Positions 1-64,000 of a stretch of 64,000 nucleotides of DNA are shown here, in pieces; within the stretch, counting starts at the first letter, position 1; the number at the start of each line of letters is the position of its first letter. Both the position numbers and the translations under genes were made by a program. The notes under the pieces were generated by a model that was not told the origin of the DNA, searched no databases, and saw nothing but the letters and a program-made list of their open reading frames with translations. The stretch is taken from assembly GCF_000813965.1 (NCBI RefSeq), contig NZ_JWLI01000001.1, forward strand, positions 372,001 to 436,000, given 5' to 3'. The DNA is from Leisingera sp. ANG-M7 (lineage in GTDB: Bacteria; Pseudomonadota; Alphaproteobacteria; Rhodobacterales; Rhodobacteraceae).

Positions 1-1
1 G

Positions 2-250
2 GACCGCGCGGGCGTCGAGAACTACCAAATCACCCTGGGCGGCGACGCCACCGAGACGGCCGCCATCGGCACCCGCACCGGCCCCGGCTTTGCCTATGAC
101 GAGATCGTTCCCGCCGTGGAGCGCATCGTCGAGGTCTACATGGCCCAGCGTGAGAGCGCCGAGGAAACCTTCCTCGAAACCTACCGCCGGATCGGCATGG
201 AGCCGTTCAAGGCAGCACTGTACCCCGAGGCTCAGAAAAAGGTCGCCTGA
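2..250 (+). CDS. cysI: Nitrite/sulfite reductase, C-terminal fragment
   Basis: Only the last 82 codons lie in the window; the gene enters from the left edge and ends in TGA. The peptide contains GGDATETAAIGTRTGPGFAY, close to the C-terminal part of siroheme/4Fe-4S sulfite reductases (haemoprotein subunit), which reduces sulfite to sulfide in the cytoplasm. The heme and cluster cysteines are outside the window, so nitrite versus sulfite specificity rests on context: cysH begins 4 bases after this stop and a DUF934 gene follows, the usual alphaproteobacterial assimilatory sulfate reduction order. Frame is clear; exact family name is moderately sure. Confidence 0.8.
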   Translation, partial: DRAGVENYQITLGGDATETAAIGTRTGPGFAYDEIVPAVERIVEVYMAQRESAEETFLETYRRIGMEPFKAALYPEAQKKVA

Positions 251-254
251 TCTG

Positions 255-1016
255 ATGTTCCAACCAGCCGGAAATAGGCCCGCCGGAGAAGCAGAGCTTC
301 TCCGGGACCGGGAGCTGGCCGCCAAGGCGGAAGCGCTGAATGCGCGCTACCGCCACCATTCGGCCACCTCGGTAATGGAGGGCGCATTGCGGGATGCAGG
401 GCACATCGCCCTGGTCTCCTCTTTCGGCGCGGAATCCGTGGTGCTCTTGCACATGGCCGCGATCATCGACCCGATGACCCCGGTTGTGTTCGTGGACACC
501 GAACTGCTGTTCACCGAAACGCTGATCTATCAGCAGGAAGTGAGCGAGCGGCTGGGCCTGCGCAATGTGCGCATCATCCGCGCCGATGACATCGCCGAGA
601 AGGACCCCTATGGGGCCCTCAAGTTCAGCGACAAGGACGCCTGCTGCACGCTGCGCAAGACCGTGCCGCTGCAAAAGGCGCTGGCGGGTTACGACGGCTG
701 GATCACCGGCCGCAAGCGGTTCCAGGCCGGCACCCGTGCGGCGCTGGAGTTCTTCGAGGTCGAGGAAGGCACCGGGCGGCTGAAGATCAACCCGCTGGCC
801 CATTGGGCGCCCGAGGACGTGCGCGCCTATATGGATGAGAACCGCCTGCCCCGCCATCCACTGGTGGCCAAGGGCTATCCCTCGATCGGCTGCGCGCCCT
901 GCACCAGCCCGGTCAAGGAGGGCGAAGATCCGCGCGCCGGCCGGTGGCGCGGAGAGAACAAAGAAGAATGCGGCATCCACGTGGTGGACGGCCAAATGGT
1001 ACGCACAGGAGCGTGA
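255..1016 (+). CDS. cysH: Phosphoadenylyl/adenylyl-sulfate reductase (CysH)
   Basis: This 253-residue thioredoxin-dependent reductase makes sulfite from APS (or PAPS) in the cytoplasm. The nucleotide-binding stretch SSFGAESVVLLH is at residues 55-66, and the catalytic cysteine lies in EECGIH (C239) near the C-terminus. Two cysteine pairs, C130-C131 and C213/C216 (CAPC), are the ligands of a [4Fe-4S] cluster, which in this family marks the APS-using type rather than the enterobacterial PAPS-only type. ATG at 255 starts 4 bases after the sulfite reductase stop. A longer in-frame start exists at 90, but it lies inside the upstream gene and is rejected. Confidence 0.95.
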   Translation: MFQPAGNRPAGEAELLRDRELAAKAEALNARYRHHSATSVMEGALRDAGHIALVSSFGAESVVLLHMAAIIDPMTPVVFVDTELLFTETLIYQQEVSERLGLRNVRIIRADDIAEKDPYGALKFSDKDACCTLRKTVPLQKALAGYDGWITGRKRFQAGTRAALEFFEVEEGTGRLKINPLAHWAPEDVRAYMDENRLPRHPLVAKGYPSIGCAPCTSPVKEGEDPRAGRWRGENKEECGIHVVDGQMVRTGA

Positions 1017-1021
1017 GTGAG

Positions 1022-1417
1022 ATGACTGTTATCGTGACCGACACCGGCTTTGCCGCCGACGACTGGACCACCGGCTTTGAGGGATCAGACGTGCTGGAGC
1101 TGGCCTCCGACGCCAATCTGAACGACGTGTCGCTGGACGGCGTGGAGCTGGTCCGGGTGCAATTCCCAAGCTTTGCCGACGGCCGCGGCTTCACCCTGGC
1201 CCGCCAGCTGCGGCTGAAGGGCTACCAGGGCCGCCTGCGCGCCTTTGGCCATGTGATTGCAGACCAGTATGCCATGGCCCGCCGTTCCGGCTTTGACGAG
1301 GTCGAGCTGACTGACGAGCTGGCCGCCCGCCAGCCCGAGGACCAGTGGCTGGCCCGCGCCAACTGGAAAGACCACAGCTATCAGGCCCGCCTGCGCGGCA
1401 GCACCGCTGCCCGCTAA
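1022..1417 (+). CDS. DUF934 family protein
   Basis: A 131-residue protein typical of the DUF934 family, which sits next to cysI/cysH in many proteobacteria and is presumed to assist sulfite reduction; its biochemical role is not established. Visible family-like stretches are VRVQFPSFADGRGFTLARQL around residues 45-64 and FDEVEL near residue 100. ATG at 1022 follows the cysH stop by five bases, so it is in the same operon. No membrane segment or metal motif is evident. Confidence 0.85.
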   Translation: MTVIVTDTGFAADDWTTGFEGSDVLELASDANLNDVSLDGVELVRVQFPSFADGRGFTLARQLRLKGYQGRLRAFGHVIADQYAMARRSGFDEVELTDELAARQPEDQWLARANWKDHSYQARLRGSTAAR

Positions 1418-1447
1418 GCCAGCCCCCGAACCCGGGAACGCTCCCTG

Positions 1448-1483
1448 AAACCGGCTCCGTTGCGTCAAACGCGGGGCCGGTTT
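1448..1483. terminator. Inverted repeat, possible terminator of the cys operon
   Basis: AAACCGGCTCCG at 1448-1459 pairs with CGGGGCCGGTTT at 1472-1483 (one wobble pair) around a 12-base loop, just after the DUF934 stop. There is no T-run, so it may only stabilise the transcript end. Confidence 0.45.
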
Positions 1484-1559
1484 CGCAAAACAGGGGGTTT
1501 TCCTGACATGTATCAAGGACTAATCAGAGGTGCCGGCTACTCCTCCGGCAGTGGAACCG

Positions 1560-2426
1560 ATGAATGAGATGACACCCGTGACCGACACTGCAACCGACCC
1601 GAAACCGGCCAAGGCCGTGCCGGCGCTGCCCGACGCCCAGACCGTGACCCAGGTGAAACACTGGACCGACCGGCTGTTCTCCTTCCGCTGCACCCGGCCC
1701 GCGTCCCTGCGCTTCCGCTCCGGCGAGTTCGTGATGATCGGCCTGATGAATGATCCGGACCCCAAGACCGGTAAGGTGAAGCCCTTGCTGCGCGCCTATT
1801 CCATCGCCTCGCCGTCGTGGGACGAGGAAATGGAGTTCTACTCGATCAAGGTGCAGGACGGCCCGCTGACCTCCAAGCTGCAGCACATCAAGGAAGGCGA
1901 CGAGATCATCCTGCGCCCCAAGCCCGTCGGCACCCTGGTGCATGATGCGCTGGTTCCGGGCAAGCGGATCTGGTTCTTTGCCACCGGCACCGGCTTTGCG
2001 CCCTTCGCCTCGCTGCTGCGCGAGCCGGAAACCTATGAGAAATTCGATGAGGTCATCATCACCCACACCTGCCGCGAGGCGGGCGAGCTGACCTATGGCC
2101 GCGAACTGATCGAGAGCCTGAAGGACGACGAGCTGCTCAATGAGGTGATCGGCGAAGGCTTCTGGAAGAAGATCAAGTACTACCCGACCACCACCCGCGA
2201 AGAGAGCCCCAAGATGGGCCGCATCACCGACCTGATGCGCTCTGGCGAGGCGTTTGAGGATCTCGGCGTGCCGCCGCTGAACCCGGAAAGCGACCGCGCG
2301 ATGATCTGCGGCAACCTGGCCTTCAACCTGGAGCTCAAGGACCTGTTCGAGAACACCTACGGGCTGGAAGAAGGCGCCAACTCGAAACCTGCGCATTTCG
2401 TGGTGGAAAAGGCCTTCCTGGACTGA
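1560..2426 (+). CDS. fpr: Ferredoxin-NADP reductase
   Basis: This is an FAD-dependent ferredoxin/flavodoxin-NADP(+) oxidoreductase of about 288 residues. The FAD-binding barrel comes first, with the motif RAYSIASPSW near residue 80, then the NADP-binding domain with ATGTGFAPFASL near residue 143 and ICGN near 250. The C-terminus, AHFVVEKAFLD, is extended as in bacterial subclass I/II enzymes. It can pass electrons between NADPH and ferredoxin, and sitting beside the sulfite reductase operon it is a plausible electron donor (inference). The start is uncertain: ATG 1560 gives MNEMTPV; a GTG at 1530 has a better AAGGA ten bases upstream. Confidence 0.93.
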   Translation: MNEMTPVTDTATDPKPAKAVPALPDAQTVTQVKHWTDRLFSFRCTRPASLRFRSGEFVMIGLMNDPDPKTGKVKPLLRAYSIASPSWDEEMEFYSIKVQDGPLTSKLQHIKEGDEIILRPKPVGTLVHDALVPGKRIWFFATGTGFAPFASLLREPETYEKFDEVIITHTCREAGELTYGRELIESLKDDELLNEVIGEGFWKKIKYYPTTTREESPKMGRITDLMRSGEAFEDLGVPPLNPESDRAMICGNLAFNLELKDLFENTYGLEEGANSKPAHFVVEKAFLD

Positions 2427-2545
2427 TCCCGGGCCGGGCCGCCCGGCGGGCTGCCCGAATTTTGACACTGTTTTGACGGGAGGCTGCCGCCTCCCGTTTA
2501 TCTTTTGTTGGGGATGAATCGGTAATTCTGCTGCTGAGATCCAGA

Positions 2546-3085
2546 ATGGAGCACCAGCAGATGCACAATGAAACGGCCCCCGGGCAGGCGCCCGTCTTTC
2601 AGTCCGTCAGAACCGAAGCAGGCAAGGCCCGCGTCCGCGCCGCGCTCACCGGCTTCCAGAACCGCCCCGACCCGGTGCAGCCGCCGCTGCAGGACAGGAT
2701 TGCCGCCGTCAAGGCGCAGTTTGATCTTCGTGCCATGGCACCGCAGGACATCGACCAGATGTTCGACGCGCTGGTGCAGGAAGGCCAGCCGATGACCGCC
2801 CCGATGCTGCTCTTGAATTCGATGGGCGGCCGTTTCCGCAGTCATCTGGCCGGGCTCACCGGCAAGGACTACGACGGCGGCAAGGCCCTGGACCTGATCG
2901 CGGTGGCGCAGCTGCAGATCCAGCGCGCCCGCAAACAGGGCGGCGCCAGCGGCGGTTGGGAGAGCTTTCTTACATTCCTGGTACCGCAATCGCCGGCTGA
3001 ACAGCCCGCAGCCCAAGCGCCGCTGGAGCATATGGCGCGCCTTGCCCAGCAGGCCCAGGCGCAGGTGCACGTGCGGCCGAACTGA
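2546..3085 (+). CDS. Hypothetical protein
   Basis: A 179-residue soluble protein with no family I recognise. It is rich in Gln, Ala and Pro, has no signal peptide or membrane segment, and is probably helical in the middle (APQDIDQMFDALVQEG, then a stretch around MGGRFRSHLAG). Codon use and G+C match the neighbours, and a strong terminator follows at 3119, which supports a real gene transcribed on its own. An alternative ATG lies at 2561. Function unknown. Confidence 0.7.
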   Translation: MEHQQMHNETAPGQAPVFQSVRTEAGKARVRAALTGFQNRPDPVQPPLQDRIAAVKAQFDLRAMAPQDIDQMFDALVQEGQPMTAPMLLLNSMGGRFRSHLAGLTGKDYDGGKALDLIAVAQLQIQRARKQGGASGGWESFLTFLVPQSPAEQPAAQAPLEHMARLAQQAQAQVHVRPN

Positions 3086-3118
3086 CCCGCAGCTGCAGCG
3101 CGGATCAATCCTGAAACG

Positions 3119-3156
3119 GAAAAGGCGGCCGGGACATCCCGGCCGCCTTTCCTTTT
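3119..3156. terminator. Strong rho-independent terminator, bidirectional
   Basis: AAAGGCGGCCGGGA (3121-3134) and TCCCGGCCGCCTTT (3137-3150) form a near-perfect 14-bp stem, followed by CCTTTTC on the plus strand and preceded by A-rich sequence that gives a T-run on the minus strand. It lies between convergent genes ending at 3085 (+) and 3178 (-). Confidence 0.9.
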
Positions 3157-3177
3157 CTGCACCAGCAGCGGGATCGG

Positions 3178-3735
3178 TTACTCGCTGGCGGTTGCCGCCT
3201 CATCAGCGGTGCCGGTTGCGGCGGTGCCGGACTGGTTCAGCAGTTCCTCAGCGGCAGAGGTTGCGCTGTCCAGAGCTTCGGTTGCCGCATCCTGGGTGGC
3301 TTCGACCGCGCCAGCCGCGGAATCTGCGGCACTGTCAGCCGCGCCCGTTGCGGTATCCACCGCGCTGTCAGCCGCAGCAGCAGCTGCATCCGCCGCAGTG
3401 CCGGTGGCGTTCCCGGCCGCTTCACCTGCGCTGTCCAGCGCATCGCCCACGGTTTCCGTGACCGCCTCTGCGGCTTCGTTCACCGCATCCTGCGCGGCCT
3501 CGACGGCGGCACCTGCCGCCTCTGTGCCTGCCTCAACGGCCTCTTCAACTGCCTCGGCAGCTTCCTCTGCCGCAGCCGCCGGCTCTTCAGAGGTTACCGG
3601 TGCGGTGCTGCTCTGCTCTTCCTGCACCGCCGGCGCCTCAGCCGGGACCAGCTCCTGCGCGTCCTGGCGGCTGACCACCAGATAGGCCCCAACGGCCGCG
3701 GCGCCCAGCGCCAGCACAATCAACAACTGTTTCAT
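3178..3735 (-). CDS. Membrane-anchored Ala/Glu-rich repetitive protein
   Basis: 185 residues. An N-terminal hydrophobic segment (MKQLLIVLALGAAAVGAYLV) acts as a signal anchor, followed by an acidic low-complexity tail made almost only of Ala, Glu, Thr, Asp, Ser, Gly and Val. The tail has short repeats such as EAAEAV, DSAADSA and DAATEA, and looks like an amphipathic helix or an intrinsically disordered periplasmic domain, similar in style to LEA/apolipoprotein-like proteins. ATG at 3735 is chosen because GAGGAGAGAGACC lies just upstream and the hydrophobic start fits; the longer frame to 3957 lacks support. Function unknown. Confidence 0.75.
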   Translation of the reverse strand: MKQLLIVLALGAAAVGAYLVVSRQDAQELVPAEAPAVQEEQSSTAPVTSEEPAAAAEEAAEAVEEAVEAGTEAAGAAVEAAQDAVNEAAEAVTETVGDALDSAGEAAGNATGTAADAAAAAADSAVDTATGAADSAADSAAGAVEATQDAATEALDSATSAAEELLNQSGTAATGTADEAATASE

Positions 3736-4105
3736 GGTCTCTCTCCTCACTCCTGCCGGCCCGCCCGGGCCGGGGCCGCAGCTGGTGCGGCATCTGCCTG
3801 CCAGATGGCGATGCAAGCGCCGCAGCTCAAGGGGGAAGTTTGCGCCAGGCGCGTCACGGGCGGCTGAGCGCCGCCCTGCCTGCGCAAAACTGGCGGAAGG
3901 CCGCCGCAATCGCGCCTTTTCAGGCTGTTGCGCCGCGCCGCTCACTTGGCGCTGCACCCGGTTTCACGCCTGTTTTCCAAGCCATTTGCAACATGCGGCC
4001 TTGAAAAGCGCCTTTCCTGCCGCCATACCGCCCATAACGCTTGAATCACACGCGCGGGGGCAGTAGCGTTCCCGCACTTTTTGCAATGACAGAAGGATCG
4101 CAGTC
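3736..4105. other. Intergenic region and infC leader
   Basis: 370 bases separate two divergent genes. No gene is supported. The right end is the infC 5-prime leader: GCGGG (4054-4058) pairs with CCCGC (4071-4075), followed directly by ACTTTTT (4076-4082). This is a short terminator-like hairpin only 24 bases before the infC start codon, so an attenuator is possible. The rest shows no repeats or clear promoter. Confidence 0.5.
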
Positions 4106-4654
4106 ATAGCCCGCAGACCTCATAACGCGCCGCCGCAACGCGACACCGGCCCGCGCGTCAACGAAAAAATCCGTGCCCCCGAAATCCGCCTGATCGGCGC
4201 CGATGGCGAAAACGTCGGGGTTGTGCACCCGGCCAAAGCCATGGACATGGCGGCAGAGGCCGGACTTGATCTGGTTGAAATCTCGCCCAACGCCACCCCG
4301 CCCGTGTGCAAGATCATGGACTTTGGCAAGTTCAAGTATGAACAGCAGAAGCGCGAGAGCGAAGCCCGCAAGAAGCAGAAGATCATCGAGGTCAAAGAGG
4401 TCAAGTTCCGCCCCAATACGGACACCCATGACTACGATGTGAAGATGCGCAATGTAGTTAAGTTCCTGGAGAACGGCGACAAGGTGAAGGTCACCTTGCG
4501 CTTCCGCGGCCGCGAGATGGCGCACCAGAACCTCGGCCGCGAGCTGCTGGAGCGGGTTGCCGAGGACGTCAAGGAAATCGGCAAGGTCGAGAACATGCCG
4601 AAGATGGAAGGCCGCCAGATGATCATGATGATCGGGCCGCTCGCCAAGAAATAA
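4106..4654 (+). CDS. infC: Translation initiation factor IF-3, ATA start
   Basis: 182 residues, matching the usual ~180. IF-3 binds the 30S subunit, keeps it free of 50S and proofreads initiator tRNA and start codon. The N-domain motif [17 protein letters not shown] is followed by the linker [18 protein letters not shown] and the C-domain with [20 protein letters not shown] and a [10 protein letters not shown] end. No ATG, GTG or TTG precedes the conserved [14 protein letters not shown] (4091-4097) stands eight bases before ATA at 4106, which starts IARRPHN as in relatives. A rare start codon is the known basis of infC autoregulation. An annotation beginning at GTG 4223 would cut off the N-domain. 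Confidence 0.93.
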
Positions 4655-4680
4655 GCCCGCGCACCGCTGGTGCCGGACGC

Positions 4681-4716
4681 AACCCCGCAAGCTGCCGCTT
4701 GCGGGGTTTTTCTTTT
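4681..4716 (+). terminator. Rho-independent terminator of infC
   Basis: AACCCCGCAAG (4681-4691) pairs with CTTGCGGGGTT (4698-4708) around a six-base loop, followed by TTTTTCTTTT. A textbook terminator 27 bases after the infC stop. Confidence 0.93.
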
Positions 4717-4723
4717 GCATCGG

Positions 4724-4739
4724 TTAGCGCTGCCTTAAC
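4724..4739 (+). promoter_or_regulatory. CtrA-like binding site
   Basis: TTAGCGCTGCCTTAAC fits the CtrA consensus TTAA-N7-TTAAC with one mismatch in the left half-site. It lies 44 bases upstream of the chemoreceptor-like gene at 4783. CtrA control of motility and chemotaxis genes is known in Rhodobacterales; binding here is inferred. Confidence 0.5.
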
Positions 4740-4782
4740 GCCTGCCCCCTATACAGATGTCATCCCCAGTGAAGGCAGACGC

Positions 4783-5421
4783 ATGACCAGCTTGACCGAC
4801 GTTCAGAACACCGCCTTCATGGCCATCGGCCCCAGCCGCATCGCCGCCTTGTCTCTCCTGGCATTGGCACAGGCGCCGGAGGGGGCGGACAGCGCGGGTA
4901 CAGAGGATGTTCTGGCGCTGTCGGTGCGGCGCATTTGCGCGGCGCATGATATGCTCGGCAGCGGGCTGGATGCCCTGCTGGCAGAGTGCAGCTATGCCCT
5001 GCCCGCTGAGCTGGAGGCCAAGCGCCAGTCCTGTCTTGAGATGCTGGCGCCGCTGCACCATGCCGTCACTGCCGCGGAGGGCGCCGCGCTGGCGCAGGTG
5101 CGCGCGGTGCCGGATCTGGCTGCCCTCTGCCTCTACCGGCTGGAACCCGCGGTGTCGGCCTTCCTCAAGGACATGGTGCAAACTCTGCGCGAGGCGCAGC
5201 AGCAGCGCGAGGAAGAACGCGACGCGCAGATGCGGGCCACCATCGCCACTGCCGAAGGCGTCGGCAAGAACATCAAGTTCATTTCCTTCAATGCCTCGAT
5301 CGAGGCGGCGCGGATCGGCGATATGGGCAAGGGCTTTGCCGTCATTGCCACCGAGATCCGGGAGCTGTCGGGAAAGACCCAGAACCTGCTGGAAGAAATG
5401 TCCACCTATCTGCGGCACTGA
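4783..5421 (+). CDS. Short soluble methyl-accepting chemotaxis-like protein
   Basis: 212 residues with no transmembrane segment. The N-terminal two thirds are helical and unrecognised. Residues from about 155 carry the conserved hairpin tip of MCP signalling domains (NIKFISFNASIEAARIGDMG, then KGFAVIATEIRELSGKT), the part that contacts CheA and CheW. The protein stops 15 residues later, so only half of the long antiparallel hairpin is present. It is either a minimal cytoplasmic receptor or a decoy/adaptor. No other chemotaxis gene is nearby. GAAGG stands ahead of ATG 4783, and a CtrA-like site lies upstream. Confidence 0.8.
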   Translation: MTSLTDVQNTAFMAIGPSRIAALSLLALAQAPEGADSAGTEDVLALSVRRICAAHDMLGSGLDALLAECSYALPAELEAKRQSCLEMLAPLHHAVTAAEGAALAQVRAVPDLAALCLYRLEPAVSAFLKDMVQTLREAQQQREEERDAQMRATIATAEGVGKNIKFISFNASIEAARIGDMGKGFAVIATEIRELSGKTQNLLEEMSTYLRH

Positions 5422-5429
5422 AACGGAAA

Positions 5430-5452
5430 CAGGCACCGGAGACCGGTGCCTG
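5430..5452. terminator. Hairpin between convergent genes
   Basis: CAGGCACCGG (5430-5439) and CCGGTGCCTG (5443-5452) form a perfect 10-bp stem with a 3-base loop, between the stops of the chemoreceptor-like gene and coxM. No T-run follows, so termination strength is uncertain. Confidence 0.55.
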
Positions 5453-5476
5453 CACCTGTCATTCCACTGCGGCTGG

Positions 5477-6265
5477 TCAACCCGCTGCGGCCACCGCGCG
5501 TTTCGTCATCACCCCGACCAAATGGGCGCGGTATTCCTTGGAACCGTGCAGATCGCCGATCATGCCGCCGGCATCGACGCTAAGACCATCCAGAGCGTCC
5601 GGTGCAAAGCTGGCGTCCAGCGCCGCCTCGGCCTCATGCCAGCGGAAAACGCCCTCCTCTGACGCTCCGGTGACAGCCACCCGCACGCCCGCCGCATATT
5701 TCGCCGCAAAGACGCCCACCAGGGCAAACCGCGAGGCCGGCTGCAGGAACTTCTGGTAATTGGCCTTTTCCGGCACCGGGAAACGCACTGCGGTGATGAT
5801 CTCGCCTTCTTCCAGCGCAGTCTCGAACAGGCCGCGGAAATAGTCATCGGCGGTGATCTCGCGGGCGTTGGTCACAATGGTGGCACCGCTGCCGAGCGCC
5901 GCCGCCGGGTAGCAGGCAGCCGGGTCGTTGTTGGCCAGCGAACCGCCGATGGTGCCGCGGTTGCGGACTGCAGGATCGCCGATATGGCTGGCCAGATCCG
6001 CCAGGGCCGGATAGCTGACGGCCGCAGCCGCAGCCACCTCAGCATGGGTGACCGCGCCGCCGATGGTCAGCATACCGCCGTTGCCGCTCAGCTCCTTCAG
6101 TTGGGCAATGCCGCTGAGGCTCACCAGTTTCGACGGCATCGCCAGCCGCTGTTTCAGCGTCGGGATCAGCGTCTGCCCGCCGCCCAGCGCCTGCGCGTCC
6201 TCATCCGCCAGCGCGGCCACCGCCTCGGTAACGGTTGAGGGTTTCTCGAACTCGAATTCATACAT
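5477..6265 (-). CDS. coxM: Molybdenum hydroxylase FAD subunit (CoxM-like)
   Basis: This 262-residue medium subunit of the xanthine dehydrogenase/CO dehydrogenase family binds FAD and passes electrons from the Fe-S subunit to an acceptor. FAD motifs are ALGGGQTLIPTLKQRLA near residue 26-42 and RNRGTIGGSLANNDPAA near 101-117, both intact. The C-terminal CO_deh_flav_C domain follows after about residue 165. Full length for the family. It is the last gene of the cox run, about 86 bases after coxL, with a REP-like element in between. The substrate is set by the large subunit. Confidence 0.92.
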   Translation of the reverse strand: MYEFEFEKPSTVTEAVAALADEDAQALGGGQTLIPTLKQRLAMPSKLVSLSGIAQLKELSGNGGMLTIGGAVTHAEVAAAAAVSYPALADLASHIGDPAVRNRGTIGGSLANNDPAACYPAAALGSGATIVTNAREITADDYFRGLFETALEEGEIITAVRFPVPEKANYQKFLQPASRFALVGVFAAKYAAGVRVAVTGASEEGVFRWHEAEAALDASFAPDALDGLSVDAGGMIGDLHGSKEYRAHLVGVMTKRAVAAAG

Positions 6266-6302
6266 CTTCTTTTCCTTTCCAAAGAACGTTCAAGCTCTTC
6301 TT

Positions 6303-6345
6303 CTGGCTGGAAACATCCCGGGGGTGCGGGGGCAGCGCCCCCGCG
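6303..6345. repeat. Dispersed intergenic hairpin repeat, copy A
   Basis: CTGGCTGGAAACATCCCGGG continues into GCGGGGGCAGCGCCCCCGC, a GC-rich palindrome. The same unit occurs at 44716 in the same orientation and at 12795-12839 inverted. Here it separates coxL from coxM. Confidence 0.7.
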
Positions 6346-6351
6346 AACACC

Positions 6352-8715
<2,364 letters not shown>

Positions 8716-8815
8716 GTCTGGTCTTCCTCCCTGGAGGGTGCTGCCTGTGCGGCGCACCTCTTTGTCAGTCACTCCTTGTTCAGCTCAGGCCGGGTGCCGG
8801 CCTGGGGTCGTCCGG

Positions 8816-9301
<486 letters not shown>

Positions 9302-9465
9302 AGTACCCTCCCTTTAGCTTGTTTTTGTCTGGCTGAGGGGAGTTAAGCACGGGTGCCCCCGTTCCGCGAAGTGTTTTCCGGGGAAACAGAAGTGCAAATT
9401 CGCGTCAGCAGGGCTTACCCAAGGTTGTGACCTTGCGTCACAAATCCCGCGCTGCAGTGCCGCAT
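9302..9465. other. Upstream region of coxS
   Basis: A 164-base gap between the molybdopterin-binding gene and coxS. It is the only sizeable break in the cox run, so a second promoter for coxSLM is likely. It holds the palindrome at 9425-9443 and a weaker one, TGTTTTCCGGGGAAACA, near 9372-9388. Confidence 0.5.
9425..9443. promoter_or_regulatory. Operator-like palindrome upstream of coxS
   Basis: TTGTGACCTTGCGTCACAA is a perfect 7-5-7 inverted repeat located about 125 bases before the coxS start. The half-site resembles CRP/FNR or LysR-type operators, but the TGTGA/TCACA spacing is 7 rather than the 6 of CRP sites. The regulator is unknown. Confidence 0.55.
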
Positions 9466-10467
9466 TCAGCCTTCTGCGTCGCGGCGCGGCATCGGGCGGG
9501 TAGGAATTTCCTTCAACAGCCCGCCAACCCCCATGGCAGCGATATCGGCGGAGGTCACAGGCAGCCCGCAGATCACCCGCTCCAGCACCCAGTCGGCACC
9601 ATTGAGGGCCGGAGACCGCGCGCAGCCCGGCAGGCCGATCACCACCCTCTCCTGATGTTTGCCGAGAAACAGCAGGTTGCCGGGATCCACGGGCATGCCG
9701 AAACGGGTCACCGTGCCGCCTGCCTGCCGCAGCCCTTGAGGCGCCACGTCATCAGGGTCAGAGGTGGCGGAGCCGGTGAGGATCAGCACCAGCTGCCCCG
9801 GCGCGTTTGTGATCGCCTCCGCCAGCGCGTCGTCCTGATGCGGCACGACCACGCGGGGCGTGAGGGTGATGCCCATCCGGTGCAGGCGGCCCGCCATCGC
9901 GGCGCGGCCCTTGTCCGAAGGGGTGTCCTCGCTCACCGTGGTTTCGATCAGCGTGGCAGAGGACAAGACGGGCGGCAGAACCCCGATCGCGTCCCCCACC
10001 CCCTCACTGGCGCGGCGGATGGCATCGGCGGGCACGCCGTAGGAGATGATCTTGATGGTCGCCAGCATGCCGCCCGCATCGGCGCGGTGATAATCCGGCA
10101 CGGTGGCAACCGTGATCATCGGGTCCACTGCATTGACGCCCGCCAGCTTTTCCGGGTCCAGCCGCACCAGCCCGGCGCCAGTGGCATAGAGGTTCACCCG
10201 TCCGGTGCCGGCGCCGGAAATGCGGATGCCCTGTGCGGAGGGGTCCGGCACCAGCGCCTTGGCCAGCGCCTCCGCCGCGGCATCCTCGTGCAGGTCGGCA
10301 GGGTCGAGCCGGGCAACGGTCAGGGTGCCATGGCCGGCGGCAGAAAGGTTTGCGAGGTCGTCTGCACTCAGCACCGTGCCCTTGGCGACCTTGCCGCTGG
10401 CACCCTGCAGCGAGTGCGCGAGGATCGCGCCCTCGGCGTCTTCCAAGGGAACCGGGCCGAACCTCAT
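9466..10467 (-). CDS. Molybdopterin-binding (MoeA/CinA-like) protein
   Basis: 333 residues. The C-terminal half has the MoCF_biosynth fold (LVLILTGSATSDPDDVAP, then GMPVDPGNLLFLGKH and VIGLPGCARSPALNGADW), the pattern of MoeA/MogA-type molybdenum cofactor proteins. The N-terminal half starts MRFGPVPLEDAEGAILAHS, like MoeA, and is otherwise specific to this family. In relatives it can be fused to a MobA-like nucleotidyltransferase; here it stands alone. It overlaps xdhC by four bases (ATGA) and probably helps load the cofactor into CoxL. Older databases sometimes mislabel the family as an IspE-like kinase. Confidence 0.85.
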   Translation of the reverse strand: MRFGPVPLEDAEGAILAHSLQGASGKVAKGTVLSADDLANLSAAGHGTLTVARLDPADLHEDAAAEALAKALVPDPSAQGIRISGAGTGRVNLYATGAGLVRLDPEKLAGVNAVDPMITVATVPDYHRADAGGMLATIKIISYGVPADAIRRASEGVGDAIGVLPPVLSSATLIETTVSEDTPSDKGRAAMAGRLHRMGITLTPRVVVPHQDDALAEAITNAPGQLVLILTGSATSDPDDVAPQGLRQAGGTVTRFGMPVDPGNLLFLGKHQERVVIGLPGCARSPALNGADWVLERVICGLPVTSADIAAMGVGGLLKEIPTRPMPRRDAEG

Positions 10468-11444
10468 GGCTGTTTGCCGCGCAGGACGGCGGTCAATTCC
10501 GACAGGATCGAGACGGCGATTTCCGCCGGGCCGGCGGCCCCGATATCAAGGCCGATGGGGCCATGGATGCGGGCAATCTGGTCTTCGGTGAACCCCGCCT
10601 CCTGCATCCGGGCAACGCGGGAGGCTTGGGTTTTCTTGCTGCCCAGCGCGCCGATGTAGAAGACATCCGCCGCCAGTGCCGCCTGCAGTGCCGGATCGTC
10701 CAGTTTCGGATCGTGTGTCAGCAGCACCAGCGCGGTGCGGGTATCCAGGCCCAACTTTTCGACCGCCTCATCCGGCCAATCGTCCATCAGGGTTTCGCCC
10801 GGGAACCGCTCCTGCGAGGCAAAAGCCGTGCGGGGGTCGATGATCACAGGGTCATAACCCGCAATCCGCGCCATCGGCACCAGCGCCTGAGTGATATGTA
10901 CGGCACCAACGCAGATTAGCCGCAAAGGCGGATTGTGGACCGCCACGAAGGTCTCCCCGTCCTCCTCCAGCCCTGAGCGGTCCATCCGCATCCGGTCCGC
11001 GTAATCTGTGCCCGTGAGGCGGCGGGCGCCGGTGGTGAGGTTCACCTCATAGGCGACGAGGCTGCGGGCCGCGCGGGCCGCAACCAGTTCTTCCAGCAAC
11101 GCCGCCGGCAAAGCAGTTCCGACAGGTTCCACCAGCACCTTGATGGTGCCGCCGCAGGCGAGGCCGACGGCAAAGGCGTCCGCGTCGCTGACGCCGAACT
11201 CCAAGAGCCGGTGCTGGCCATCCTGCAGCGCCTCCAGCGCCTCGCTCACGACCGCGCCCTCGACACAGCCGCCGGAGACCGAGCCCTCTATCTGACCTTC
11301 GCCCGAGACCACCAGTTGCGACCCGGTGCGGCGCGGGGCGGAGCCCCAGGTCTGCACCACGGTGGCCAGCGCCGCACCAGTGCCCGCCTTGTGCCAGTCC
11401 AGCGCGGTTTCCGGGGCGTGTTCAAACGGGGTCATGGATTGCAT
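10464..11444 (-). CDS. xdhC: XdhC/CoxI family maturation factor
   Basis: 326 residues. XdhC proteins bind the molybdenum cofactor, promote its sulfuration and insert it into xanthine dehydrogenase-type enzymes. The N-terminal XdhC/CoxI domain shows ALATVVQTWGSAPRRTGSQL near residues 25-44, then GSVSGGCVEGAVV and LACGGTIKVLVEP. The C-terminal Rossmann-like domain includes GAVHITQALVPMA near 195 and IHGPIGLDIGAAGPAEIAVS near 290. It precedes the molybdopterin-binding gene with a four-base overlap and follows coxE by 77 bases. Confidence 0.93.
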   Translation of the reverse strand: MQSMTPFEHAPETALDWHKAGTGAALATVVQTWGSAPRRTGSQLVVSGEGQIEGSVSGGCVEGAVVSEALEALQDGQHRLLEFGVSDADAFAVGLACGGTIKVLVEPVGTALPAALLEELVAARAARSLVAYEVNLTTGARRLTGTDYADRMRMDRSGLEEDGETFVAVHNPPLRLICVGAVHITQALVPMARIAGYDPVIIDPRTAFASQERFPGETLMDDWPDEAVEKLGLDTRTALVLLTHDPKLDDPALQAALAADVFYIGALGSKKTQASRVARMQEAGFTEDQIARIHGPIGLDIGAAGPAEIAVSILSELTAVLRGKQP

Positions 11445-11521
11445 TGGCGGGCCTTCCGGTGTCCGGTTGGTTTGCGTTTAAACATCGGCGCTTGCGGCGC
11501 TGGTTTCAAGCGGCATCCGTA

Positions 11522-12784
11522 TCAGAGCATCGCCATCAGCCGCGCCTTATCACCCGCATCAGAGGGGCTGGAGATCACCTGCGCCAGATCTTGCAGTGAG
11601 GCGATGGAATGGCCGGCGCGGAAACTGTCGGTGTAGGGCAGCATCGCACGGATGCCCTGTGCCTTGGGGGCAAAGCCGTCCCAGCGCAGCAGGGGGTTCA
11701 GCCAGATCAGGCGGCGGGACGACAATTGCAGGCGCTGCATTTCGCGCGAAAGGCCCTCGGGGTCGCCGCGGTCCAGCCCGTCGGTTATGAGCAGCACCAC
11801 CGCGCCCTGCCCCATGACGCGCCGCGACCAGTCGCGGTTGAAGGCGTGCAGGCAGTCGCCGATCCGGGTGCCGCCCTCCCAGTCCTGCGCCTCCGCTCCC
11901 GCGGCGGCCAGCGCCGCGTCCACATCGCGCTGCTGCAAATGCCGGGTGATGTTGGTCAGGCGGGTGCCGAAGGTGAAGCCATGCACCCGCGCCCAGCCCT
12001 GCCCACCAGAATTTCCCCGGGCATTGGCGGCAGCGTGCAGGAAATGCAGGATGATGCGGCTGTACTGGCTCATCGAGCCGGAGATGTCGCAGAGCACCAC
12101 CAGATTGGGCCAGCGGATGCGGCGTTTGGCGCGGGCGATCTGCTGCAGGTCGCCGCCCTGCCGCGCGGCATTGCGTAAGGTTTTGCGCCAGTCGGCCCGG
12201 TGCCCCCGCGGCGCAGCCATCAGGCGGCGGGACTGGATCGGGGTCACCGGCAGTTTCAGCTGCGCCAGAATGCGCTTGGCGGTGGCAACTTCCGCCGTGC
12301 TCATCTGTTCGAAATCCAGCGTCCTGAGGCGTTCCTCTGCTGACATGGTGCGGGAGGCGTCGATCTCAATCTCCGTGCCGTCCTCCTCTTCCGCCGACGT
12401 CTCCGGCTGCTCCAGCATGCCGTCCAGCAGCGCCTCTGCCGCGCGTTTTTCGGCGGGTTTGGCAGGGCGGTCCTCCTGCACGCCGCGGATGGCAGGCAGC
12501 ATGGCGGCCATCATCTGCTCCAGATAGCGGGGGTCGCGCCAGAAGAGGCGGAACACCTGGGCAAAGACGGTGCGCTGTTCCGGCTTGGTGACAAAACAGG
12601 CGTGCAAGGCCCAGTAGAAGTCCCGACGGCTGGTAAAGCGCGCAGCGGCCACCGCGCGCACGGCGTCCAGCACCCGGCCCGGGCCGATGGGAAGCCCCGC
12701 CTTGCGCAGGGCCCGGGCAAAATGGGTGATGTTGCGGAGCAGCTTGGGGTCGTCCGGCAAGGTGAGCGGCGGGCAGTCAGGCAC
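11522..12784 (-). CDS. coxE: VWA domain protein, CoxE-like
   Basis: 420 residues. The C-terminal von Willebrand A domain has the MIDAS motif DISGSMS near residue 237, then GGTRIG and VLLITDGLDRG. The N-terminal half is the family-specific helical part, with an acidic linker (SAEEEDGTEIEIDAS). CoxE works with the MoxR ATPase CoxD in maturing the molybdenum-copper or molybdenum active site in the cytoplasm. It lies 57 bases after the MoxR gene; the gap holds repeat copy B. The MIDAS residues appear intact. Confidence 0.92.
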   Translation of the reverse strand: MPDCPPLTLPDDPKLLRNITHFARALRKAGLPIGPGRVLDAVRAVAAARFTSRRDFYWALHACFVTKPEQRTVFAQVFRLFWRDPRYLEQMMAAMLPAIRGVQEDRPAKPAEKRAAEALLDGMLEQPETSAEEEDGTEIEIDASRTMSAEERLRTLDFEQMSTAEVATAKRILAQLKLPVTPIQSRRLMAAPRGHRADWRKTLRNAARQGGDLQQIARAKRRIRWPNLVVLCDISGSMSQYSRIILHFLHAAANARGNSGGQGWARVHGFTFGTRLTNITRHLQQRDVDAALAAAGAEAQDWEGGTRIGDCLHAFNRDWSRRVMGQGAVVLLITDGLDRGDPEGLSREMQRLQLSSRRLIWLNPLLRWDGFAPKAQGIRAMLPYTDSFRAGHSIASLQDLAQVISSPSDAGDKARLMAML

Positions 12785-12794
12785 TAGCTCTCAT

Positions 12795-12839
12795 GGGGGC
12801 GCTGCCCCATGCCCCCGGAGTATTTCCAGAAAGATGAAG
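12795..12839. repeat. Dispersed intergenic hairpin repeat, copy B (inverted)
   Basis: GGGGGCGCTGCCCC, then CCCCCGGAGTATTTCCAG and AAAGATGAAG: the reverse complement of the unit at 6303 and 44716. It fills the gap between the moxR and coxE genes. Confidence 0.7.
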
Positions 12840-12841
12840 CA

Positions 12842-13747
12842 TCAGGCCGCGTCCAGGCTGGCCTTGGCCTGATCAAGGATGCGCTTGGCCTCGGAGCCGT
12901 GCAGGCGGGCGATGTCGTCCTGGTATTTCAGGATGGCGCCGAGGGTGTCGGCGATCACCTCGGGGCTGAGGGCGATGACGTCGAGCGCCAAGAGGCAATT
13001 GGCCCAGTCGATGGTCTCGGCCACCCCAGGCTTCTTGAACAAGTCCTCGGTGCGCAAGGACTGCACGAAGGCGACGATCTCTCGGCTGAGCTGTTCGCTG
13101 GCCTGGGGCGCGCGGGCGTGCAGGATGTCGAGTTCACGCTGGAAATCGGGGTAATCCACCCAGTGGTAGAGGCAGCGGCGTTTCAGGGCGTCATGCACCT
13201 CCCGCGTGCGGTTTGAGGTGAGGATGACAATCGGCGGCTCCGGCGCCTGGATGGTGCCAAGTTCGGGAATCGTCACCTGGAAATCGCTGAGCGCTTCCAG
13301 CAGGAAGGCCTCAAACGGTTCGTCGGTGCGGTCGAGCTCGTCGATCAGCAGTACCGGGGCGCCGTGCTCATCCGGGCGCATCGCCTGCAGGAGCGGGCGT
13401 TCGATCAGGTAATCGGCAGAGAACAGTTCGGTCTGCAGCGCTGTGCGGTCGGCGCTGCCCGCGGCCTCAGCCGTGCGGATCGCCACCATCTGGGCGGCGA
13501 AGTTCCATTCATAGACGGCGCTGGCGGCATCCAGCCCCTCGTAGCATTGCAGGCGGATCAGGCGGCGGCCCAATGCGGCGGCCAGCGCCTTGGCGATCTC
13601 TGTCTTGCCGGTGCCGGCCTCGCCCTCCAGAAACAGCGGGCGGCCCAGTTTCAGCGAGAGGAACACAACGGTGGCGAGCGCCCGGCCGCAAACGTAGCCC
13701 TGCTGCGACAGCAGCTCCTGCACCTGTTCGATGGTTTGTGCCTGCAT
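12842..13747 (-). CDS. coxD: MoxR family AAA+ ATPase, CoxD-like
   Basis: 301 residues. Walker A is GEAGTGKTE near residue 41, Walker B LLIDELDRTDEPFEAFLLEA near 115, and sensor ILTSNRTREVHDALKRRC near 150. MoxR ATPases act as chaperones with VWA partners; CoxD is needed for metal and sulfur insertion in CO dehydrogenase. ATG 13747 follows GGGGAGGTCATCG, a strong ribosome site, so the longer frame to 13924 is rejected. It is the first gene of the minus-strand cox cluster, divergent from the glycosyltransferase gene. Confidence 0.93.
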   Translation of the reverse strand: MQAQTIEQVQELLSQQGYVCGRALATVVFLSLKLGRPLFLEGEAGTGKTEIAKALAAALGRRLIRLQCYEGLDAASAVYEWNFAAQMVAIRTAEAAGSADRTALQTELFSADYLIERPLLQAMRPDEHGAPVLLIDELDRTDEPFEAFLLEALSDFQVTIPELGTIQAPEPPIVILTSNRTREVHDALKRRCLYHWVDYPDFQRELDILHARAPQASEQLSREIVAFVQSLRTEDLFKKPGVAETIDWANCLLALDVIALSPEVIADTLGAILKYQDDIARLHGSEAKRILDQAKASLDAA

Positions 13748-13956
13748 CGATGACCTCCCCTTGCCCCGCCCAACAGGCCACGGGCAGGCGCAACGGTCAA
13801 GCGCAGGTGACCGCGACGCTGCGGCGAAGCGGGAGGGTTTGTATCGCAGCCGCCTTCGGGTAAGACTGGCGGCAACAAGAAAGAAAGCCGAGGCATGAGC
13901 AAGACACCCCAGATGCGGTTTCAACCGGCAGCCACGCGCTGCGGGAGCGTGTGACG

Positions 13957-15018
13957 ATGGGGGTGCTGGCCATCCTGTGCGTGCGCAATGAAGGCGCGTT
14001 TCTGCTGGAATGGCTGGCCCATTACCGCGCGGCGGGCTTCACCGATTTCCTGGTGTTTTCAAACGATTGCCAGGACGGTACGGATGTGATGCTGGACCGT
14101 CTGGAGAAGATGGGGCAGCTGGCGCATGTGCGCAACGAAGGGCCTTATGGCAGCGAAGGCATTCAGTTCACCGCGCTCAAGATGGCGGACAAGCACCCGC
14201 TGATGAAAGCCGCGGATTGGGTGCTGGTGGCGGATATCGACGAGTTCCCCTGCATCAAGACCGGCGAAGGCACGGTGGCGGACCTGCTGGCGGCGCTGCC
14301 GGATGCGGATGCCATTCCCCTGACCTGGCGGCTGTTCGGCAATGGCGGCGTGGCGGCCTATGAGGACCGTCCGGTCACGGAGCAATTCACGCAATGCGCG
14401 CCTGAGGTAGTCCACTGGCCCTGGCGGGCGGTGATGTTCAAGACGCTCTACCGCAATGACGGCACCTATGGGAAATGCGGCGTGCACCGGCCCCGCAGCA
14501 TCAAGGACAAGGCGCGGCTGGAGCGCTACCGCTGGTTTGACTGCGAGGGGCGCGAGCTGGGCGGGGACTTCAAGACCAAACGGCTGTTTTCCGATTACGG
14601 CCAGTCCAACACGCGGCTGGCGCAGCTGAACCATTACCCATTGGGTGCGATGGAGAGCTATGTGCTGAAAGCGGCCCGGGGCCGGGTGAACCGGCAGGCG
14701 CCGCTGGGCATGGATTACTGGGTTGAGCGCAACTATGCTGCCTGCGAGGACAATGCAATTGCCCGCTATGAGCCCGCGCGCGCTGCGCTGCAGGCGGAGC
14801 TGATGGCGGATGCGGAACTGGCCCGGCTGCATGGCACAGCCGTCGCCTGGCGCAAAACACAGTTCCTGGAGCTGATGCTGGCCGAGGAGAACCGGGCGCT
14901 GTTCACCCGCCTGATGATGACCCCGCCCGCGCGGGTGCTGACGGCGGAGGCAGGCGCACAGATGCGGCGCTTTGCGATGCTGGGACTGGCGGCAGAGGGC
15001 GGCATGCGGCAGGGCTAA
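13957..15018 (+). CDS. Glycosyltransferase family 2/92-type protein
   Basis: 353 residues with the CVRNEGAFLLEWLAHYRAAG start of the Glyco_tranf_2_4 group, which are putative cytoplasmic sugar transferases for surface polysaccharide. The metal/sugar-nucleotide motif is VADIDEFPC near residue 91, and the family block NHYPLGAMESYVLKAARGRV lies near 227. No membrane segment. ATG 13957 has GGGAG about ten bases upstream; GTG 13951 in the same frame is possible. A 19-codon frame with its own ribosome site (13895-13954) overlaps the start but is not supported as a gene. Acceptor unknown. Confidence 0.85.
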   Translation: MGVLAILCVRNEGAFLLEWLAHYRAAGFTDFLVFSNDCQDGTDVMLDRLEKMGQLAHVRNEGPYGSEGIQFTALKMADKHPLMKAADWVLVADIDEFPCIKTGEGTVADLLAALPDADAIPLTWRLFGNGGVAAYEDRPVTEQFTQCAPEVVHWPWRAVMFKTLYRNDGTYGKCGVHRPRSIKDKARLERYRWFDCEGRELGGDFKTKRLFSDYGQSNTRLAQLNHYPLGAMESYVLKAARGRVNRQAPLGMDYWVERNYAACEDNAIARYEPARAALQAELMADAELARLHGTAVAWRKTQFLELMLAEENRALFTRLMMTPPARVLTAEAGAQMRRFAMLGLAAEGGMRQG

Positions 15019-15174
15019 GAGGGCATTGGCGCGCGATAGGCAGGCAACCGCCCGCTGATCGCCCCGGACCAGACAGTAAAGAGGCCTTAGTTTTTCCAAA
15101 TTTAGCCTTATTTGTCACCTAGGCGTAAATCAGCAAAACCGCCGCTCGGCGCAGGGGGACTTAAGGTGGAAGTC

Positions 15175-16131
15175 ATGCAGGACGGACTCGAAAATCTGGA
15201 TGAAGACCTTTCGGGGCTGAAACCGGCGCAATGGAAGGCGCGGCTGGCGGCGCTGGCCGAAGCGCACGGCATGTACCAGCCGCTGGGCGACAAGCATTTC
15301 ACCACCTTTATCGACCAGGGCAATACCCTGCTGGTGACGTTTGAAACTATGCAGGGCATCCACAACCTTTCGGACCAGGCGCAGCCGCTAGGGTTCGATT
15401 TGGTCAAGAACCTGGGCTGGTCGCATATGTGCGTGGTTTCTGACGGCGACACCTGGTTCCGTGACGAGCGCATCTATGGCTTCTTCGACCAGTTGATCGA
15501 CGACGGCTTCTTTGACGAATTTGACAATGTGCTGTTCTACGGCGCGGGCCCTTGCGGGTATGCGGCAGCGGCGTATTCCGTGGCCTCCCCCGGTGCCACC
15601 GTTGTGGCAGTGCAGCCGCAGGCAACGCTGGACCCGAGGATGACCGAATGGGACGACCGCTTTGCCGAGAACCGGCGGCTGTCGTTCACCGACCGTTACG
15701 GCTATGCGCCGGACATGCTGGATGCTGCCGGGCAGGCCTTTGTCATCTATGACCCGCAGGAGCGGTTGGATGCGGCGCACGCGGCGCTGTTTGCCCGCAG
15801 GAATGTCACCCGGCTGCGCTCCAGCCACATGGGGGACGCGGTGCAGACCCGGTTGATCGAGATGGAGATGCTCTATCACATCCTGTCGCTGGCAGGCAGC
15901 GGAAAGCTGTCGGAGGCGGCCTTTTACAAGCTGTTCCGGGCACGGCGCAACAACCCGTTCTTCCTGCGCAACCTATTGGGCCGGCTGGAGCGGGAGGACC
16001 GCGGAGTGCTGATTGCGCTTCTTTGCCGCAACGTGACGGAGCGGATGCGGGCACCGCGGTTCCGCCGCCGCCTGGAGGAGATGCAGAAGCGTGCGGAAAA
16101 CGGCGAATTCACCATCCCGGACAAGCGCTGA
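15175..16131 (+). CDS. Conserved Rhodobacterales protein, often mislabelled PAPS reductase
   Basis: 318 residues. It matches a family conserved in Rhodobacterales and often called phosphoadenosine phosphosulfate reductase, but none of the CysH motifs (P-loop, Cys pairs, ECGIH) is present. There is an alpha/beta-hydrolase-like turn, VLFYGAGPCGYAAAAYSV near residue 124-141, and the C-terminus is basic and helical (TERMRAPRFRRRLEEMQKR). The order after a glycosyltransferase suggests surface carbohydrate or acylation work, but this is a guess. Start ATG 15175 has TTAAGGTGGA just upstream; a TTG at 15112 would add 21 residues. Confidence 0.75.
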   Translation: MQDGLENLDEDLSGLKPAQWKARLAALAEAHGMYQPLGDKHFTTFIDQGNTLLVTFETMQGIHNLSDQAQPLGFDLVKNLGWSHMCVVSDGDTWFRDERIYGFFDQLIDDGFFDEFDNVLFYGAGPCGYAAAAYSVASPGATVVAVQPQATLDPRMTEWDDRFAENRRLSFTDRYGYAPDMLDAAGQAFVIYDPQERLDAAHAALFARRNVTRLRSSHMGDAVQTRLIEMEMLYHILSLAGSGKLSEAAFYKLFRARRNNPFFLRNLLGRLEREDRGVLIALLCRNVTERMRAPRFRRRLEEMQKRAENGEFTIPDKR

Positions 16132-16195
16132 GCCAGACGGACCCGCGCGCATTCTGCCGCTTTGTTTCCCCGCCGCCATGTGCTAACGCACGCGC

Positions 16196-17239
16196 ATGAC
16201 CCAGACGCTGACCATCCCCCGCCCCGATGACTGGCACCTGCACCTGCGCGACGGCGCCATGCTGCAGGCCGTGCTGCCCGAAACCGCCCGCCATTTCGGC
16301 CGCGCGATCATCATGCCGAATCTGGTGCCGCCGGTGGTGACCGGGGCGCAGGCCGCCGCATACCGCGACCGCATCCTGGCAGCGCTGCCGGAGGGGATGG
16401 CGTTTGAACCGCTGATGACGCTTTACCTGACCGAGGACACCGACCCGGCGGATGTGGCTGCGGCCCACGCCAGCGGTCTGGTCAAGGCGGTGAAGCTGTA
16501 CCCTGCGGGCGCCACCACCAATTCAGCCTCGGGTGTGACCAATTTCGACAATGTCCGTGCCGTGCTGGAGAAAATGGCCGAGATCGGCCTGCCGCTGTGC
16601 ACCCACGGCGAGGTGACCGACCACGACATCGACATCTTCGACCGCGAGGCGGTTTTCATCGACCGTGTGCTGGACCCGATCCGGCAGTCGACACCGGGCC
16701 TGCGCGTGGTGATGGAGCATATCACCACCAAGAACGCCGCCGACTACGTGGCAAGCCAGGAGCGTGATCTGGGTGCGACGATCACTACGCACCACCTGAT
16801 CATCAACCGCAACCACATCCTGGTCGGCGGTATCAAGCCGCATTACTACTGCCTGCCGGTCGCCAAGCGCGAGGAGCACCGTCTGGCGCTGCGCGCCGCT
16901 GCTACATCTGGCGATGCGCGTTATTTCCTGGGCACCGACTCGGCGCCGCACACCGACCCCAACAAGGAAAGCGCCTGCGGCTGTGCCGGCTGTTTCACCG
17001 CCACCAACACCATGTCCCTGCTGGCGCATGTGTTCGAGGAAGAAGGCGCGCTGGACAAGCTGGCGGGATTTGCCTCGGAAAACGGCCCGGCGTTCTATGG
17101 CCTGCCGGTGAGCGGCGAGACGCTGACCCTGACCAAGCAGGATGCGCCGGTGCAATTCCCTGAAAAGATCGAAAGCGGCGACGGACCTGTCACCGTGTTT
17201 GATCCGGGCTTCCCGGTCTATTGGAACGCAGGCGGCTGA
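16196..17239 (+). CDS. pyrC: Dihydroorotase
   Basis: 347 residues, class II dihydroorotase, closing carbamoyl-aspartate to dihydroorotate in pyrimidine synthesis. Zinc ligands HLH are at residues 14 and 16 ([10 protein letters not shown]). The lysine that is carboxylated lies in [12 protein letters not shown] near residue 99-102, with further ligands in PLCTHGEV and [12 protein letters not shown], and the catalytic Asp in [13 protein letters not shown] near 246. Length is as usual. pyrE starts 69 bases downstream across a double-hairpin repeat, so the two form a pyrimidine pair. Confidence 0.97.
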
Positions 17240-17242
17240 GCC

Positions 17243-17290
17243 GCAAATTTCTTCGAAGAAATTTGCCAGGAAAATTCGAGTTTTCCTGGC
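17243..17290. repeat. Double-hairpin intergenic repeat, copy 1
   Basis: A perfect 24-bp palindrome (17243-17266; each half GCAAATTTCTTC) is followed immediately by CCAGGAAAA-TTCGAG-TTTTCCTGG (17266-17289). A diverged copy lies at 34224-34271, with 36 of 48 aligned bases identical by hand count. It sits between pyrC and pyrE and could act as transcript-stabilising or attenuating structure. Confidence 0.75.
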
Positions 17291-17308
17291 GCCAGAAAGG
17301 ACCCGACC

Positions 17309-17986
17309 ATGATCCCCACCTCCTACCCGTCCAAAGAAGAAATCGCCCGCCTGTCGGCCCGGATGCTGCTGGAAATCGGCGCGGTGAACTTCAACACGGA
17401 TGAGCCTTATACGCTGGCCTCCGGCCTGCCCTCGCCCAGCTATATCGACTGCCGCAAGCTGATCTCCTTTCCGCGCATCCGGACCACGCTGATGGATTTC
17501 CTGACCGTGACCGTGATGCGTAACGCGGGTTTCGAGGCGTTTGACAATATTGCGGGCGGCGAAACTGCCGGCATCCCCTTTGGCGCGCTGGTGGCCGAGC
17601 GCATGGCGCTGCCGATGACCTATGTGCGCAAAAAGCCCAAGGGCTATGGCCGCAATGCCCGTATCGAAGGGGTGATGACCGAGGATCAGCGGGTGCTGCT
17701 GGTGGAAGACATGACCACCGACGGCGGTTCCAAACTGTCCTTTGTGGATGCGATCCGCGAGACCGGCGCATCTTGCGGCCATACCGCGGTGATCTTCTAT
17801 TACGACATCTTCCCCGAAACCACCAAACGCCTGGGCGAACACGGTGTTGAGCTGCATTACCTGTGCACCTGGTGGGATGTTCTGGCCGAAGCCAAAGCGC
17901 AGAAAAGCTTCAGCGACGAAACGCTGGCCGAAGTGGAGAAGTTCCTCAAGGACCCGCGCGCCTGGCAGGAAGCGCATAAGTCCTGA
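17309..17986 (+). CDS. pyrE: Orotate phosphoribosyltransferase
   Basis: 225 residues. It transfers the phosphoribosyl group of PRPP to orotate to give OMP. The PRPP-binding signature [20 protein letters not shown] is near residues 130-149, and the catalytic loop region [17 protein letters not shown] near 107-123 has the expected lysines. The N-terminal hood ([15 protein letters not shown]) is present. Slightly longer than the enteric enzyme, as in other Rhodobacterales. It follows pyrC on the same strand. Confidence 0.97.
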
Positions 17987-18320
17987 GGCGGATCAAAGGC
18001 TTGGGACGGCAGGCAGACCGCCCGCTGTTCCAGGGTTGGAAGCCGGTCAGGCGGACAATCGCCTTACGCGAAGTAAAGCGTTACAAGGCGGGCTGTGGAC
18101 AAGCCCGCCCCGAATCGTTTTCCGTACAGGTTGGCGCGCAGATCTTGGGGCCTTCCCAGATTGCACCGCATCATGTAGCCTGAATAGGACAGGCTTGCTG
18201 GCCTTTTGCGGTAAACGGCCCACATACCCTGCGGCTTTATCCACAGGGAATCCACAGAGATTCCCAGATAGGAGAAATCCGCGCGGCACCGTATAAGCGG
18301 GCCGAGTGACGAGAGCAGTG
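17987..18320. other. Intergenic region upstream of dnaB
   Basis: 334 bases without a supported gene. It holds a perfect DnaA box (18237-18245) and a direct pair of short TCCACAG words just after it. It must carry the dnaB promoter, though no -35/-10 pair is convincing. Confidence 0.5.
18237..18245 (+). promoter_or_regulatory. DnaA box upstream of dnaB
   Basis: TTATCCACA exactly matches the DnaA consensus TTATNCACA. It lies 76 bases before the dnaB start. A second TCCACAG follows at 18251. DnaA control of dnaB is an inference. Confidence 0.6.
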
Positions 18321-19859
18321 ATGAACGAGATTACCCCTTTCGACGGCGATATGCCGCCCCCTGCCCCGATGCCGGAGCATCTGCCTGCCCCCGCGCAAGC
18401 GGATCAGGCCATGCCGGATAATGAGCTGCCGCATTCGGTGGAGGCGGAACAGCAGCTGCTGGGCGCGATCCTGACCAACAACGAGGTCTACGACAAGATC
18501 GCGCTGATCATCGACTCTTCGCATTTCTACGACCCGGTCCACGCCCGCATCTATGAGGTTGCGGCGGCGCGGATCTCCAAGAACGCGCTGGCCTCGCCAG
18601 TGACGCTGAAAGCGTTCCTGGAGGATCACGAAGGGCTGAAGGAACTGGGCGGGCCGGCCTATCTGGCCAAGCTCGCGGGCGCGTCGATCTCCGCCTTTGC
18701 GGTGCGGGACTACGCGCAGATGATTTACGACCTGGCGATCCGGCGCGAGCTGATTGCCCTGGGCCAATCGATTGCAGAAAAGGCGCGCCGCGTTGACGTG
18801 GCATCAGAACCTAAAGAGCAGATCGTTGAGGCAGAGCAGTCGCTTTACCAGCTGGCAGAGCAGGGCCAGACGGAAAGCGGTTTCAAATCGTTCCTTAAGG
18901 CCGTCACCGAAGCGGTCAATGTGACAAACGAGGCGTATCAGCGGGGTGGCGGCATGGCCGGCATCTCGACGGGCCTGATGGACCTCGACAAACAACTTGG
19001 CGGCCTGCATCCCTCGGACCTTCTTATCCTCGCAGGCCGCCCCTCTATGGGGAAAACGTCGCTGGCGACCAACATCGCCTTCAACGTCGCAAAAGCATAC
19101 AAACGCGGGGTGAAACCCGACGGATCGGAAGGGGCGCTGGATGGCGGCGTCGTCGGCTTCTTCTCACTGGAGATGAGCGCCGAGCAGCTGGCGGGGCGTA
19201 TTCTGGCGGAAGCGTCTGAGATTTCCTCGCACAAGATCCGCCAGGGCGACATGACCGAAGGCGAATTCCGCCGCTTTGTGCAGGCGGCCAAGGATCTGGA
19301 AAGCTGCCCTCTGTTCATTGATGACACGCCCGCGATCCCGATCTCGCAGCTGGCCGCGCGCGCCCGCCGCCTGAAGCGGACGCACGGGCTGGACCTTCTG
19401 GTGATCGACTATCTGCAGCTCTGCCGCGGCATGTCGGACAACCGCGTGAACGAGATCGCTGAAATCTCGATGGGGATGAAGGCGATTGCCAAAGAATTGA
19501 ACATCCCGGTGATCGCGCTGTCGCAGCTGTCGCGTCAGGTGGAAAACCGCGAAGACAAACGCCCGCAACTGTCGGACCTGCGGGAATCAGGCTCGATCGA
19601 GCAGGACGCCGACGTGGTGATGTTCGTGTTCCGCGAGGAATACTACAAGGAACGGGAAAAGCCCGGCGACCACGAGCTGGAAAAGATGGAAGAGTGGAAG
19701 CAGGCGATGGAGCGGCTGCACGCCAAAGCCGAGGTCATCGTCGGCAAGCAGCGTCACGGCCCCATCGGCACGGTGGAGCTGTCGTTCGAGGCGCAGTTCA
19801 CCCGCTTCGGCAACCTCGCCAAGGCTTGGCAGCAAGGACATGAAGACGGCGGCTATTAA
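18321..19859 (+). CDS. dnaB: Replicative DNA helicase DnaB
   Basis: 512 residues. Hexameric 5-prime to 3-prime helicase of the replication fork. The N-terminal helical domain begins near residue 40 (LPHSVEAEQQLLGAIL). The RecA-type motor has Walker A LAGRPSMGKTSLATN near residue 239-253, Walker B LLVIDYLQL near 360, and QLSRQVENREDKRPQLSDLR near 397 with the arginine finger region. ATG 18321 (MNEITPF) is chosen over GTG 18306. No intein is present. The next gene begins within its last 20 bases. Confidence 0.96.
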   Translation: MNEITPFDGDMPPPAPMPEHLPAPAQADQAMPDNELPHSVEAEQQLLGAILTNNEVYDKIALIIDSSHFYDPVHARIYEVAAARISKNALASPVTLKAFLEDHEGLKELGGPAYLAKLAGASISAFAVRDYAQMIYDLAIRRELIALGQSIAEKARRVDVASEPKEQIVEAEQSLYQLAEQGQTESGFKSFLKAVTEAVNVTNEAYQRGGGMAGISTGLMDLDKQLGGLHPSDLLILAGRPSMGKTSLATNIAFNVAKAYKRGVKPDGSEGALDGGVVGFFSLEMSAEQLAGRILAEASEISSHKIRQGDMTEGEFRRFVQAAKDLESCPLFIDDTPAIPISQLAARARRLKRTHGLDLLVIDYLQLCRGMSDNRVNEIAEISMGMKAIAKELNIPVIALSQLSRQVENREDKRPQLSDLRESGSIEQDADVVMFVFREEYYKEREKPGDHELEKMEEWKQAMERLHAKAEVIVGKQRHGPIGTVELSFEAQFTRFGNLAKAWQQGHEDGGY

Positions 19860-20928
19860 CCGCCGCCGGTTTCTGGCCGGTTCAATGGCCGGTGCCGCGG
19901 GCTCCGGCGTTTTGCCCATTGCGGGAGGTCCGGGCATGGCACAGGACGGTTTCCGGGTGCCGCCGGAAGAGGCTCCGCATCAGCTGACCTTCATGCAATG
20001 GCCGGTAACGCCTGAAGTCTATGGCACCGGGCGCTACCGCAGACAGGTTCAAAACCAGATTGCGAGGATTGCCAATACTGTTGCGGAGTTCGAGCCGGTG
20101 GTGATGCTGACAGCAACAGAAGAGCACGCCCGCGCCCGGCGCAAACTGTCCGGCAAGGTGGAGCTGTGGGACATTCCTGCAGATGATCTGTGGTGCCGCG
20201 ACTCCGGTCCCTTGTTCGGGCGCGACGGGCGCGGGCAACTGTCAGTGCGGCAACTGAATTTCAACGGCTGGGGCCGTTACCATCTGCCAAATGATGAACG
20301 CATCGCTGCACGGGTGGCGGAGCGGCTGGGGCTGCCGCTGTTTGACAGTGGCATCAAGGGCGAGGCCGGCGGGGCGGAGGCGGACGGCCATGGCCTGTTG
20401 ATGGCCAATGAAAGCAGCTGGGTGAATGCTAACCGCAACCCCGGCCTGAGCCGCAGCGAAATTGAAACGGCCCTGCTGGCCGCCTATGGCGCGGACCGGA
20501 TGATCTGGGGCAAGGGCGTCAAGGGCCAGGACGTGACCGATGACCACATCGACGGGCTGGCCCGCTTCATCGGCGGAGGCCGCGTGCTGATGATGCTGGC
20601 AGAGGCGCCTGTGCCCGGCGATCCGTTTGATGCCTCCGCCCGGCAGTTGCAACGGCGCCTGCTGGAGGCGGGCCTTCAGGTGGACACCCTGCCCTGGCCC
20701 GAGGCCGGGCGGATCAGGGACGTGAACAGCCAGTGCAGCTATGTGAACTACTACGTCTGCAACGGCGGGCTGATCGCACCTGAAAGCGGCGACAGGCGCA
20801 CCGATGCGCTGGCCGCAGAGGCGCTGCGCCGCCACTATCCCGGGCGTGAACTGGTGATGCTGGACACCGATCTGCTGGCTGAGCTTGGTGGCGGCATCCA
20901 TTGCGCCACCCAGCAGATGCCCGCCTGA
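19840..20928 (+). CDS. Tat-exported agmatine deiminase family protein
   Basis: 362 residues. The N-terminus INRRRFLAGSMAGAAGSGV is a twin-arginine signal with a hydrophobic core, so the product should be periplasmic. The rest is a porphyromonas-type peptidylarginine/agmatine deiminase: DDLWCRDSGPLF near residue 107, TDDHIDGLARF near 231, and the catalytic cysteine in GGGIHCATQQMPA near 356. These enzymes turn agmatine into N-carbamoylputrescine, but most are cytoplasmic, so the substrate may differ. Its ATG lies inside dnaB, after AAGGAC, an overlap of 20 bases. Confidence 0.88.
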   Translation: MKTAAINRRRFLAGSMAGAAGSGVLPIAGGPGMAQDGFRVPPEEAPHQLTFMQWPVTPEVYGTGRYRRQVQNQIARIANTVAEFEPVVMLTATEEHARARRKLSGKVELWDIPADDLWCRDSGPLFGRDGRGQLSVRQLNFNGWGRYHLPNDERIAARVAERLGLPLFDSGIKGEAGGAEADGHGLLMANESSWVNANRNPGLSRSEIETALLAAYGADRMIWGKGVKGQDVTDDHIDGLARFIGGGRVLMMLAEAPVPGDPFDASARQLQRRLLEAGLQVDTLPWPEAGRIRDVNSQCSYVNYYVCNGGLIAPESGDRRTDALAAEALRRHYPGRELVMLDTDLLAELGGGIHCATQQMPA

Positions 20929-21032
20929 GGTGGCTGCCACAGACCGCCCAGCACCCTGAAAGCAGGCAACTATTGGCCTGTGTGGCGGGTTTTCCCACTT
21001 GACCTGCGCCCCTCCCATGTCATGAACACCGC

Positions 21033-22070
21033 ATGAGCACGGCAAAACTGACAATCAACCTGGATGCGCTGGTCACCAACTGGCGGAATCTGGATGCGCT
21101 GACCAATTGCGAGACTGCCGCAGTGGTGAAGGCGAACGGGTACGGCCTGGATGCGGGCCGGGTGGGCAAGGCGCTGGCCAAGGCCGGTGCGCGCAATTTC
21201 TTTGTGGCGGCGGCCGAAGAAGGCGGCGCGCTGCGCCGTGCGCTGGGGCCGGGCCCCGGCATCTCGGTGTTCTCCGGCCATATGGAGGGCGACGCAAAGC
21301 TGCTCAAAGATTTCCAGCTGACGCCGATGCTGAACTCGCTGGATCAGATGCTGCGCCATTTCGAAACCCTGCCGGGCCACCCGTTCGGGGTGCAGCTGGA
21401 CAGCGGCATGAACCGGCTGGGGATGGAGCACGGCGAATGGGCCGCGGTGGCAGAGATTGCCCTGGGTCAGAACCCGGTGCTGCTGATGTCGCATCTGGCC
21501 TGCGCCGATGAGCCCGCGCATGACATGAATGCGCAGCAGTTGAAGGCCTTCCGCGAAATGACGGACGGACTGGAGGTGCCGCGCTCGCTGGCGGCCACCG
21601 GCGGCATGCTGCTGGGCAAGGAGTATCATTTTGACCTCTGCCGCCCCGGTGTCGGGCTTTATGGCGGGCTGCCGTTCACCGACGCGGTGCCGGTGGTGCA
21701 GCTGGACCTGCCGGTCATTCAGGTGCGCGATATGGAACCGGGCGAAAGCGCCGGTTACGGCAATGCCTGGACCGCACAGCGCCCCAGCCGCATCGCTACC
21801 GTTGCCGCAGGTTACGCCGACGGGCTGCACCGGGCGATGGGCAAAGGCGGCATTCACGTCTACGCGGGCGAGACCCCCTGCCCCGTGGTCGGCCGCGTTT
21901 CGATGGATCTGATTACTGTGGATGTCACCGATCTGGGTGAGGTCCCGCAGATGCTGGCAATCCTCAACGAGCGTCAGACCGTCGACATGCTGGCCGACGC
22001 GGCCGGCACCATCGGCTATGAGATCCTGACCTCCTCGGGCCATCGGTCGGCGCGGACATATCTGGGATGA
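21033..22070 (+). CDS. alr: Alanine racemase
   Basis: 345 residues. PLP-dependent interconversion of L- and D-alanine for peptidoglycan. The PLP lysine lies in [16 protein letters not shown] near residues 29-44. The second-domain catalytic tyrosine is in [12 protein letters not shown] near 240, and [15 protein letters not shown] near 287 is typical. Start ATG 21033 gives [13 protein letters not shown]. It is coupled to mlaE by an ATGA overlap (22067-22070), so cell-wall and envelope-lipid genes are co-translated. dnaB and alr are often neighbours in proteobacteria. Confidence 0.96.
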
Positions 22071-22849
22071 ATCCAATCGCTCTCCTGGCCCGGCTGGGCC
22101 GCACCGCCCTGGCGGGGCTGGCGGCTGTCGGCCGCGCGGCGCTGTTTGCACTCAGCGCCTTCAGCCACATGATCCGCCCGCCCTATTACCCGCGCGAGTT
22201 CTTTCAGGCGCTGTTGAACGTCGGCTGGCTGTCGCTGCCGGTCGTCGGCCTCACCGCGATTTTCACCGGCGGCGCGCTGGCGCTGCAGATCTATGCGGGC
22301 GGCGCCCGGTTCAACGCCGAAGCCGTGGTGCCGCAGATCGTCGCCATCGGCATGGTGCGGGAACTTGGCCCGGTGCTGGTCGGGCTGATGATCGCGGCGC
22401 GCGTGACCTCCTCCATCGCGGCAGAGATTGCCACCATGAAGGTGACTGAACAGATCGACGCGCTGGTGACGCTGTCCACCCATCCGATGAAATACCTGGT
22501 GGCCCCGCGGGTGCTGGCGGCGCTGATCACGGTGCCGGTGCTGGTCGGTGTCGGCGACATCATCGGCATCATGGGCGGCTACACCGTGGCGGTACAGAAC
22601 CTCGGCTTCAACCCGGCGGCCTACCTCAAGAACACCGTCGATTTCCTGGAAGCGCTCGACATCATCTCCTCGCTGGTCAAGGGCGCGGCCTTTGGCACCA
22701 TCGCGGCGATGATGGGCTGCTATTACGGTATGCAATCGGGCCGCGGCGCGCAGGGCGTGGGCCGCGCCACCAAGGGCTCGGTGGAATCCGCCGCCGTCCT
22801 GATCCTGGCCGCCAACTTTGTCCTCACAGGGGTGTTCTTCTCGCTATGA
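22067..22849 (+). CDS. mlaE: ABC transporter permease, MlaE/YrbE family
   Basis: 260 residues, five to six membrane segments. The MlaE family permease drives phospholipid movement between inner and outer membranes. Typical blocks are [16 protein letters not shown] near 62-77, [20 protein letters not shown] near 103-122, and [10 protein letters not shown] with [13 protein letters not shown]. An amphipathic N-terminal helix (about 35 residues) precedes the first segment. It overlaps alr and mlaF by four bases each. No MlaD substrate-binding gene follows, so it must be supplied from elsewhere or this pair works differently. Confidence 0.93.
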
Positions 22850-23592
22850 TCCGCATGGAAAACGTCCACAAGGCCTTTGGCGACAACCGCGTGCTGAACG
22901 GCATGAACCTGGAGATCGCCAAGGGCACTTCGATGGTGATCATCGGCGGCTCCGGCACCGGCAAGTCAGTGGCGCTGAAAAGCATCCTGGGGCTGATCCA
23001 GCCCGACTCCGGCCAGATTTACGTTGACGGCAAGCCCGCCGGATCGGGCGACCGCGACAAGTTCCTGGCGCGCTTTGGCATGCTGTTTCAGGGCGGCGCG
23101 CTGTTTGACAGCTTGCCGGTCTGGCAGAACGTCGCCTTCCGCCTGCTGCGCGGCGCGCTAAAGCGCCCGCAGGAGGAAGCCCGCGAGATCGCCATTGAAA
23201 AGCTGCGCCGGGTGGGTCTGAAGGCGAATGTCGCCGACCGGTTCCCGGCGGAACTGTCGGGCGGCATGCAAAAACGCGTCGGCCTCGCCCGCGCGATTGC
23301 CGCCGAACCTGAGATCATCTTCTTTGATGAGCCGACCACCGGCCTCGACCCGATCATGTCGGGCGTCATCAACGACCTGATCCGCGAGATCGTGGTGGAG
23401 ATGGGCGCCACAGCCATGACCATTACCCATGACATGACCTCAGTCCGGGCGATTGCCGACAATGTGGCGATGCTGCATGGCGGGGTGATCCAATGGACCG
23501 GTCCGGTGAGCGAGATGGACCAGTCGGGCGATCCCTATATGGAGCAATTCATCCACGGCCGCGCGGAGGGGCCGATCGAGGCGGTGCGGTAA
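22846..23592 (+). CDS. mlaF: ABC transporter ATP-binding protein, MlaF family
   Basis: 248 residues. Walker A GGSGTGKSVALK near residue 35, Q-loop LFQGGALFDSLPVWQNV near 82 (the extended form typical of MlaF), signature ELSGGMQKRVGLARAIA near 138, Walker B IIFFDEPTTGLDP near 158, and H-loop THDM near 195. It powers lipid transport with the MlaE-like permease encoded just upstream. The C-terminus (MEQFIHGRAEGPIEAVR) matches MlaF proteins. It is the last clearly coupled gene of the alr operon. Confidence 0.94.
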   Translation: MIRMENVHKAFGDNRVLNGMNLEIAKGTSMVIIGGSGTGKSVALKSILGLIQPDSGQIYVDGKPAGSGDRDKFLARFGMLFQGGALFDSLPVWQNVAFRLLRGALKRPQEEAREIAIEKLRRVGLKANVADRFPAELSGGMQKRVGLARAIAAEPEIIFFDEPTTGLDPIMSGVINDLIREIVVEMGATAMTITHDMTSVRAIADNVAMLHGGVIQWTGPVSEMDQSGDPYMEQFIHGRAEGPIEAVR

Positions 23593-23702
23593 AGCTTCCC
23601 CGTTCAGGAAATACCGTAACTGTGGACTTTCACCGGACCAGCTCACTTGAATTTTCAACCAAACCAATCAGGTGCCGAGTGAATTCATCTTGAGGTATAA
23701 TT

Positions 23703-24395
23703 TTGAAACCGTCATTAGCGTTCGGAGATCTAATCGGGGCACTGCTTACCCCTATTTTTGAAGCAATTTTCGCATTCCTTCAGGGCGTCCTGGCCTTTTT
23801 CATAGAGCTATTGGCACCCTTTCTCTTTCCTGTTTTCGAGTTCATAGGCGCTGTCATAAGCGGCCTTTTTCTGATGGTGACTTCTCTTGTTTGGGGGGTC
23901 ATCGAAGCGCTTGGCATGGCGCAGCAGGCGCGCGGGCTTTCGCTGGCAGCCTACGCCCTGTCCGCAGCAGGTTTTGTGTACCTGCTGTACGGGTTTATGT
24001 TTGGCGGGTTATCCTCGCAGGAAATGTATTACCCGGGCTGGGCCGTCCTCTCCGCTTTGTCGATCGCGGTCTTTGGCTTGCTTCTTGGCTGGGTTCTTTT
24101 TGACCCTCCAGAGGACCGCCGCGGGCACCGGAAGGAAGAAGGCAAGCAGGAAGCAGAACAAGGTAAGGACGCTTCGAATTCAGGCAGGAGGCTGAGACTC
24201 CGTCATGCTCTGGTATTCTTTGCTGCCGGATGTCTGACGGCCTGGGGCCTTGTCTGGTACACAACACCGCGAGCGACCAGCCTTCCACCATGCACGACCA
24301 GCGGCAAGCTGCGGAATTTCGCAGCTGATGCCCTCGGCAAACATGGCAAGGAGCTTACCGCGGACATGGTGGGCAACCGGAATTGCACTGACTAA
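23703..24395 (+). CDS. Multi-pass membrane protein of unknown function
   Basis: 230 residues. Several hydrophobic segments cover residues 5-75 (dense in Phe, Leu and Ile), 82-102, 112-130 and 166-183; a charged, Glu/Lys-rich loop (DRRGHRKEEGKQEAEQGKD) separates the last two. The C-terminus has CTTSGKLRN and ends NRNCTD. In-frame TGA at 23691 excludes earlier starts, so TTG 23703 is used, with GAGG seven bases upstream. The stretch 23761-23820 has 29 G+C in 60 bases, below its neighbours, suggesting insertion. No family recognised. Confidence 0.7.
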   Translation: MKPSLAFGDLIGALLTPIFEAIFAFLQGVLAFFIELLAPFLFPVFEFIGAVISGLFLMVTSLVWGVIEALGMAQQARGLSLAAYALSAAGFVYLLYGFMFGGLSSQEMYYPGWAVLSALSIAVFGLLLGWVLFDPPEDRRGHRKEEGKQEAEQGKDASNSGRRLRLRHALVFFAAGCLTAWGLVWYTTPRATSLPPCTTSGKLRNFAADALGKHGKELTADMVGNRNCTD

Positions 24396-24416
24396 ATTGC
24401 GCGTCTGAGACATAGA

Positions 24417-24878
24417 ATGAACAAAAACCTGATAAAGATTGCGACCCTCTCCCTGCTGATCCTCTACCCCGTCGCCTGGTTTGCGCCGCTGATGCGTGCG
24501 GGTCTGCTGCCGATCTTCGGCCTGAGCGAGATCTCGGTCATCACCGGCCTGCAAAGCCTTTGGGGCAGCGACGCGGTGCTGGCGCTGATCGTCACCTTCT
24601 TTGCGATCTTTGCCCCCTACCTCAAAACCATCGGCACCGCGCTGGTGCAGTGGCAGCTGATGGACGCCCGCGTGCAGAAAGTGCTGCATGTGCTGGGCAA
24701 GCTGGCAATGGCCGATATTTTCCTGATCGCGCTCTACATCACACTGGCCAAGGGCATTGGCCTGGCAACCATCGAGACCGCCTGGGGGCTTTACATGTTC
24801 ACCGCCTGCATTCTGGCCTCGATTGTGCTGGGGATGCTGACGGAGCGCGCGGCCGAAGCAGCGCAGGAGATGCGTTAA
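24417..24878 (+). CDS. PqiA-like (paraquat-inducible protein A) membrane protein
   Basis: 153 residues with four membrane segments. It starts KIATLSLLILYPVAWFAPLM and continues with LSEISVITGLQSLWGSDAVL and LGKLAMADIFLIALYITLAK, the pattern of single-domain PqiA proteins. The zinc-ribbon cysteines found in full-length PqiA are absent. PqiA partners MCE-type PqiB in envelope lipid transport, so its nearness to mlaEF fits an envelope role. Function otherwise unproven. Confidence 0.82.
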   Translation: MNKNLIKIATLSLLILYPVAWFAPLMRAGLLPIFGLSEISVITGLQSLWGSDAVLALIVTFFAIFAPYLKTIGTALVQWQLMDARVQKVLHVLGKLAMADIFLIALYITLAKGIGLATIETAWGLYMFTACILASIVLGMLTERAAEAAQEMR

Positions 24879-25027
24879 GCCCTTGATCCGGCGGAAAACC
24901 GCTCCATTTCATAGTGCCGGACAAGTGAAAACGCATCGACATGGGACCGGCAAGCTGCGCCCGGATCGGGCATTCCCCCTGCCCCGTCGGCCCCGTGGGG
25001 ACATGTGCATCTGCTGGAGGGGGGCCT

Positions 25028-25810
25028 ATGGCCGGCATTCAATCCATCCTGTTCATCGCGCAGACCGCGCTCATGCGGTTTGCCTTTGCACTGATCTGCC
25101 TGGCCGCCGCGGCGATGCTGGCGGCAACCACACTGTCGGCCCTGGGCGTTTGGCCCTGGCTGTCACTGCAGGCGGGCCTGGGCGGCGAACCGATGCCGCA
25201 GGCCGGAATGGCCGCCCAGATCGCGTTGACCGCATTGGCGGTGATGCTGGCGTTCTTTCTGCCCGCCAACGGGCGCATCATGGCGCTGGAAACCTCGCAC
25301 CGGCGGTTTTCCATGAACATGGAGGACGTGCTGCAGGCCTATCAGTTGGCCCATGCCGGCGACCGCGCAGGCGTGTTCACCCTGACCTCCGAGTTTGATG
25401 CGGTGAAGGAACGGCTGGCGTTCATGCGGGATCATCCTGACCTGCAGGGGCTGGAGCCGGATGTGCTGGAAGTGGCCGCGCAGATGAGCCAGGTGAGCCG
25501 CGAGCTGGCGGAGACCTATTCAGATGCCAAAGTGGCTCGCGCCCGCCAGTTTTTGAAGCAGCGGCAAGAAGAGCTGGAGATCTTCAAGGCGCGGCTGGAG
25601 GACGCCCAGATCATCATGCATGAGCTGCGCCAGTGGACCCGCGACGTGGAGATCGAAGAGAGCATCGCCAAGTCGCATCTGGGCCGGCTGCGCGGCGAGT
25701 TGTTTGAACTGCTGCCGGAACTGTCGGCGCAGTTGCAGGGCCAGCCGGACGGCTCGGACCCGGAAGGCGGCAGCGTGGTGCCGATCCAGCCGCCGCGCCG
25801 CGCCGACTGA
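25028..25810 (+). CDS. Membrane-anchored coiled-coil protein
   Basis: 260 residues. Two hydrophobic segments (about 12-43 and 60-77) are followed by a long helical, charged region from residue 90 to 235 with heptad character (ARQFLKQRQEELEIFKARLE, then DVEIEESIAKSHLGRLRGEL) and a Pro-rich end. Relatives in Rhodobacterales are sometimes called DNA repair protein, probably only because radA is next; nothing in the sequence supports that. ATG 25028 has TGGAGGGGGGCCT upstream. It lies 65 bases before radA, so co-transcription is likely. Confidence 0.75.
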   Translation: MAGIQSILFIAQTALMRFAFALICLAAAAMLAATTLSALGVWPWLSLQAGLGGEPMPQAGMAAQIALTALAVMLAFFLPANGRIMALETSHRRFSMNMEDVLQAYQLAHAGDRAGVFTLTSEFDAVKERLAFMRDHPDLQGLEPDVLEVAAQMSQVSRELAETYSDAKVARARQFLKQRQEELEIFKARLEDAQIIMHELRQWTRDVEIEESIAKSHLGRLRGELFELLPELSAQLQGQPDGSDPEGGSVVPIQPPRRAD

Positions 25811-25875
25811 CGTGCCGCAGGCCGCAGCGCGCAGCCCCTTGAACAAAAGGGAAACATCTGCCACTGATCTGAGCC

Positions 25876-27237
25876 ATGGCAAAAACATCTTTCTCCTGCT
25901 CCGCCTGCGGGGCCAGCTTTTCGAAATGGTCGGGCCGCTGCGAGGGCTGCGGCGAGTGGAACACCATCACCGAGGATCAGGGGCTGTCCTCCGGCCCTTC
26001 CAAGAAATCCCTGGGCGTCAAACGCGGCCGTACCATCCAGCTGACCGATTTGTCGGCGCGGGAAACCCCGCCGCCGCGGGCCTGCTGCGGCGTGGGGGAA
26101 CTGGACCGGGTGCTGGGCGGCGGCCTTGTTGCGGCCTCGGCCATTCTGGTGGGCGGCGATCCGGGCATAGGCAAGTCCACCCTGCTGCTGCAGGCGGCAG
26201 CGCGGTTTGCCCAGGCTGGCGTCAAGACCGTCTATGTCAGCGGCGAGGAGGCATCGGCCCAGGTGCGGATGCGGGCACAGCGGCTGGGGCTGGCGGATGC
26301 GCCGGTGCAGTTGGCGGCCGAAACCAACCTGCGCGACATCCTGACGACGCTGGAAGCGGAGCGGCCGCAGCTGGCCATTATCGACTCCATCCAGACCATG
26401 TGGGCCGACCATGTGGACAGCGCGCCGGGATCGGTCAGCCAGGTGCGCGCCGCCGCGCATGAGCTGACCACATTTGCCAAGCGGCACGGGATTTCCATTA
26501 TCATGGTCGGCCATGTCACCAAGGAGGGCCAGATCGCAGGTCCCCGCGTGGTCGAGCATATGGTCGACACGGTTCTGTACTTCGAAGGCGAGCGCGGCCA
26601 TCAGTTCCGAATCCTGCGGGCAGTCAAGAACCGCTTTGGCCCGGCGGATGAGATCGGCGTGTTCGAGATGACCGGCAGCGGCCTGAGCGAGGTGATCAAC
26701 CCCTCTGCCCTGTTCCTGTCGGAGCGCGGCGAGCCAAGCCCCGGGTCGGTGGTGTTTGCTGGTATCGAGGGCACCCGGCCGGTGCTGGTCGAGATGCAGG
26801 CGCTCATTGCGCCCTCCCCCCATTCGCAGCCCCGGCGGGCCGTGGTCGGCTGGGACTCGTCACGCCTTGCGATGATCCTGGCCGTTTTGGAAGCGCGCTG
26901 CGGTATCCCCTTTGCGGGCCTGGACGTCTATCTGAACGTCGCCGGCGGCATGAAAATCTCAGAGCCCGCCGCCGACCTCGCCGTGGCGGCGGCGCTGCTG
27001 AGCGCGCGGGAAGACGTCGCCCTGCCCGCAGACACGGTGGTTTTCGGAGAAATTTCGCTATCAGGCGCCCTCCGGCCCGCCCCGCAGACCGAAAACAGGT
27101 TGAAAGAGGCGCAAAAACTTGGTTTCACGGCGGCGATTGCCCCTGGCGGCAGCAAAACCGTGTCCGTAAACGGCCTGAACCTCAGAAAGTCGGGCGATCT
27201 GGCAGGTTTTGTTGGCGAATTCTTCGGGGCCGGTTAA
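25876..27237 (+). CDS. radA: DNA repair protein RadA
   Basis: 453 residues. RadA helps process recombination intermediates by promoting branch migration. The N-terminal zinc finger is CSACGASFSKWSGRCEGCGE (residues 9-28). Walker A is GGDPGIGKSTLLLQ near 93. The RadA-specific KNRFG motif is in RAVKNRFGPADEIG near 251, and the Lon-like C-terminal domain runs from about 280 (PRRAVVGWDSSRLAMILAVL). All motifs are intact and the length is normal. cvpA follows after 42 bases. Confidence 0.97.
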   Translation: MAKTSFSCSACGASFSKWSGRCEGCGEWNTITEDQGLSSGPSKKSLGVKRGRTIQLTDLSARETPPPRACCGVGELDRVLGGGLVAASAILVGGDPGIGKSTLLLQAAARFAQAGVKTVYVSGEEASAQVRMRAQRLGLADAPVQLAAETNLRDILTTLEAERPQLAIIDSIQTMWADHVDSAPGSVSQVRAAAHELTTFAKRHGISIIMVGHVTKEGQIAGPRVVEHMVDTVLYFEGERGHQFRILRAVKNRFGPADEIGVFEMTGSGLSEVINPSALFLSERGEPSPGSVVFAGIEGTRPVLVEMQALIAPSPHSQPRRAVVGWDSSRLAMILAVLEARCGIPFAGLDVYLNVAGGMKISEPAADLAVAAALLSAREDVALPADTVVFGEISLSGALRPAPQTENRLKEAQKLGFTAAIAPGGSKTVSVNGLNLRKSGDLAGFVGEFFGAG

Positions 27238-27279
27238 AGTCGCAAAAAATTTGAGATCGCAGGCAAACGGGCGAGGGAC

Positions 27280-27834
27280 ATGGAAGGTTTCACAATTATC
27301 GACGGGGTCGTGGCCCTGGTCATCGTGGTATCGGCGCTGCTGGCCTATTCGCGCGGTTTCGTGCGCGAGGCGATGGCGATTGCCGGCTGGATCGCCGCAG
27401 GTGTTCTCGCCTTCATCTTCGCGCCGCAGGTGGAACCGCTGATGGCGGAAATCCCGGTGATCGGCGACTTCATCGCCGACAGCTGCGAGCTTTCGATCAT
27501 TGCTGCCTTTGCCGCGGTGTTTGCCCTGGCGCTGATCGTGGTCTCCTTCTTCACGCCGCTGTTTTCCACCCTTGTGCAGCGTTCTGCACTTGGCGGGCTG
27601 GATCAGGGGGCCGGTTTCTTCTTCGGCGTCCTGCGCGGCATTCTTCTGATCGCGATTGCCTTCTTCCTCTATGATGTGGTGATGACCGGGCAGAGCTTCA
27701 CAATCGTTGACGAAAGTCGCTCTGCCGAGGTGTTCGAGCGCCTGACAGGCAAGATCGAAGAGCGCAATCCCGAGCAGGCCCTTGGCTGGGTGACGCAGCA
27801 ATATGAGGCACTGATCGGGGCCTGCGGCCAGTAA
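27280..27834 (+). CDS. cvpA: CvpA family membrane protein
   Basis: 184 residues with four membrane segments. It starts MEGFTIIDGVVALVIVVSAL and has AYSRGFVREAMAIAGWIAAG near 25-44 and GALDQG-like GGLDQGAGFFFGVLRGILLI near 105-124, the CvpA signature. CvpA is linked to colicin V production and envelope stress in enterics; the precise role is unknown. In many proteobacteria cvpA directly precedes purF; here purF is 3.7 kb further on. A terminator follows at 27867. Confidence 0.92.
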   Translation: MEGFTIIDGVVALVIVVSALLAYSRGFVREAMAIAGWIAAGVLAFIFAPQVEPLMAEIPVIGDFIADSCELSIIAAFAAVFALALIVVSFFTPLFSTLVQRSALGGLDQGAGFFFGVLRGILLIAIAFFLYDVVMTGQSFTIVDESRSAEVFERLTGKIEERNPEQALGWVTQQYEALIGACGQ

Positions 27835-27866
27835 TTCCTAAGGATTACCACCTTCAGACAGATACG

Positions 27867-27891
27867 CGGGCGTCCATGGGGCGCCCGTTTT
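27867..27891 (+). terminator. Terminator after cvpA
   Basis: CGGGCG (27867-27872) pairs with CGCCCG (27882-27887), followed by TTTTGC. A short but GC-only stem at the end of the dnaB-to-cvpA run. Confidence 0.7.
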
Positions 27892-27917
27892 GCTTGAAAT
27901 TCAATGCGTTCACACAG

Positions 27918-27926
27918 TTATCCACA
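27918..27926 (+). promoter_or_regulatory. DnaA box
   Basis: TTATCCACA, a perfect match to TTATNCACA, 38 bases before the CtrA site at 27964. The pair recalls CtrA/DnaA-coregulated promoters. Confidence 0.5.
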
Positions 27927-27963
27927 GGATGCGGCGGGTAGCCGTTAACACCGCAAATTCACA

Positions 27964-27979
27964 TTAACGCTTTGTTAAC
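27964..27979 (+). promoter_or_regulatory. CtrA-binding site, full consensus
   Basis: TTAACGCTTTGTTAAC equals the consensus TTAA-N7-TTAAC. Further TTAAC words occur at 27948 and about 28069. The likely target is the Hint-domain gene at 28222. Confidence 0.65.
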
Positions 27980-28221
27980 CAAAGAGAATCGGACTTCTAA
28001 GGCCGATAGGTCGCGTCTCAAAAATTGCGTCAATCCTTAATAAATCCTCAGCCCGCACCGTAAAAAGGTTAACAATACCCCTGAAAACGCAGTTTTTGTC
28101 CCCAAAAAATCGCCTCATCCCGAAATGCGACGCACCCCTGCCCCAATTTGGTCCCAATTCGGGGGCCACATGGCTTCAACGGCAAAACGCCGGGACGAAG
28201 ACGCTCAGAAGGGACGCTACA

Positions 28222-28902
28222 ATGCAGCTGGATCACACCACAGATTTCGCCGACTACCTGCCGGTTGACGTGCTGCTGCTGACCAATCCCCTGCCGCAAT
28301 CCCTGAAGCCCGCGCCCAAGCGTGCCCGCATCCGCAGCGGCGGCTTCCTGCCCGATACGCTGGTGGAGACCGAAGAAGGCTTCAAGCAGGCCCGCGACAT
28401 CAAGCCCGGCGACATGGTGTTCACCTTTGACGGCGGTGCCCAGGAAGTGAAGGCGGTGAAACACGCGGTTCCGCGTCTGACCACCCTGATGCATATTCCG
28501 GCGGGTGCCCTGGGCAATGACACCGATCTGATGCTGCCTTCGGACCAGAAAGTGGCGCTGGAGATGGAGACCGCGGAACGCCTGTTCGGCCTGCCGGTTG
28601 TCGTCGCCAAGCTGATCGCCCTGGCTGGCTACAAGGGTATCACCGCGGCCGCGCCGGAGCGCCTGGGCCGCATCCATTTCGAATTCGCAGAAGAAGAACT
28701 GGTCTGGGCCGAAAGCGGCATGCTGCTGCCCGCGGGTGATGCCGTTGAGGGCTCCGCCTTCCACCAGTTGTCGCTGACCGAGACCCGCCAGGTGCTGGCC
28801 AGCGATGAAGGCCGCGCGCTGTCGCAGACCGGCATGGGCGAGATTGACGCCCGTCTGCCCAGCCCGCTGGATAACCTGCTGGACCGCATCCTGGCGGCCT
28901 GA
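28222..28902 (+). CDS. Degenerate Hint-domain protein
   Basis: 226 residues. The stretch GGFLPDTLVETEEGFKQARD then KPGDMVFTFDGGAQEVKAV copies the Hint (hedgehog/intein) pattern CFxxGTxIxTxxG...GDxVxTxDxG, but the nucleophile Cys is Gly, and the downstream SPxHR motif reads LPSDQK. Self-cleavage should be lost, so it may be a regulatory or structural relic. The N-terminal 35 residues are unique. ATG 28222 has GAAGGGACG upstream; the frame extends to 28096 without support. It is preceded by CtrA and DnaA sites and followed by a terminator. Confidence 0.78.
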   Translation: MQLDHTTDFADYLPVDVLLLTNPLPQSLKPAPKRARIRSGGFLPDTLVETEEGFKQARDIKPGDMVFTFDGGAQEVKAVKHAVPRLTTLMHIPAGALGNDTDLMLPSDQKVALEMETAERLFGLPVVVAKLIALAGYKGITAAAPERLGRIHFEFAEEELVWAESGMLLPAGDAVEGSAFHQLSLTETRQVLASDEGRALSQTGMGEIDARLPSPLDNLLDRILAA

Positions 28903-28940
28903 TCCAAGGGCTAGCCAGCAAGACATTCCCTCCCCCCTCG

Positions 28941-28970
28941 GGCCCGCCTTTGTGCGGGCCTATTCTTTTT
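28941..28970 (+). terminator. Terminator after the Hint gene
   Basis: GGCCCGC (28941-28947) pairs with GCGGGCC (28954-28960), followed by TATTCTTTTT. Confidence 0.85.
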
Positions 28971-29153
28971 GCTGCCCGGATAGGCGGGAAAGGTTCCGCC
29001 CCGGGCGTCTTCGCGGAAATGCGGAACGCCCGTTCCAAACGCAAGGGCATTTCCGGAAAAAGTTGCCCGGAAAATATATGTATGCCAGCATCCCCTCAGG
29101 CGCCAAAGGCACCGCAGAGCAACCGGCGCCCGGTATTCAGGGAGGATTTGACG

Positions 29154-30554
29154 ATGAACTTGCGGCCTGACCCAACATTTCACGCAACACCCAAACTGGC
29201 GATGGAGGCCCCAGCGGAAAAGCTGGCGTTCACGCTGATGCTGAGCCCGGATTTTTCGCAGCCGGACGGGCTGGCGGTGGTCGATGTCGACCCGGGTTCA
29301 GATACCTATGGCCAGATCGTTCATCAGCTGATCATGCCCAATAAGGGCGATGAGTTTCACCATTTCGGCTGGAACGCCTGCTCCTCCTCCCTGTCGCCTC
29401 TGTCGGGCCACGCGTTCCTGGAGCGGCGCTACTTGATCATTCCGGGCATCCGCTCCAGCCGGATCTATGTCGTGGACGTGAAGGAGCCGCTGAAGGCGAA
29501 GATCCACAAGATCATTGAGCCGGAGGAAGTTTTTGCCAAGACCGGCTACTCGCGCCCGCACACCATCCATTGCGGCCCCGAAGGCATCTATGTCTCGACC
29601 CTGGGCGGCGGCGGCGAAGACGGCACCGACGGGCCGCCGGGCATCTTCATCATGGATTGCGAAACCTTCGAGATACTGGGCCGCTATGAAATGGACCGCG
29701 GCAAGCAGGACAAGCACTATGATTTCTGGTGGAACCTGCCGCGCGATTACATGGTGAGTTCCGAATGGGGCCTGCCGCCGCAGTTTGAGAACGGCATCGT
29801 GGCGGAGGACCTGCTGAGCAACAAATACGGCCATTCGATCCACTTCTGGAACCTGCGCCAGCGCAAGAACGTGCAGACCATTGACCTGGGCGAGAACCAC
29901 CAGATGGCGCTGGAAATCCGCCCGGCGCATGATCCCTCACGCGATTACGGGTTCTGCGGCGTGGTGGTGGACACCACCAACCTGCAAGGCTCGATCTTCA
30001 CTTGGTGGCAGAAGGACGATGGCACCTTTGAGGCCAAGAAGACCATCACCATCGACCCGCGACCGGAGAAGGCCGAAAACCTGCCGCCGCTGTTGCAGGG
30101 ATTCGAGGCGGTGCCGCCCTTGGTCACCGACATCGACCTGAGCCTGGACGACAAATACCTCTATGTCGCTTGCTGGGGCTTGGGCGAGATGCACCAGTAT
30201 GATGTGAGTGACCCGATGAACCCCACGCTGGCCGGCAAGGTCGAGCTTGGCGGCATCGCGCGCGGCGCCAAGCACCCGAACGGCAAGGATTTCGCCTATG
30301 GCCCGCAGATGGTGGAGATCAGCCGCGACGGCAAGCGGGTCTACTGGACCAACTCGCTCTATTCCACCTGGGACGATCAGTTCTATCCCGATGCCGTGGG
30401 CGGCCAGATGGTGATGGCCAATGTCGGCGAAAACGGCGGACTGGAGCTGGATAAGGACTTCTATGTCGAACTCCCCGAGGGCTACCGGAGCCACCAGATC
30501 CGGCTGGAAGGCGGCGACTGCTCCACCGACAGCTTCTGCTATCCCTCCGTCTGA
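29154..30554 (+). CDS. mtoX: Methanethiol oxidase / selenium-binding protein 56 family
   Basis: 466 residues, full length for the SBP56 family, whose bacterial members oxidise methanethiol to formaldehyde, sulfide and hydrogen peroxide with a copper centre. Family blocks are WNACSSSLSPLSGHAFLERR near residue 69, SRPHTIHCGPEGIYVSTLGG near 137, HYDFWWNLPRDYMVSSEWG near 190, YGHSIHFWNLRQRKN and, at the end, EGGDCSTDSFCYP. In roseobacters methanethiol comes from DMSP demethylation. ATG 29154 follows CAGGGAGGATTTG. No Sec or Tat signal is visible, although some characterised forms are periplasmic. Confidence 0.9.
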   Translation: MNLRPDPTFHATPKLAMEAPAEKLAFTLMLSPDFSQPDGLAVVDVDPGSDTYGQIVHQLIMPNKGDEFHHFGWNACSSSLSPLSGHAFLERRYLIIPGIRSSRIYVVDVKEPLKAKIHKIIEPEEVFAKTGYSRPHTIHCGPEGIYVSTLGGGGEDGTDGPPGIFIMDCETFEILGRYEMDRGKQDKHYDFWWNLPRDYMVSSEWGLPPQFENGIVAEDLLSNKYGHSIHFWNLRQRKNVQTIDLGENHQMALEIRPAHDPSRDYGFCGVVVDTTNLQGSIFTWWQKDDGTFEAKKTITIDPRPEKAENLPPLLQGFEAVPPLVTDIDLSLDDKYLYVACWGLGEMHQYDVSDPMNPTLAGKVELGGIARGAKHPNGKDFAYGPQMVEISRDGKRVYWTNSLYSTWDDQFYPDAVGGQMVMANVGENGGLELDKDFYVELPEGYRSHQIRLEGGDCSTDSFCYPSV

Positions 30555-30557
30555 CGC

Positions 30558-31217
30558 GTGGCAGAGATCAGCACGGCGGCGGCCCTGTGGGGGGCCGTCG
30601 CGCTTTCGGGCGTCTATCACGGAGTGAACCCCGGCATGGGCTGGCCGCTGGCGGTCTCCGCGGCGCTGATGGAGCGCGCGCAGGGCAGCCTGTGGCGGGC
30701 CCTGGCCGCGCTGGCGGCGGGGCATCTTCTGGCGATGGCAGCGGTGCTGTTTCCGTTCTCGATGCTGCTGGTGCTGGCCGAATGGCAGCGCGAAATCCAG
30801 ATCGGCGCCGCCTGCCTGGTGATTGCGCTGGGGCTGTATCTTCTGTGGAACCGCCGCCACCCGCGCCTGCTGGCCCGCGTGCCGCCGTCGCGGCTGGCGC
30901 TGTGGTCCTTCCTGGCGGCGATGGCGCATGGTGCCGGGCTGATGCTGGTGCCGATTTACTTGGGTCTATGCGCCACGGTGGAAACAGATGCCGGACACGC
31001 CGCCGCAGGGGCACTAATGACCGGCACTGCAGGCATCGCCATACTGGTCGCGCTGGCCCATACGCTGGCGATGACGCTGGCGGGCGGTGCCATCGCCTTT
31101 GGCGTCTATCACTGGCTGGGGCTGAAGTTCCTGTCCCGCGGCTGGTTCAACCTGGATCTGGTCTGGGCGCTGAGCCTGGTGCTGGTTGGCGCAGTGTCGC
31201 TGCTGACGCTGCATTGA
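30558..31217 (+). CDS. Polytopic membrane protein coupled to mtoX
   Basis: 219 residues, about six membrane segments. GTG 30558 starts three bases after the mtoX stop. Histidines recur at membrane-segment ends: YHGVNPGMGWPLAVSAAL near 21-38, AAGHLLAMAAV near 53, MAHGAGLMLVP near 121, and ALAHTLAMTLAGG near 169. The layout recalls the NicO/UreH/DsbD-like transporter superfamily, where such histidines bind metal, but I cannot place it firmly. Coupling to the copper enzyme suggests metal supply or export of a product. No maturation genes of SCO1 or MauG type are nearby. Confidence 0.8.
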   Translation: MAEISTAAALWGAVALSGVYHGVNPGMGWPLAVSAALMERAQGSLWRALAALAAGHLLAMAAVLFPFSMLLVLAEWQREIQIGAACLVIALGLYLLWNRRHPRLLARVPPSRLALWSFLAAMAHGAGLMLVPIYLGLCATVETDAGHAAAGALMTGTAGIAILVALAHTLAMTLAGGAIAFGVYHWLGLKFLSRGWFNLDLVWALSLVLVGAVSLLTLH

Positions 31218-31579
31218 TTGCAGCGGCGCGCCCTGCCCGCATATTCGGCAAACCGCCCCTATTGCCGCAGCGCAGAAGGGAAATGTGATCCTTTGATGAC
31301 AGACGCCGCGAAAGCCTCTATGTGAGGGCGCGAACAGGAAACGGATTCGGAGCCACACCGCCTTGCCGCTGCTGCAGACGCTGCCCGCCTGCCCTTGTGG
31401 ACCTGACCTGATGCGCGCGGCGCCGGGTTGCGGGACTGCAAGCGGCCATCAGGCTCCGGACGTTTTGCCGGCCAGCTGCTTTGGCGCCTCCGGAATGGCG
31501 CGGGCGCGCAAAAATGCGCTAGACTGCCGGCCAAGCCGCTTCCATCAGCCATCGGACTAATCGGGATTGGAGCCAGCCA
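31218..31579. other. Intergenic region upstream of purF
   Basis: 362 bases. I see no gene, riboswitch fold or repeat. A few short inverted repeats are normal for this G+C. It should carry the purF promoter. Confidence 0.4.
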
Positions 31580-33100
31580 ATGTGCGGGATTTTGGGGATC
31601 GCAAGCCGGGACACGGAAGTCTTTGCAGAGATTTATGACGGGCTTCTGATGCTGCAGCACCGCGGCCAGGACGCCTCGGGCATCGTGACTTACACCGGCG
31701 AGTTCTTCCGCGAGCGCAAGGCGAACGGCCTGGTCAAGGATGTGTTCGGGCCGTCGGATGCGGAAACCCTCACGGGCCGCGTCGGCATGGGCCATGTGCG
31801 CTACCCCACCGCGGGCTCCCTCAGCGCCGCAGAGGCACAGCCGTTCTTTGTGAACGCGCCTTACGGCATCTACCTGGTCCACAACGGCAATATCACCAAC
31901 ACCGCCGAGCAGCGCGAAAAGGTGACCGGCAAATACAGCCGCCATCTGCGCACCACCTCCGATTCCGAAATTCTGCTGAACGTTCTGGCCGACAAGGTCG
32001 CCGATGCGATCAAGGTCAATGGCAACGCCGAACCGATCCGCAACATCTTTGCCGGTGTGAAGATGACCATGGAGCGGGTGCAGGGCGCCTATTCGGTGCT
32101 GTGCATGATTGCCGGCGTCGGCATGCTGGCCTTCCGCGACCCGCATGGCATCCGGCCGCTGTCGCTGGGCAAGCGCCCGGCACAAGGCGAAGGCGACGAT
32201 TACTGCATTGCGTCTGAGGACGTGGCCTTTGGCATCAACGGCTTTGAGAAGGTCCGCGATGTGAAGGCAGGCGAGGCGGTGCTGATCGACCTGGACGGCA
32301 ACCTGCATACTTTCCAGGCGGTCGAGGGCAAGCTGACGCCCTGCATCTTTGAATATGTCTACCTGGCGCGCCCGGACTCGATGATGGATGGCGTTTCGGT
32401 CTACAAGACCCAGCTGCGCATGGGCCAGGCGCTGGCCAAGCAGATCCAGGAGTCAGGGCTCGAAATCGACAGCATCATCCCGGTGCCTGATTCGGCCCGC
32501 CCCGTGGCGCTGGAAGTCGCCAACTCCACCGGCATCCGCTACCGCGAGGGGCTGGTGAAGAACCGCTACGTCGGCCGCACCTTCATCATGCCGGGCCAGG
32601 CCGAGCGTCAGAAATCAGTGCGCCGCAAGCTCAACGCGATCCCGCTGGAGTTCAAGGACCGCAACGTGCTCCTGATCGACGATTCCATCGTGCGCGGCAA
32701 CACCATCAAGAAGATCGTTCAGATGTGCCGCGAGGCCGGCGCCAAGAAGGTCTATATCGCCTCTGCCTCGCCGCCGGTGGTCTATCCCAACGTCTATGGC
32801 ATCGACATGCCGACCAAGCACGAGCTGATCGCAAACGGCCTCAGCATCGAGGAAATCCGCGAGGAGCTGGGCGCCGATGCGCTGTTCTACCAGAAACTCG
32901 AAGACCTGATCTGGGCGGCGCAGGAAGGCAACCCGGACATCCAGGGCTTCGATTGCTCCTGCTTTGACGGCAACTACATCACCGGCGTCACCGAAGAGTA
33001 CCTGGCGGCTCTGGAAGGCAGCAGCCGGGTCAGCGCCAAGATCCAGGACATGCCCGCACCGGGTGCCTCTTGGAACGCCTCCAAGCTGGCGACCGGCTGA
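31580..33100 (+). CDS. purF: Amidophosphoribosyltransferase
   Basis: 506 residues. First step of purine synthesis: glutamine amide nitrogen is moved to PRPP. The sequence starts MCGILGIASRD, so Cys2 is the glutaminase nucleophile after Met removal and there is no propeptide. Glutaminase blocks are GHVRYPTAG and HNGNITN. The PRPP motif is VLLIDDSIVRGNTIKKIVQM near residue 364-383. Four cysteines that bind Fe-S in the Bacillus-type enzyme are not evident as a set. Usually beside cvpA; see the split noted in findings. Confidence 0.97.
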   Translation: MCGILGIASRDTEVFAEIYDGLLMLQHRGQDASGIVTYTGEFFRERKANGLVKDVFGPSDAETLTGRVGMGHVRYPTAGSLSAAEAQPFFVNAPYGIYLVHNGNITNTAEQREKVTGKYSRHLRTTSDSEILLNVLADKVADAIKVNGNAEPIRNIFAGVKMTMERVQGAYSVLCMIAGVGMLAFRDPHGIRPLSLGKRPAQGEGDDYCIASEDVAFGINGFEKVRDVKAGEAVLIDLDGNLHTFQAVEGKLTPCIFEYVYLARPDSMMDGVSVYKTQLRMGQALAKQIQESGLEIDSIIPVPDSARPVALEVANSTGIRYREGLVKNRYVGRTFIMPGQAERQKSVRRKLNAIPLEFKDRNVLLIDDSIVRGNTIKKIVQMCREAGAKKVYIASASPPVVYPNVYGIDMPTKHELIANGLSIEEIREELGADALFYQKLEDLIWAAQEGNPDIQGFDCSCFDGNYITGVTEEYLAALEGSSRVSAKIQDMPAPGASWNASKLATG

Positions 33101-33202
33101 GACCTGCCCCAACAGGGGTTTGAACTTTGGCCCGCATGCGTCTATGAGGGCCCGGAACTTTGCGTGGGGAGGCGCTGGCCATGACGGCCCGCGCCTTTTC
33201 CT

Positions 33203-33790
33203 ATGCTCCTGACGAAAGGCCGCTCCTTGGACGCGCATCTTGCCCGCATGCTGACTTCCCCGCGCCAGTGCCGCTGCTGCGGCGCGACTTTCGCGCAATT
33301 GCTCAGCCTCAGCTGCGACCGTCCCGACATCTGTTCCGAGGATATGGACGTAGAGGACAACTCCGCTGTGCTGGCCACGCGCGGCGACATCCTGACCGAG
33401 GACTTCTGCCGCCTCGGCGATCTGCGCTTTGTCCGGGCAGTGCTGGCAATTCCATTGAACGGCACCCGCGGCGAGGAGTTCATCCTGGGCACCTGGGCCA
33501 GCCTCAGCCGCGATGATTTCGACGCCTATCTCGACCTCTTTGAGATGCGCGAGACCGACAAGCTGGGCGACCGCCCGGCCTGGCTGGCCAATGCCATCCC
33601 GCCGGACATGCCACTGCCGGCCGGCTGCATGCTGGAAATGCGCCCCGGCGGCCAGTACCCGGAGCTGAAGGTCACCGAACAGAACCACCCGCTCTACCCG
33701 CTGCAAAAGGACGGGGCGGAGCTGGAGGAACTGCTGGAGCTGCTCTATGCCTACGGGCATGACCTTCCGTCGCTGGTCTATGACGCCTGA
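33203..33790 (+). CDS. DUF2199 domain protein
   Basis: 195 residues. A Cys-rich start (RQCRCCGATF) and the block FILGTWASLSRDDFDAYLDL mark the DUF2199 family, whose function is unknown. The C-terminal half has MRPGGQYPELKVTEQNHPLY, also typical. ATG 33203 has no clear ribosome site; ATG 33248 would give MLTSPRQCRCC and is equally possible. It lies between purF and an SDR gene. Soluble, no signal peptide. Confidence 0.8.
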   Translation: MLLTKGRSLDAHLARMLTSPRQCRCCGATFAQLLSLSCDRPDICSEDMDVEDNSAVLATRGDILTEDFCRLGDLRFVRAVLAIPLNGTRGEEFILGTWASLSRDDFDAYLDLFEMRETDKLGDRPAWLANAIPPDMPLPAGCMLEMRPGGQYPELKVTEQNHPLYPLQKDGAELEELLELLYAYGHDLPSLVYDA

Positions 33791-33793
33791 AGC

Positions 33794-33897
33794 CTGTTTC
33801 AAGGCCGCTGCTCCTTGAATGGCCAAGGGCCGTCGGCGGCCTTTCTCTTAGCCTTCCGCAGCTTTCCGCCGAGGCCCGCTTCGCCCGCTTGAAACAG
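33794..33897. repeat. Long inverted repeat between small genes
   Basis: CTGTTTCAAG (33794-33803) and CTTGAAACAG (33888-33897) are perfect 10-base arms around 84 bases that themselves contain GGCCGC/GCGGCC pairs. The element fills the gap between the DUF2199 gene and the next one and could fold into a large hairpin RNA on either strand. Confidence 0.55.
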
Positions 33898-33940
33898 CAG
33901 CAGCAGCACGCCAGATGCCATCCGGACAATCAAGGGACAG

Positions 33941-34207
33941 ATGAAGATGGCGAACGAGCAGACCTCCGCCAAGGTGGCGGGGCTGGCAACCCAGACCAAT
34001 GCAGTGAACCGCAGCAACCTGAGCCTGCTGGGGGTCTACGGGCCTGAGAACAGCATGAGCGCGCTGATCCGTCTGCCCTCCGGCCGCACCCGCGAGGTGA
34101 AGCGCGGCACCAAGCTCTCGCAGGGTCAGGTGATTGCCATCGACGCTCACGGCCTGGTGCTGAACCAGCGCGGGGAAACCAAACGCCTGCAGATCCCGGG
34201 CAGCTGA
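33941..34207 (+). CDS. Small conserved protein, PilP/PulC-like fold suggested
   Basis: 88 residues. The core LSLLGVYGPENSMSALIRLP, then REVKRGTKLSQGQVIAIDAHGLVLN and RLQIP, follows the pattern of the small beta domains of type IV pilus PilP and type II secretion PulC (ALVR..G....V..GD.i....V..I....v). It has no signal peptide or membrane segment, so it is not a complete PilP. Start is ATG 33941 or 33947; AAGGGAC lies just ahead. Function unknown. Confidence 0.7.
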   Translation: MKMANEQTSAKVAGLATQTNAVNRSNLSLLGVYGPENSMSALIRLPSGRTREVKRGTKLSQGQVIAIDAHGLVLNQRGETKRLQIPGS

Positions 34208-34223
34208 GCCGGCGGCAAGCGGC

Positions 34224-34271
34224 GTAAATTTCTTCCAGGAAATTTGCCAAAGAATTTCGAAAATCCTTGGC
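34224..34271. repeat. Double-hairpin intergenic repeat, copy 2
   Basis: GTAAATTTCTTCCAGGAAAT continues to TTCGAAAATCCTTGGC. It is the diverged second copy of the unit at 17243-17290, with the first hairpin better kept than the second. It lies between the small gene and the SDR gene. Confidence 0.65.
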
Positions 34272-34322
34272 TCTGTCCGCCGCCTCTTGACCTGCCCGCT
34301 CGAGCGGCCCAAGAAGGCGGGC

Positions 34323-34970
34323 ATGACAGACAAAATCGCTCTCATCACCGGTGCTTCGCGCGGCCTGGGCAATGCCCTGGCCGAGGCGCTTGCGCCCACC
34401 CATCACATTGTTGCCGTCGCCCGCACCACCGGCGCGCTGGAAGAACTGGACGACCGCATCAAGGCGGCCGGCGGCTCTGCCACCCTGGCGCCGATGGACA
34501 TTACTGTGCCGGAGGCGATGGCGACGCTCTGCCGCGGCATCCATGACCGCTGGGGCAAGCTGGACCTGTGGCTGCACACCGCGATCCATGCCACCGCCCT
34601 ATGCCCGGCGCCTTCAGTGGCGGCCAAGGACTGGACCAAGGCGGTGGCGATCAATGCGACTGCCACCTCGGTGCTGATCCCCTATGTGGCGCCTCTCCTG
34701 GGCCAGACGGGCCGTGCGGTCTTCTTTGACGACCCGAAGGCCGGCGAAAAGTTCTATGGCACCTACGGCGCCACCAAAGCGGCGCAAATGGCTCTCGCCC
34801 GCAGCTGGCAGGCCGAGACAGAGCGCACCGGCCCCATGGTGAAGATCCTCGAGCCGCAGGCGATGGCCACCGCCCTGCGCGCCCGGTTCCACCCGGGCGA
34901 AGACCGCGATGCGCTGACCCCGATCCAGGACGAAGCCGCACGCCTGCTGCCGCTGATCCTGGCGGACTGA
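34323..34970 (+). CDS. SDR family oxidoreductase
   Basis: 215 residues. Rossmann motif [18 protein letters not shown] at residues 6-23, and the catalytic YxxxK is YGATKAAQ near 145-152. The usual NNAG is changed to HTAI, so catalysis may be altered. Substrate unknown; relatives near purF in Rhodobacterales are common. ATG 34323 lies after AAGAAGGCGGGC; the longer frame to 34287 overlaps a hairpin repeat and is rejected. Confidence 0.88.
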
Positions 34971-34977
34971 TCTCTCA

Positions 34978-35013
34978 GACCGGGCCGCGCCGCGTTCCTG
35001 CGCGGCGCCCGGT
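34978..35013 (+). terminator. Hairpin after the SDR gene
   Basis: GACCGGGC plus CGCGCCGCG pairs with GCGCGGCG plus CCCGGTC with one bulge, eight bases past the stop. No T-run follows. Confidence 0.5.
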
Positions 35014-35176
35014 CCAGAGGCGCGGGAGACCCCCGGCTCCTCCGCCCCCATCCCGCCTGTTGCCTCCCTGCCCCGCTTTGCTGCGGATACGGCTTCTCCC
35101 TGCGAAAACCTTGCCCCCTTCAGGTACAGGTCCTATTCAATCGAAAACCCGGTTGAAGACGGCAGGCAGGCTTTTC

Positions 35177-35971
35177 ATGCGCATTCTGATCACCAATGAC
35201 GACGGCATCAGCGCCGAAGGGCTGAAGGTTCTGGACGCCATCGCCCATGAGGTCGCAGGCCCCGATGGCGAGGTCTGGACCGTGGCGCCCGCGTTCGAGC
35301 AGTCCGGCGTCGGCCATTGCATCAGCTACACCCGCCCCACCATGCTGAGCCAGCTGGGCGAGCGCCGCTTTGCCGCCGAAGGCTCGCCTGCCGACTGCGT
35401 GCTGGCGGGCATTCATGTGGCGATGCATGGGGCAAAGCCGGATCTGGTGCTGTCGGGCGTGAACCGCGGCAACAACTCGGCTGAAAACGCGCTTTATTCC
35501 GGCACCCTGGGCGGCGCGATGGAGGCCGCATTGCAGGGCATCCCGGCAATGGCGCTGTCGCAGTATTACGGGCCCGCCAACCGCGAGACGGAAAATCCGT
35601 TCGAAGCCTCCGCCGTGCATGGCGCTGCACTGGTAAAGAAGATCCTGGCGGCCCAGCCGCAGGACAATCAGGACTACCGGCTGTTCTATAACATCAACTT
35701 CCCCCCGGTGCCGGCTGCGGATGTGAAGGGCGCCCGGGTCGCGCCGCAGGGGTTCCGTCGCGGCAGCCATTTCTCCGCCGAGGAGCAGCTGTCGCCAACC
35801 GGCCGCCGCTACTTGTGGATCCGCGGCGGCAATCAGCATGTCGAAACCGCCGCGGGCTCCGATGCGGCGGTCAACTTGGACGGCTATATCTCCGTCACCC
35901 CGATGCGCGCCGATCTGACAGCGCGGGACGCAATGGACGCGCTGAAGGTGATCGAGGGTCCCGGCGCATGA
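35177..35971 (+). CDS. surE: 5-prime/3-prime-nucleotidase SurE
   Basis: 264 residues. SurE is a metal-dependent phosphatase for nucleoside monophosphates and short polyphosphate, tied to stationary survival. The acidic metal motif is [13 protein letters not shown] at residues 3-15, and [20 protein letters not shown] near 95-114 completes the site. Length is normal. ATG 35177 gives [10 protein letters not shown], the conserved start; longer frames are rejected. pcm overlaps its stop by four bases. Confidence 0.96.
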
Positions 35972-36615
35972 GCGGCCCCGACGCGCAAACCAAGATGCAG
36001 TTCGTCTACTCCGTGCGCTCGCGCGGGGTGACGGACCAGAAAGTGCTGGAGGCGATCGAGGAGATCGACCGCGGGCTGTTCGTGCGCGGCATCTTCGCGG
36101 AACGCGCCTATGAGGACGTGCCGCTTCCGATTGCCTGCGGCCAGACCATCTCGCAGCCCTCCGTTGTGGGCATGATGACCCAGGCCCTTCAGGTCAGCCC
36201 CCGCGACACGGTGCTTGAGGTCGGCACCGGCTCCGGCTACCAGGCGGCGATCCTGTCGAAACTGGCGCGCCGGGTCTACACCATCGACCGCCATGCAAGG
36301 CTGGTTCGCGAGGCGCGGATGGTGTTTGAGCAGCTGCAGCTGGCCAATGTGACCTCGTTGGTCGGCGACGGCAGCCACGGGCTCAGCGAACAGGCGCCCT
36401 TTGACCGCATTATCGTGACCGCCGCCGCCGAAGACCCGCCCGGGCCGCTCTTGGCGCAACTCAAGACGGGCGGCATCATGGTGCTGCCGGTGGGACAGTC
36501 GGACCACGTTCAGACCCTGATCCGGGTGCGCAAGACCGCGGACGGGCTGGAGTATGACGAATTACGCCCGGTGCGCTTTGTTCCCCTGCTTGAGGGCCTG
36601 GGGAAAGACACGTAA
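35968..36615 (+). CDS. pcm: Protein-L-isoaspartate O-methyltransferase
   Basis: 215 residues. It methylates isoaspartyl residues in damaged proteins to start repair. The sequence includes [20 protein letters not shown] near residues 53-72 (substrate loop), SAM motif [16 protein letters not shown] near 80-94, and [14 protein letters not shown] near 146. ATG 35968 overlaps surE, the usual surE-pcm coupling. nlpD lies 102 bases downstream. The hydrophobic motif VLPVG is present near 171. Confidence 0.96.
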
Positions 36616-36717
36616 ACTGGCGGCGGATTTCAGCCGAACCGCAAATGGCATCGGCTATAGTGATTGACGCGAGAGAATCCCCGCGAAAAAGGGGATGCGT
36701 GTTTTGAGGAGAGCGAA

Positions 36718-37968
36718 ATGACCCGGATCCCCCCCGCCCGGACCATGTTCCACGGCCTGTCCCATTCGGTGCTGCCCCGGGCCCGGCTGCTGGCCGTGCT
36801 GCCGCTGGCCGGTATGCTGGCTGCCTGCCAGAGCCCGCTGGACTATGACCTGCGCGGCCAAGTCGGCGGTTTCAACACCACAGGCGCGGCGCAATCCGCC
36901 ACCGCGAACCGCCCTGCGCCGGATGCCCGCGGCCTGATCTCCTACCCGTCTTATCAGGTGGCCGTGGCCCGCCGCGGCGACACGGTGGGTGATGTGGCCG
37001 CCCGCATCGGCCTGCCCGCGAATGAGGTCGCCAGCTACAACGGCATGCAGACCAGCGACAAGATGCGTCAGGGCGAGGTTCTGGCCTTGCCGCGCCGTGC
37101 CCCTGGCAGCCTGCCGGGTAGCGCCACGCCGGGCTCGGTCGATATCGCCGCCCTGGCGGGCCAGGCCATCGACAGCGCGCCGCTGACCTCGCCCAACGCA
37201 GGCTCCGTCACCACAACCGAAATCCAGTCCGCCCCCAAGCCGCAGCCCGCCAAGGTACAGTCCGGCCCGGAACCGGTGCGCCACAAGGTGAAGCGCGGCG
37301 AGACCGCCTATACCATATCGCGGCTCTATCAGGTGCCGGTGAAGTCACTGGCGGAATGGAACGGACTGGGCAGCGATTTTGCGGTGCGCGAAGGCCAGTA
37401 CCTTCTGATCCCGCTGAAAGAGCAGCCTGCTGCTGAGGTGACGCCTGCCGCTGCAGTGGCCCCCGTGGTGGTGACAGAGCCGGGCGCAGGTTCCGAGACA
37501 CCCGTGCCGCCCAGCGCCAGCAAACCGCTGCCGGAGGAGAAGGTCGAACCGGCTGCGGTGAAACCTGCGGCGGAAACCCTGCCCAAGCCGGAACTGCCTG
37601 AACCAACACGCAGCAGCAGCGCGGCGATGGCCTATCCGGTGCAGGGCAAGATCATCAAGACCTACTCCAAGGGCAGCAATGACGGCATCGACATTGCCGG
37701 CACTGCCGGTGCGCCGGTGAACGCAGCCGAGGCTGGCACGGTGGCAGCGATCACCAAGGACTCAGGCAATGTGCCGATTGTGGTGATCCGCCACAGCCAG
37801 AAGCTGCTGACGGTCTACCAGAACGTCGGCAATATCACCGTGAAGAAGGGCGAAAGCGTGGTTCGCGGCCAGCGTATCGCTTCGCTGCGCGGCGGCGACG
37901 ATGCCTATTTGCATTTTGAAGTGCGCGACGGTTTCGAAAGCATCGACCCGCTGAGCTACCTGAACTGA
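36718..37968 (+). CDS. nlpD: NlpD-like LysM/M23 lipoprotein, catalytically degenerate
   Basis: 416 residues. A lipoprotein signal ends in LAAC (LLAVLPLAGMLAACQ, Cys at about 37). Two LysM domains follow (YQVAVARRGDTVGDVAARIG near 80 and HKVKRGETAYTISRLYQVPV near 184), then a Pro/Glu linker and a C-terminal M23 domain. The zinc motif HxGxD is NDGIDIAG and only one His of HxH remains (LHFEVRDG), as in E. coli NlpD, so it should activate an amidase rather than cut peptidoglycan. GAGGAGAGCGA precedes ATG 36718. surE-pcm-nlpD order is conserved; rpoS is absent, as expected in alphaproteobacteria. Confidence 0.93.
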   Translation: MTRIPPARTMFHGLSHSVLPRARLLAVLPLAGMLAACQSPLDYDLRGQVGGFNTTGAAQSATANRPAPDARGLISYPSYQVAVARRGDTVGDVAARIGLPANEVASYNGMQTSDKMRQGEVLALPRRAPGSLPGSATPGSVDIAALAGQAIDSAPLTSPNAGSVTTTEIQSAPKPQPAKVQSGPEPVRHKVKRGETAYTISRLYQVPVKSLAEWNGLGSDFAVREGQYLLIPLKEQPAAEVTPAAAVAPVVVTEPGAGSETPVPPSASKPLPEEKVEPAAVKPAAETLPKPELPEPTRSSSAAMAYPVQGKIIKTYSKGSNDGIDIAGTAGAPVNAAEAGTVAAITKDSGNVPIVVIRHSQKLLTVYQNVGNITVKKGESVVRGQRIASLRGGDDAYLHFEVRDGFESIDPLSYLN

Positions 37969-37994
37969 CGGCGGTAATGAATTGTTAATAAAGA

Positions 37995-38022
37995 AAAGCC
38001 CGGCTGATTGGCCGGGCTTTGC
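37995..38022. terminator. Bidirectional terminator
   Basis: AAAGCCCGGC (37995-38004) pairs with GCCGGGCTTT (38011-38020) between the convergent nlpD and DUF815 genes. The flanking A and T runs serve both strands. Confidence 0.88.
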
Positions 38023-38043
38023 TATTCCCAATTTTGTGCTGCC

Positions 38044-38886
38044 TCAGCGCAAGGCCACTCCGTGCCGCCCGGCCAGATCGGTGAAGAACTGCCAGGCCAC
38101 CCGGCCGGAACGCGCGCCGCGGGTTGCCTGCCATTCGACCGCCTCGGCACGCAATTCCTCTGCATCCACAGTGACGCCGTAAGCGGCGCAGTAGCCCTCG
38201 ATCATCGCCAGGTATTCGTCCTGATCACAGGGGTGGAAGCCCAGCCACAGCCCGAACCGGTCCGACAGCGAGACCTTCTCCTCTACCGCTTCCGACGGGT
38301 TGATGGCACTGGAGCGCTCGTTCTCGATCATGTCCCGCGGCATCAGATGGCGGCGGTTGGAGGTGGCATAGAACACCACGTTTTCCGGCCGCCCCTCGAT
38401 GCCGCCGTCCAGCACCGCCTTGAGGCTCTTGTAGTGCTGGTCGTCATGGCTGAACGACAGGTCATCGCAGAACAGGATGAACCGGTGCTCCGATCCGCGC
38501 AGATGACCCAGCAGCCGCGCCACCGAAGGCAGATCCTCGCGCTGCAGCTCCACCAGTTTCAGCTGCGGATGGTCCGCCGCCAGCGCCCCGTGCACGGCTT
38601 TCACGAGGCTGGACTTCCCCATCCCCCGCGCGCCCCACAGAAGCGCGTTGTTGGCAGCAAAACCTTGGGCGAACCGCCGGGTGTTTTCCAGCAGCGTATC
38701 GCGGGACCGGTTGATACCGACCAGCAGGTTCAGATCGACCCGGTTGACGCTCTCCACCGGCTCCAGCCGCTCCGGCTCCACATGCCAGACAAAGGCGCTG
38801 GCGGCATTGAAATCAGGGGTTTCCAGCGGCGCGGGCGACATCCGCTCTAGCGCCTCGGCAATGCGGGTCAATGCAATCTGGTCCAT
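38044..38886 (-). CDS. DUF815 family AAA ATPase
   Basis: 280 residues. Walker A is LWGARGMGKSSLVKAVHGAL near 79-98, Walker B FILFCDDLSFSHDDQHYKSL near 135, and sensor FYATSNRRHLMPRDMIEN near 171. DUF815 ATPases occur beside surE/yajC genes in alphaproteobacteria; their role is unknown. The C-terminal helical part carries ARSGRVAWQFFTDLAGRHGV. ATG 38886 gives MDQIALTRIAEAL. Converges with nlpD at a shared terminator. Confidence 0.9.
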   Translation of the reverse strand: MDQIALTRIAEALERMSPAPLETPDFNAASAFVWHVEPERLEPVESVNRVDLNLLVGINRSRDTLLENTRRFAQGFAANNALLWGARGMGKSSLVKAVHGALAADHPQLKLVELQREDLPSVARLLGHLRGSEHRFILFCDDLSFSHDDQHYKSLKAVLDGGIEGRPENVVFYATSNRRHLMPRDMIENERSSAINPSEAVEEKVSLSDRFGLWLGFHPCDQDEYLAMIEGYCAAYGVTVDAEELRAEAVEWQATRGARSGRVAWQFFTDLAGRHGVALR

Positions 38887-38994
38887 GGGAAGCCTCCGTC
38901 CGTCAGTTGCGGGATTTCAAAGCATGTTCAGGGGCAAGCGGCAAGGGCAAGCCGGCATCTGTTCTGCTGCAAACCATAAGTGTAACCTGTCCCC

Positions 38995-40167
38995 ATGGAC
39001 GCCTTGGAAGAACTCTCCCGCTGGATGATAACCGAAGGCCGCCGGTCGGGCGATCCGGTCAAGGCCGTGTCCCGCTTCTGCACGGACCTGATTGCGGCCG
39101 GCGTGCCGTTGTGGCGGGTCAACATCGGACAGCGGTTCGCGAACCCGCTGCTGATTGCCTGGGGCGTGGTCTGGACGCCAGAGAAAACCGAAAGCTACGA
39201 CGTCACCCATGATGTGATGCAGACGGACAGTTACGTCGGCAGCTCGTTTGAATACATTCTGGCCAACCGCCGCCCGCTGCACAAAAACCTGCGCAGACTC
39301 GACCCTGAGGCCGACCACATCTCCTATCATGAGTTCGCGGAGGCTGGCGGCACCGACTACTATGCAACGCTCATGTATTACGGCGACGGGTCTATGCACG
39401 GCTGCACCTTTGTCACCCAGTCGGACAGCGGGTTCACGGCAGAGAACCTGCAGATGATCGAGGCCTCCCTGCCCGGCCTCTCCTGCGCCTTGGAACCCGT
39501 CACCATGCGCAAATCCTCGCGCAGCCTGCTGCGGACCTATCTGGGCGATGGCCCGTCAGACGCGGTCTGGAACGGCTCCATCAAGCGCGGCGAACGCACG
39601 GCGCTGGACGCCGTTGTGATGTTCACCGACCTGCGAGGCTTTACCGCCCTCTCGGACAGCACCAGTGAAGAAGAGGTGTTCGACGCCCTGAACACCTATT
39701 TCGATGTGGTGGTACAGGCGGTTGAGGACGCAGGCGGTGACGTGCTGAAGTTCATGGGCGACGGTATTCTGTCCATCTTTCCTGCCGCTGATGGAAGCAG
39801 CCGCGCGGAACAGTGCAGCCAGGCTGCCCAGGCATCGCAAACGGCACTCGCCGGACTTACCGCGGCAAACAGCACCCGCGCGCAAACAGGCAGACCGCTG
39901 CTGGAAATCGGCATCGGTTTGAATGCGGGCCGCGTCAGCTATGGCAACATCGGCAGCCCCGGAAGGCTGGATTTCACCGTGCTCGGCGCTGCAGTGAACC
40001 TGGCGAGCCGGATCGAAGGTCTAACAAAATCCACCGGGCATCCCGTTCTGGCATCCTCAGCCGTCGCTGCGGCGGCCCCGGACCTGTTTTCCAGCTGCGG
40101 GACCCGCAGCGTGCGCGGCATATCCGATCCGGTCGAGGTCTTCTTCCTGCGCGTTGACGCCGCATAG
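38995..40167 (+). CDS. Class III adenylate/guanylate cyclase
   Basis: 390 residues. The N-terminal 180 residues form a sensor-like domain without membrane segments. The cyclase domain starts near 205: metal Asp in VMFTDLRGFTALSD, second metal Asp in LKFMGDGILSIF near 255, substrate Lys in the same LKF, Asp of LDFTVLGAAVNLASRIEGL near 325 with the transition-state Asn and Arg. All key residues are present and the Lys/Asp pair points to ATP, hence cAMP. No CRP-type regulator is nearby. ATG 38995 fits the start. Confidence 0.92.
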   Translation: MDALEELSRWMITEGRRSGDPVKAVSRFCTDLIAAGVPLWRVNIGQRFANPLLIAWGVVWTPEKTESYDVTHDVMQTDSYVGSSFEYILANRRPLHKNLRRLDPEADHISYHEFAEAGGTDYYATLMYYGDGSMHGCTFVTQSDSGFTAENLQMIEASLPGLSCALEPVTMRKSSRSLLRTYLGDGPSDAVWNGSIKRGERTALDAVVMFTDLRGFTALSDSTSEEEVFDALNTYFDVVVQAVEDAGGDVLKFMGDGILSIFPAADGSSRAEQCSQAAQASQTALAGLTAANSTRAQTGRPLLEIGIGLNAGRVSYGNIGSPGRLDFTVLGAAVNLASRIEGLTKSTGHPVLASSAVAAAAPDLFSSCGTRSVRGISDPVEVFFLRVDAA

Positions 40168-40210
40168 GAAGACGCGTCCGATCAAGCGCGCCTTTCTGTG
40201 ATTTGCCTGC

Positions 40211-40852
40211 TCAGTCTGCCGCGAAGCAGTAGAAATAGCCGTTGCCGCCGGTGGAGCGCAGATTTTCGGCGCTGCAGCCACGGGAATTATGCGCCGCGTT
40301 CCAGGAGGTATTGCCGCCACCGTGGCGGTCATGGTGGCCAACTGTGGCAGACCCTTCGCCGTTGGAGGTCCAGTTCGAGCAGGTCTTGTCGCCCTCCTGC
40401 CAGGGGAAATAGGCAGTGCCGTCCTCCTGGGTGCCTGTCAGGATGTCATGCTCGTTGGGGTCATCGCCGCGGCCCTTGATGCGGTTACCGTTCTCATCCA
40501 CCGCAGTACGGGCATAGAGGTTCGGCATGATATGCAGCTGGTCCAGATCGACCGCGATCAGCTCGCCATTAGCGTTGTACCAGGGACCGGTGCCGATGCG
40601 CGAACGGGCCGAGATGCCGCGCTTGCCTTCCTCCTGGGTGCTGAGATAGGCGCGCCAGGTGCGCCCTGTCGAGCCCGCCGCCTCTGCCAGGCTGGCGCAA
40701 TGAGCATCCGCCCCCTCCAGCCCGCCAAGGTTGCCGCCGTCACCAAGGCCAACGGAAGTGACAAAGAACCCCATCGGCGGGTCTTCGGCGTAGGACGCAG
40801 ACGCCAGCGCGCAGGCCGCGGAGCAGGTCAGGACAGCAAGAAACTTGTTCAT
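40211..40852 (-). CDS. Secreted lectin-like protein
   Basis: 213 residues with a Sec signal (MNKFLAVLTCSAACALASASYA cut before EDPP). The mature part has Cys-rich features (GADAHCASLAEAAGSTGRTW, DKTCSNWTSNGEG, NSRGCSAENL, NGYFYCFAAD) in the spacing of endostatin/C-type-lectin-like folds known in secreted bacterial proteins. Probably periplasmic or extracellular with two disulfides. ATG 40852 follows GGGAGGTTTCC; the track frame to 41176 is rejected. Ligand unknown. Confidence 0.8.
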   Translation of the reverse strand: MNKFLAVLTCSAACALASASYAEDPPMGFFVTSVGLGDGGNLGGLEGADAHCASLAEAAGSTGRTWRAYLSTQEEGKRGISARSRIGTGPWYNANGELIAVDLDQLHIMPNLYARTAVDENGNRIKGRGDDPNEHDILTGTQEDGTAYFPWQEGDKTCSNWTSNGEGSATVGHHDRHGGGNTSWNAAHNSRGCSAENLRSTGGNGYFYCFAAD

Positions 40853-41208
40853 GGAAACCTCCCTAAATCCAGGACTGGCCGCAGGATGCCGCATGGAAGG
40901 CGGTAAAGATACGCTGGCAGGCGGGGTTTCACGAAAGAGTGTTGGGATCACGGCCGGGTGGATTGGCCGGGCTCTGGTGCGGGGCTCAGCTGGAGGAAAC
41001 GACGCGGCCGCAGGGTTCCTGGCGCTGACTGCCCTCTTACGAGTGGACAGTTCGACCGCTCTGTGCGAACCATCTGATATGCAAACCTTGGCACAGAACA
41101 ACGGCACTTGGCGCCAGCAGCAAATTACCGTCCCGGCCTGACACGCCGGGCCGGGTGGTTGGTCTCTGAACATCAAATGCGCTTACCGCGCCGAACAAGG
41201 TTGTTTCC
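40853..41208. other. Intergenic region between divergent genes
   Basis: 356 bases between the lectin-like and kinase-like genes, which diverge. No gene, repeat or strong promoter is seen; it must hold promoters for both. Confidence 0.4.
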
Positions 41209-41706
41209 ATGTTTTCTCCTCCTCCGACGCTGCACATGCTGTGCGGAAAAATCGCTGCTGGAAAATCCACCCTGGCCAAGCGGCTGGCAAGCGGAAGCGG
41301 TACAGTTCTGCTTGCCGAAGACAAATGGCTGAACGCCCTTTTCTCCAATGAAATGACGTCTGCATTGGACTATGTCCGCTGTTCTTCAAAACTGCGCAGC
41401 ATCATGGGATCTCACGTGTCGTCACTGCTGAACGCGGGGATCTCGGTGGTTCTGGATTTTCCTGCCAACACAATCGAAACGCGCAGCTGGATGCGAAGCA
41501 TACTCGAAGAGACAAGCGCGTCTCATCAGCTTCACGTTCTATGCCCGCCGGATGATCTTTGCTTGCAGCGGCTGCGAGAACGCAACGCCCGCGGCGATCA
41601 CCCGTTTGCGGCGACCGAGGAGCAGTTTCGCCGGTTTTCCAAGCACTTCGTCCCGCCGTCGCCAGCTGAGGGTTTCAATCTGGTGGTGCACGAAGAGCCC
41701 AACTGA
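41209..41706 (+). CDS. Small AAA/zeta-toxin-like kinase
   Basis: 165 residues. P-loop CGKIAAGKSTLAKRLA at residues 12-27, a further basic stretch LRERNARGDHPF near 124 (lid arginines), and Asp in VVLDFPANTIETRSW near 84. It resembles the small ATP-binding kinases annotated as zeta-like or cell division protein ZipA; the substrate is unknown and no antitoxin gene is adjacent. Codon use is somewhat less G+C-biased than its neighbours. ATG 41209 is used. Confidence 0.78.
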   Translation: MFSPPPTLHMLCGKIAAGKSTLAKRLASGSGTVLLAEDKWLNALFSNEMTSALDYVRCSSKLRSIMGSHVSSLLNAGISVVLDFPANTIETRSWMRSILEETSASHQLHVLCPPDDLCLQRLRERNARGDHPFAATEEQFRRFSKHFVPPSPAEGFNLVVHEEPN

Positions 41707-41784
41707 TACGGAGCGGTTTTTCCTGCCCGGCACGGCATCGGTCACTCCGGTGTCCAAACCGGCCTGCACGTCCGCTGCAACAAA

Positions 41785-41812
41785 AAAGCGCGCCCTCGCG
41801 GGCGCGCTTTAG
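41785..41812. terminator. Bidirectional terminator
   Basis: AAAGCGCGCCC (41785-41795) pairs with GGGCGCGCTTT (41800-41810), preceded by AAAA. It serves the kinase-like gene and tatC. Confidence 0.88.
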
Positions 41813-41832
41813 TACTTAAGAGCGTCAAAGGC

Positions 41833-42729
41833 CTACGTGCCCTTGCCATCCTCGGCATCTGCGGCCACCGGATCATCCGGATGCGCCTCCATCTCCTCGT
41901 CATCGTCGTAGTAGCCCTCGGCGCGCAGCTTCGCCTCACGCTTGGCCTCGACCCGGCGGACCAGGAAGATCGAGATCTCGTACAGCCCGTACACCACCAC
42001 AAACAGAATGATCTGAGTGATCACATCCGGCGGCGTCACAAGTGCGGCCAGCACCAGGATCGCCACAACCGCATATTTCCGGACTGAGCCAAGGCCCTCG
42101 GCGCTCACCAGGCCGGCCTTGCCCATCAGCGTCAGCAGCACCGGCAGCTGGAAGCAGAGGCCAAAGGCTACGATGAACTTGATCGTCAGGTTCAGATACT
42201 CCTGGGCGGAACCCTGGAAAACCACGCTGAGACCCTGGTTCACTTCCTCGCTGCTTACAGCCTCGCCGCCAGAGCCAAACTGCTGGAAACCCAGGAAGAA
42301 ATCATAGGCCAGCGGAGTGACGACATAGAAGGCAAAGCTGGCGCCCAGAAGGAACATAAAGGGCGACGCAACCAGGAACGGCAGGAACGCCCCCTTCTCG
42401 GACTTGTACAACCCCGGCGCCACAAAGCGCCACATCTGGAACCCGATAAAGGGGAATGCCAGGATGAAACCGCCCAGGAAGGAGATCTTGATCGCGACAA
42501 AGAAGCCTTCCTGCGGGCTGATGAAGATCAGCGCGCAGTCCTGGCCGCTCTCGGCCAGCACGTCGCACAGCGGGGCCGTCAGGAAGTTGAACACCGGCGT
42601 TGCCACGGTGAAGCAGATCACCATGCCGACGATGAAAGCCAGCACCGAATGAATGAGCCGCGTGCGCAGCTCGGCCAGATGCTCGATCAGCGGCGCGGTT
42701 GAGTCGTCGATCTCATCCGACTTGCTCAT
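41833..42729 (-). CDS. tatC: Twin-arginine translocase subunit TatC
   Basis: 298 residues, six membrane segments. TatC forms the signal-peptide receptor of the Tat system. The N-terminal motif [20 protein letters not shown] is near residues 12-31, and [20 protein letters not shown] near 95-114 is typical. The C-terminal 40 residues form an acidic cytosolic tail ([17 protein letters not shown]). Overlaps tatB by four bases. The exported agmatine deiminase in this window is a likely client. Confidence 0.96.
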
Positions 42730-43202
42730 GACTTTGCCTCTTCTTCCTTCGATGCCGCTGGCTTCAGCGCAGCCTCAGCCGCTTCCGCCTTGGCCAGTGC
42801 CTCCTCAGCCTCGCGCGCCTTGCGCTCAGCCGCGGCGCGGGCAGTTGAAGCCTGGATCTTCTTGGCATCCTCGGCACGCTCCGCCGCCAGCTTGCCGGTC
42901 TCGCTGTCGGGGTCGTATTTGGTCGGATCGATCGACGACGCCATCTCCTGCGCCGCCTGCTTGACGCCGTCCATGGCAGTGCCGACGGGATTGGTTGCAG
43001 CCTTCAGCCCCTTGGTGACCTCATTGACCCCGGCCTCATCCGCCGCGTCATGCATCGCCCGGCTGAACTCGCGCGCCATCCCCTTGGCCTTGCCGACAAA
43101 CCGCCCCACGTTGCGGAACAGCACCGGCAGGTCCTTGGGGCCGACCACGATCAGCGCAACAACACCGATGACCAGCAGTTCGGTCCACCCAAGATCGAAC
43201 AT
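42726..43202 (-). CDS. tatB: Twin-arginine translocase subunit TatB
   Basis: 158 residues. N-terminal membrane helix [20 protein letters not shown], then the hinge [20 protein letters not shown] and an amphipathic helix, then an Ala/Glu/Lys-rich tail ([20 protein letters not shown]). It relays substrate from TatC to TatA. It follows tatA by six bases and overlaps tatC by four. ATG 43202 gives MFDLGWTE, the conserved start. Confidence 0.95.
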
Positions 43203-43208
43203 CCGCGC

Positions 43209-43424
43209 TTAGGCCTTATCTTTTTCGGTCTCGGGGGTAACGTCCTTGGCCACGTCTGCGGCGTCCTGCTCCAGTTCCTTGGTGCCTTCGTTAATGCCCT
43301 TCTTGAAGGAGGTGATGCCTTTGCCGACCTCACCCATCAGCGAGGAAATCTTGCCACGGCCGAACAGGACCAGGACCACGACGGCGATGAGCAGAAGGCC
43401 AGGCAGGCCGATGTTGTTGAGCAT
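43209..43424 (-). CDS. tatA: Twin-arginine translocase subunit TatA
   Basis: 71 residues. One membrane helix ([20 protein letters not shown]) followed by an amphipathic helix [20 protein letters not shown]. The FGRGKI hinge is the TatA pattern. TatA makes the transport pore. First gene of the tatABC operon on the minus strand; AAGGAGAGA lies upstream of its ATG. Confidence 0.96.
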
Positions 43425-43651
43425 GTGAGTCTCTCCTTAACTTGATCCGGCGCGGATTTCGGGCGCCGGTGGAATTATTCGCTACGGGTTTAGCGCGGGC
43501 GCGGCTTTGAGCGAAAGCAACTCCGCGCGCAGAAAGCTGCTGCAAGCGTGGGAATCCGAAGTTTTTGACAGCTGCCCGCACCCAACTGACAGGTTTATGT
43601 CAGTTGCAGGGCGGTAAATCCAGCCCATCACATGAACAAAGGAGAAACGTG

Positions 43652-43960
43652 ATGAGCAAACATGTCGCCGAAATCGTGACCTTCAAACTGGCCGACGGCG
43701 TGAGTCCCGCCGATTTCACAGCCCTGATGCAGCGCACCGAAGGCTTCGTGCGCGCGCAGGACGGCTTTGTCACCCGCCAGCTGAGCCAGGGTGAAGACGG
43801 CAAATGGACCGACTATGTGGTCTGGAAGGACATGGCAACGGCGCAGAAAGTGGCGCAGACCTTCATGCAGCAGGACTTCGCCCCTGAAGTCGTTGCAGCA
43901 CTAGCGCCGGACAGCGCCAGCATGCGCCATGAAGAGGTGCTGTGGCAGATGGCGCCTTAA
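43652..43960 (+). CDS. Dimeric alpha-beta barrel (dabb) family protein
   Basis: 102 residues. The sequence EIVTFKLADGVSPADFTALM with QDGFVTRQLSQGEDGKWTDY and a C-terminal HEEVLWQMAP matches small ferredoxin-like dabb/antibiotic-monooxygenase-type proteins. Function unknown. ATG 43652 has AGGAGAAACGTG just upstream; the frame to 43565 is rejected. It lies 72 bases before a WYL regulator on the same strand, which may control it. Confidence 0.82.
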   Translation: MSKHVAEIVTFKLADGVSPADFTALMQRTEGFVRAQDGFVTRQLSQGEDGKWTDYVVWKDMATAQKVAQTFMQQDFAPEVVAALAPDSASMRHEEVLWQMAP

Positions 43961-44032
43961 ACACCGCAGGCTGCGCCTGCGGGCCGGGCGCAGCCCTTGA
44001 CCTCCTGACGCCACCGCGCAAAGGCTAGCCCC

Positions 44033-44707
44033 ATGCGCCGCACCGACCGCCTTTTCGAAATCATCCAGATCCTGCGCGACGGGAAGCTGCACCGCGCCCA
44101 GGACATTGCCGAGCGGCTGGAGGTCTCAACCCGCACCATCTACCGCGACATGGACACGCTGGCGGCCTCCGGCGTGCCGGTGGAGGGCGAGCGCGGCGTC
44201 GGCTATATGGTGCGCGAGCAGATCAGCCTGCCGCCGCTGACCCTGACGCCAGAGGAGCTGGAGGCGCTGAACCTCGGCATGGCGATTGTAGCAGAGGCTG
44301 CCGACCCGGACCTGAAGGCCGCCGCCCTGTCGCTGGCTGCCAAGGTGGACGCGGTGCTGCCGGAACAGACCATCGCCGAGGCCGACGCCTGGAAATTCGC
44401 CGTCTACCCCTTCTCGGACGCCGCCCGCGCCCTCGCCCACATGCCTGCCCTGCGCGCCGCCATCAAGGCGCGGCAGAAACTGCAGCTCAGCTACCGCCGC
44501 ATCGACGGCACCCTGACAGAGCGCAAGATCCGCCCCCTGCACATGGAATATTGGGGCCGGGTCTGGACCCTCACCGCCTGGTGCGAGACCCGCGGGGATT
44601 TCCGGGTGTTTCGCGTCGACCTCATCGAGGACGCCTCCGCCCTGCCCGAGCTGTTCGTGGACGAACCCGGCAAGCGGCTGCAGGATTATGATCCCTACGG
44701 ATCCTGA
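44033..44707 (+). CDS. HTH/WYL-domain transcriptional regulator (YafY-like)
   Basis: 224 residues. N-terminal DeoR-type helix-turn-helix (MRRTDRLFEIIQILRDGKLH, then AQDIAERLEVSTRTIYRDMD), then a WYL domain (LSYRRIDGTLTERKIRPLHM near 150 and WTLTAWCETRGDFRVFRVDL). WYL domains sense ligands, possibly nucleotides or nucleic acids. Regulated gene unknown; the dabb gene upstream is a candidate. Converges with the GNAT gene at repeat copy C. Confidence 0.93.
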   Translation: MRRTDRLFEIIQILRDGKLHRAQDIAERLEVSTRTIYRDMDTLAASGVPVEGERGVGYMVREQISLPPLTLTPEELEALNLGMAIVAEAADPDLKAAALSLAAKVDAVLPEQTIAEADAWKFAVYPFSDAARALAHMPALRAAIKARQKLQLSYRRIDGTLTERKIRPLHMEYWGRVWTLTAWCETRGDFRVFRVDLIEDASALPELFVDEPGKRLQDYDPYGS

Positions 44708-44715
44708 GATCCTTC

Positions 44716-44772
44716 CTTCATCTGGCTGAAAGTATCCCGGGGGAGGCCCGCCGGGCCGGGGGCAGCGCCCCC
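44716..44772. repeat. Dispersed intergenic hairpin repeat, copy C
   Basis: CTTCATCTGGCTGAAAGTAT, CCCGGGGG, an inserted GGCCCGCCGGGCC palindrome, then GGGGGCAGCGCCCCC. Same unit as 6303 and, inverted, 12795. It lies between convergent genes. Confidence 0.7.
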
Positions 44773-45623
44773 TACCCCAGTTCAAACGAGGTCACCCCGT
44801 AAATCAGATCCGTGTCCAGCAACGGTGCAGGCCCGCGGTACATCCGGGCGGTTTCAAACACTGGCTCAAGACCGAGGCTGCGCGCCAGATCCACCGCCGC
44901 GGCATGGGGTTCCGGCACATCCAGAAACACCTCCTGCCCCGCAGGCAGCTCCTGCAGCAGCCGCGCCAGAACCGCCTCGGCAGCCGGGCGGGACACCGCC
45001 ACCAGCGGCCCGATCTTGCAGCCGCTGCCGCAGAGTCGCAGCGTGCCGAAGCCAGCCAGCTTACCATCATTGTAAGCGGCAAAGGAGCGATGCCCCGCAG
45101 CCCCCAACCACTGCTGCCAAAAGGCCGTGCGCGGCGCCGGGAAGGCGCGCGCGTCCAGCGCTTCCAGCTCGGCCGTCGGGGCCCAAAGCGGCGACAGATC
45201 AAACCCTTCCGGCGCCGCCGGCCTGTCACCGGGCACACCGCCAAAACGGATATTGCGGTAGGCCAGTTCAAAGCCGGAGCGGCGGTAATTGCCTTGCTGG
45301 TCCACCACACCGTCAAGGCCGACAACACGGCCCCCGGCATGCTCCAGCGCCTGCTGCCACAGCGCGTAGCCGTAGCCCTGGCCGCGATGCTCCGGCGCCA
45401 CGATGTAGAAACCGAGGAAAGAAAACACCTCGCCGTAGTTCACCACCGAGATGCAGGCGACCATCTGCCCGTCCAGGAACCCGCCCCAGAACCCCTGCGG
45501 ATCTGCCGAGGCAAAGCAGGCCGCATCCCGGTGGCCCGGGTTCCAGCCTTCGCGCGCGGCCCAGTCCACAGCGGTCTGGATTTCCGCGCCCGCCAGCGGT
45601 CTGATCTGATAACTTTCTTGCAT
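44772..45623 (-). CDS. GNAT family N-acetyltransferase, two-domain
   Basis: 283 residues. The N-terminal GNAT domain shows YIVAPEHRGQGYGYALWQQA near residues 83-102 (acetyl-CoA loop RGQGYG). The C-terminal half (after about 150) repeats a GNAT-like fold that is less conserved, ending ARMYRGPAPL as in the YitH/HslE group. Substrate unknown. ATG 45623 follows ACAGGAGGTGCGG, an excellent ribosome site, so the longer frame is rejected. Confidence 0.9.
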   Translation of the reverse strand: MQESYQIRPLAGAEIQTAVDWAAREGWNPGHRDAACFASADPQGFWGGFLDGQMVACISVVNYGEVFSFLGFYIVAPEHRGQGYGYALWQQALEHAGGRVVGLDGVVDQQGNYRRSGFELAYRNIRFGGVPGDRPAAPEGFDLSPLWAPTAELEALDARAFPAPRTAFWQQWLGAAGHRSFAAYNDGKLAGFGTLRLCGSGCKIGPLVAVSRPAAEAVLARLLQELPAGQEVFLDVPEPHAAAVDLARSLGLEPVFETARMYRGPAPLLDTDLIYGVTSFELG

Positions 45624-45665
45624 CCGCACCTCCTGTCTCGTCGGGTGCAGAATGCCCGCTAACAA

Positions 45666-46772
<1,107 letters not shown>

Positions 46773-46876
46773 GAGGCCTCAGTGCTGTTTCCGATGAAAA
46801 CGCTTAGGTTCACGCCGGGATAGCAACCCAGCGGCGGCGCCGCAAGCGGTCTGCCCCTCTGGACACACGGAGACGA

Positions 46877-46934
46877 GGGCAGCGCCCGCCCCGTGGGGGG
46901 GCGGGACTGGCGCTGCCCGGCCCATCGGCCGGGC
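46877..46934. terminator. Large GC-rich hairpins upstream of the ABC gene and after arsM
   Basis: GGGCAGCGCC (46877-46886) pairs with GGCGCTGCCC (46909-46918) around an inner CGCCCC/GGGGCG stem; GCCCGGC and GCCGGGC follow at 46915-46934. It lies just past the arsM stop. No T-run. Confidence 0.5.
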
Positions 46935-46961
46935 GTTACATTCCAATCATACTGGAAGTGA

Positions 46962-48011
46962 TTAGCAGCAGCCTGCCGCAGCACCGTCCTGCTCCAGCCC
47001 GTTGAAAGGCGAGTTGCCGCCGCAGCCCGCAAAGATGCCGTAATGGGTGTCAAACGAGCCGATGAACTCGAAATGCGGCGCAAGACGGGTGTCCTGCAGC
47101 ATCATCCAGGTGTTACCGCAGACCGGGAACACCTTGCCCGCTTCAATCACATGGTGGTCATCCAGCATGAACCGGTGCGGTGCGTGGTCTATGGTGCCCT
47201 TGTAGATCACCGCCTGGCCGTAATCTTCGCAGGCCGGCTCCAGCGCGGGCAACTTGAACAGCCGGTAGGTGGCCGACAGGAACTTCAGCGGCTGCACCCG
47301 TTTTTCCAGCACAGGGTTTTCAATGGTCAGGAGGCGCGAGGTCACCATCCGCGGGTCCTTGAACCCCGCCTCCCTGGCGATTGACAGGAAATCATTCCAA
47401 TACAGCGCCCCGGACAGGCATTCGCCGTACAGAACCTCATCCTCCGCCATCTCCTGCGGCACCCGGCGGTCGGCATAGACATCAGAGAAATACATCTCCC
47501 CGCCCTCTTTCAGCAGATGATGCGTGCCGCGCAGCACAGCGCCCTTGTCGGTGGCCAGGTTGATCACGCAGTTGGAGACGATGATGTCAAAGGAGCCCGG
47601 CTCCAGGTCCAGTTCCTCCAGCTGTTCGATATAGCCGTGGTGAAACTCAACGTTTGACTTGGCATAGCCAAACGCCTCCGCGTGATAATCCTGATGGCGC
47701 TGCGCCACTTCCAGCTGCGCCGGAGTCATGTCGACCCCCACGACCCTGCCATGCTCGCCCACCAGCGCCGACAGCGCATAGACATCGCGCCCTGCACCGC
47801 AGCCCAAATCCAGGATGCGTGCGCCCTTCAGCGCCTCCGGCGCAATCAGCCCGCAGCCGTAGTAGCGGGTCAGCACCTCGTCATGGATCTTGGACAGCAC
47901 CGCCTTCACATGATCCGGCATGTCGTCCGGCGTGCAGCAGGCATTGGTTTGGAGGTCGTCACTGCCTTGCAGCACCTCACCGTAATAATTCTGCACGTTT
48001 TCATGTTTCAT
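46962..48011 (-). CDS. arsM: Arsenite S-adenosylmethionine methyltransferase (ArsM-like)
   Basis: 349 residues. SAM motif I ILDLGCGAGRDVYALSALVG near residues 66-85. Cysteines at 53 (YYGCGLI), 148 (VSNCVINLA) and 198 (GECLSGALYW) correspond to the arsenic-binding trio of ArsM; another pair, C25-C26 (NACC), and a C-terminal GCC tail add arsenite ligands. It methylates arsenite to volatile or less toxic forms in the cytoplasm. No arsR, arsB or arsC is adjacent, so it is an orphan here. ATG 48011 gives MKHENVQNYYG, the family start. Confidence 0.92.
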   Translation of the reverse strand: MKHENVQNYYGEVLQGSDDLQTNACCTPDDMPDHVKAVLSKIHDEVLTRYYGCGLIAPEALKGARILDLGCGAGRDVYALSALVGEHGRVVGVDMTPAQLEVAQRHQDYHAEAFGYAKSNVEFHHGYIEQLEELDLEPGSFDIIVSNCVINLATDKGAVLRGTHHLLKEGGEMYFSDVYADRRVPQEMAEDEVLYGECLSGALYWNDFLSIAREAGFKDPRMVTSRLLTIENPVLEKRVQPLKFLSATYRLFKLPALEPACEDYGQAVIYKGTIDHAPHRFMLDDHHVIEAGKVFPVCGNTWMMLQDTRLAPHFEFIGSFDTHYGIFAGCGGNSPFNGLEQDGAAAGCC

Positions 48012-48173
48012 GGCGGCGCCTCTCCTGCTGTGTCAGGAGCAAAGGGATAGCGGCGCGCGGATGGTGCGGCAATCGGGGCAGCGGGCGGTCTGACGCAACT
48101 GTGATGGAGCGTGGGGATGCGTCTGCCCGGCCTGTAGGCCGGGCAAAACGCGTTTCAAAGACTGGTGTTAATC

Positions 48174-49298
48174 TCAGGCTCCCGGCAGCAGTTCAAACGC
48201 CGCCTCAGCCCGTACCCTGCCGTTCACCATCAGCTCAATCCGGTGCGGTCCCGGCATCAGTTTGAACGTTGTGGCGTTGCCCTTGAGCTTGTGACGCTTG
48301 TCCAATTTCAACAATTTTCCTGAAATTTTCGATTGCTTCAGCTTGAACACCTTTGCCGAGACCTTGCCGCCAGGCCGCTGGAAATGAAGGATATAGTCAA
48401 CCAAGACCGGTGACCCCGCCTGCCCCTCCAGATGCGCCGAGAATTCCAGGGCATCGCCAATCCGAACATTTTGCGATATCAGTGCGATTTCAGCGCCAAG
48501 CTCCAGATCCGGGTCATAACCCAACATCTTCATCGCCCGCGGGTGGCCCGCCTTGACCAGCCCGCGCAGAGCATGGGAGGTCATCCAACCCAACTCTTTG
48601 GCCGACTGCACCCCGGCAGCCTGCCAACGTTCCAGACGGTCCATAACCAGATCCGGGTCCTTCTTGGCGATGTCGTTCAGGTGGTTTGCGATTGACCGGG
48701 TCACATAGCGGGTCGGGTCGGAATGCAGATGGTCAAGCAGCGGCAGCGGCTCATCCAGCCGCAGTCCCACCGCCTCGCCCCAGGGCAGCCGCGGCCGGGT
48801 GCCTTCGCTGACCAGGCGGCGGACGTGATAGCTGGAGTGTGTGGCCCAATCCTCCATCCGCGCCAGCACCTCTGCCGGCCAGCGGTTCAGGAACGGGCGG
48901 ATGGCCCATTCCATGGAAAACCGCTGGGTGATTTCTTCCAGCAGGTCCAATGAAAGGTCCGGATGTGCCTCAACTCCTCGCGCGGCCACATACTCGCCCA
49001 AGGGAGCAAAGATGAAATCGCCGAAATCATCATCGGTTTTCGACGGGTCCAGCGGCGGCGGCAGCGCCTTCAGCAGCACAGGCGCGGCCTCGGGCAGATT
49101 CTCCGGCAGGTGCCCCGCCAGTACATCCGCAATCAGCGTCATCCGCTGCTTCAGCTCCAGCGCCGGCAAGTCTGTCATCACTTGGCTTTCAAACGCTTCA
49201 GCATCAAACCCGCCGTCCGCAGCCGCGAACAGACCCGCCAGATACCGGACCTTCTCACGGTTAAACAACTGGTCCTTTAGGGAAAACCCGCCATCCAT
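48174..49298 (-). CDS. AlkC-like DNA alkylation repair protein
   Basis: 374 residues. HEAT-like helical repeats carry YHVRRLVSEGTRPRLPWGEA near 161-180 and YVTRSIANHLNDIAKKDPDL near 207-226, as in AlkC/AlkD glycosylases that remove 3-methyladenine. The C-terminal 110 residues (from ELGAEIALISQNVRIGDAL) form an Ig-like domain, which is characteristic of AlkC. Active-site residues cannot be judged by eye. It lies 15 bases after an SDR gene on the same strand. Confidence 0.85.
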   Translation of the reverse strand: MDGGFSLKDQLFNREKVRYLAGLFAAADGGFDAEAFESQVMTDLPALELKQRMTLIADVLAGHLPENLPEAAPVLLKALPPPLDPSKTDDDFGDFIFAPLGEYVAARGVEAHPDLSLDLLEEITQRFSMEWAIRPFLNRWPAEVLARMEDWATHSSYHVRRLVSEGTRPRLPWGEAVGLRLDEPLPLLDHLHSDPTRYVTRSIANHLNDIAKKDPDLVMDRLERWQAAGVQSAKELGWMTSHALRGLVKAGHPRAMKMLGYDPDLELGAEIALISQNVRIGDALEFSAHLEGQAGSPVLVDYILHFQRPGGKVSAKVFKLKQSKISGKLLKLDKRHKLKGNATTFKLMPGPHRIELMVNGRVRAEAAFELLPGA

Positions 49299-49313
49299 AC
49301 GCCCTGCCCTTCC

Positions 49314-50093
49314 TTACATCGTGCTGTTGGTGGCGCCACCGTCCAGCAGGATGTTCTGCCCGACGATAAAGCCCGCATGCTGTGAGCACAGGAAAGCGCA
49401 GGCGGCGCCAAACTCCTGCCGGGTTCCGTAGCGCCCTGCAGGAATCGTGCCGAACCGCTGCTTCTGCGCTTCTTCGGGCGTGATCCCCTGCGCCTTAGCG
49501 GCGCCGCCATCCAGCGCCACGGCGCGGTCGGTGGCATGGATGCCCGGCTGCAGGTTGTTGATGGTGACACCGTGGCCTGCCACCTGCCGCGAGGTGCCCG
49601 CGACATAGCCGGTCAGGCCCGCACGCGCTGAGTTCGACAGCCCCAGCACCGACACCGGCGATTTGACAGAGACCGAGGTGATATTGACCACCCGGCCCCA
49701 GCCGCGCTCCATCATGCCCGGCAGCAGCGCCTTCATCAGCGCAATCGGCGCCAGCATGTTGGCGTCCAGCGCCTTGATGAAATCCTCGCGGTCCCAGTCG
49801 GTCCACATACCCGGCGGCGGGCCGCCTGCATTGGTCACCAGAATGTCGACACCCTGAGCGGCATCCAGCACCTTCTTCTGGCCTTCCGGCGTGGCGACAT
49901 CGGCGGCCACCGTCACCACATCGACTCCGTATTGATCGCGGATTGCCTGCGCAGAGGCTTCCAGCGCCTCTGCGCCGCGGGCGTTCATCACCAGGCTGAC
50001 ACCCGCCTCTGCCAGCGCCTCGGCGCAGCCCAGACCCAGCCCCTTACTGCTGGCACAGACCAGTGCGCGCTTGCCGGAAATACCAAGATCCAT
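49314..50093 (-). CDS. SDR family oxidoreductase
   Basis: 259 residues. Rossmann motif ALVCASSKGLGLGCAEALAE at residues 9-28, NAGG-containing VTNAGGPPPGMW near 87-98, and a catalytic stretch with Ser in ITSVSVKSPV. The YxxxK is replaced: the region reads SVLGLSNSARAGLTGYVAG, with Asn-Ser-Ala-Arg where Tyr and Lys are expected, as in the 3-oxoacyl reductase-like Rv-type group. Activity may differ. GGAGGGAGGACAAAAA precedes ATG 50093. Confidence 0.88.
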   Translation of the reverse strand: MDLGISGKRALVCASSKGLGLGCAEALAEAGVSLVMNARGAEALEASAQAIRDQYGVDVVTVAADVATPEGQKKVLDAAQGVDILVTNAGGPPPGMWTDWDREDFIKALDANMLAPIALMKALLPGMMERGWGRVVNITSVSVKSPVSVLGLSNSARAGLTGYVAGTSRQVAGHGVTINNLQPGIHATDRAVALDGGAAKAQGITPEEAQKQRFGTIPAGRYGTRQEFGAACAFLCSQHAGFIVGQNILLDGGATNSTM

Positions 50094-50298
50094 TTTTTGT
50101 CCTCCCTCCGGATTCTTCACCGTTTGCCGGAGATTGCACCGCCCGCCTGCCAAAGGCCAGCCCCGCCCGGCGGCTGACGCAATCGTGAAGCTGCCGGAAA
50201 ATCAGCCCCGTTGCACCGCCTTTGTGCCACATTCCGAAGGCATTTCTGTTGGACAGCGCACCCCGCGCGCCCACATATGGAGCAAGACAAACCCGCAG

Positions 50299-51312
50299 AT
50301 GGGACAGACAGTGACTGCCAGCCTCTCTTCCGTTCAGGCCTACCCGGCCGAGCGTTTCTGTGTCGAATACGGCGCCAATTCGGGTGATCCGCTTGGCGTG
50401 CTCGAGGATCTGGTGCTGGATGATATCTACCTGCTGAACAGCCCGTCTCCGCCGCAGCGCCTTGGCATCGCGGCCCATCACGACGGCAGTTTCACCATAG
50501 GGGACGGCAGCGCCATCGGCACACCCGGCGCGGCGCTGCATCTGGACTGCCTGCTGACCCTGATGCCCGACCGCGGCCCCAACACCGAAACGCTGGTTAT
50601 GGTGGAGGCCGACGCAGAGGGCTATATCGCCGCCATATTCCTGGTGCCGCTGGCGCCGCTGCAGCCGCAGATGCCCTACACCCTGGTGAAGGCCGAACGC
50701 GAGCCAGCCCGGCGCAAGCTGGCGCAATCGGCCTGCGTCTCCTTTACCCGCGGCACGCGCATTACGCTGTCGACCGGCGAACAGCGTCCGATCGAGGAGA
50801 TGCGCGCGGGCGACCGGGTGCTGACCCGTGACGACGGCATCCAGGAGGTGCGCTGGGTCGGTCAGTCCACCCTGCGCGCGGTCGGCGACCTGGCCCCGAT
50901 CCTGATCCGCAAGGGCGCCCTCAACAACTCGAACGACCTGATCGTCAGCCCCAGCCACCGGCTGATGGTCTACCAGCGCCGCGACGAGATCGGCGCCGGC
51001 GCGCCGGAACTGCTGGTGCGCGCCCGTGATCTGGTGAACGGCGGCAGCGTGGTTGTGCTCGATGGCGGCTTTACCGACTACTTCCAGATCCTGTTCGACC
51101 AGCACCATATCATCTATGCCGAGGGCATCGCGGCTGAGAGCACTTTCCTGGATCCGGTCACCCGGCAGGTCCTGCCTGAGGATTTCTGGACTTCCCGACC
51201 CGGCACCCTGCCGGCAACCCACACCTGTGGTGCTCACGGGCTGGACGTGAACCGGTCCCTGCTGGACCGGCCGGACGCAGTCCGACTGCTGAAACGCGCC
51301 TCGCTGCGCTGA
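50299..51312 (+). CDS. Hint-domain (hedgehog/intein-like) protein
   Basis: 337 residues. An N-terminal 145-residue domain unique to this kind of protein is followed by a Hint domain: SACVSFTRGTRITLSTGEQR near 144-163 with the nucleophile Cys, GDRVLTRDDGIQEVRWVGQS near 171-190, and SPSHRLMVYQRR near 219. It ends with LFDQHHIIYAEGIAAESTFL. Such Hint_2 proteins are common in Rhodobacterales; self-cleavage and function are unknown. ATG 50299 is chosen over upstream frames. Confidence 0.9.
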   Translation: MGQTVTASLSSVQAYPAERFCVEYGANSGDPLGVLEDLVLDDIYLLNSPSPPQRLGIAAHHDGSFTIGDGSAIGTPGAALHLDCLLTLMPDRGPNTETLVMVEADAEGYIAAIFLVPLAPLQPQMPYTLVKAEREPARRKLAQSACVSFTRGTRITLSTGEQRPIEEMRAGDRVLTRDDGIQEVRWVGQSTLRAVGDLAPILIRKGALNNSNDLIVSPSHRLMVYQRRDEIGAGAPELLVRARDLVNGGSVVVLDGGFTDYFQILFDQHHIIYAEGIAAESTFLDPVTRQVLPEDFWTSRPGTLPATHTCGAHGLDVNRSLLDRPDAVRLLKRASLR

Positions 51313-51464
51313 TCAGCAGCAAGGCGCCGACCGCTTGGCGCAAAACGTAAATCAAACATAATTCAGGGTGCGTTCAGCAAATGCGTGATGCGCTGCATCG
51401 CGAAAGCAATGGACGCTGGAGCCTCAGGCTTGGCCGAAGTAAAGCGTCACACCCAAAGGGTTTG

Positions 51465-51479
51465 TTCACACTTTGTTAA
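51465..51479 (+). promoter_or_regulatory. CtrA-like site upstream of the CHASE kinase
   Basis: TTCACACTTTGTTAA is TTAA-N7-TTAA with one mismatch, ending 46 bases before the kinase start. The spacer CACTTTG nearly equals CGCTTTG of the site at 27964. Confidence 0.45.
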
Positions 51480-51525
51480 TCGCGCAAAAGCAGAATGAAT
51501 CCCGTGAGCAAGGGATCGTGATTAC

Positions 51526-53331
51526 ATGCCGGAACAATCCTCCAGAATGCAGAACTGGCACCGGCTCTTCAGCCACGGCCATCTTTCACTGATCCACGCT
51601 CTGATTATCGGCCTGTCGCTGCTGATGACCTTCGGTGCCTGGTACTATGCCAATGAGCAAACCGAGACCCGCACCGAAAACGCCTTCAACGCCGCGCGCG
51701 ACCAGGCAGTCGGCCTGATTTCCGCGCGGATGGCGAAATACGAGGATGCGCTCTGGGCCGGTGTTTCTGCCGTGCAATCCCATGGCGGTGACATGAGCTA
51801 CCAGGAGTGGAAGGAATTTGCGCATTCCCTGCGTGTGGATGAACGCTATCCCGGGATCAATGGCATCGGAATCATTCATCATGTCGACCCCGGCCAATTC
51901 GAAAGCTATCTGCAGGCCCGGCGCCGGGAACGGCCAGGGTTTGCCGTTTACCCGGCACATGACAACAGCATCCGCCTGCCCATCTCCTTTATCGAGCCGG
52001 AAGACATCAATGCCGCAGCGGTTGGCCTGGATGTCGCGCACGAGGTGAACCGCCGGACGGCGGCCCTGGCCAGCAGCGCAACCGGCCAAGCCCGGATCAC
52101 CGGCCCGATAGTGCTGGTTCAGGACAAGGGCAGCACCGCAGGTTTCCTGTTTTATGCCCCCTTTTACGCCGGCGGGAACAGCGCCAATCCTGCACTGGGA
52201 GAACGGCGCCTGGATGGCATGGTCTACGCACCTTTTGTGGTCCGCAATCTAATGGCCGGCTTGCTGTCAAAAGACCTCAGGAACGTGCGTTTCAGCATCA
52301 GTGACGGCGGCGAGACGATTTATGATGAGCATGACCCTGCGGACTCTCAGTTCGACCCTGCCCCCAGGTTCTCCGAGACGGTCGACCTGGAGATCTATGG
52401 CCGCACCTGGACACTCGATTTCCGCACCAGCCTTGGCTTCCGGCAAGCGCATTCCTACTCCCAGCCGGTGCTGATCCTGATCGGCGGGCTGGTGATCGAG
52501 ACTCTGGTGATTTCGCTGCTGTTCCTCATGGCGCGCTCCAGCCAGCGCGCCAGGGCCTATGCTGACCGGGTCACCGCAGACCTGCAGGAAAAAACCGCAA
52601 AACTCGAGAAGGCCCACGATGAGCTGGAGCAGTTTGTCTATATCACCTCTCACGACCTGAAGACGCCGGTGCGCGGCATCGGGGCGCTGACGGAAATAAT
52701 CCAGGAAGACCTGGAGGACTACTTCAACTCTGCTGATGCGGACCCCGATGTGGCCACCAATCTGGCCCTGATCACCGAACGGGTAGCCCGGATGAACAAC
52801 CTGACCCAGGGGGTGATGGAATACGCGCGAACCGGTGCGCATTCAGCAGAAGACAAGGCGCTCCGCCTGGAGGATGCGGTCGGGGCGCTGCGGTCCGACT
52901 TCGGCCTGTCCGAAACCCAGCTGGAGCTGAGCGGCAACGCATCCCGCATCACCACCGATACCTTCAACTTTGTCCGCGTGCTGGAAAACCTGGTTGGAAA
53001 CGCGGTCAAGTACCACCCCAAACCGGATCACGTGCAGATCTCTGTCACAGTAGAGGACATGGGAAGCCGCTACGACGTCTCGGTCCGGGACAACGGCGTC
53101 GGCATCGCCCCGGAGCACCACAGCAGGATCTTCGATGTTTTTCAGACCCTGCGCCGCGCAGGCGAGCCGGAAAGCACCGGCATAGGCCTCGCCATCGTTA
53201 AGAAATCTGTGGAACAGCACGGATTTGCGGTGACTGTTCAATCAGAAGTTGGACAGGGCGCCGAATTCCGGTTTAGCTGGCCAAACCTGGGGCGCACAGC
53301 CCCGGCTGAACACCAAGACAAAGCCGCCTGA
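51526..53331 (+). CDS. CHASE-domain sensor histidine kinase
   Basis: 601 residues. First membrane segment near 23-42 (HALIIGLSLLMTFGAWYYAN), a periplasmic CHASE domain (about 70-290, with RYPGINGIGIIHHVDPGQF), second membrane segment near 315-338, then HisKA with the phospho-acceptor His in FVYITSHDLKTPVRGIGALT near 369-388 and HATPase_c (NLVGNAVKYHPKPDHVQISV, GIGLAIVKK). CHASE domains sense small extracellular ligands such as cytokinin-like molecules. The response regulator gene follows at once (15 bases). Confidence 0.94.
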   Translation: MPEQSSRMQNWHRLFSHGHLSLIHALIIGLSLLMTFGAWYYANEQTETRTENAFNAARDQAVGLISARMAKYEDALWAGVSAVQSHGGDMSYQEWKEFAHSLRVDERYPGINGIGIIHHVDPGQFESYLQARRRERPGFAVYPAHDNSIRLPISFIEPEDINAAAVGLDVAHEVNRRTAALASSATGQARITGPIVLVQDKGSTAGFLFYAPFYAGGNSANPALGERRLDGMVYAPFVVRNLMAGLLSKDLRNVRFSISDGGETIYDEHDPADSQFDPAPRFSETVDLEIYGRTWTLDFRTSLGFRQAHSYSQPVLILIGGLVIETLVISLLFLMARSSQRARAYADRVTADLQEKTAKLEKAHDELEQFVYITSHDLKTPVRGIGALTEIIQEDLEDYFNSADADPDVATNLALITERVARMNNLTQGVMEYARTGAHSAEDKALRLEDAVGALRSDFGLSETQLELSGNASRITTDTFNFVRVLENLVGNAVKYHPKPDHVQISVTVEDMGSRYDVSVRDNGVGIAPEHHSRIFDVFQTLRRAGEPESTGIGLAIVKKSVEQHGFAVTVQSEVGQGAEFRFSWPNLGRTAPAEHQDKAA

Positions 53332-53346
53332 CGTGGAGAAAACCGA

Positions 53347-53769
53347 ATGAACATCCTTCTGGTTGAGGACAATGACGTGGATGCGCTCATCCTGGAGCGC
53401 ACGCTGAAAAAGCAGTCCCCGTCAGCCAGGATCGTGCGGGCCTGCGACGGCCTGGAAGCGCTGGAGATCCTCACCACTGAACGCGCGCGGGACTTGCCGC
53501 GCCCCTTCTTCATACTGCTGGACATCAACATGCCCCGCATGAACGGGCATGAGTTTCTTGAGGAACTGCGCGCCAAAGAAGAGATTTCCGGCAACATCGT
53601 GTTCATGTTCACCACCTCCGACAACCCCAAGGACATCGCCCGCGCCTACCACCGCAACGTGAGCGGCTACATCGTCAAGCCAAGCTCCTCCGCAGGCACC
53701 AAAAAGGTGCTGAGCGCGCTGCAGGACATGTGGGAGATCTGTACCCCGCCCCAATGCGCCACGGCGTGA
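53347..53769 (+). CDS. Single-domain response regulator
   Basis: 140 residues, only a receiver domain. Acidic pocket VEDNDVD near residue 6, phospho-acceptor Asp in FILLDINMPRMNGHEFLEEL near 60, and Lys in GYIVKPSSSAGTKKVL near 106. No output domain, so it acts by protein contact or as a phosphate sink, in the Rcp1/CheY style. It is co-transcribed with the CHASE kinase, its likely partner. Confidence 0.93.
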   Translation: MNILLVEDNDVDALILERTLKKQSPSARIVRACDGLEALEILTTERARDLPRPFFILLDINMPRMNGHEFLEELRAKEEISGNIVFMFTTSDNPKDIARAYHRNVSGYIVKPSSSAGTKKVLSALQDMWEICTPPQCATA

Positions 53770-53832
53770 CGCAGAGCCTGCAGCCGCTGCCGCAGCCGGC
53801 ATGGGCCGGACATGCGGCCACTGCAATCCCGA

Positions 53833-55287
53833 TCAGCGGAACTGCACCTCGCTGATCGCGGTATCCCGGTATCTGGTGCCGTAATAGACGCCCGTCAGCG
53901 TGAGGGTGATCCAGGTCACCTGCCCCAGCGGCGGCAGGCGCAGCTCCTGCAGCCCGTCGCGGTCCTCCAGCACCACCTCCTGCCGCACCCCGGCCGAGGT
54001 CTCCACGATCAGCGACCGCACCCGGCCGTTCTTCAGAAAGATGTCGCGGCTCTTGCCGTAACCGTTGGCCACCAGCACCCGGCTGACCTGCTGCGGCCCG
54101 TCAAAGGCAAACCGCAAAACTTCTCCCTCGCCGTCATCCGCCCGCCCCTCGACCCAGGCGGTGCGGGCATTGCCGTCCGACAGCATCGCGCCTGAATAGG
54201 CATTGCGCCCCTGCGGCGCCAGGTGGGAGGACACGCACAGCTCCGCCGGAACCGCGCCGAACCGCCCCCGGTTGCAGGCATAGGCTGGTGTCGCGGGCAG
54301 CGGCAGATGCCGCGGCGGCTGCGGCGCCGGCGCTTCCAGCCCCGCCAGCGCCTCCAGCGCCAGCAACACATAGAAATCCTCCGGCCGGTCCCGGTGCGCA
54401 TCGACAAAGGCCTGCCAGGCCGCCCGCGTGCCAATCCGCTCAGCCAGCTGGTACTTGCGGGCGATATCATCCGCCGGCGCGGCAGTGACGGCCGCAGGCT
54501 GCGCCGCCGCCGCGGGCCGGCTGTGGAAATAGAAATCCCCGGTGATCGAGCTGGTCTCCCACGGCACCTGCCGCTCCTGCGTCACCGCCAGCACCTCGCT
54601 GCGGGCCGCCTTGAACACCGCCTCGATGGTGCGCCCGCCCCCTGCTGAGATCGCCCCGGCCAGCGCTCTGGTATAGGGGGAGTTGCCGCCGCTGCCGTCC
54701 AGCGCCACATCGCCCGGCGCGGTGGCATAGGCAATCAGCGTGCCGCGCGGCGCATCCACCGGCGCCAGCCCCCGCACCGCCGAGCGGGCAGAGCCGGCAA
54801 AGGGGTTGTTGCGGCAGGCATCCAGAATGACGATGTTGATGCTGGCATTCGATGAATTCATCACCCGCAGAAAGCTGTTCACATTGACCGCTTCCAGGTC
54901 GATCTCATCCTCGCTGGCGATGGCGGCGCTGACCGGCACCAGATAGTTCTCACCGTCCACCTGCACCCCGTGCCCGGCATAATAGAACAGCCCGGCCTCC
55001 ACCCCCTCGCCGCGCAGCCGCCGCCCGAACCGCAAGAGCGCCTGCTTCATGCCGCCCAGATCCGCGTCCAAGAGCGTGGTCACCTCAAACCCCGCCTCCT
55101 CCAGCGCCGCCGCCATCACCCGCGCATCATTGCCGGGATTGGCCAGCGGCGAGGTATGGGCATAGTTCGAATTGCCCACCACCAGCGCAATCCGCTCCCC
55201 CGCCCGGGCCGGCGCGATAGCAAGCGCCAGGAGCGCCAGCACCACTCCCGCCGCCGCAGTCCGGAACAGCCAAATCCGATACAGCAT
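53833..55287 (-). CDS. Secreted caspase-family protein with C-terminal glycan-binding-like domain
   Basis: 484 residues. Signal peptide RTAAAGVVLALLALAIAPARA at the start. The caspase p20 domain begins at GERIALVVGNSNYAHTSPLA with LFYYAGHGVQVDGENYLVPV near 110 (catalytic His) and NIVILDACRNNPFAGSARSA near 152 (catalytic Cys). After a Pro/Ala linker the C-terminal 140 residues (from CNRGRFGAVPAELC) fit the NADase-type glycan-binding/discoidin-like fold. Both catalytic residues are intact. AAAGAGGCGGG precedes ATG 55287. It lies 208 bases from the type VI cassette and need not be part of it. Confidence 0.88.
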   Translation of the reverse strand: MLYRIWLFRTAAAGVVLALLALAIAPARAGERIALVVGNSNYAHTSPLANPGNDARVMAAALEEAGFEVTTLLDADLGGMKQALLRFGRRLRGEGVEAGLFYYAGHGVQVDGENYLVPVSAAIASEDEIDLEAVNVNSFLRVMNSSNASINIVILDACRNNPFAGSARSAVRGLAPVDAPRGTLIAYATAPGDVALDGSGGNSPYTRALAGAISAGGGRTIEAVFKAARSEVLAVTQERQVPWETSSITGDFYFHSRPAAAAQPAAVTAAPADDIARKYQLAERIGTRAAWQAFVDAHRDRPEDFYVLLALEALAGLEAPAPQPPRHLPLPATPAYACNRGRFGAVPAELCVSSHLAPQGRNAYSGAMLSDGNARTAWVEGRADDGEGEVLRFAFDGPQQVSRVLVANGYGKSRDIFLKNGRVRSLIVETSAGVRQEVVLEDRDGLQELRLPPLGQVTWITLTLTGVYYGTRYRDTAISEVQFR

Positions 55288-55494
55288 CCCGCCTCTTTCC
55301 CTGTGGTTTGCAATCAAGGGCTTGCGGGTATCTAGGCAAAGGCGGCGGCAAAATCAATCGGGGGGCTGGCGGGACGGAGCGGGCTTTCGCTGCAAGTGCT
55401 CCAAAGGCGGCTTTCGTTCAACCGAGGCCGCGCAATAGCTGCAGAGGGGTAACTATTTTGCAGGCGATCCAACAGGACGATCTGCGTTGCAGGA

Positions 55495-55785
55495 TCATCC
55501 ACCAACAAACACATCGCCAGAGCCGCTTTCGACGGCCCCGCCGCAATCAATAGCATCGCCAACACGGCCAGCGGGTTTTCCGTTGATGAACACGCTGCCT
55601 GATCCAACCGCCAGTACCCTCCCATGCGGTGGATGCTTGGGCTTTGAGTGCGGCGCAAAGGCGTCCCCTTCGCGCAAAGCTAGCTTCCCGTTGATACCGA
55701 CATCACCACTACCTTCTGTTGCTGGTGTTGGCGGGAACCCATCATGACCAGACCCTGTGTCGCCTTTTCGTCCTGCTGCTGGCAT
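55495..55785 (-). CDS. PAAR-repeat tip protein
   Basis: 96 residues. PAAR proteins sharpen the VgrG spike of type VI secretion. The core repeats are GSGDVGINGKLALREGDAFA and GSGSVFINGKPAGRVGDAID, followed by CGGAVESGSGDVFVGG, the typical PAAR pattern of GD, C and H residues binding zinc. There is no extension, so it carries no effector itself. ATG 55785 overlaps the immunity gene stop (TGATG), so it belongs to the same transcript. Confidence 0.9.
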   Translation of the reverse strand: MPAAGRKGDTGSGHDGFPPTPATEGSGDVGINGKLALREGDAFAPHSKPKHPPHGRVLAVGSGSVFINGKPAGRVGDAIDCGGAVESGSGDVFVGG

Positions 55786-56408
55786 CAAGCGTCGTCCATA
55801 ATCAGCAAGGTGCTGTCTTCAGTAAAATCTACGCGATACCCCATCAGCCAGAGCTTGGTGGCAGGTTCATCATTGAGTGGATAGTGCAGGAAAGGAGACA
55901 TAATATATCGAGTAACTTCGGGAACAGTCGTCATCATGTAAACAGCTTCATGCAGCCCCAATCTCCAACGAGGCTTCTTAGAAGACACCCTAATTTCATC
56001 ATCACCAATTGTATCCATTGCTTCTAGGAACGGTAAGGTTCCAGACTTGAGGTATTGCTTATACTGAGATTTCAAGATTTTCAGAATTGGGTTTTTGCGA
56101 ATGATAACTGCTTCATCATCGCCAAGTTCACTCAATCGATCAGCCACACAATCTCGATAAAGTTCTGCCAGCGTTATGATTTCAGAATTGATCTCTTTGG
56201 GTTTGGACAGAAGGTAGGTCCCGTTAAATGCGGCCTGTTCGCGAAGCCAAATTATCCGCTCAATGAACTCCAAACCGCCCGACAAGTGGGAAAATGCAAT
56301 CTCGAGGTGTTTGCGCGTCTCAAGCTCTAGCATCAGGCTTTCGAAATGATATCGATCAAAGCGGGAAGGATCGTCGACATAAGACAGCCAATCATCCAAT
56401 AAAGCCAT
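55785..56408 (-). CDS. Probable immunity protein of the type VI effector
   Basis: 207 residues, soluble, helix-rich, with no recognised family. It begins MALLDDWLSYVDDPSRFDRY and contains many charged and aromatic residues. Its A+T content is far above the surrounding genes: 25 G+C in 60 bases at 55861-55920 and again at 56101-56160. It starts inside the toxin stop (TAATG), the usual place of a cognate immunity gene. Immunity function is inferred from position and composition only. Confidence 0.7.
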   Translation of the reverse strand: MALLDDWLSYVDDPSRFDRYHFESLMLELETRKHLEIAFSHLSGGLEFIERIIWLREQAAFNGTYLLSKPKEINSEIITLAELYRDCVADRLSELGDDEAVIIRKNPILKILKSQYKQYLKSGTLPFLEAMDTIGDDEIRVSSKKPRWRLGLHEAVYMMTTVPEVTRYIMSPFLHYPLNDEPATKLWLMGYRVDFTEDSTLLIMDDA

Positions 56409-58069
56409 TATCCATCTCCAACATTCAAAATTGCTTCTCTCAGACCTGCTGGCAACCCGTTCACACCTCCGTCAAGGTAGTGGTTTGCAAAATACCCCAT
56501 ACGCCGCAAAAGGTCTGTTCGTGTTTTGGGGGGTGGTGGTCTGTACAGCTCGTCCAAGGCGTTATGCATAGTTTTAGATCCCGGTCCAGAGCCTTTCCCT
56601 CCTCCTTCAGGAGCGTGACGCCAGCGTGTGTGCCCCGCGGCTGTCGGCTGTGGTAGTGGCCCTTGAGCATCTTTCGTCGCTGTAACCCATTGCTGGATTT
56701 CTTTCATCGAAAAACCAAGGCGTTTATGAGCGAGTTGTTGGCTTACTTTGAGCCATTCATGCTCTTCGCCTCCTCCGCGAATTCTCCTGTTAATTGTACT
56801 CAGGATGTCATCATCCTTAAAAAGCTGTTCCAATTCAGCCGGACTCAAGTCATCCCACCAGGTTTGAAATGCCGCTAAATTCCGCTTGCTACCCGGAACC
56901 CTCCCGCCCGGTGCGAGCTCTTCATTTGATCTTGGCGGCTGGCCCTCGCGGGGGTGGCGGAATGCCCCTTCGGCGGGAGCCGCACTTGTGCCATCAGATC
57001 CACCAGATGACCCCGGCTCTGGCGCGTCCGTATCCGGGCGCGTGGATCCTTGACCGCCTTCGCCCATGGCGCGGGCCTCGTCCGGGGTGAGGTCCCGGTC
57101 CACATGGACGGTGTGCTCATAATCCAGCTTGCGGGTGACCTTGACGTCCAGCGGCATCGGGTTGGAATAAAGGATTCCCGGCTCCACTTTGCGCAGCTCG
57201 ATCTTGAAATCCCATGTGGCGCGGACTTTGCGCACGGTGCGGCTGCCGAGGCGGACAATCGATATTGCGGCACGGACCGCACTTCTCAGGGCCAGGGCGA
57301 CCACTGCCGCCACACCGCCGCTGATGGCAATGATTGCAGCGACAATGGCGCCGACAATGGCCTCTTCAGCGGCAAAAACCGCGGCGTCGATCTGAATGCG
57401 ACCATAAGCCATGAGCCATTGCCCGCGGTCGATCAGCGTCATGGTCTCGTCGTAGTAAGACCTGATTTTGTCCCAGACGCCGTTCCACCACTGGCGGCGG
57501 CGCTCAGCGGCAAGATTACGGCGCAGCAGTTCAAATTCGGCCGCACGGCGATAGGCGGCCGCCGCGCGGTCAATATGGGCCTGACCGGCGGGCGACAGAT
57601 CTCCGCTTGCGAGGTAACCGCTTGTATCCGGTGTACGGGACCCTTCTGCGATTTCAGGTAAGTAGGAACCAGTGTCCGCCGGATGCCCCATTGAAATGCG
57701 GTTTACTGCATCAGAGATGAGCAGGGCTTCATCGGGGTCGAAGTTTTCAAAGAGATCGGGCGCATCCCGCAGAGACCGGTATTCCTGCCAGGACTGAGCA
57801 GCTTCGGCGTCGAACGGGCCATCTTTAAGCTCAAGGAAGCCGGACAGCGCCTCCATCAAGGCATCACGGGCCCTGGTGACATCAGCATCGCTATCGTTTG
57901 GCCCCTTGATGCCGCAAATCAGGCCCATGAACCGGTACTGGGCGAGCACTTCATTCAGGGACGTCTGCGCATAGTCGCCCAATGCTGCAGCTTGCGCATG
58001 AAAGCTGGTGTCAGTGACATCCAGCAGCTTGGCTGAATTCGACCGGGGCGGTGATACAGTATCAGTCAT
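56408..58069 (-). CDS. Putative type VI effector with membrane segment and C-terminal toxin domain
   Basis: 553 residues. An N-terminal helical region (about 1-220) may bind VgrG. A long hydrophobic stretch at 229-272 (GAIVAAIIAISGGVAAVVAL) may insert in a membrane. A Pro/Gly-rich linker at 335-395 leads to a C-terminal domain with GGGEEHEWLKVSQQLAHKRL at 432-451, GHTRWRH at 479, GSKTMHNALDELY at 497 and YFANHYLDGGVNGLPAGLRE at 526-545. These His/Glu motifs recall HNH-type Rhs-like toxin ends, but no named family could be assigned. ATG 58069 overlaps the upstream gene by eight bases. Confidence 0.72.
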   Translation of the reverse strand: MTDTVSPPRSNSAKLLDVTDTSFHAQAAALGDYAQTSLNEVLAQYRFMGLICGIKGPNDSDADVTRARDALMEALSGFLELKDGPFDAEAAQSWQEYRSLRDAPDLFENFDPDEALLISDAVNRISMGHPADTGSYLPEIAEGSRTPDTSGYLASGDLSPAGQAHIDRAAAAYRRAAEFELLRRNLAAERRRQWWNGVWDKIRSYYDETMTLIDRGQWLMAYGRIQIDAAVFAAEEAIVGAIVAAIIAISGGVAAVVALALRSAVRAAISIVRLGSRTVRKVRATWDFKIELRKVEPGILYSNPMPLDVKVTRKLDYEHTVHVDRDLTPDEARAMGEGGQGSTRPDTDAPEPGSSGGSDGTSAAPAEGAFRHPREGQPPRSNEELAPGGRVPGSKRNLAAFQTWWDDLSPAELEQLFKDDDILSTINRRIRGGGEEHEWLKVSQQLAHKRLGFSMKEIQQWVTATKDAQGPLPQPTAAGHTRWRHAPEGGGKGSGPGSKTMHNALDELYRPPPPKTRTDLLRRMGYFANHYLDGGVNGLPAGLREAILNVGDG

Positions 58070-58424
58070 CAAGCCACCCAGCCCATCCCATGGAGAAATG
58101 CCGGGCCAGCATGTCCTCGGGCATGGTGTCTGTCAGCTTAATCTGATGCGGCCTGCCAATCGGCAGGCTGGGTATGCCAAAATCCAACTGTTCGAAGAGA
58201 GATTGCATCTGCGTAATTGCAGAAGTATCTCCATTATGCAGGCTCAGTGATTGCGCAATAAGGCCAGAGACCACCCCCTTTTGCGCCTGGGCGTCAACAT
58301 CCAAATCGAATGGATCCGTCAGCCGCGAGCCTTCAAACTCCGCAAAAAACTCATCACGTTTCTGGTCCCGAAGTGCTTTGCGGGCACCTTCTTTCCGGGC
58401 AAAAAAACCTGTTAGGTAACTCAT
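58062..58424 (-). CDS. Candidate type VI adaptor/chaperone
   Basis: 120 residues, soluble. It has basic N-terminal helices (TGFFARKEGARKALRDQKRD) and an acidic C-terminus ending GWAGWLDD. It is not recognisably DUF4123, DUF1795 (EagR) or DUF2169, the known loaders of VgrG effectors. Yet it sits exactly in the adaptor position: 9 bases after vgrG and overlapping the effector start. A role in loading the effector is inference. Confidence 0.65.
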   Translation of the reverse strand: MSYLTGFFARKEGARKALRDQKRDEFFAEFEGSRLTDPFDLDVDAQAQKGVVSGLIAQSLSLHNGDTSAITQMQSLFEQLDFGIPSLPIGRPHQIKLTDTMPEDMLARHFSMGWAGWLDD

Positions 58425-58433
58425 GACCGGGCC

Positions 58434-60518
58434 TCAGTTCAGGTCAATCCGGCCAGCCGTGCCCTTGATCGACGAGGACCCGTTTATTTTGATATCCACG
58501 CCCTCAAGCAGGATGCTGCCATCCTCATTGAGCTGCAGCATGGATTTCCCGCTCACCAGCTCAATGCGCTTACCGGCAACAACCACTTTGTTCTGACCAA
58601 CTTCCTCGTAGGCCCCTAGCAGCGTCGATTCATTGCGCACGCCTTGCACAGTGATCTGATAGGCTCCCCCAACGGTTACGGTTTTTGCGGCTCCTACGAT
58701 TTCGTTGGAGCTGACCATGACGGTCTCTGCCTTATTCTTGGCGACGCCGATGATCAGGTTCCCTTCGCCCATGTTGAGCGCATCCGGCAGGCCCAGCTTG
58801 CTGGTCATGTCGCCGATGGCGCTGGTGAACTTCTTGAAAGCTGAGGTCACCGCCGACTGCAGCTTGTTCGGCCCGACCATCAGCGTCATGTTGCCGCCGA
58901 TCACCTCTTGATGGTTGTTGCCGATCTCGATGGATTTGTTGTTGCCAACGGATTCCGACTGGTTGCGGTCCACCCGTTTGGCGCGGTTGTTCTCGATATG
59001 CAGCTCGTGGTCTTTTTCCGCGTGCAGGTAAATCTTCTCGTTGCCGGTGGCGTCCTCGAAGGTCAGCTCGTTGAAACCGCTGCTCTTATGGCTGTCGGTC
59101 CGGAACACCGATTTTGTCTTATGCTTCGGCAGCTCATAGGGCGGTTTGTTTTTGCCGTTGTAGACACAGCCGGTGACAATGGGCTTGTCGGGATCTCCGC
59201 GCAGGTGTTCGACGATGACCTCCATGCCGATGCGGGGGATGACCATGCCGCCCCAGCCCTGGCTCGCCCAGTTCTGAGATACACGCACCCGCATGGTATG
59301 CGCAGCCTCCATATCCCAGTGGAAGCGGCACAGAATGCGGCCGTGCTCGTCGCAGTCGATCTCGCCTTCACCCACCACCACTGCCGTCTCAAGCCCCTGT
59401 ACGCGCGGGCCGACTGTGCGGCGCTCGGGACGGAAGGGGGCAGTTTCCGGCAGCAGCACGTAAGCCCCGTCATAAGGCGCCTCATCGCCGCTTGCATCAC
59501 CCGAGCCATAGGCCTGTGCGCGGAAGCGGTGAGTTGCCTTCAGGCAGACAAACGTCTGTCCCGTCGCGCCCGGCAGCTCATCACCTGCCAAGGTCACCCG
59601 CCAGCCCGCGCCCAGGGACACCGCGTCGCCCTCGGCATGGTGGCGCAGGGCCTGGCCGCGCTCTTCCTCCAGGCGCCGGTCCGCCACGCCGCGCCCTTCG
59701 CCCTGGGTCAGGTAGTCGCCGGGCCAGTCGTAACTCTCGATATCGCTGCTGGGGTGGGCGATCTCGCTGAGCTGCTCGGTCTCCTGCGCGGCATTCGGGA
59801 TCTTGAAGTTGTATTCGGTCAGCCGCACCGCTCCGGTTGTGATGCGCTGCGCCGGGGACCAGCTGCGGAAATGCTCTTCTTCGTGGCGGTGATAGCCCGC
59901 GACACCGTAATAGGGCCGTGAAACGCCCGGCACCTGCGGCAGGCTGAAGGCCGCATCGCTCAGCAGCATCGTGTGCGACCCAGCCTCATGCCGCCAGGAC
60001 CAGGTGATGCCGTGGCGTTCCAGCTGGCGGCGCACGAAATCCGCGTCCGACTCGCCGTATTGCACGGTGTATTCCAGCACCGGATAGTCCTCGGAGACCT
60101 GCACCTCCAAATGCGGGTTTCCCAGCCCCGCATAGGCGCCAAGCACTTCCTCGACGATCTCGATCACGGTTTTGTTGTGAAAGATCCGCATGTTGCGCCT
60201 GAGGCCCGCCACATGCAGCCAGGGCCGCAGCAGCAGGTCATAGCGGAACCCGTTCTCGTAAGCGCCGCGCTGGCGCGCCTCGCAGACAATCCCGTCAAAG
60301 GCGCGGGAACCTTTTCCGTGATCGATTTCGATAGTGGCATGAGTGCCCAGAAGCGCGGTCAGATCCAGCCCGCCCTGCGCCGACAGCGCCTCAACGCGCC
60401 ATTCAAAATCCCCCGACAGCTCTTCGCTGCCATCCATGCGCAACAGCACCAGACTGTCCGCGCCAAGCACGGTCGACAGGCGGCCCTGCCGGTCCTGCTG
60501 AGAAAAATGCGTGTTCAT
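58434..60518 (-). CDS. vgrG: Type VI secretion tip protein VgrG
   Basis: 694 residues. The gp27-like part (residues 20-380) has VLLRMDGSEELSGDFEWRVE and YTVQYGESDADFVRRQLERHG near 150. The gp5-like OB fold carries HGRILCRFHWDMEAAHTMRV and the signature WGGMVIPRIGMEVIVEHLRG near 426, then beta-helix repeats with NNxxE-type residues (VGNNKSIEIGNNHQEVIGGN). It has no C-terminal effector extension. ATG 60518 follows TTTGGTGGATTT. No other core type VI genes lie in the window, so this is an orphan vgrG island. Confidence 0.96.
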   Translation of the reverse strand: MNTHFSQQDRQGRLSTVLGADSLVLLRMDGSEELSGDFEWRVEALSAQGGLDLTALLGTHATIEIDHGKGSRAFDGIVCEARQRGAYENGFRYDLLLRPWLHVAGLRRNMRIFHNKTVIEIVEEVLGAYAGLGNPHLEVQVSEDYPVLEYTVQYGESDADFVRRQLERHGITWSWRHEAGSHTMLLSDAAFSLPQVPGVSRPYYGVAGYHRHEEEHFRSWSPAQRITTGAVRLTEYNFKIPNAAQETEQLSEIAHPSSDIESYDWPGDYLTQGEGRGVADRRLEEERGQALRHHAEGDAVSLGAGWRVTLAGDELPGATGQTFVCLKATHRFRAQAYGSGDASGDEAPYDGAYVLLPETAPFRPERRTVGPRVQGLETAVVVGEGEIDCDEHGRILCRFHWDMEAAHTMRVRVSQNWASQGWGGMVIPRIGMEVIVEHLRGDPDKPIVTGCVYNGKNKPPYELPKHKTKSVFRTDSHKSSGFNELTFEDATGNEKIYLHAEKDHELHIENNRAKRVDRNQSESVGNNKSIEIGNNHQEVIGGNMTLMVGPNKLQSAVTSAFKKFTSAIGDMTSKLGLPDALNMGEGNLIIGVAKNKAETVMVSSNEIVGAAKTVTVGGAYQITVQGVRNESTLLGAYEEVGQNKVVVAGKRIELVSGKSMLQLNEDGSILLEGVDIKINGSSSIKGTAGRIDLN

Positions 60519-60791
60519 AAATCCACCAAACAACCAATACGTGCGGTGTTAACGTGTTTCCCGGCGGGTTTGCAAGACGCCAGCGCCCTGGAATGGCCGC
60601 TTCCGACAGTGGTTTGAATTTGGCCGGGGCGCAGCAGTCATCATGGGCGTTGCAAGCGGCGGAAGGACAAAGGCTGACATTCATGGCGCATGCAGCATTA
60701 GGCAATGTGAGTTCGAAGCGGTCGAAAGCCGCGTCCGATGCGTTAGGTTTCTTTCCGAACGGGGCAATAGTCACAACGCCCCCCTTCCCCC

Positions 60792-61157
60792 TCACTTCCG
60801 CTCCGTCCCATCGGCATTCCGGCCCATGGCGATGTAGCGCGCCTGCAGGCTCAGCCGCAGGATGGTGTTGTCCTTGTCATGGGCCTGGATGTAGCCCGCC
60901 ATCAGCGCCATCCAGTAGGTCCGCAGCACGGAGTTGATGCGGCGGCTGTAATTCGGGCCCAGCTTGCGGAACCATTTCACCATGTCCGCGTCCAGCCGGA
61001 TCGTCACCCGTGTCTTGGGCTTGCTGATCCGCTCCCAGCTGTCCATGCCGTCCCATTCGGTCGGCAGGCTCTTGTCCAGCCAGTCCCGGCGCAAGGATTG
61101 CTGCAGCTCATCAAGCTCCAGCTGCATCTCATTGTCATAGTATCGCTTGCTGGGCAT
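60792..61157 (-). CDS. BrnA-type antitoxin-like protein
   Basis: 121 residues. The central part KTRVTIRLDADMVKWFRKLG, then SRRINSVLRTYW, is the ribbon-helix-helix-like BrnA/DUF4415 pattern of antitoxins. The N-terminal 50 residues (helical, acidic) and the C-terminus are extra. No BrnT toxin gene is adjacent, so it is an orphan. GGGAGAGAGCG precedes ATG 61157. Three tandem 11-bp direct repeats lie about 155 bases upstream. Confidence 0.8.
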   Translation of the reverse strand: MPSKRYYDNEMQLELDELQQSLRRDWLDKSLPTEWDGMDSWERISKPKTRVTIRLDADMVKWFRKLGPNYSRRINSVLRTYWMALMAGYIQAHDKDNTILRLSLQARYIAMGRNADGTERK

Positions 61158-61309
61158 CGCTCTCTCCCGTGGCGGCGGCGGTTTCGGCGCGGGGCGGCAC
61201 TCCCGCGCTGATCCCACCCTGCCCCGATCCGGTTAATTCCGCGCCAGCGGTGCGTACGGTGCTTGCGCAACACCTCCGGACAGGCCTCTGCCCCGCCATC
61301 CGGCACCGG

Positions 61310-61342
61310 GGGGTGCACAGGGGGTGTACGGGGGGTGCACGC
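61310..61342. repeat. Three tandem 11-bp direct repeats
   Basis: GGGGTGCACAG, GGGGTGTACGG and GGGGTGCACGC follow one another exactly, a helical-phase spacing. They lie upstream of the BrnA-like gene and after the hybrid kinase stop. Confidence 0.7.
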
Positions 61343-61359
61343 ATGTCACCCACGCTTTT

Positions 61360-62973
61360 TCAAGCTGGTTTTGCCTGCCGCAGAATTCGGGCCAGCAGCT
61401 CATTCTTGCGGAAGGGTTTGGCCAGGAAGTCATTCATCCCGGCGGCCAGGCAGGCCTCGACATCGCTGGGCTGGGCATTGGCAGTCAGGGCGACGATGGG
61501 GCATTCCCGCAGGCCTTCCTCCCGTTCATGCGCGCGGATCCGGCGGGTGGCGTCCAGCCCGCCCAGAACCGGCATCGACAGGTCCATCAGGATCAGGTCC
61601 GCGCCTTCAGCGGTGAAAACCTCCAGCGCAGTCAAACCATTAGCGGCAAAGCGCAAATCGGCGCCGGTAGATTTCAGCATTTTCCGGACCAGCAGCTGGT
61701 TGGTCCTGTTGTCCTCCGCCACCAGGATGCGCATCCCGTTCAGCGCCTCCGGCGGCAGCTCCGGCACCGCCATGCCGGGCGGGGCGGCCAGCGCCCGCCT
61801 GCTGTCCTGAAACTGCGCCATCTCCGTGCTGCCCGAAGCCTGTTCACCCAGCCGCGGCAAGTTCAGGCAAACCGTGAACACCGATCCCTCGCCAGGCACA
61901 GAGGACGCCGTGACCGAGCCCCCCATCCGTTCCGCCAGCGCACGGGTAATGGCCAGCCCCAGCCCTGTGCCTTCGATCACGCGGGCCGCTTGCCGGTCCA
62001 CCTGCTCAAAGGCAGAAAAGATCCATTTCATCTGCGCGGGCTCAATCCCGATGCCGGAATCGGAGACTTGAATACACAGGGGCAGCGCTGAGGCTGCGGG
62101 GGCATAGGCGACGCTGACGGTGACATGGCCGTCTTCGGTGAACTTGATCGCGTTGCCCAGAAGGTTCATCAGGATCTGGCGGATCTTGCTGGCGTCGCCG
62201 ACAAATTCATGCGGCACGTCTTCGGGATACTCGATGCGCAGATCAATCCCCTTGTAGGCGGCCCTGGCCCACAGGAGGGTTCCCACGTCCTGAACCACGT
62301 CCCGCAGCGAAAACGGCGCATCGTGCAGGGAGATCTTGTCAGCCTGGATCTTGGAGAAATCGAGCACGTCGTTGATCACAGTCAGCAGGGCCGTCGCGGA
62401 ATTGAAGATCGTATCGGCAAACAGCTGCTGCTGTTCGTCCAGGTCGGTTTCTTTCAGCAGCTCGCACATGCCGATGATGCCATTCATCGGCGTCCGGATC
62501 TCATGGCTCATGTTGGCGAGAAACCGTTCCTTGGCCTGGCTGGCCTCCTCGGCCTTATCCAGGGCCATCCGGGTCAGCTCCAGCGCCTCGTCGCGCTCCC
62601 GCTCAGTCGTGATGTCCGTCGAAGACCCGACAAGATAGGTCATGCGCCCGTCCGCGCCGAACACGGGACGAAGCGTGGTGCTGAGGTATTTCTCCTTGTT
62701 CTGGGTCGGGAGGACGATGTCGTAGGTTGCCTCCCTGCCGCTGCTGATGACGGCCAGATGGTGGTTCAAAGCGCGGCGTCCAGTTGCCCCGCCGTAAAGT
62801 TCGAGTGCGGTCTTGCCCGCAAAATCGCTGTGCTCGAACTTGGTGAACTCCCGCGACTTGGTGTTCATGTGCACGTAGCGCGGCAGCCCGTCTTCGCCCA
62901 CCTTCAGGACAATCACCGCAATCTCGACTGCGTCTAGAACGCCGAAATGATCTGAAAATTCATCGTGCTGCAC
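61360..62973 (-). CDS. Hybrid sensor histidine kinase/response regulator
   Basis: 537 residues, no membrane segment. A PAS/PAC domain comes first ([20 protein letters not shown] near 95), then HisKA with phospho-His in [20 protein letters not shown] near 150, HATPase_c ([39 protein letters not shown]), and a C-terminal receiver with Asp in [20 protein letters not shown] near 462. GTG 62973 is chosen since AGGA stands seven bases upstream; the frame to 63018 has no ribosome site. Signal and output unknown. Confidence 0.92.
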
Positions 62974-63006
62974 GTATCGTTCCTGAGACGGGAGAGCTTT
63001 TGAAAT

Positions 63007-63041
63007 CCTGTAACACACAGTTGCAGCGCAATTGTTACAGG
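63007..63041. promoter_or_regulatory. Inverted repeat between hybrid kinase and prfC
   Basis: CCTGTAACA (63007-63015) pairs with TGTTACAGG (63033-63041) around 17 bases; a third TTACAGG lies at 63056-63062. The element sits between divergent genes and could be an operator for either. Confidence 0.55.
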
Positions 63042-63159
63042 AAAAGCGTTAGCAATTTACAGGCAAAACATTCGATGTCACTGCGGAATGCACGTCCAAC
63101 GAGGCCCTGGGCCTCCGTTTTTCTTGCCTCTTTCGCGGTTTGTGGATACAGCCACCCGC

Positions 63160-64000
63160 ATGTTGGACACCGCTGCAAACCGCCCCGAACTGCCCGCCGA
63201 AATTGCGCGGCGCCGGACCTTTGCGATCATCTCGCACCCGGACGCCGGCAAGACCACGCTGACTGAAAAGTTCCTGCTGTACGGCGGTGCGATTCAGATG
63301 GCCGGCCAGGTGCGCGCTAAGGGCGAGGCACGTCGCACGCGCTCGGACTTCATGCAGATGGAGAAGGACCGCGGGATCTCTGTCTCGGCGTCCGCGATGT
63401 CCTTTGATTTCAGCGGTTTCCGCTTCAACCTGGTGGACACGCCGGGCCACTCGGACTTTTCCGAGGACACCTACCGCACGCTGACGGCGGTGGATGCGGC
63501 GGTGATGGTGATCGACGGCGCCAAGGGCGTGGAAAGCCAGACCCAGAAGCTGTTCGAGGTCTGCCGCCTGCGTGACCTGCCGATCCTGACCTTCTGTAAC
63601 AAGATGGACCGCGAAAGCCGCGACACCTTTGAGATCATCGACGAGATCCAGGAAATGCTGGCGATCGACGTGACCCCGGCCAGCTGGCCCATCGGTGTCG
63701 GCCGCGATTTCATCGGCTGCTATGACATGCTGCGCGACCGGCTGGAACTGATGGACCGCGCCGACCGCAACAAGGTGGCGGAAAGCATCGCGATTGAGGG
63801 CCTGGACGACCCCAAGCTGGCCGAGCATGTGCCTGCGCATCTGCTGGACAAACTGCTGGAAGAGGTCGAGATGGCGCGCGAACTGCTGCCCGCCCTGGAC
63901 CCGCAATCGGTGCTTGAAGGCCACATGACTCCGATCTGGTTCGGCTCTGCCATCAACTCCTTTGGCGTGAAGGAGCTGATGGACGGCATCGGCAAATACG
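63160..64000 (+). CDS. prfC: Peptide chain release factor 3, N-terminal part
   Basis: The first 280 codons lie in the window; the gene runs past the right edge. RF3 is a GTPase that removes RF1/RF2 from the ribosome. P-loop IISHPDAGKTTLTEKFLLYG near residues 23-42, G2 region SDFMQMEKDRGISVSASAMS, G3 LVDTPGHSDFSEDTYRTLTA near 91, and G4 NKMDRESRD near 147 all match RF3 rather than EF-G. ATG 63160 gives MLDTAANRPELPAEIARRRT. Confidence 0.96.
   Translation, partial: MLDTAANRPELPAEIARRRTFAIISHPDAGKTTLTEKFLLYGGAIQMAGQVRAKGEARRTRSDFMQMEKDRGISVSASAMSFDFSGFRFNLVDTPGHSDFSEDTYRTLTAVDAAVMVIDGAKGVESQTQKLFEVCRLRDLPILTFCNKMDRESRDTFEIIDEIQEMLAIDVTPASWPIGVGRDFIGCYDMLRDRLELMDRADRNKVAESIAIEGLDDPKLAEHVPAHLLDKLLEEVEMARELLPALDPQSVLEGHMTPIWFGSAINSFGVKELMDGIGKY

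Follow-up and report, generated by a model that had tools for sequence, protein, structure and literature searches.

An SBP56-family oxidase gene and a four-histidine membrane-protein gene form a pair in Leisingera sp. ANG-M7 and many other bacteria: a candidate metal-handling module

We observed that an SBP56-family gene in Leisingera sp. ANG-M7 is followed, three bases on, by a gene for a membrane protein with four conserved histidines, and that the SBP56 enzyme and the membrane protein form a widespread module. As the two genes adjoin in nearly all related genomes examined, the membrane protein probably acts as a helper dedicated to the SBP56 enzyme, most likely by handling the metal of that enzyme. 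We give roughly even chances to a more specific reading, a dedicated module in which a cytosolic copper-type SBP56 oxidase would be served by a NicO-like membrane carrier, the cargo of which would be a soft metal and probably Cu(I); the carrier role, the metal, the inward direction and the cytosolic place of the oxidase are all predictions. SBP56 enzymes, which remove methanethiol, are found in hosts ranging from archaea to humans. To our knowledge, it is not known how a cytosolic copper enzyme of the SBP56 type acquires its metal or hands on its electrons.

The gene pair and its SBP56 enzyme

The pair was examined in a window of 64,000 nucleotides, which is the whole stretch of DNA that was analysed; the genome comprises 4.58 Mb in 58 contigs. 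The features of the pair are as follows.

29140 to 29146, + strand: GGGAGGA, ribosome-binding site of the SBP56 gene, the sole upstream stretch common to the window and 16 other loci in an alignment
29154 to 30554, + strand: SBP56-family gene of the leaderless cluster 1 methanethiol oxidase type, 466 amino acids, stop TGA, assigned by PF05694, phmmer and Cys/His motifs
30555 to 30557, + strand: intergenic gap CGC of 3 bases, read from the sequence; other loci have gaps of a few bases, mostly 3
30558 to 31217, + strand: four-histidine membrane-protein gene, 219 amino acids, GTG start, stop ending at 31217, supported by the open reading frame, an AlphaFold2 model, and 140 distinct SBP56-linked and 16 distinct DUF899-linked homologues

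The start of the SBP56 gene was placed at 29154 because of the conserved GGGAGGA-type ribosome site upstream. No ribosome site of its own was visible before the GTG at 30558, so the two genes are probably translationally coupled. In the 17 loci, no upstream regulatory motif was seen besides the ribosome site, and a promoter scan gave nothing exceeding chance. A terminator-like stem at 28940-28961, closing the upstream unit, was weak (3 such sites, against 1.9 in shuffled sequence).

A Hint_2 gene lies directly before the pair and a CvpA gene before that, with a RadA-like ATPase gene also upstream, and a PurF-like gene is the next gene after the membrane-protein gene. Neither SCO1/SenC nor MauG was found among the immediate neighbours on both sides. 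CvpA-like and PurF-like genes commonly adjoin each other. In the window, the pair and the Hint_2 gene sit between them (27280-33100), and the pair may have been inserted there. The nearest named relative was Leisingera sp. SS27, at 98 per cent over the membrane protein (GTDB search, best 80 of 461).

The SBP56 protein matched PF05694 at 581 bits (Pfam cut-off 34) over residues 4-462, and matched the Sulfolobus SBP56 structure (PDB 2ece) with a phmmer E-value of 2e-168. Its score against the NCBIfam MtoX model NF052453 was 105.3 bits, far under the 650-bit equivalog cut-off. On this score it is not a canonical periplasmic mtoX, from which it also differs in having no SCO1 or MauG neighbours. 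The original prediction had described an mtoX gene with a membrane gene three bases on; the layout was as described, while the first gene belongs to SBP56 but not to mtoX. Its remark that mtoX usually neighbours SCO1 and MauG holds for the periplasmic mtoX clade and does not carry over to the clade of the window.

Judged by its sequence, the window's SBP56 is of the leaderless 'cluster 1' methanethiol oxidase type, with a predicted activity. Cluster 1 is marked by three conserved cysteines in the motifs GWNACS, HTV(I)HC and GGDCS(T), according to the sections covered of PMC10936201. We found all three in the window's SBP56 as GWNACS, HTIHC and GGDCST (Cys76, Cys140 and Cys456). The motifs match those of the Rhodobacteraceae cluster 1 enzymes (RlMTO, RdMTO), and the 76/140/456 numbering matches that of RlMTO, which was compared by its published motifs rather than by alignment (PMC10936201). 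RlMTO, expressed in Escherichia coli, converted methanethiol to sulfane sulfur; RlMTO and RdMTO were assayed alone, and the sections covered of that paper describe no membrane partner (PMC10936201).

The window's SBP56 also has putative copper-site residues, namely His69, His70, His136, His139, His447 and Glu254. All were invariant in the 151 distinct SBP56 proteins of the three clades defined below, except for His70 (150/151). In human SELENBP1, the activity of which is copper-dependent, an HxxH motif, a Glu and an Asp have been proposed as copper ligands (PMC10362175, in part), and, on our reading of the motifs, the His and Glu residues of the window's enzyme appear to match these. Copper dependence has been reported both for the human and worm SBP56 enzymes (PMC10362175) and for the MtoX of Hyphomicrobium (PMC5739008), in the parts of these papers covered. 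The periplasmic MtoX of Hyphomicrobium sp. VS and Ruegeria pomeroyi shares with the window's enzyme the SBP56 fold family and the conserved putative copper histidines (PMC5739008, in part). Unlike periplasmic MtoX, however, the window's SBP56 is only about 25 per cent identical to the loci of that clade, has no leader by eye, and has a membrane-protein gene next to it. As its N-terminus, MNLRPDPTFHATPKL, showed no hydrophobic leader when judged by eye, the window's SBP56 is probably cytosolic.

Pairing across genomes and a second soluble partner

The surveys of pairing covered GTDB (the best 80 of 461 loci), plasmids (8 of 33 records) and samples at the class and phylum level. Among 61 relatives, 25 carried SBP56 and 22 carried the membrane gene, with SBP56 directly upstream in 22/22 (one cut by a contig end). 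The same arrangement was seen in 80/80 GTDB loci (the best 80 of the 461 found), three of these being cut by contig ends. Both counts bear out the predicted coupling of the two genes, for which co-occurrence had been proposed as the check. On plasmids, SBP56 was upstream in all 8 regions opened of the 33 matching records (6 by annotation, 2 by tblastn). The hosts were Rhizobium, Phyllobacterium, Pararhizobium, Azospirillum, Cupriavidus, Caballeronia and Rhodobacter, and the flanks varied among the opened records. Where annotated, the membrane gene is labelled 'hypothetical protein' in these records.

In the phylum sample of 398 genomes, the membrane gene was carried by 31, beside SBP56 in 28 and beside a DUF899 gene in 3. 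SBP56 exceeded the cut-off in 35 genomes, of which 28 had the pair. The seven without it comprised one with a clade iii SBP56, one with a clade ii SBP56 (G765), four with low-scoring matches in the mtoX range and one with a weak match in a frame of 1972 residues.

These clades were obtained by grouping the 151 distinct SBP56 sequences by their identity to that of the window (i, at least 68 per cent; ii, 48-68; iii, 33-48), excluding pieces shorter than 340 amino acids and the low-scoring mtoX clade. The membrane gene was present in 120/120 of clade i, 19/20 of clade ii and 0/11 of clade iii. As the search for the membrane gene had favoured clade i, the phylum sample gives the fairer figure, in which 28 of the 29 genomes with an SBP56 of the two nearest clades had the membrane gene. 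In all 11 distinct cases of clade iii, a 2Fe-2S ferredoxin gene was directly downstream of SBP56, and at one locus of the mtoX-like clade (L048) SCO1/SenC adjoins, a neighbour already published for mtoX-like genes (PMC5739008, in part).

Two deviant forms of the SBP56 gene were also seen. The equivalent of Cys456, the proposed catalytic cysteine of GGDCS, was Ala or Ser in 8 of the 20 distinct clade ii proteins (e.g. L059-L063), and the membrane partner was retained; this puts a universal role of that cysteine in question. In a genome without the membrane gene, an SBP56 gene about 40 per cent identical to that of the window was broken into two frames with internal stops (G034:C51:27533-28865; L046, L051).

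Counting all 225 membrane-gene loci, repeats included, SBP56 was directly upstream in 205, a DUF899 gene in 20, and neither in 0. It had been stated beforehand that a wide occurrence of the membrane protein without mtoX would speak against the coupling; these counts did not refute it, as no partnerless locus was seen, although the 20 DUF899 loci lack SBP56. The distinct membrane-protein sequences numbered 140 for the SBP56-linked and 16 for the DUF899-linked loci. A further 23 loci (14 distinct sequences) were kept outside the residue tally by partner; by their place, they are repeats of DUF899-linked genomes already counted. Eight plasmid rows (A2) were also dropped.

In the 20 loci (16 distinct sequences) of membrane-gene carriers without SBP56, the DUF899 (PF05988) gene is immediately upstream and on the same strand. 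As with SBP56, the relatives of the membrane protein are thus directly downstream, although the soluble partner is unrelated to SBP56, and M27 and most of helix 6 are missing. In the family of genome G761, DUF899 was strongly matched in 11 genomes, and 10 of these carry the membrane gene. The DUF899 proteins linked to the membrane gene have a CxxC motif, and a Cys-Cys tail in 15 of the 16 distinct sequences, the sixteenth ending in Cys-Gly-Cys; among DUF899 genes without the membrane gene, 1 of 7 had such a Cys-Cys tail. DUF899 proteins have been described as thioredoxin-like (PMC3091736, in part).

Upstream of the DUF899 pairs, we observed a small beta-propeller gene in 7/15 loci and, in 10/15, a regulator-like gene whose helix-turn-helix matches were weak and fell short of the cut-off. 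The order of small beta-propeller, DUF899 with the Cys-Cys tail and four-histidine membrane protein can be seen as an operon at L222:6980-9939, L223:6520-8609 and L380:3053-5130.

The membrane protein and its remote relatives

The membrane protein is hydrophobic and has roughly six helices. Its AlphaFold2 model (mean pLDDT 74.8, pTM 0.68) contained six long helices, two short ones and a turn helix of 4 residues. The conserved residues are encoded as follows.

30618 to 30620, + strand: codon of H21, motif HGVNPGMGW; His in 140/140 SBP56-linked and 14/16 DUF899-linked sequences
30636 to 30638, + strand: codon of M27, corresponding to the second ligand His in NicO; Met in 140/140 SBP56-linked and 0/16 DUF899-linked sequences
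30723 to 30725, + strand: codon of H56, motif GHLLAM, on the GH of NicO in the alignment; 140/140 SBP56-linked, 15/16 DUF899-linked
30927 to 30929, + strand: codon of H124, motif HGAG; 140/140 SBP56-linked, 14/16 DUF899-linked
30969 to 30971, + strand: codon of C138, a near-invariant Cys in the loop after helix 4; 134/140 SBP56-linked, 16/16 DUF899-linked
31059 to 31061, + strand: codon of H168, motif AHTLAM; 140/140 SBP56-linked, 16/16 DUF899-linked

Eight residues (H21, P25, M27, W29, H56, H124, H168 and W196) never varied in the 140 distinct SBP56-linked sequences, and C138 was the one cysteine held by the conserved columns. In the 16 distinct DUF899-linked sequences, M27 was absent from all (9 T, 3 S, 2 N, 1 G and 1 gap in that column) and helix 6 was missing from most. 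The six spans and the four histidines of the original prediction were thus recovered, but its placing of the histidines at segment ends agrees with the model for H21 only, at the end of helix 1; H56, H124 and H168 are modelled within long helices.

An Arg-rich stretch at residues 99-112 is suggestive of a cytosolic position for the loop joining helix 3 to helix 4. On this basis, H21 and M27 would lie near the inner face and H56 and H124 at mid-membrane, whereas H168 and C138 would be closer to the outer face; the model has a pLDDT below 50 at residues 134-143. At L061:2887-3531 and L062:2887-3537, the loop in which C138 usually sits is Met/His-rich instead (MKMGEAGHGAYHGGH), which also suits a metal carrier.

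We found no family match to the membrane protein in Pfam or NCBIfam. When 29 members were searched up to an E-value of 10, only scattered weak hits were obtained (e.g. one member against CadD at 0.017), with none to the NicO family (PF03824). A PDB sequence search with the membrane protein gave nothing useful, and a Foldseek search of the PDB with the model gave no match at E <= 0.001, its best rows, VMAT2 and BbZIP, being taken as noise.

Profile comparison pointed to NicO. With hhalign, in which each E-value refers to a single comparison, the 81-row alignment of the membrane protein matched NicO with a probability of 78 at E 1.9e-5 when 24 NicO rows were used, and with one of 62 at E 7.3e-5 when 10 were used. 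The first half alone (helices 1-3) matched at 2.4e-5. Reversed controls gave 0.084 and 0.39, and none of 100 block-shuffled NicO profiles reached the real score in either of two trial sets. The RcnA-like NicO subset (19 rows) was weaker (E 0.0024, probability 12), and the second half did not match NicO (E 0.097). HupE/UreJ (PF04955) was rejected as closer kin (E 0.085, with 12/100 shuffles equally good), as were DsbD_2 (0.031) and DsbD (0.067).

In the alignment, H21 and M27 coincide with the first and second signature His of NicO, respectively, and H56 with the GH in its helix 2. The membrane protein shares with the NicO transporters (PF03824, RcnA, NiCoT) the HG-x-x-P-G motif where helix 1 is broken, as well as the GH of the second helix. 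However, it lacks their long His-rich loop and its second half cannot be aligned; the NicO signature HxxxxxH, two His six residues apart, does not occur in it, as the second is Met in 140/140 SBP56-linked sequences. The NicO of the same genome was also modelled (pLDDT 69.7, pTM 0.54), and its order of long, short, long and long helix, seen twice, is similar in the membrane protein. As judged from these profiles, the membrane protein is a remote relative of NicO over helices 1-3. An internal duplication, seen by eye in the repeated HG ... H-x-LAM, was unsupported: the first half matched the second at an hhalign E of 0.028, and the reversed control was better, at 0.0032.

Structure comparison with VIA placed CcdA (5vkv) at the top for the membrane-protein model (Z 6.8, rmsd 4.0, 180 residues aligned), with unrelated rows tied at 6.4 and 6.3. 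With the NicO model, CcdA was third (Z 7.7), behind RNF (8.6) and MntH (8.5). These Z scores are too low for VIA to settle the fold. CcdA and DsbD carry a redox cysteine pair within the membrane. Although a membrane thiol carrier of this kind gave the best VIA row, the membrane protein has neither a conserved cysteine pair nor a profile match to this group.

A candidate copper carrier and its rivals

In the mechanism that we favour, a cytosolic, copper-type SBP56 oxidase would oxidise methanethiol with O2, yielding formaldehyde together with either sulfane sulfur or sulfide. In this scheme, the membrane protein would be a small carrier of the NicO/CcdA type, with two halves of three helices, in which the four conserved histidines, Met27 and Cys138 may together form the lining of a soft-metal path, with Cu(I) as the most likely metal. 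The carrier would thereby bring copper to, or take copper from, an oxidase that has no SCO1 or MauG neighbours. Copper supply would fit best, given the remote similarity to NicO, the conservation of His, Met and Cys, and, by analogy, the copper dependence of the SBP56 enzymes studied. Copper is the likeliest cargo because those enzymes need it, because Met and Cys join the histidines, and because the DUF899 partners bear CxxC and a Cys-Cys tail, which suit the handling of a soft metal. The DUF899-linked forms speak against the carrier reading, since none retains M27 and 1-2 of the 16 are without H21, H56 or H124.

RlMTO and RdMTO were active when made in E. coli without a membrane partner (PMC10936201, in part), which shows that activity does not strictly depend on the membrane protein. 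The carrier would therefore matter at copper shortage or for copper control. More tentatively, and as less likely than not, we propose that the membrane proteins are a new NicO-like family in which the second nickel-ligand His has given way to Met. The family would have become dedicated to carrying Cu(I) for a cytosolic enzyme, and would have been swapped between the unrelated SBP56 and DUF899 partners.

The chief rival of the metal-carrier reading is a role in electron transfer, in which the four histidines would ligate haem b or form the frame of a quinone site, and electrons would pass between SBP56 or DUF899 and the quinone pool. Four conserved histidines in the membrane are consistent with this, as are the thioredoxin-like nature ascribed to DUF899 (PMC3091736, in part), the ferredoxin gene downstream of every distinct clade iii SBP56, and the top VIA row, since CcdA is an electron carrier. 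That row, however, is tied with unrelated ones, and the conserved Cys pair that CcdA needs is absent. H21, at a helix end beside a Pro-Gly break, would be in an unusual place for haem, and the profile similarity is to NicO instead of a cytochrome, with no Pfam cytochrome match. We give this role a small but real chance.

We consider it improbable that the membrane protein is a transporter for a substrate or product, which could be formaldehyde or a sulfur compound (thiol, sulfane sulfur or sulfide). Folds of the DsbD/CcdA type do include carriers with very different cargo, and DUF899 could, like SBP56, act on thiols, but DUF899 is not known to share the products of SBP56, and invariant His and Met residues typify metal sites. 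Sulfane sulfur and formaldehyde are indeed products of SBP56 (PMC10936201, in part), but methanethiol and H2S pass membranes unaided (for H2S, the same paper). A membrane anchor or assembly factor, merely docking its soluble partner without transport, would account for one membrane family with two unlike soluble partners, always directly upstream; yet the conservation lies in the membrane histidines and the Gly/Pro motifs and not in the loops, and we regard this as highly improbable.

The literature searched, partly read and including PMC10277263 (most subscription papers lie outside it), contained no account of the gene pair, the membrane family or the DUF899 link. The pairing gives a lead to function for 'hypothetical' proteins in SBP56-bearing genomes, and it sets this clade apart from mtoX, which is relevant to surveys that use mtoX as a marker. 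If the more tentative reading, a new family of NicO-like Cu(I) carriers, is true, it would provide a metallation route for a cytosolic bacterial copper enzyme, and each SBP56 clade would have one type of helper: SCO1/MauG, a ferredoxin, or a four-histidine carrier.

The ferredoxin arrangement itself, in which a gene for a 2Fe-2S ferredoxin (Fer2) comes after an SBP56 gene of the 40-per-cent clade, was seen at L226:5559-7735, L227:7554-9803, L228:5698-7893 and L229:1371-3316. In L226-L228, the ferredoxin is followed by a gene with the length and start of a CoA_binding_2 protein (the Pfam match being on L226 only), and most of the SBP56 proteins of L226-L229 begin with a motif resembling Cys-Cys-Gly-Pro-Gly-Tyr.
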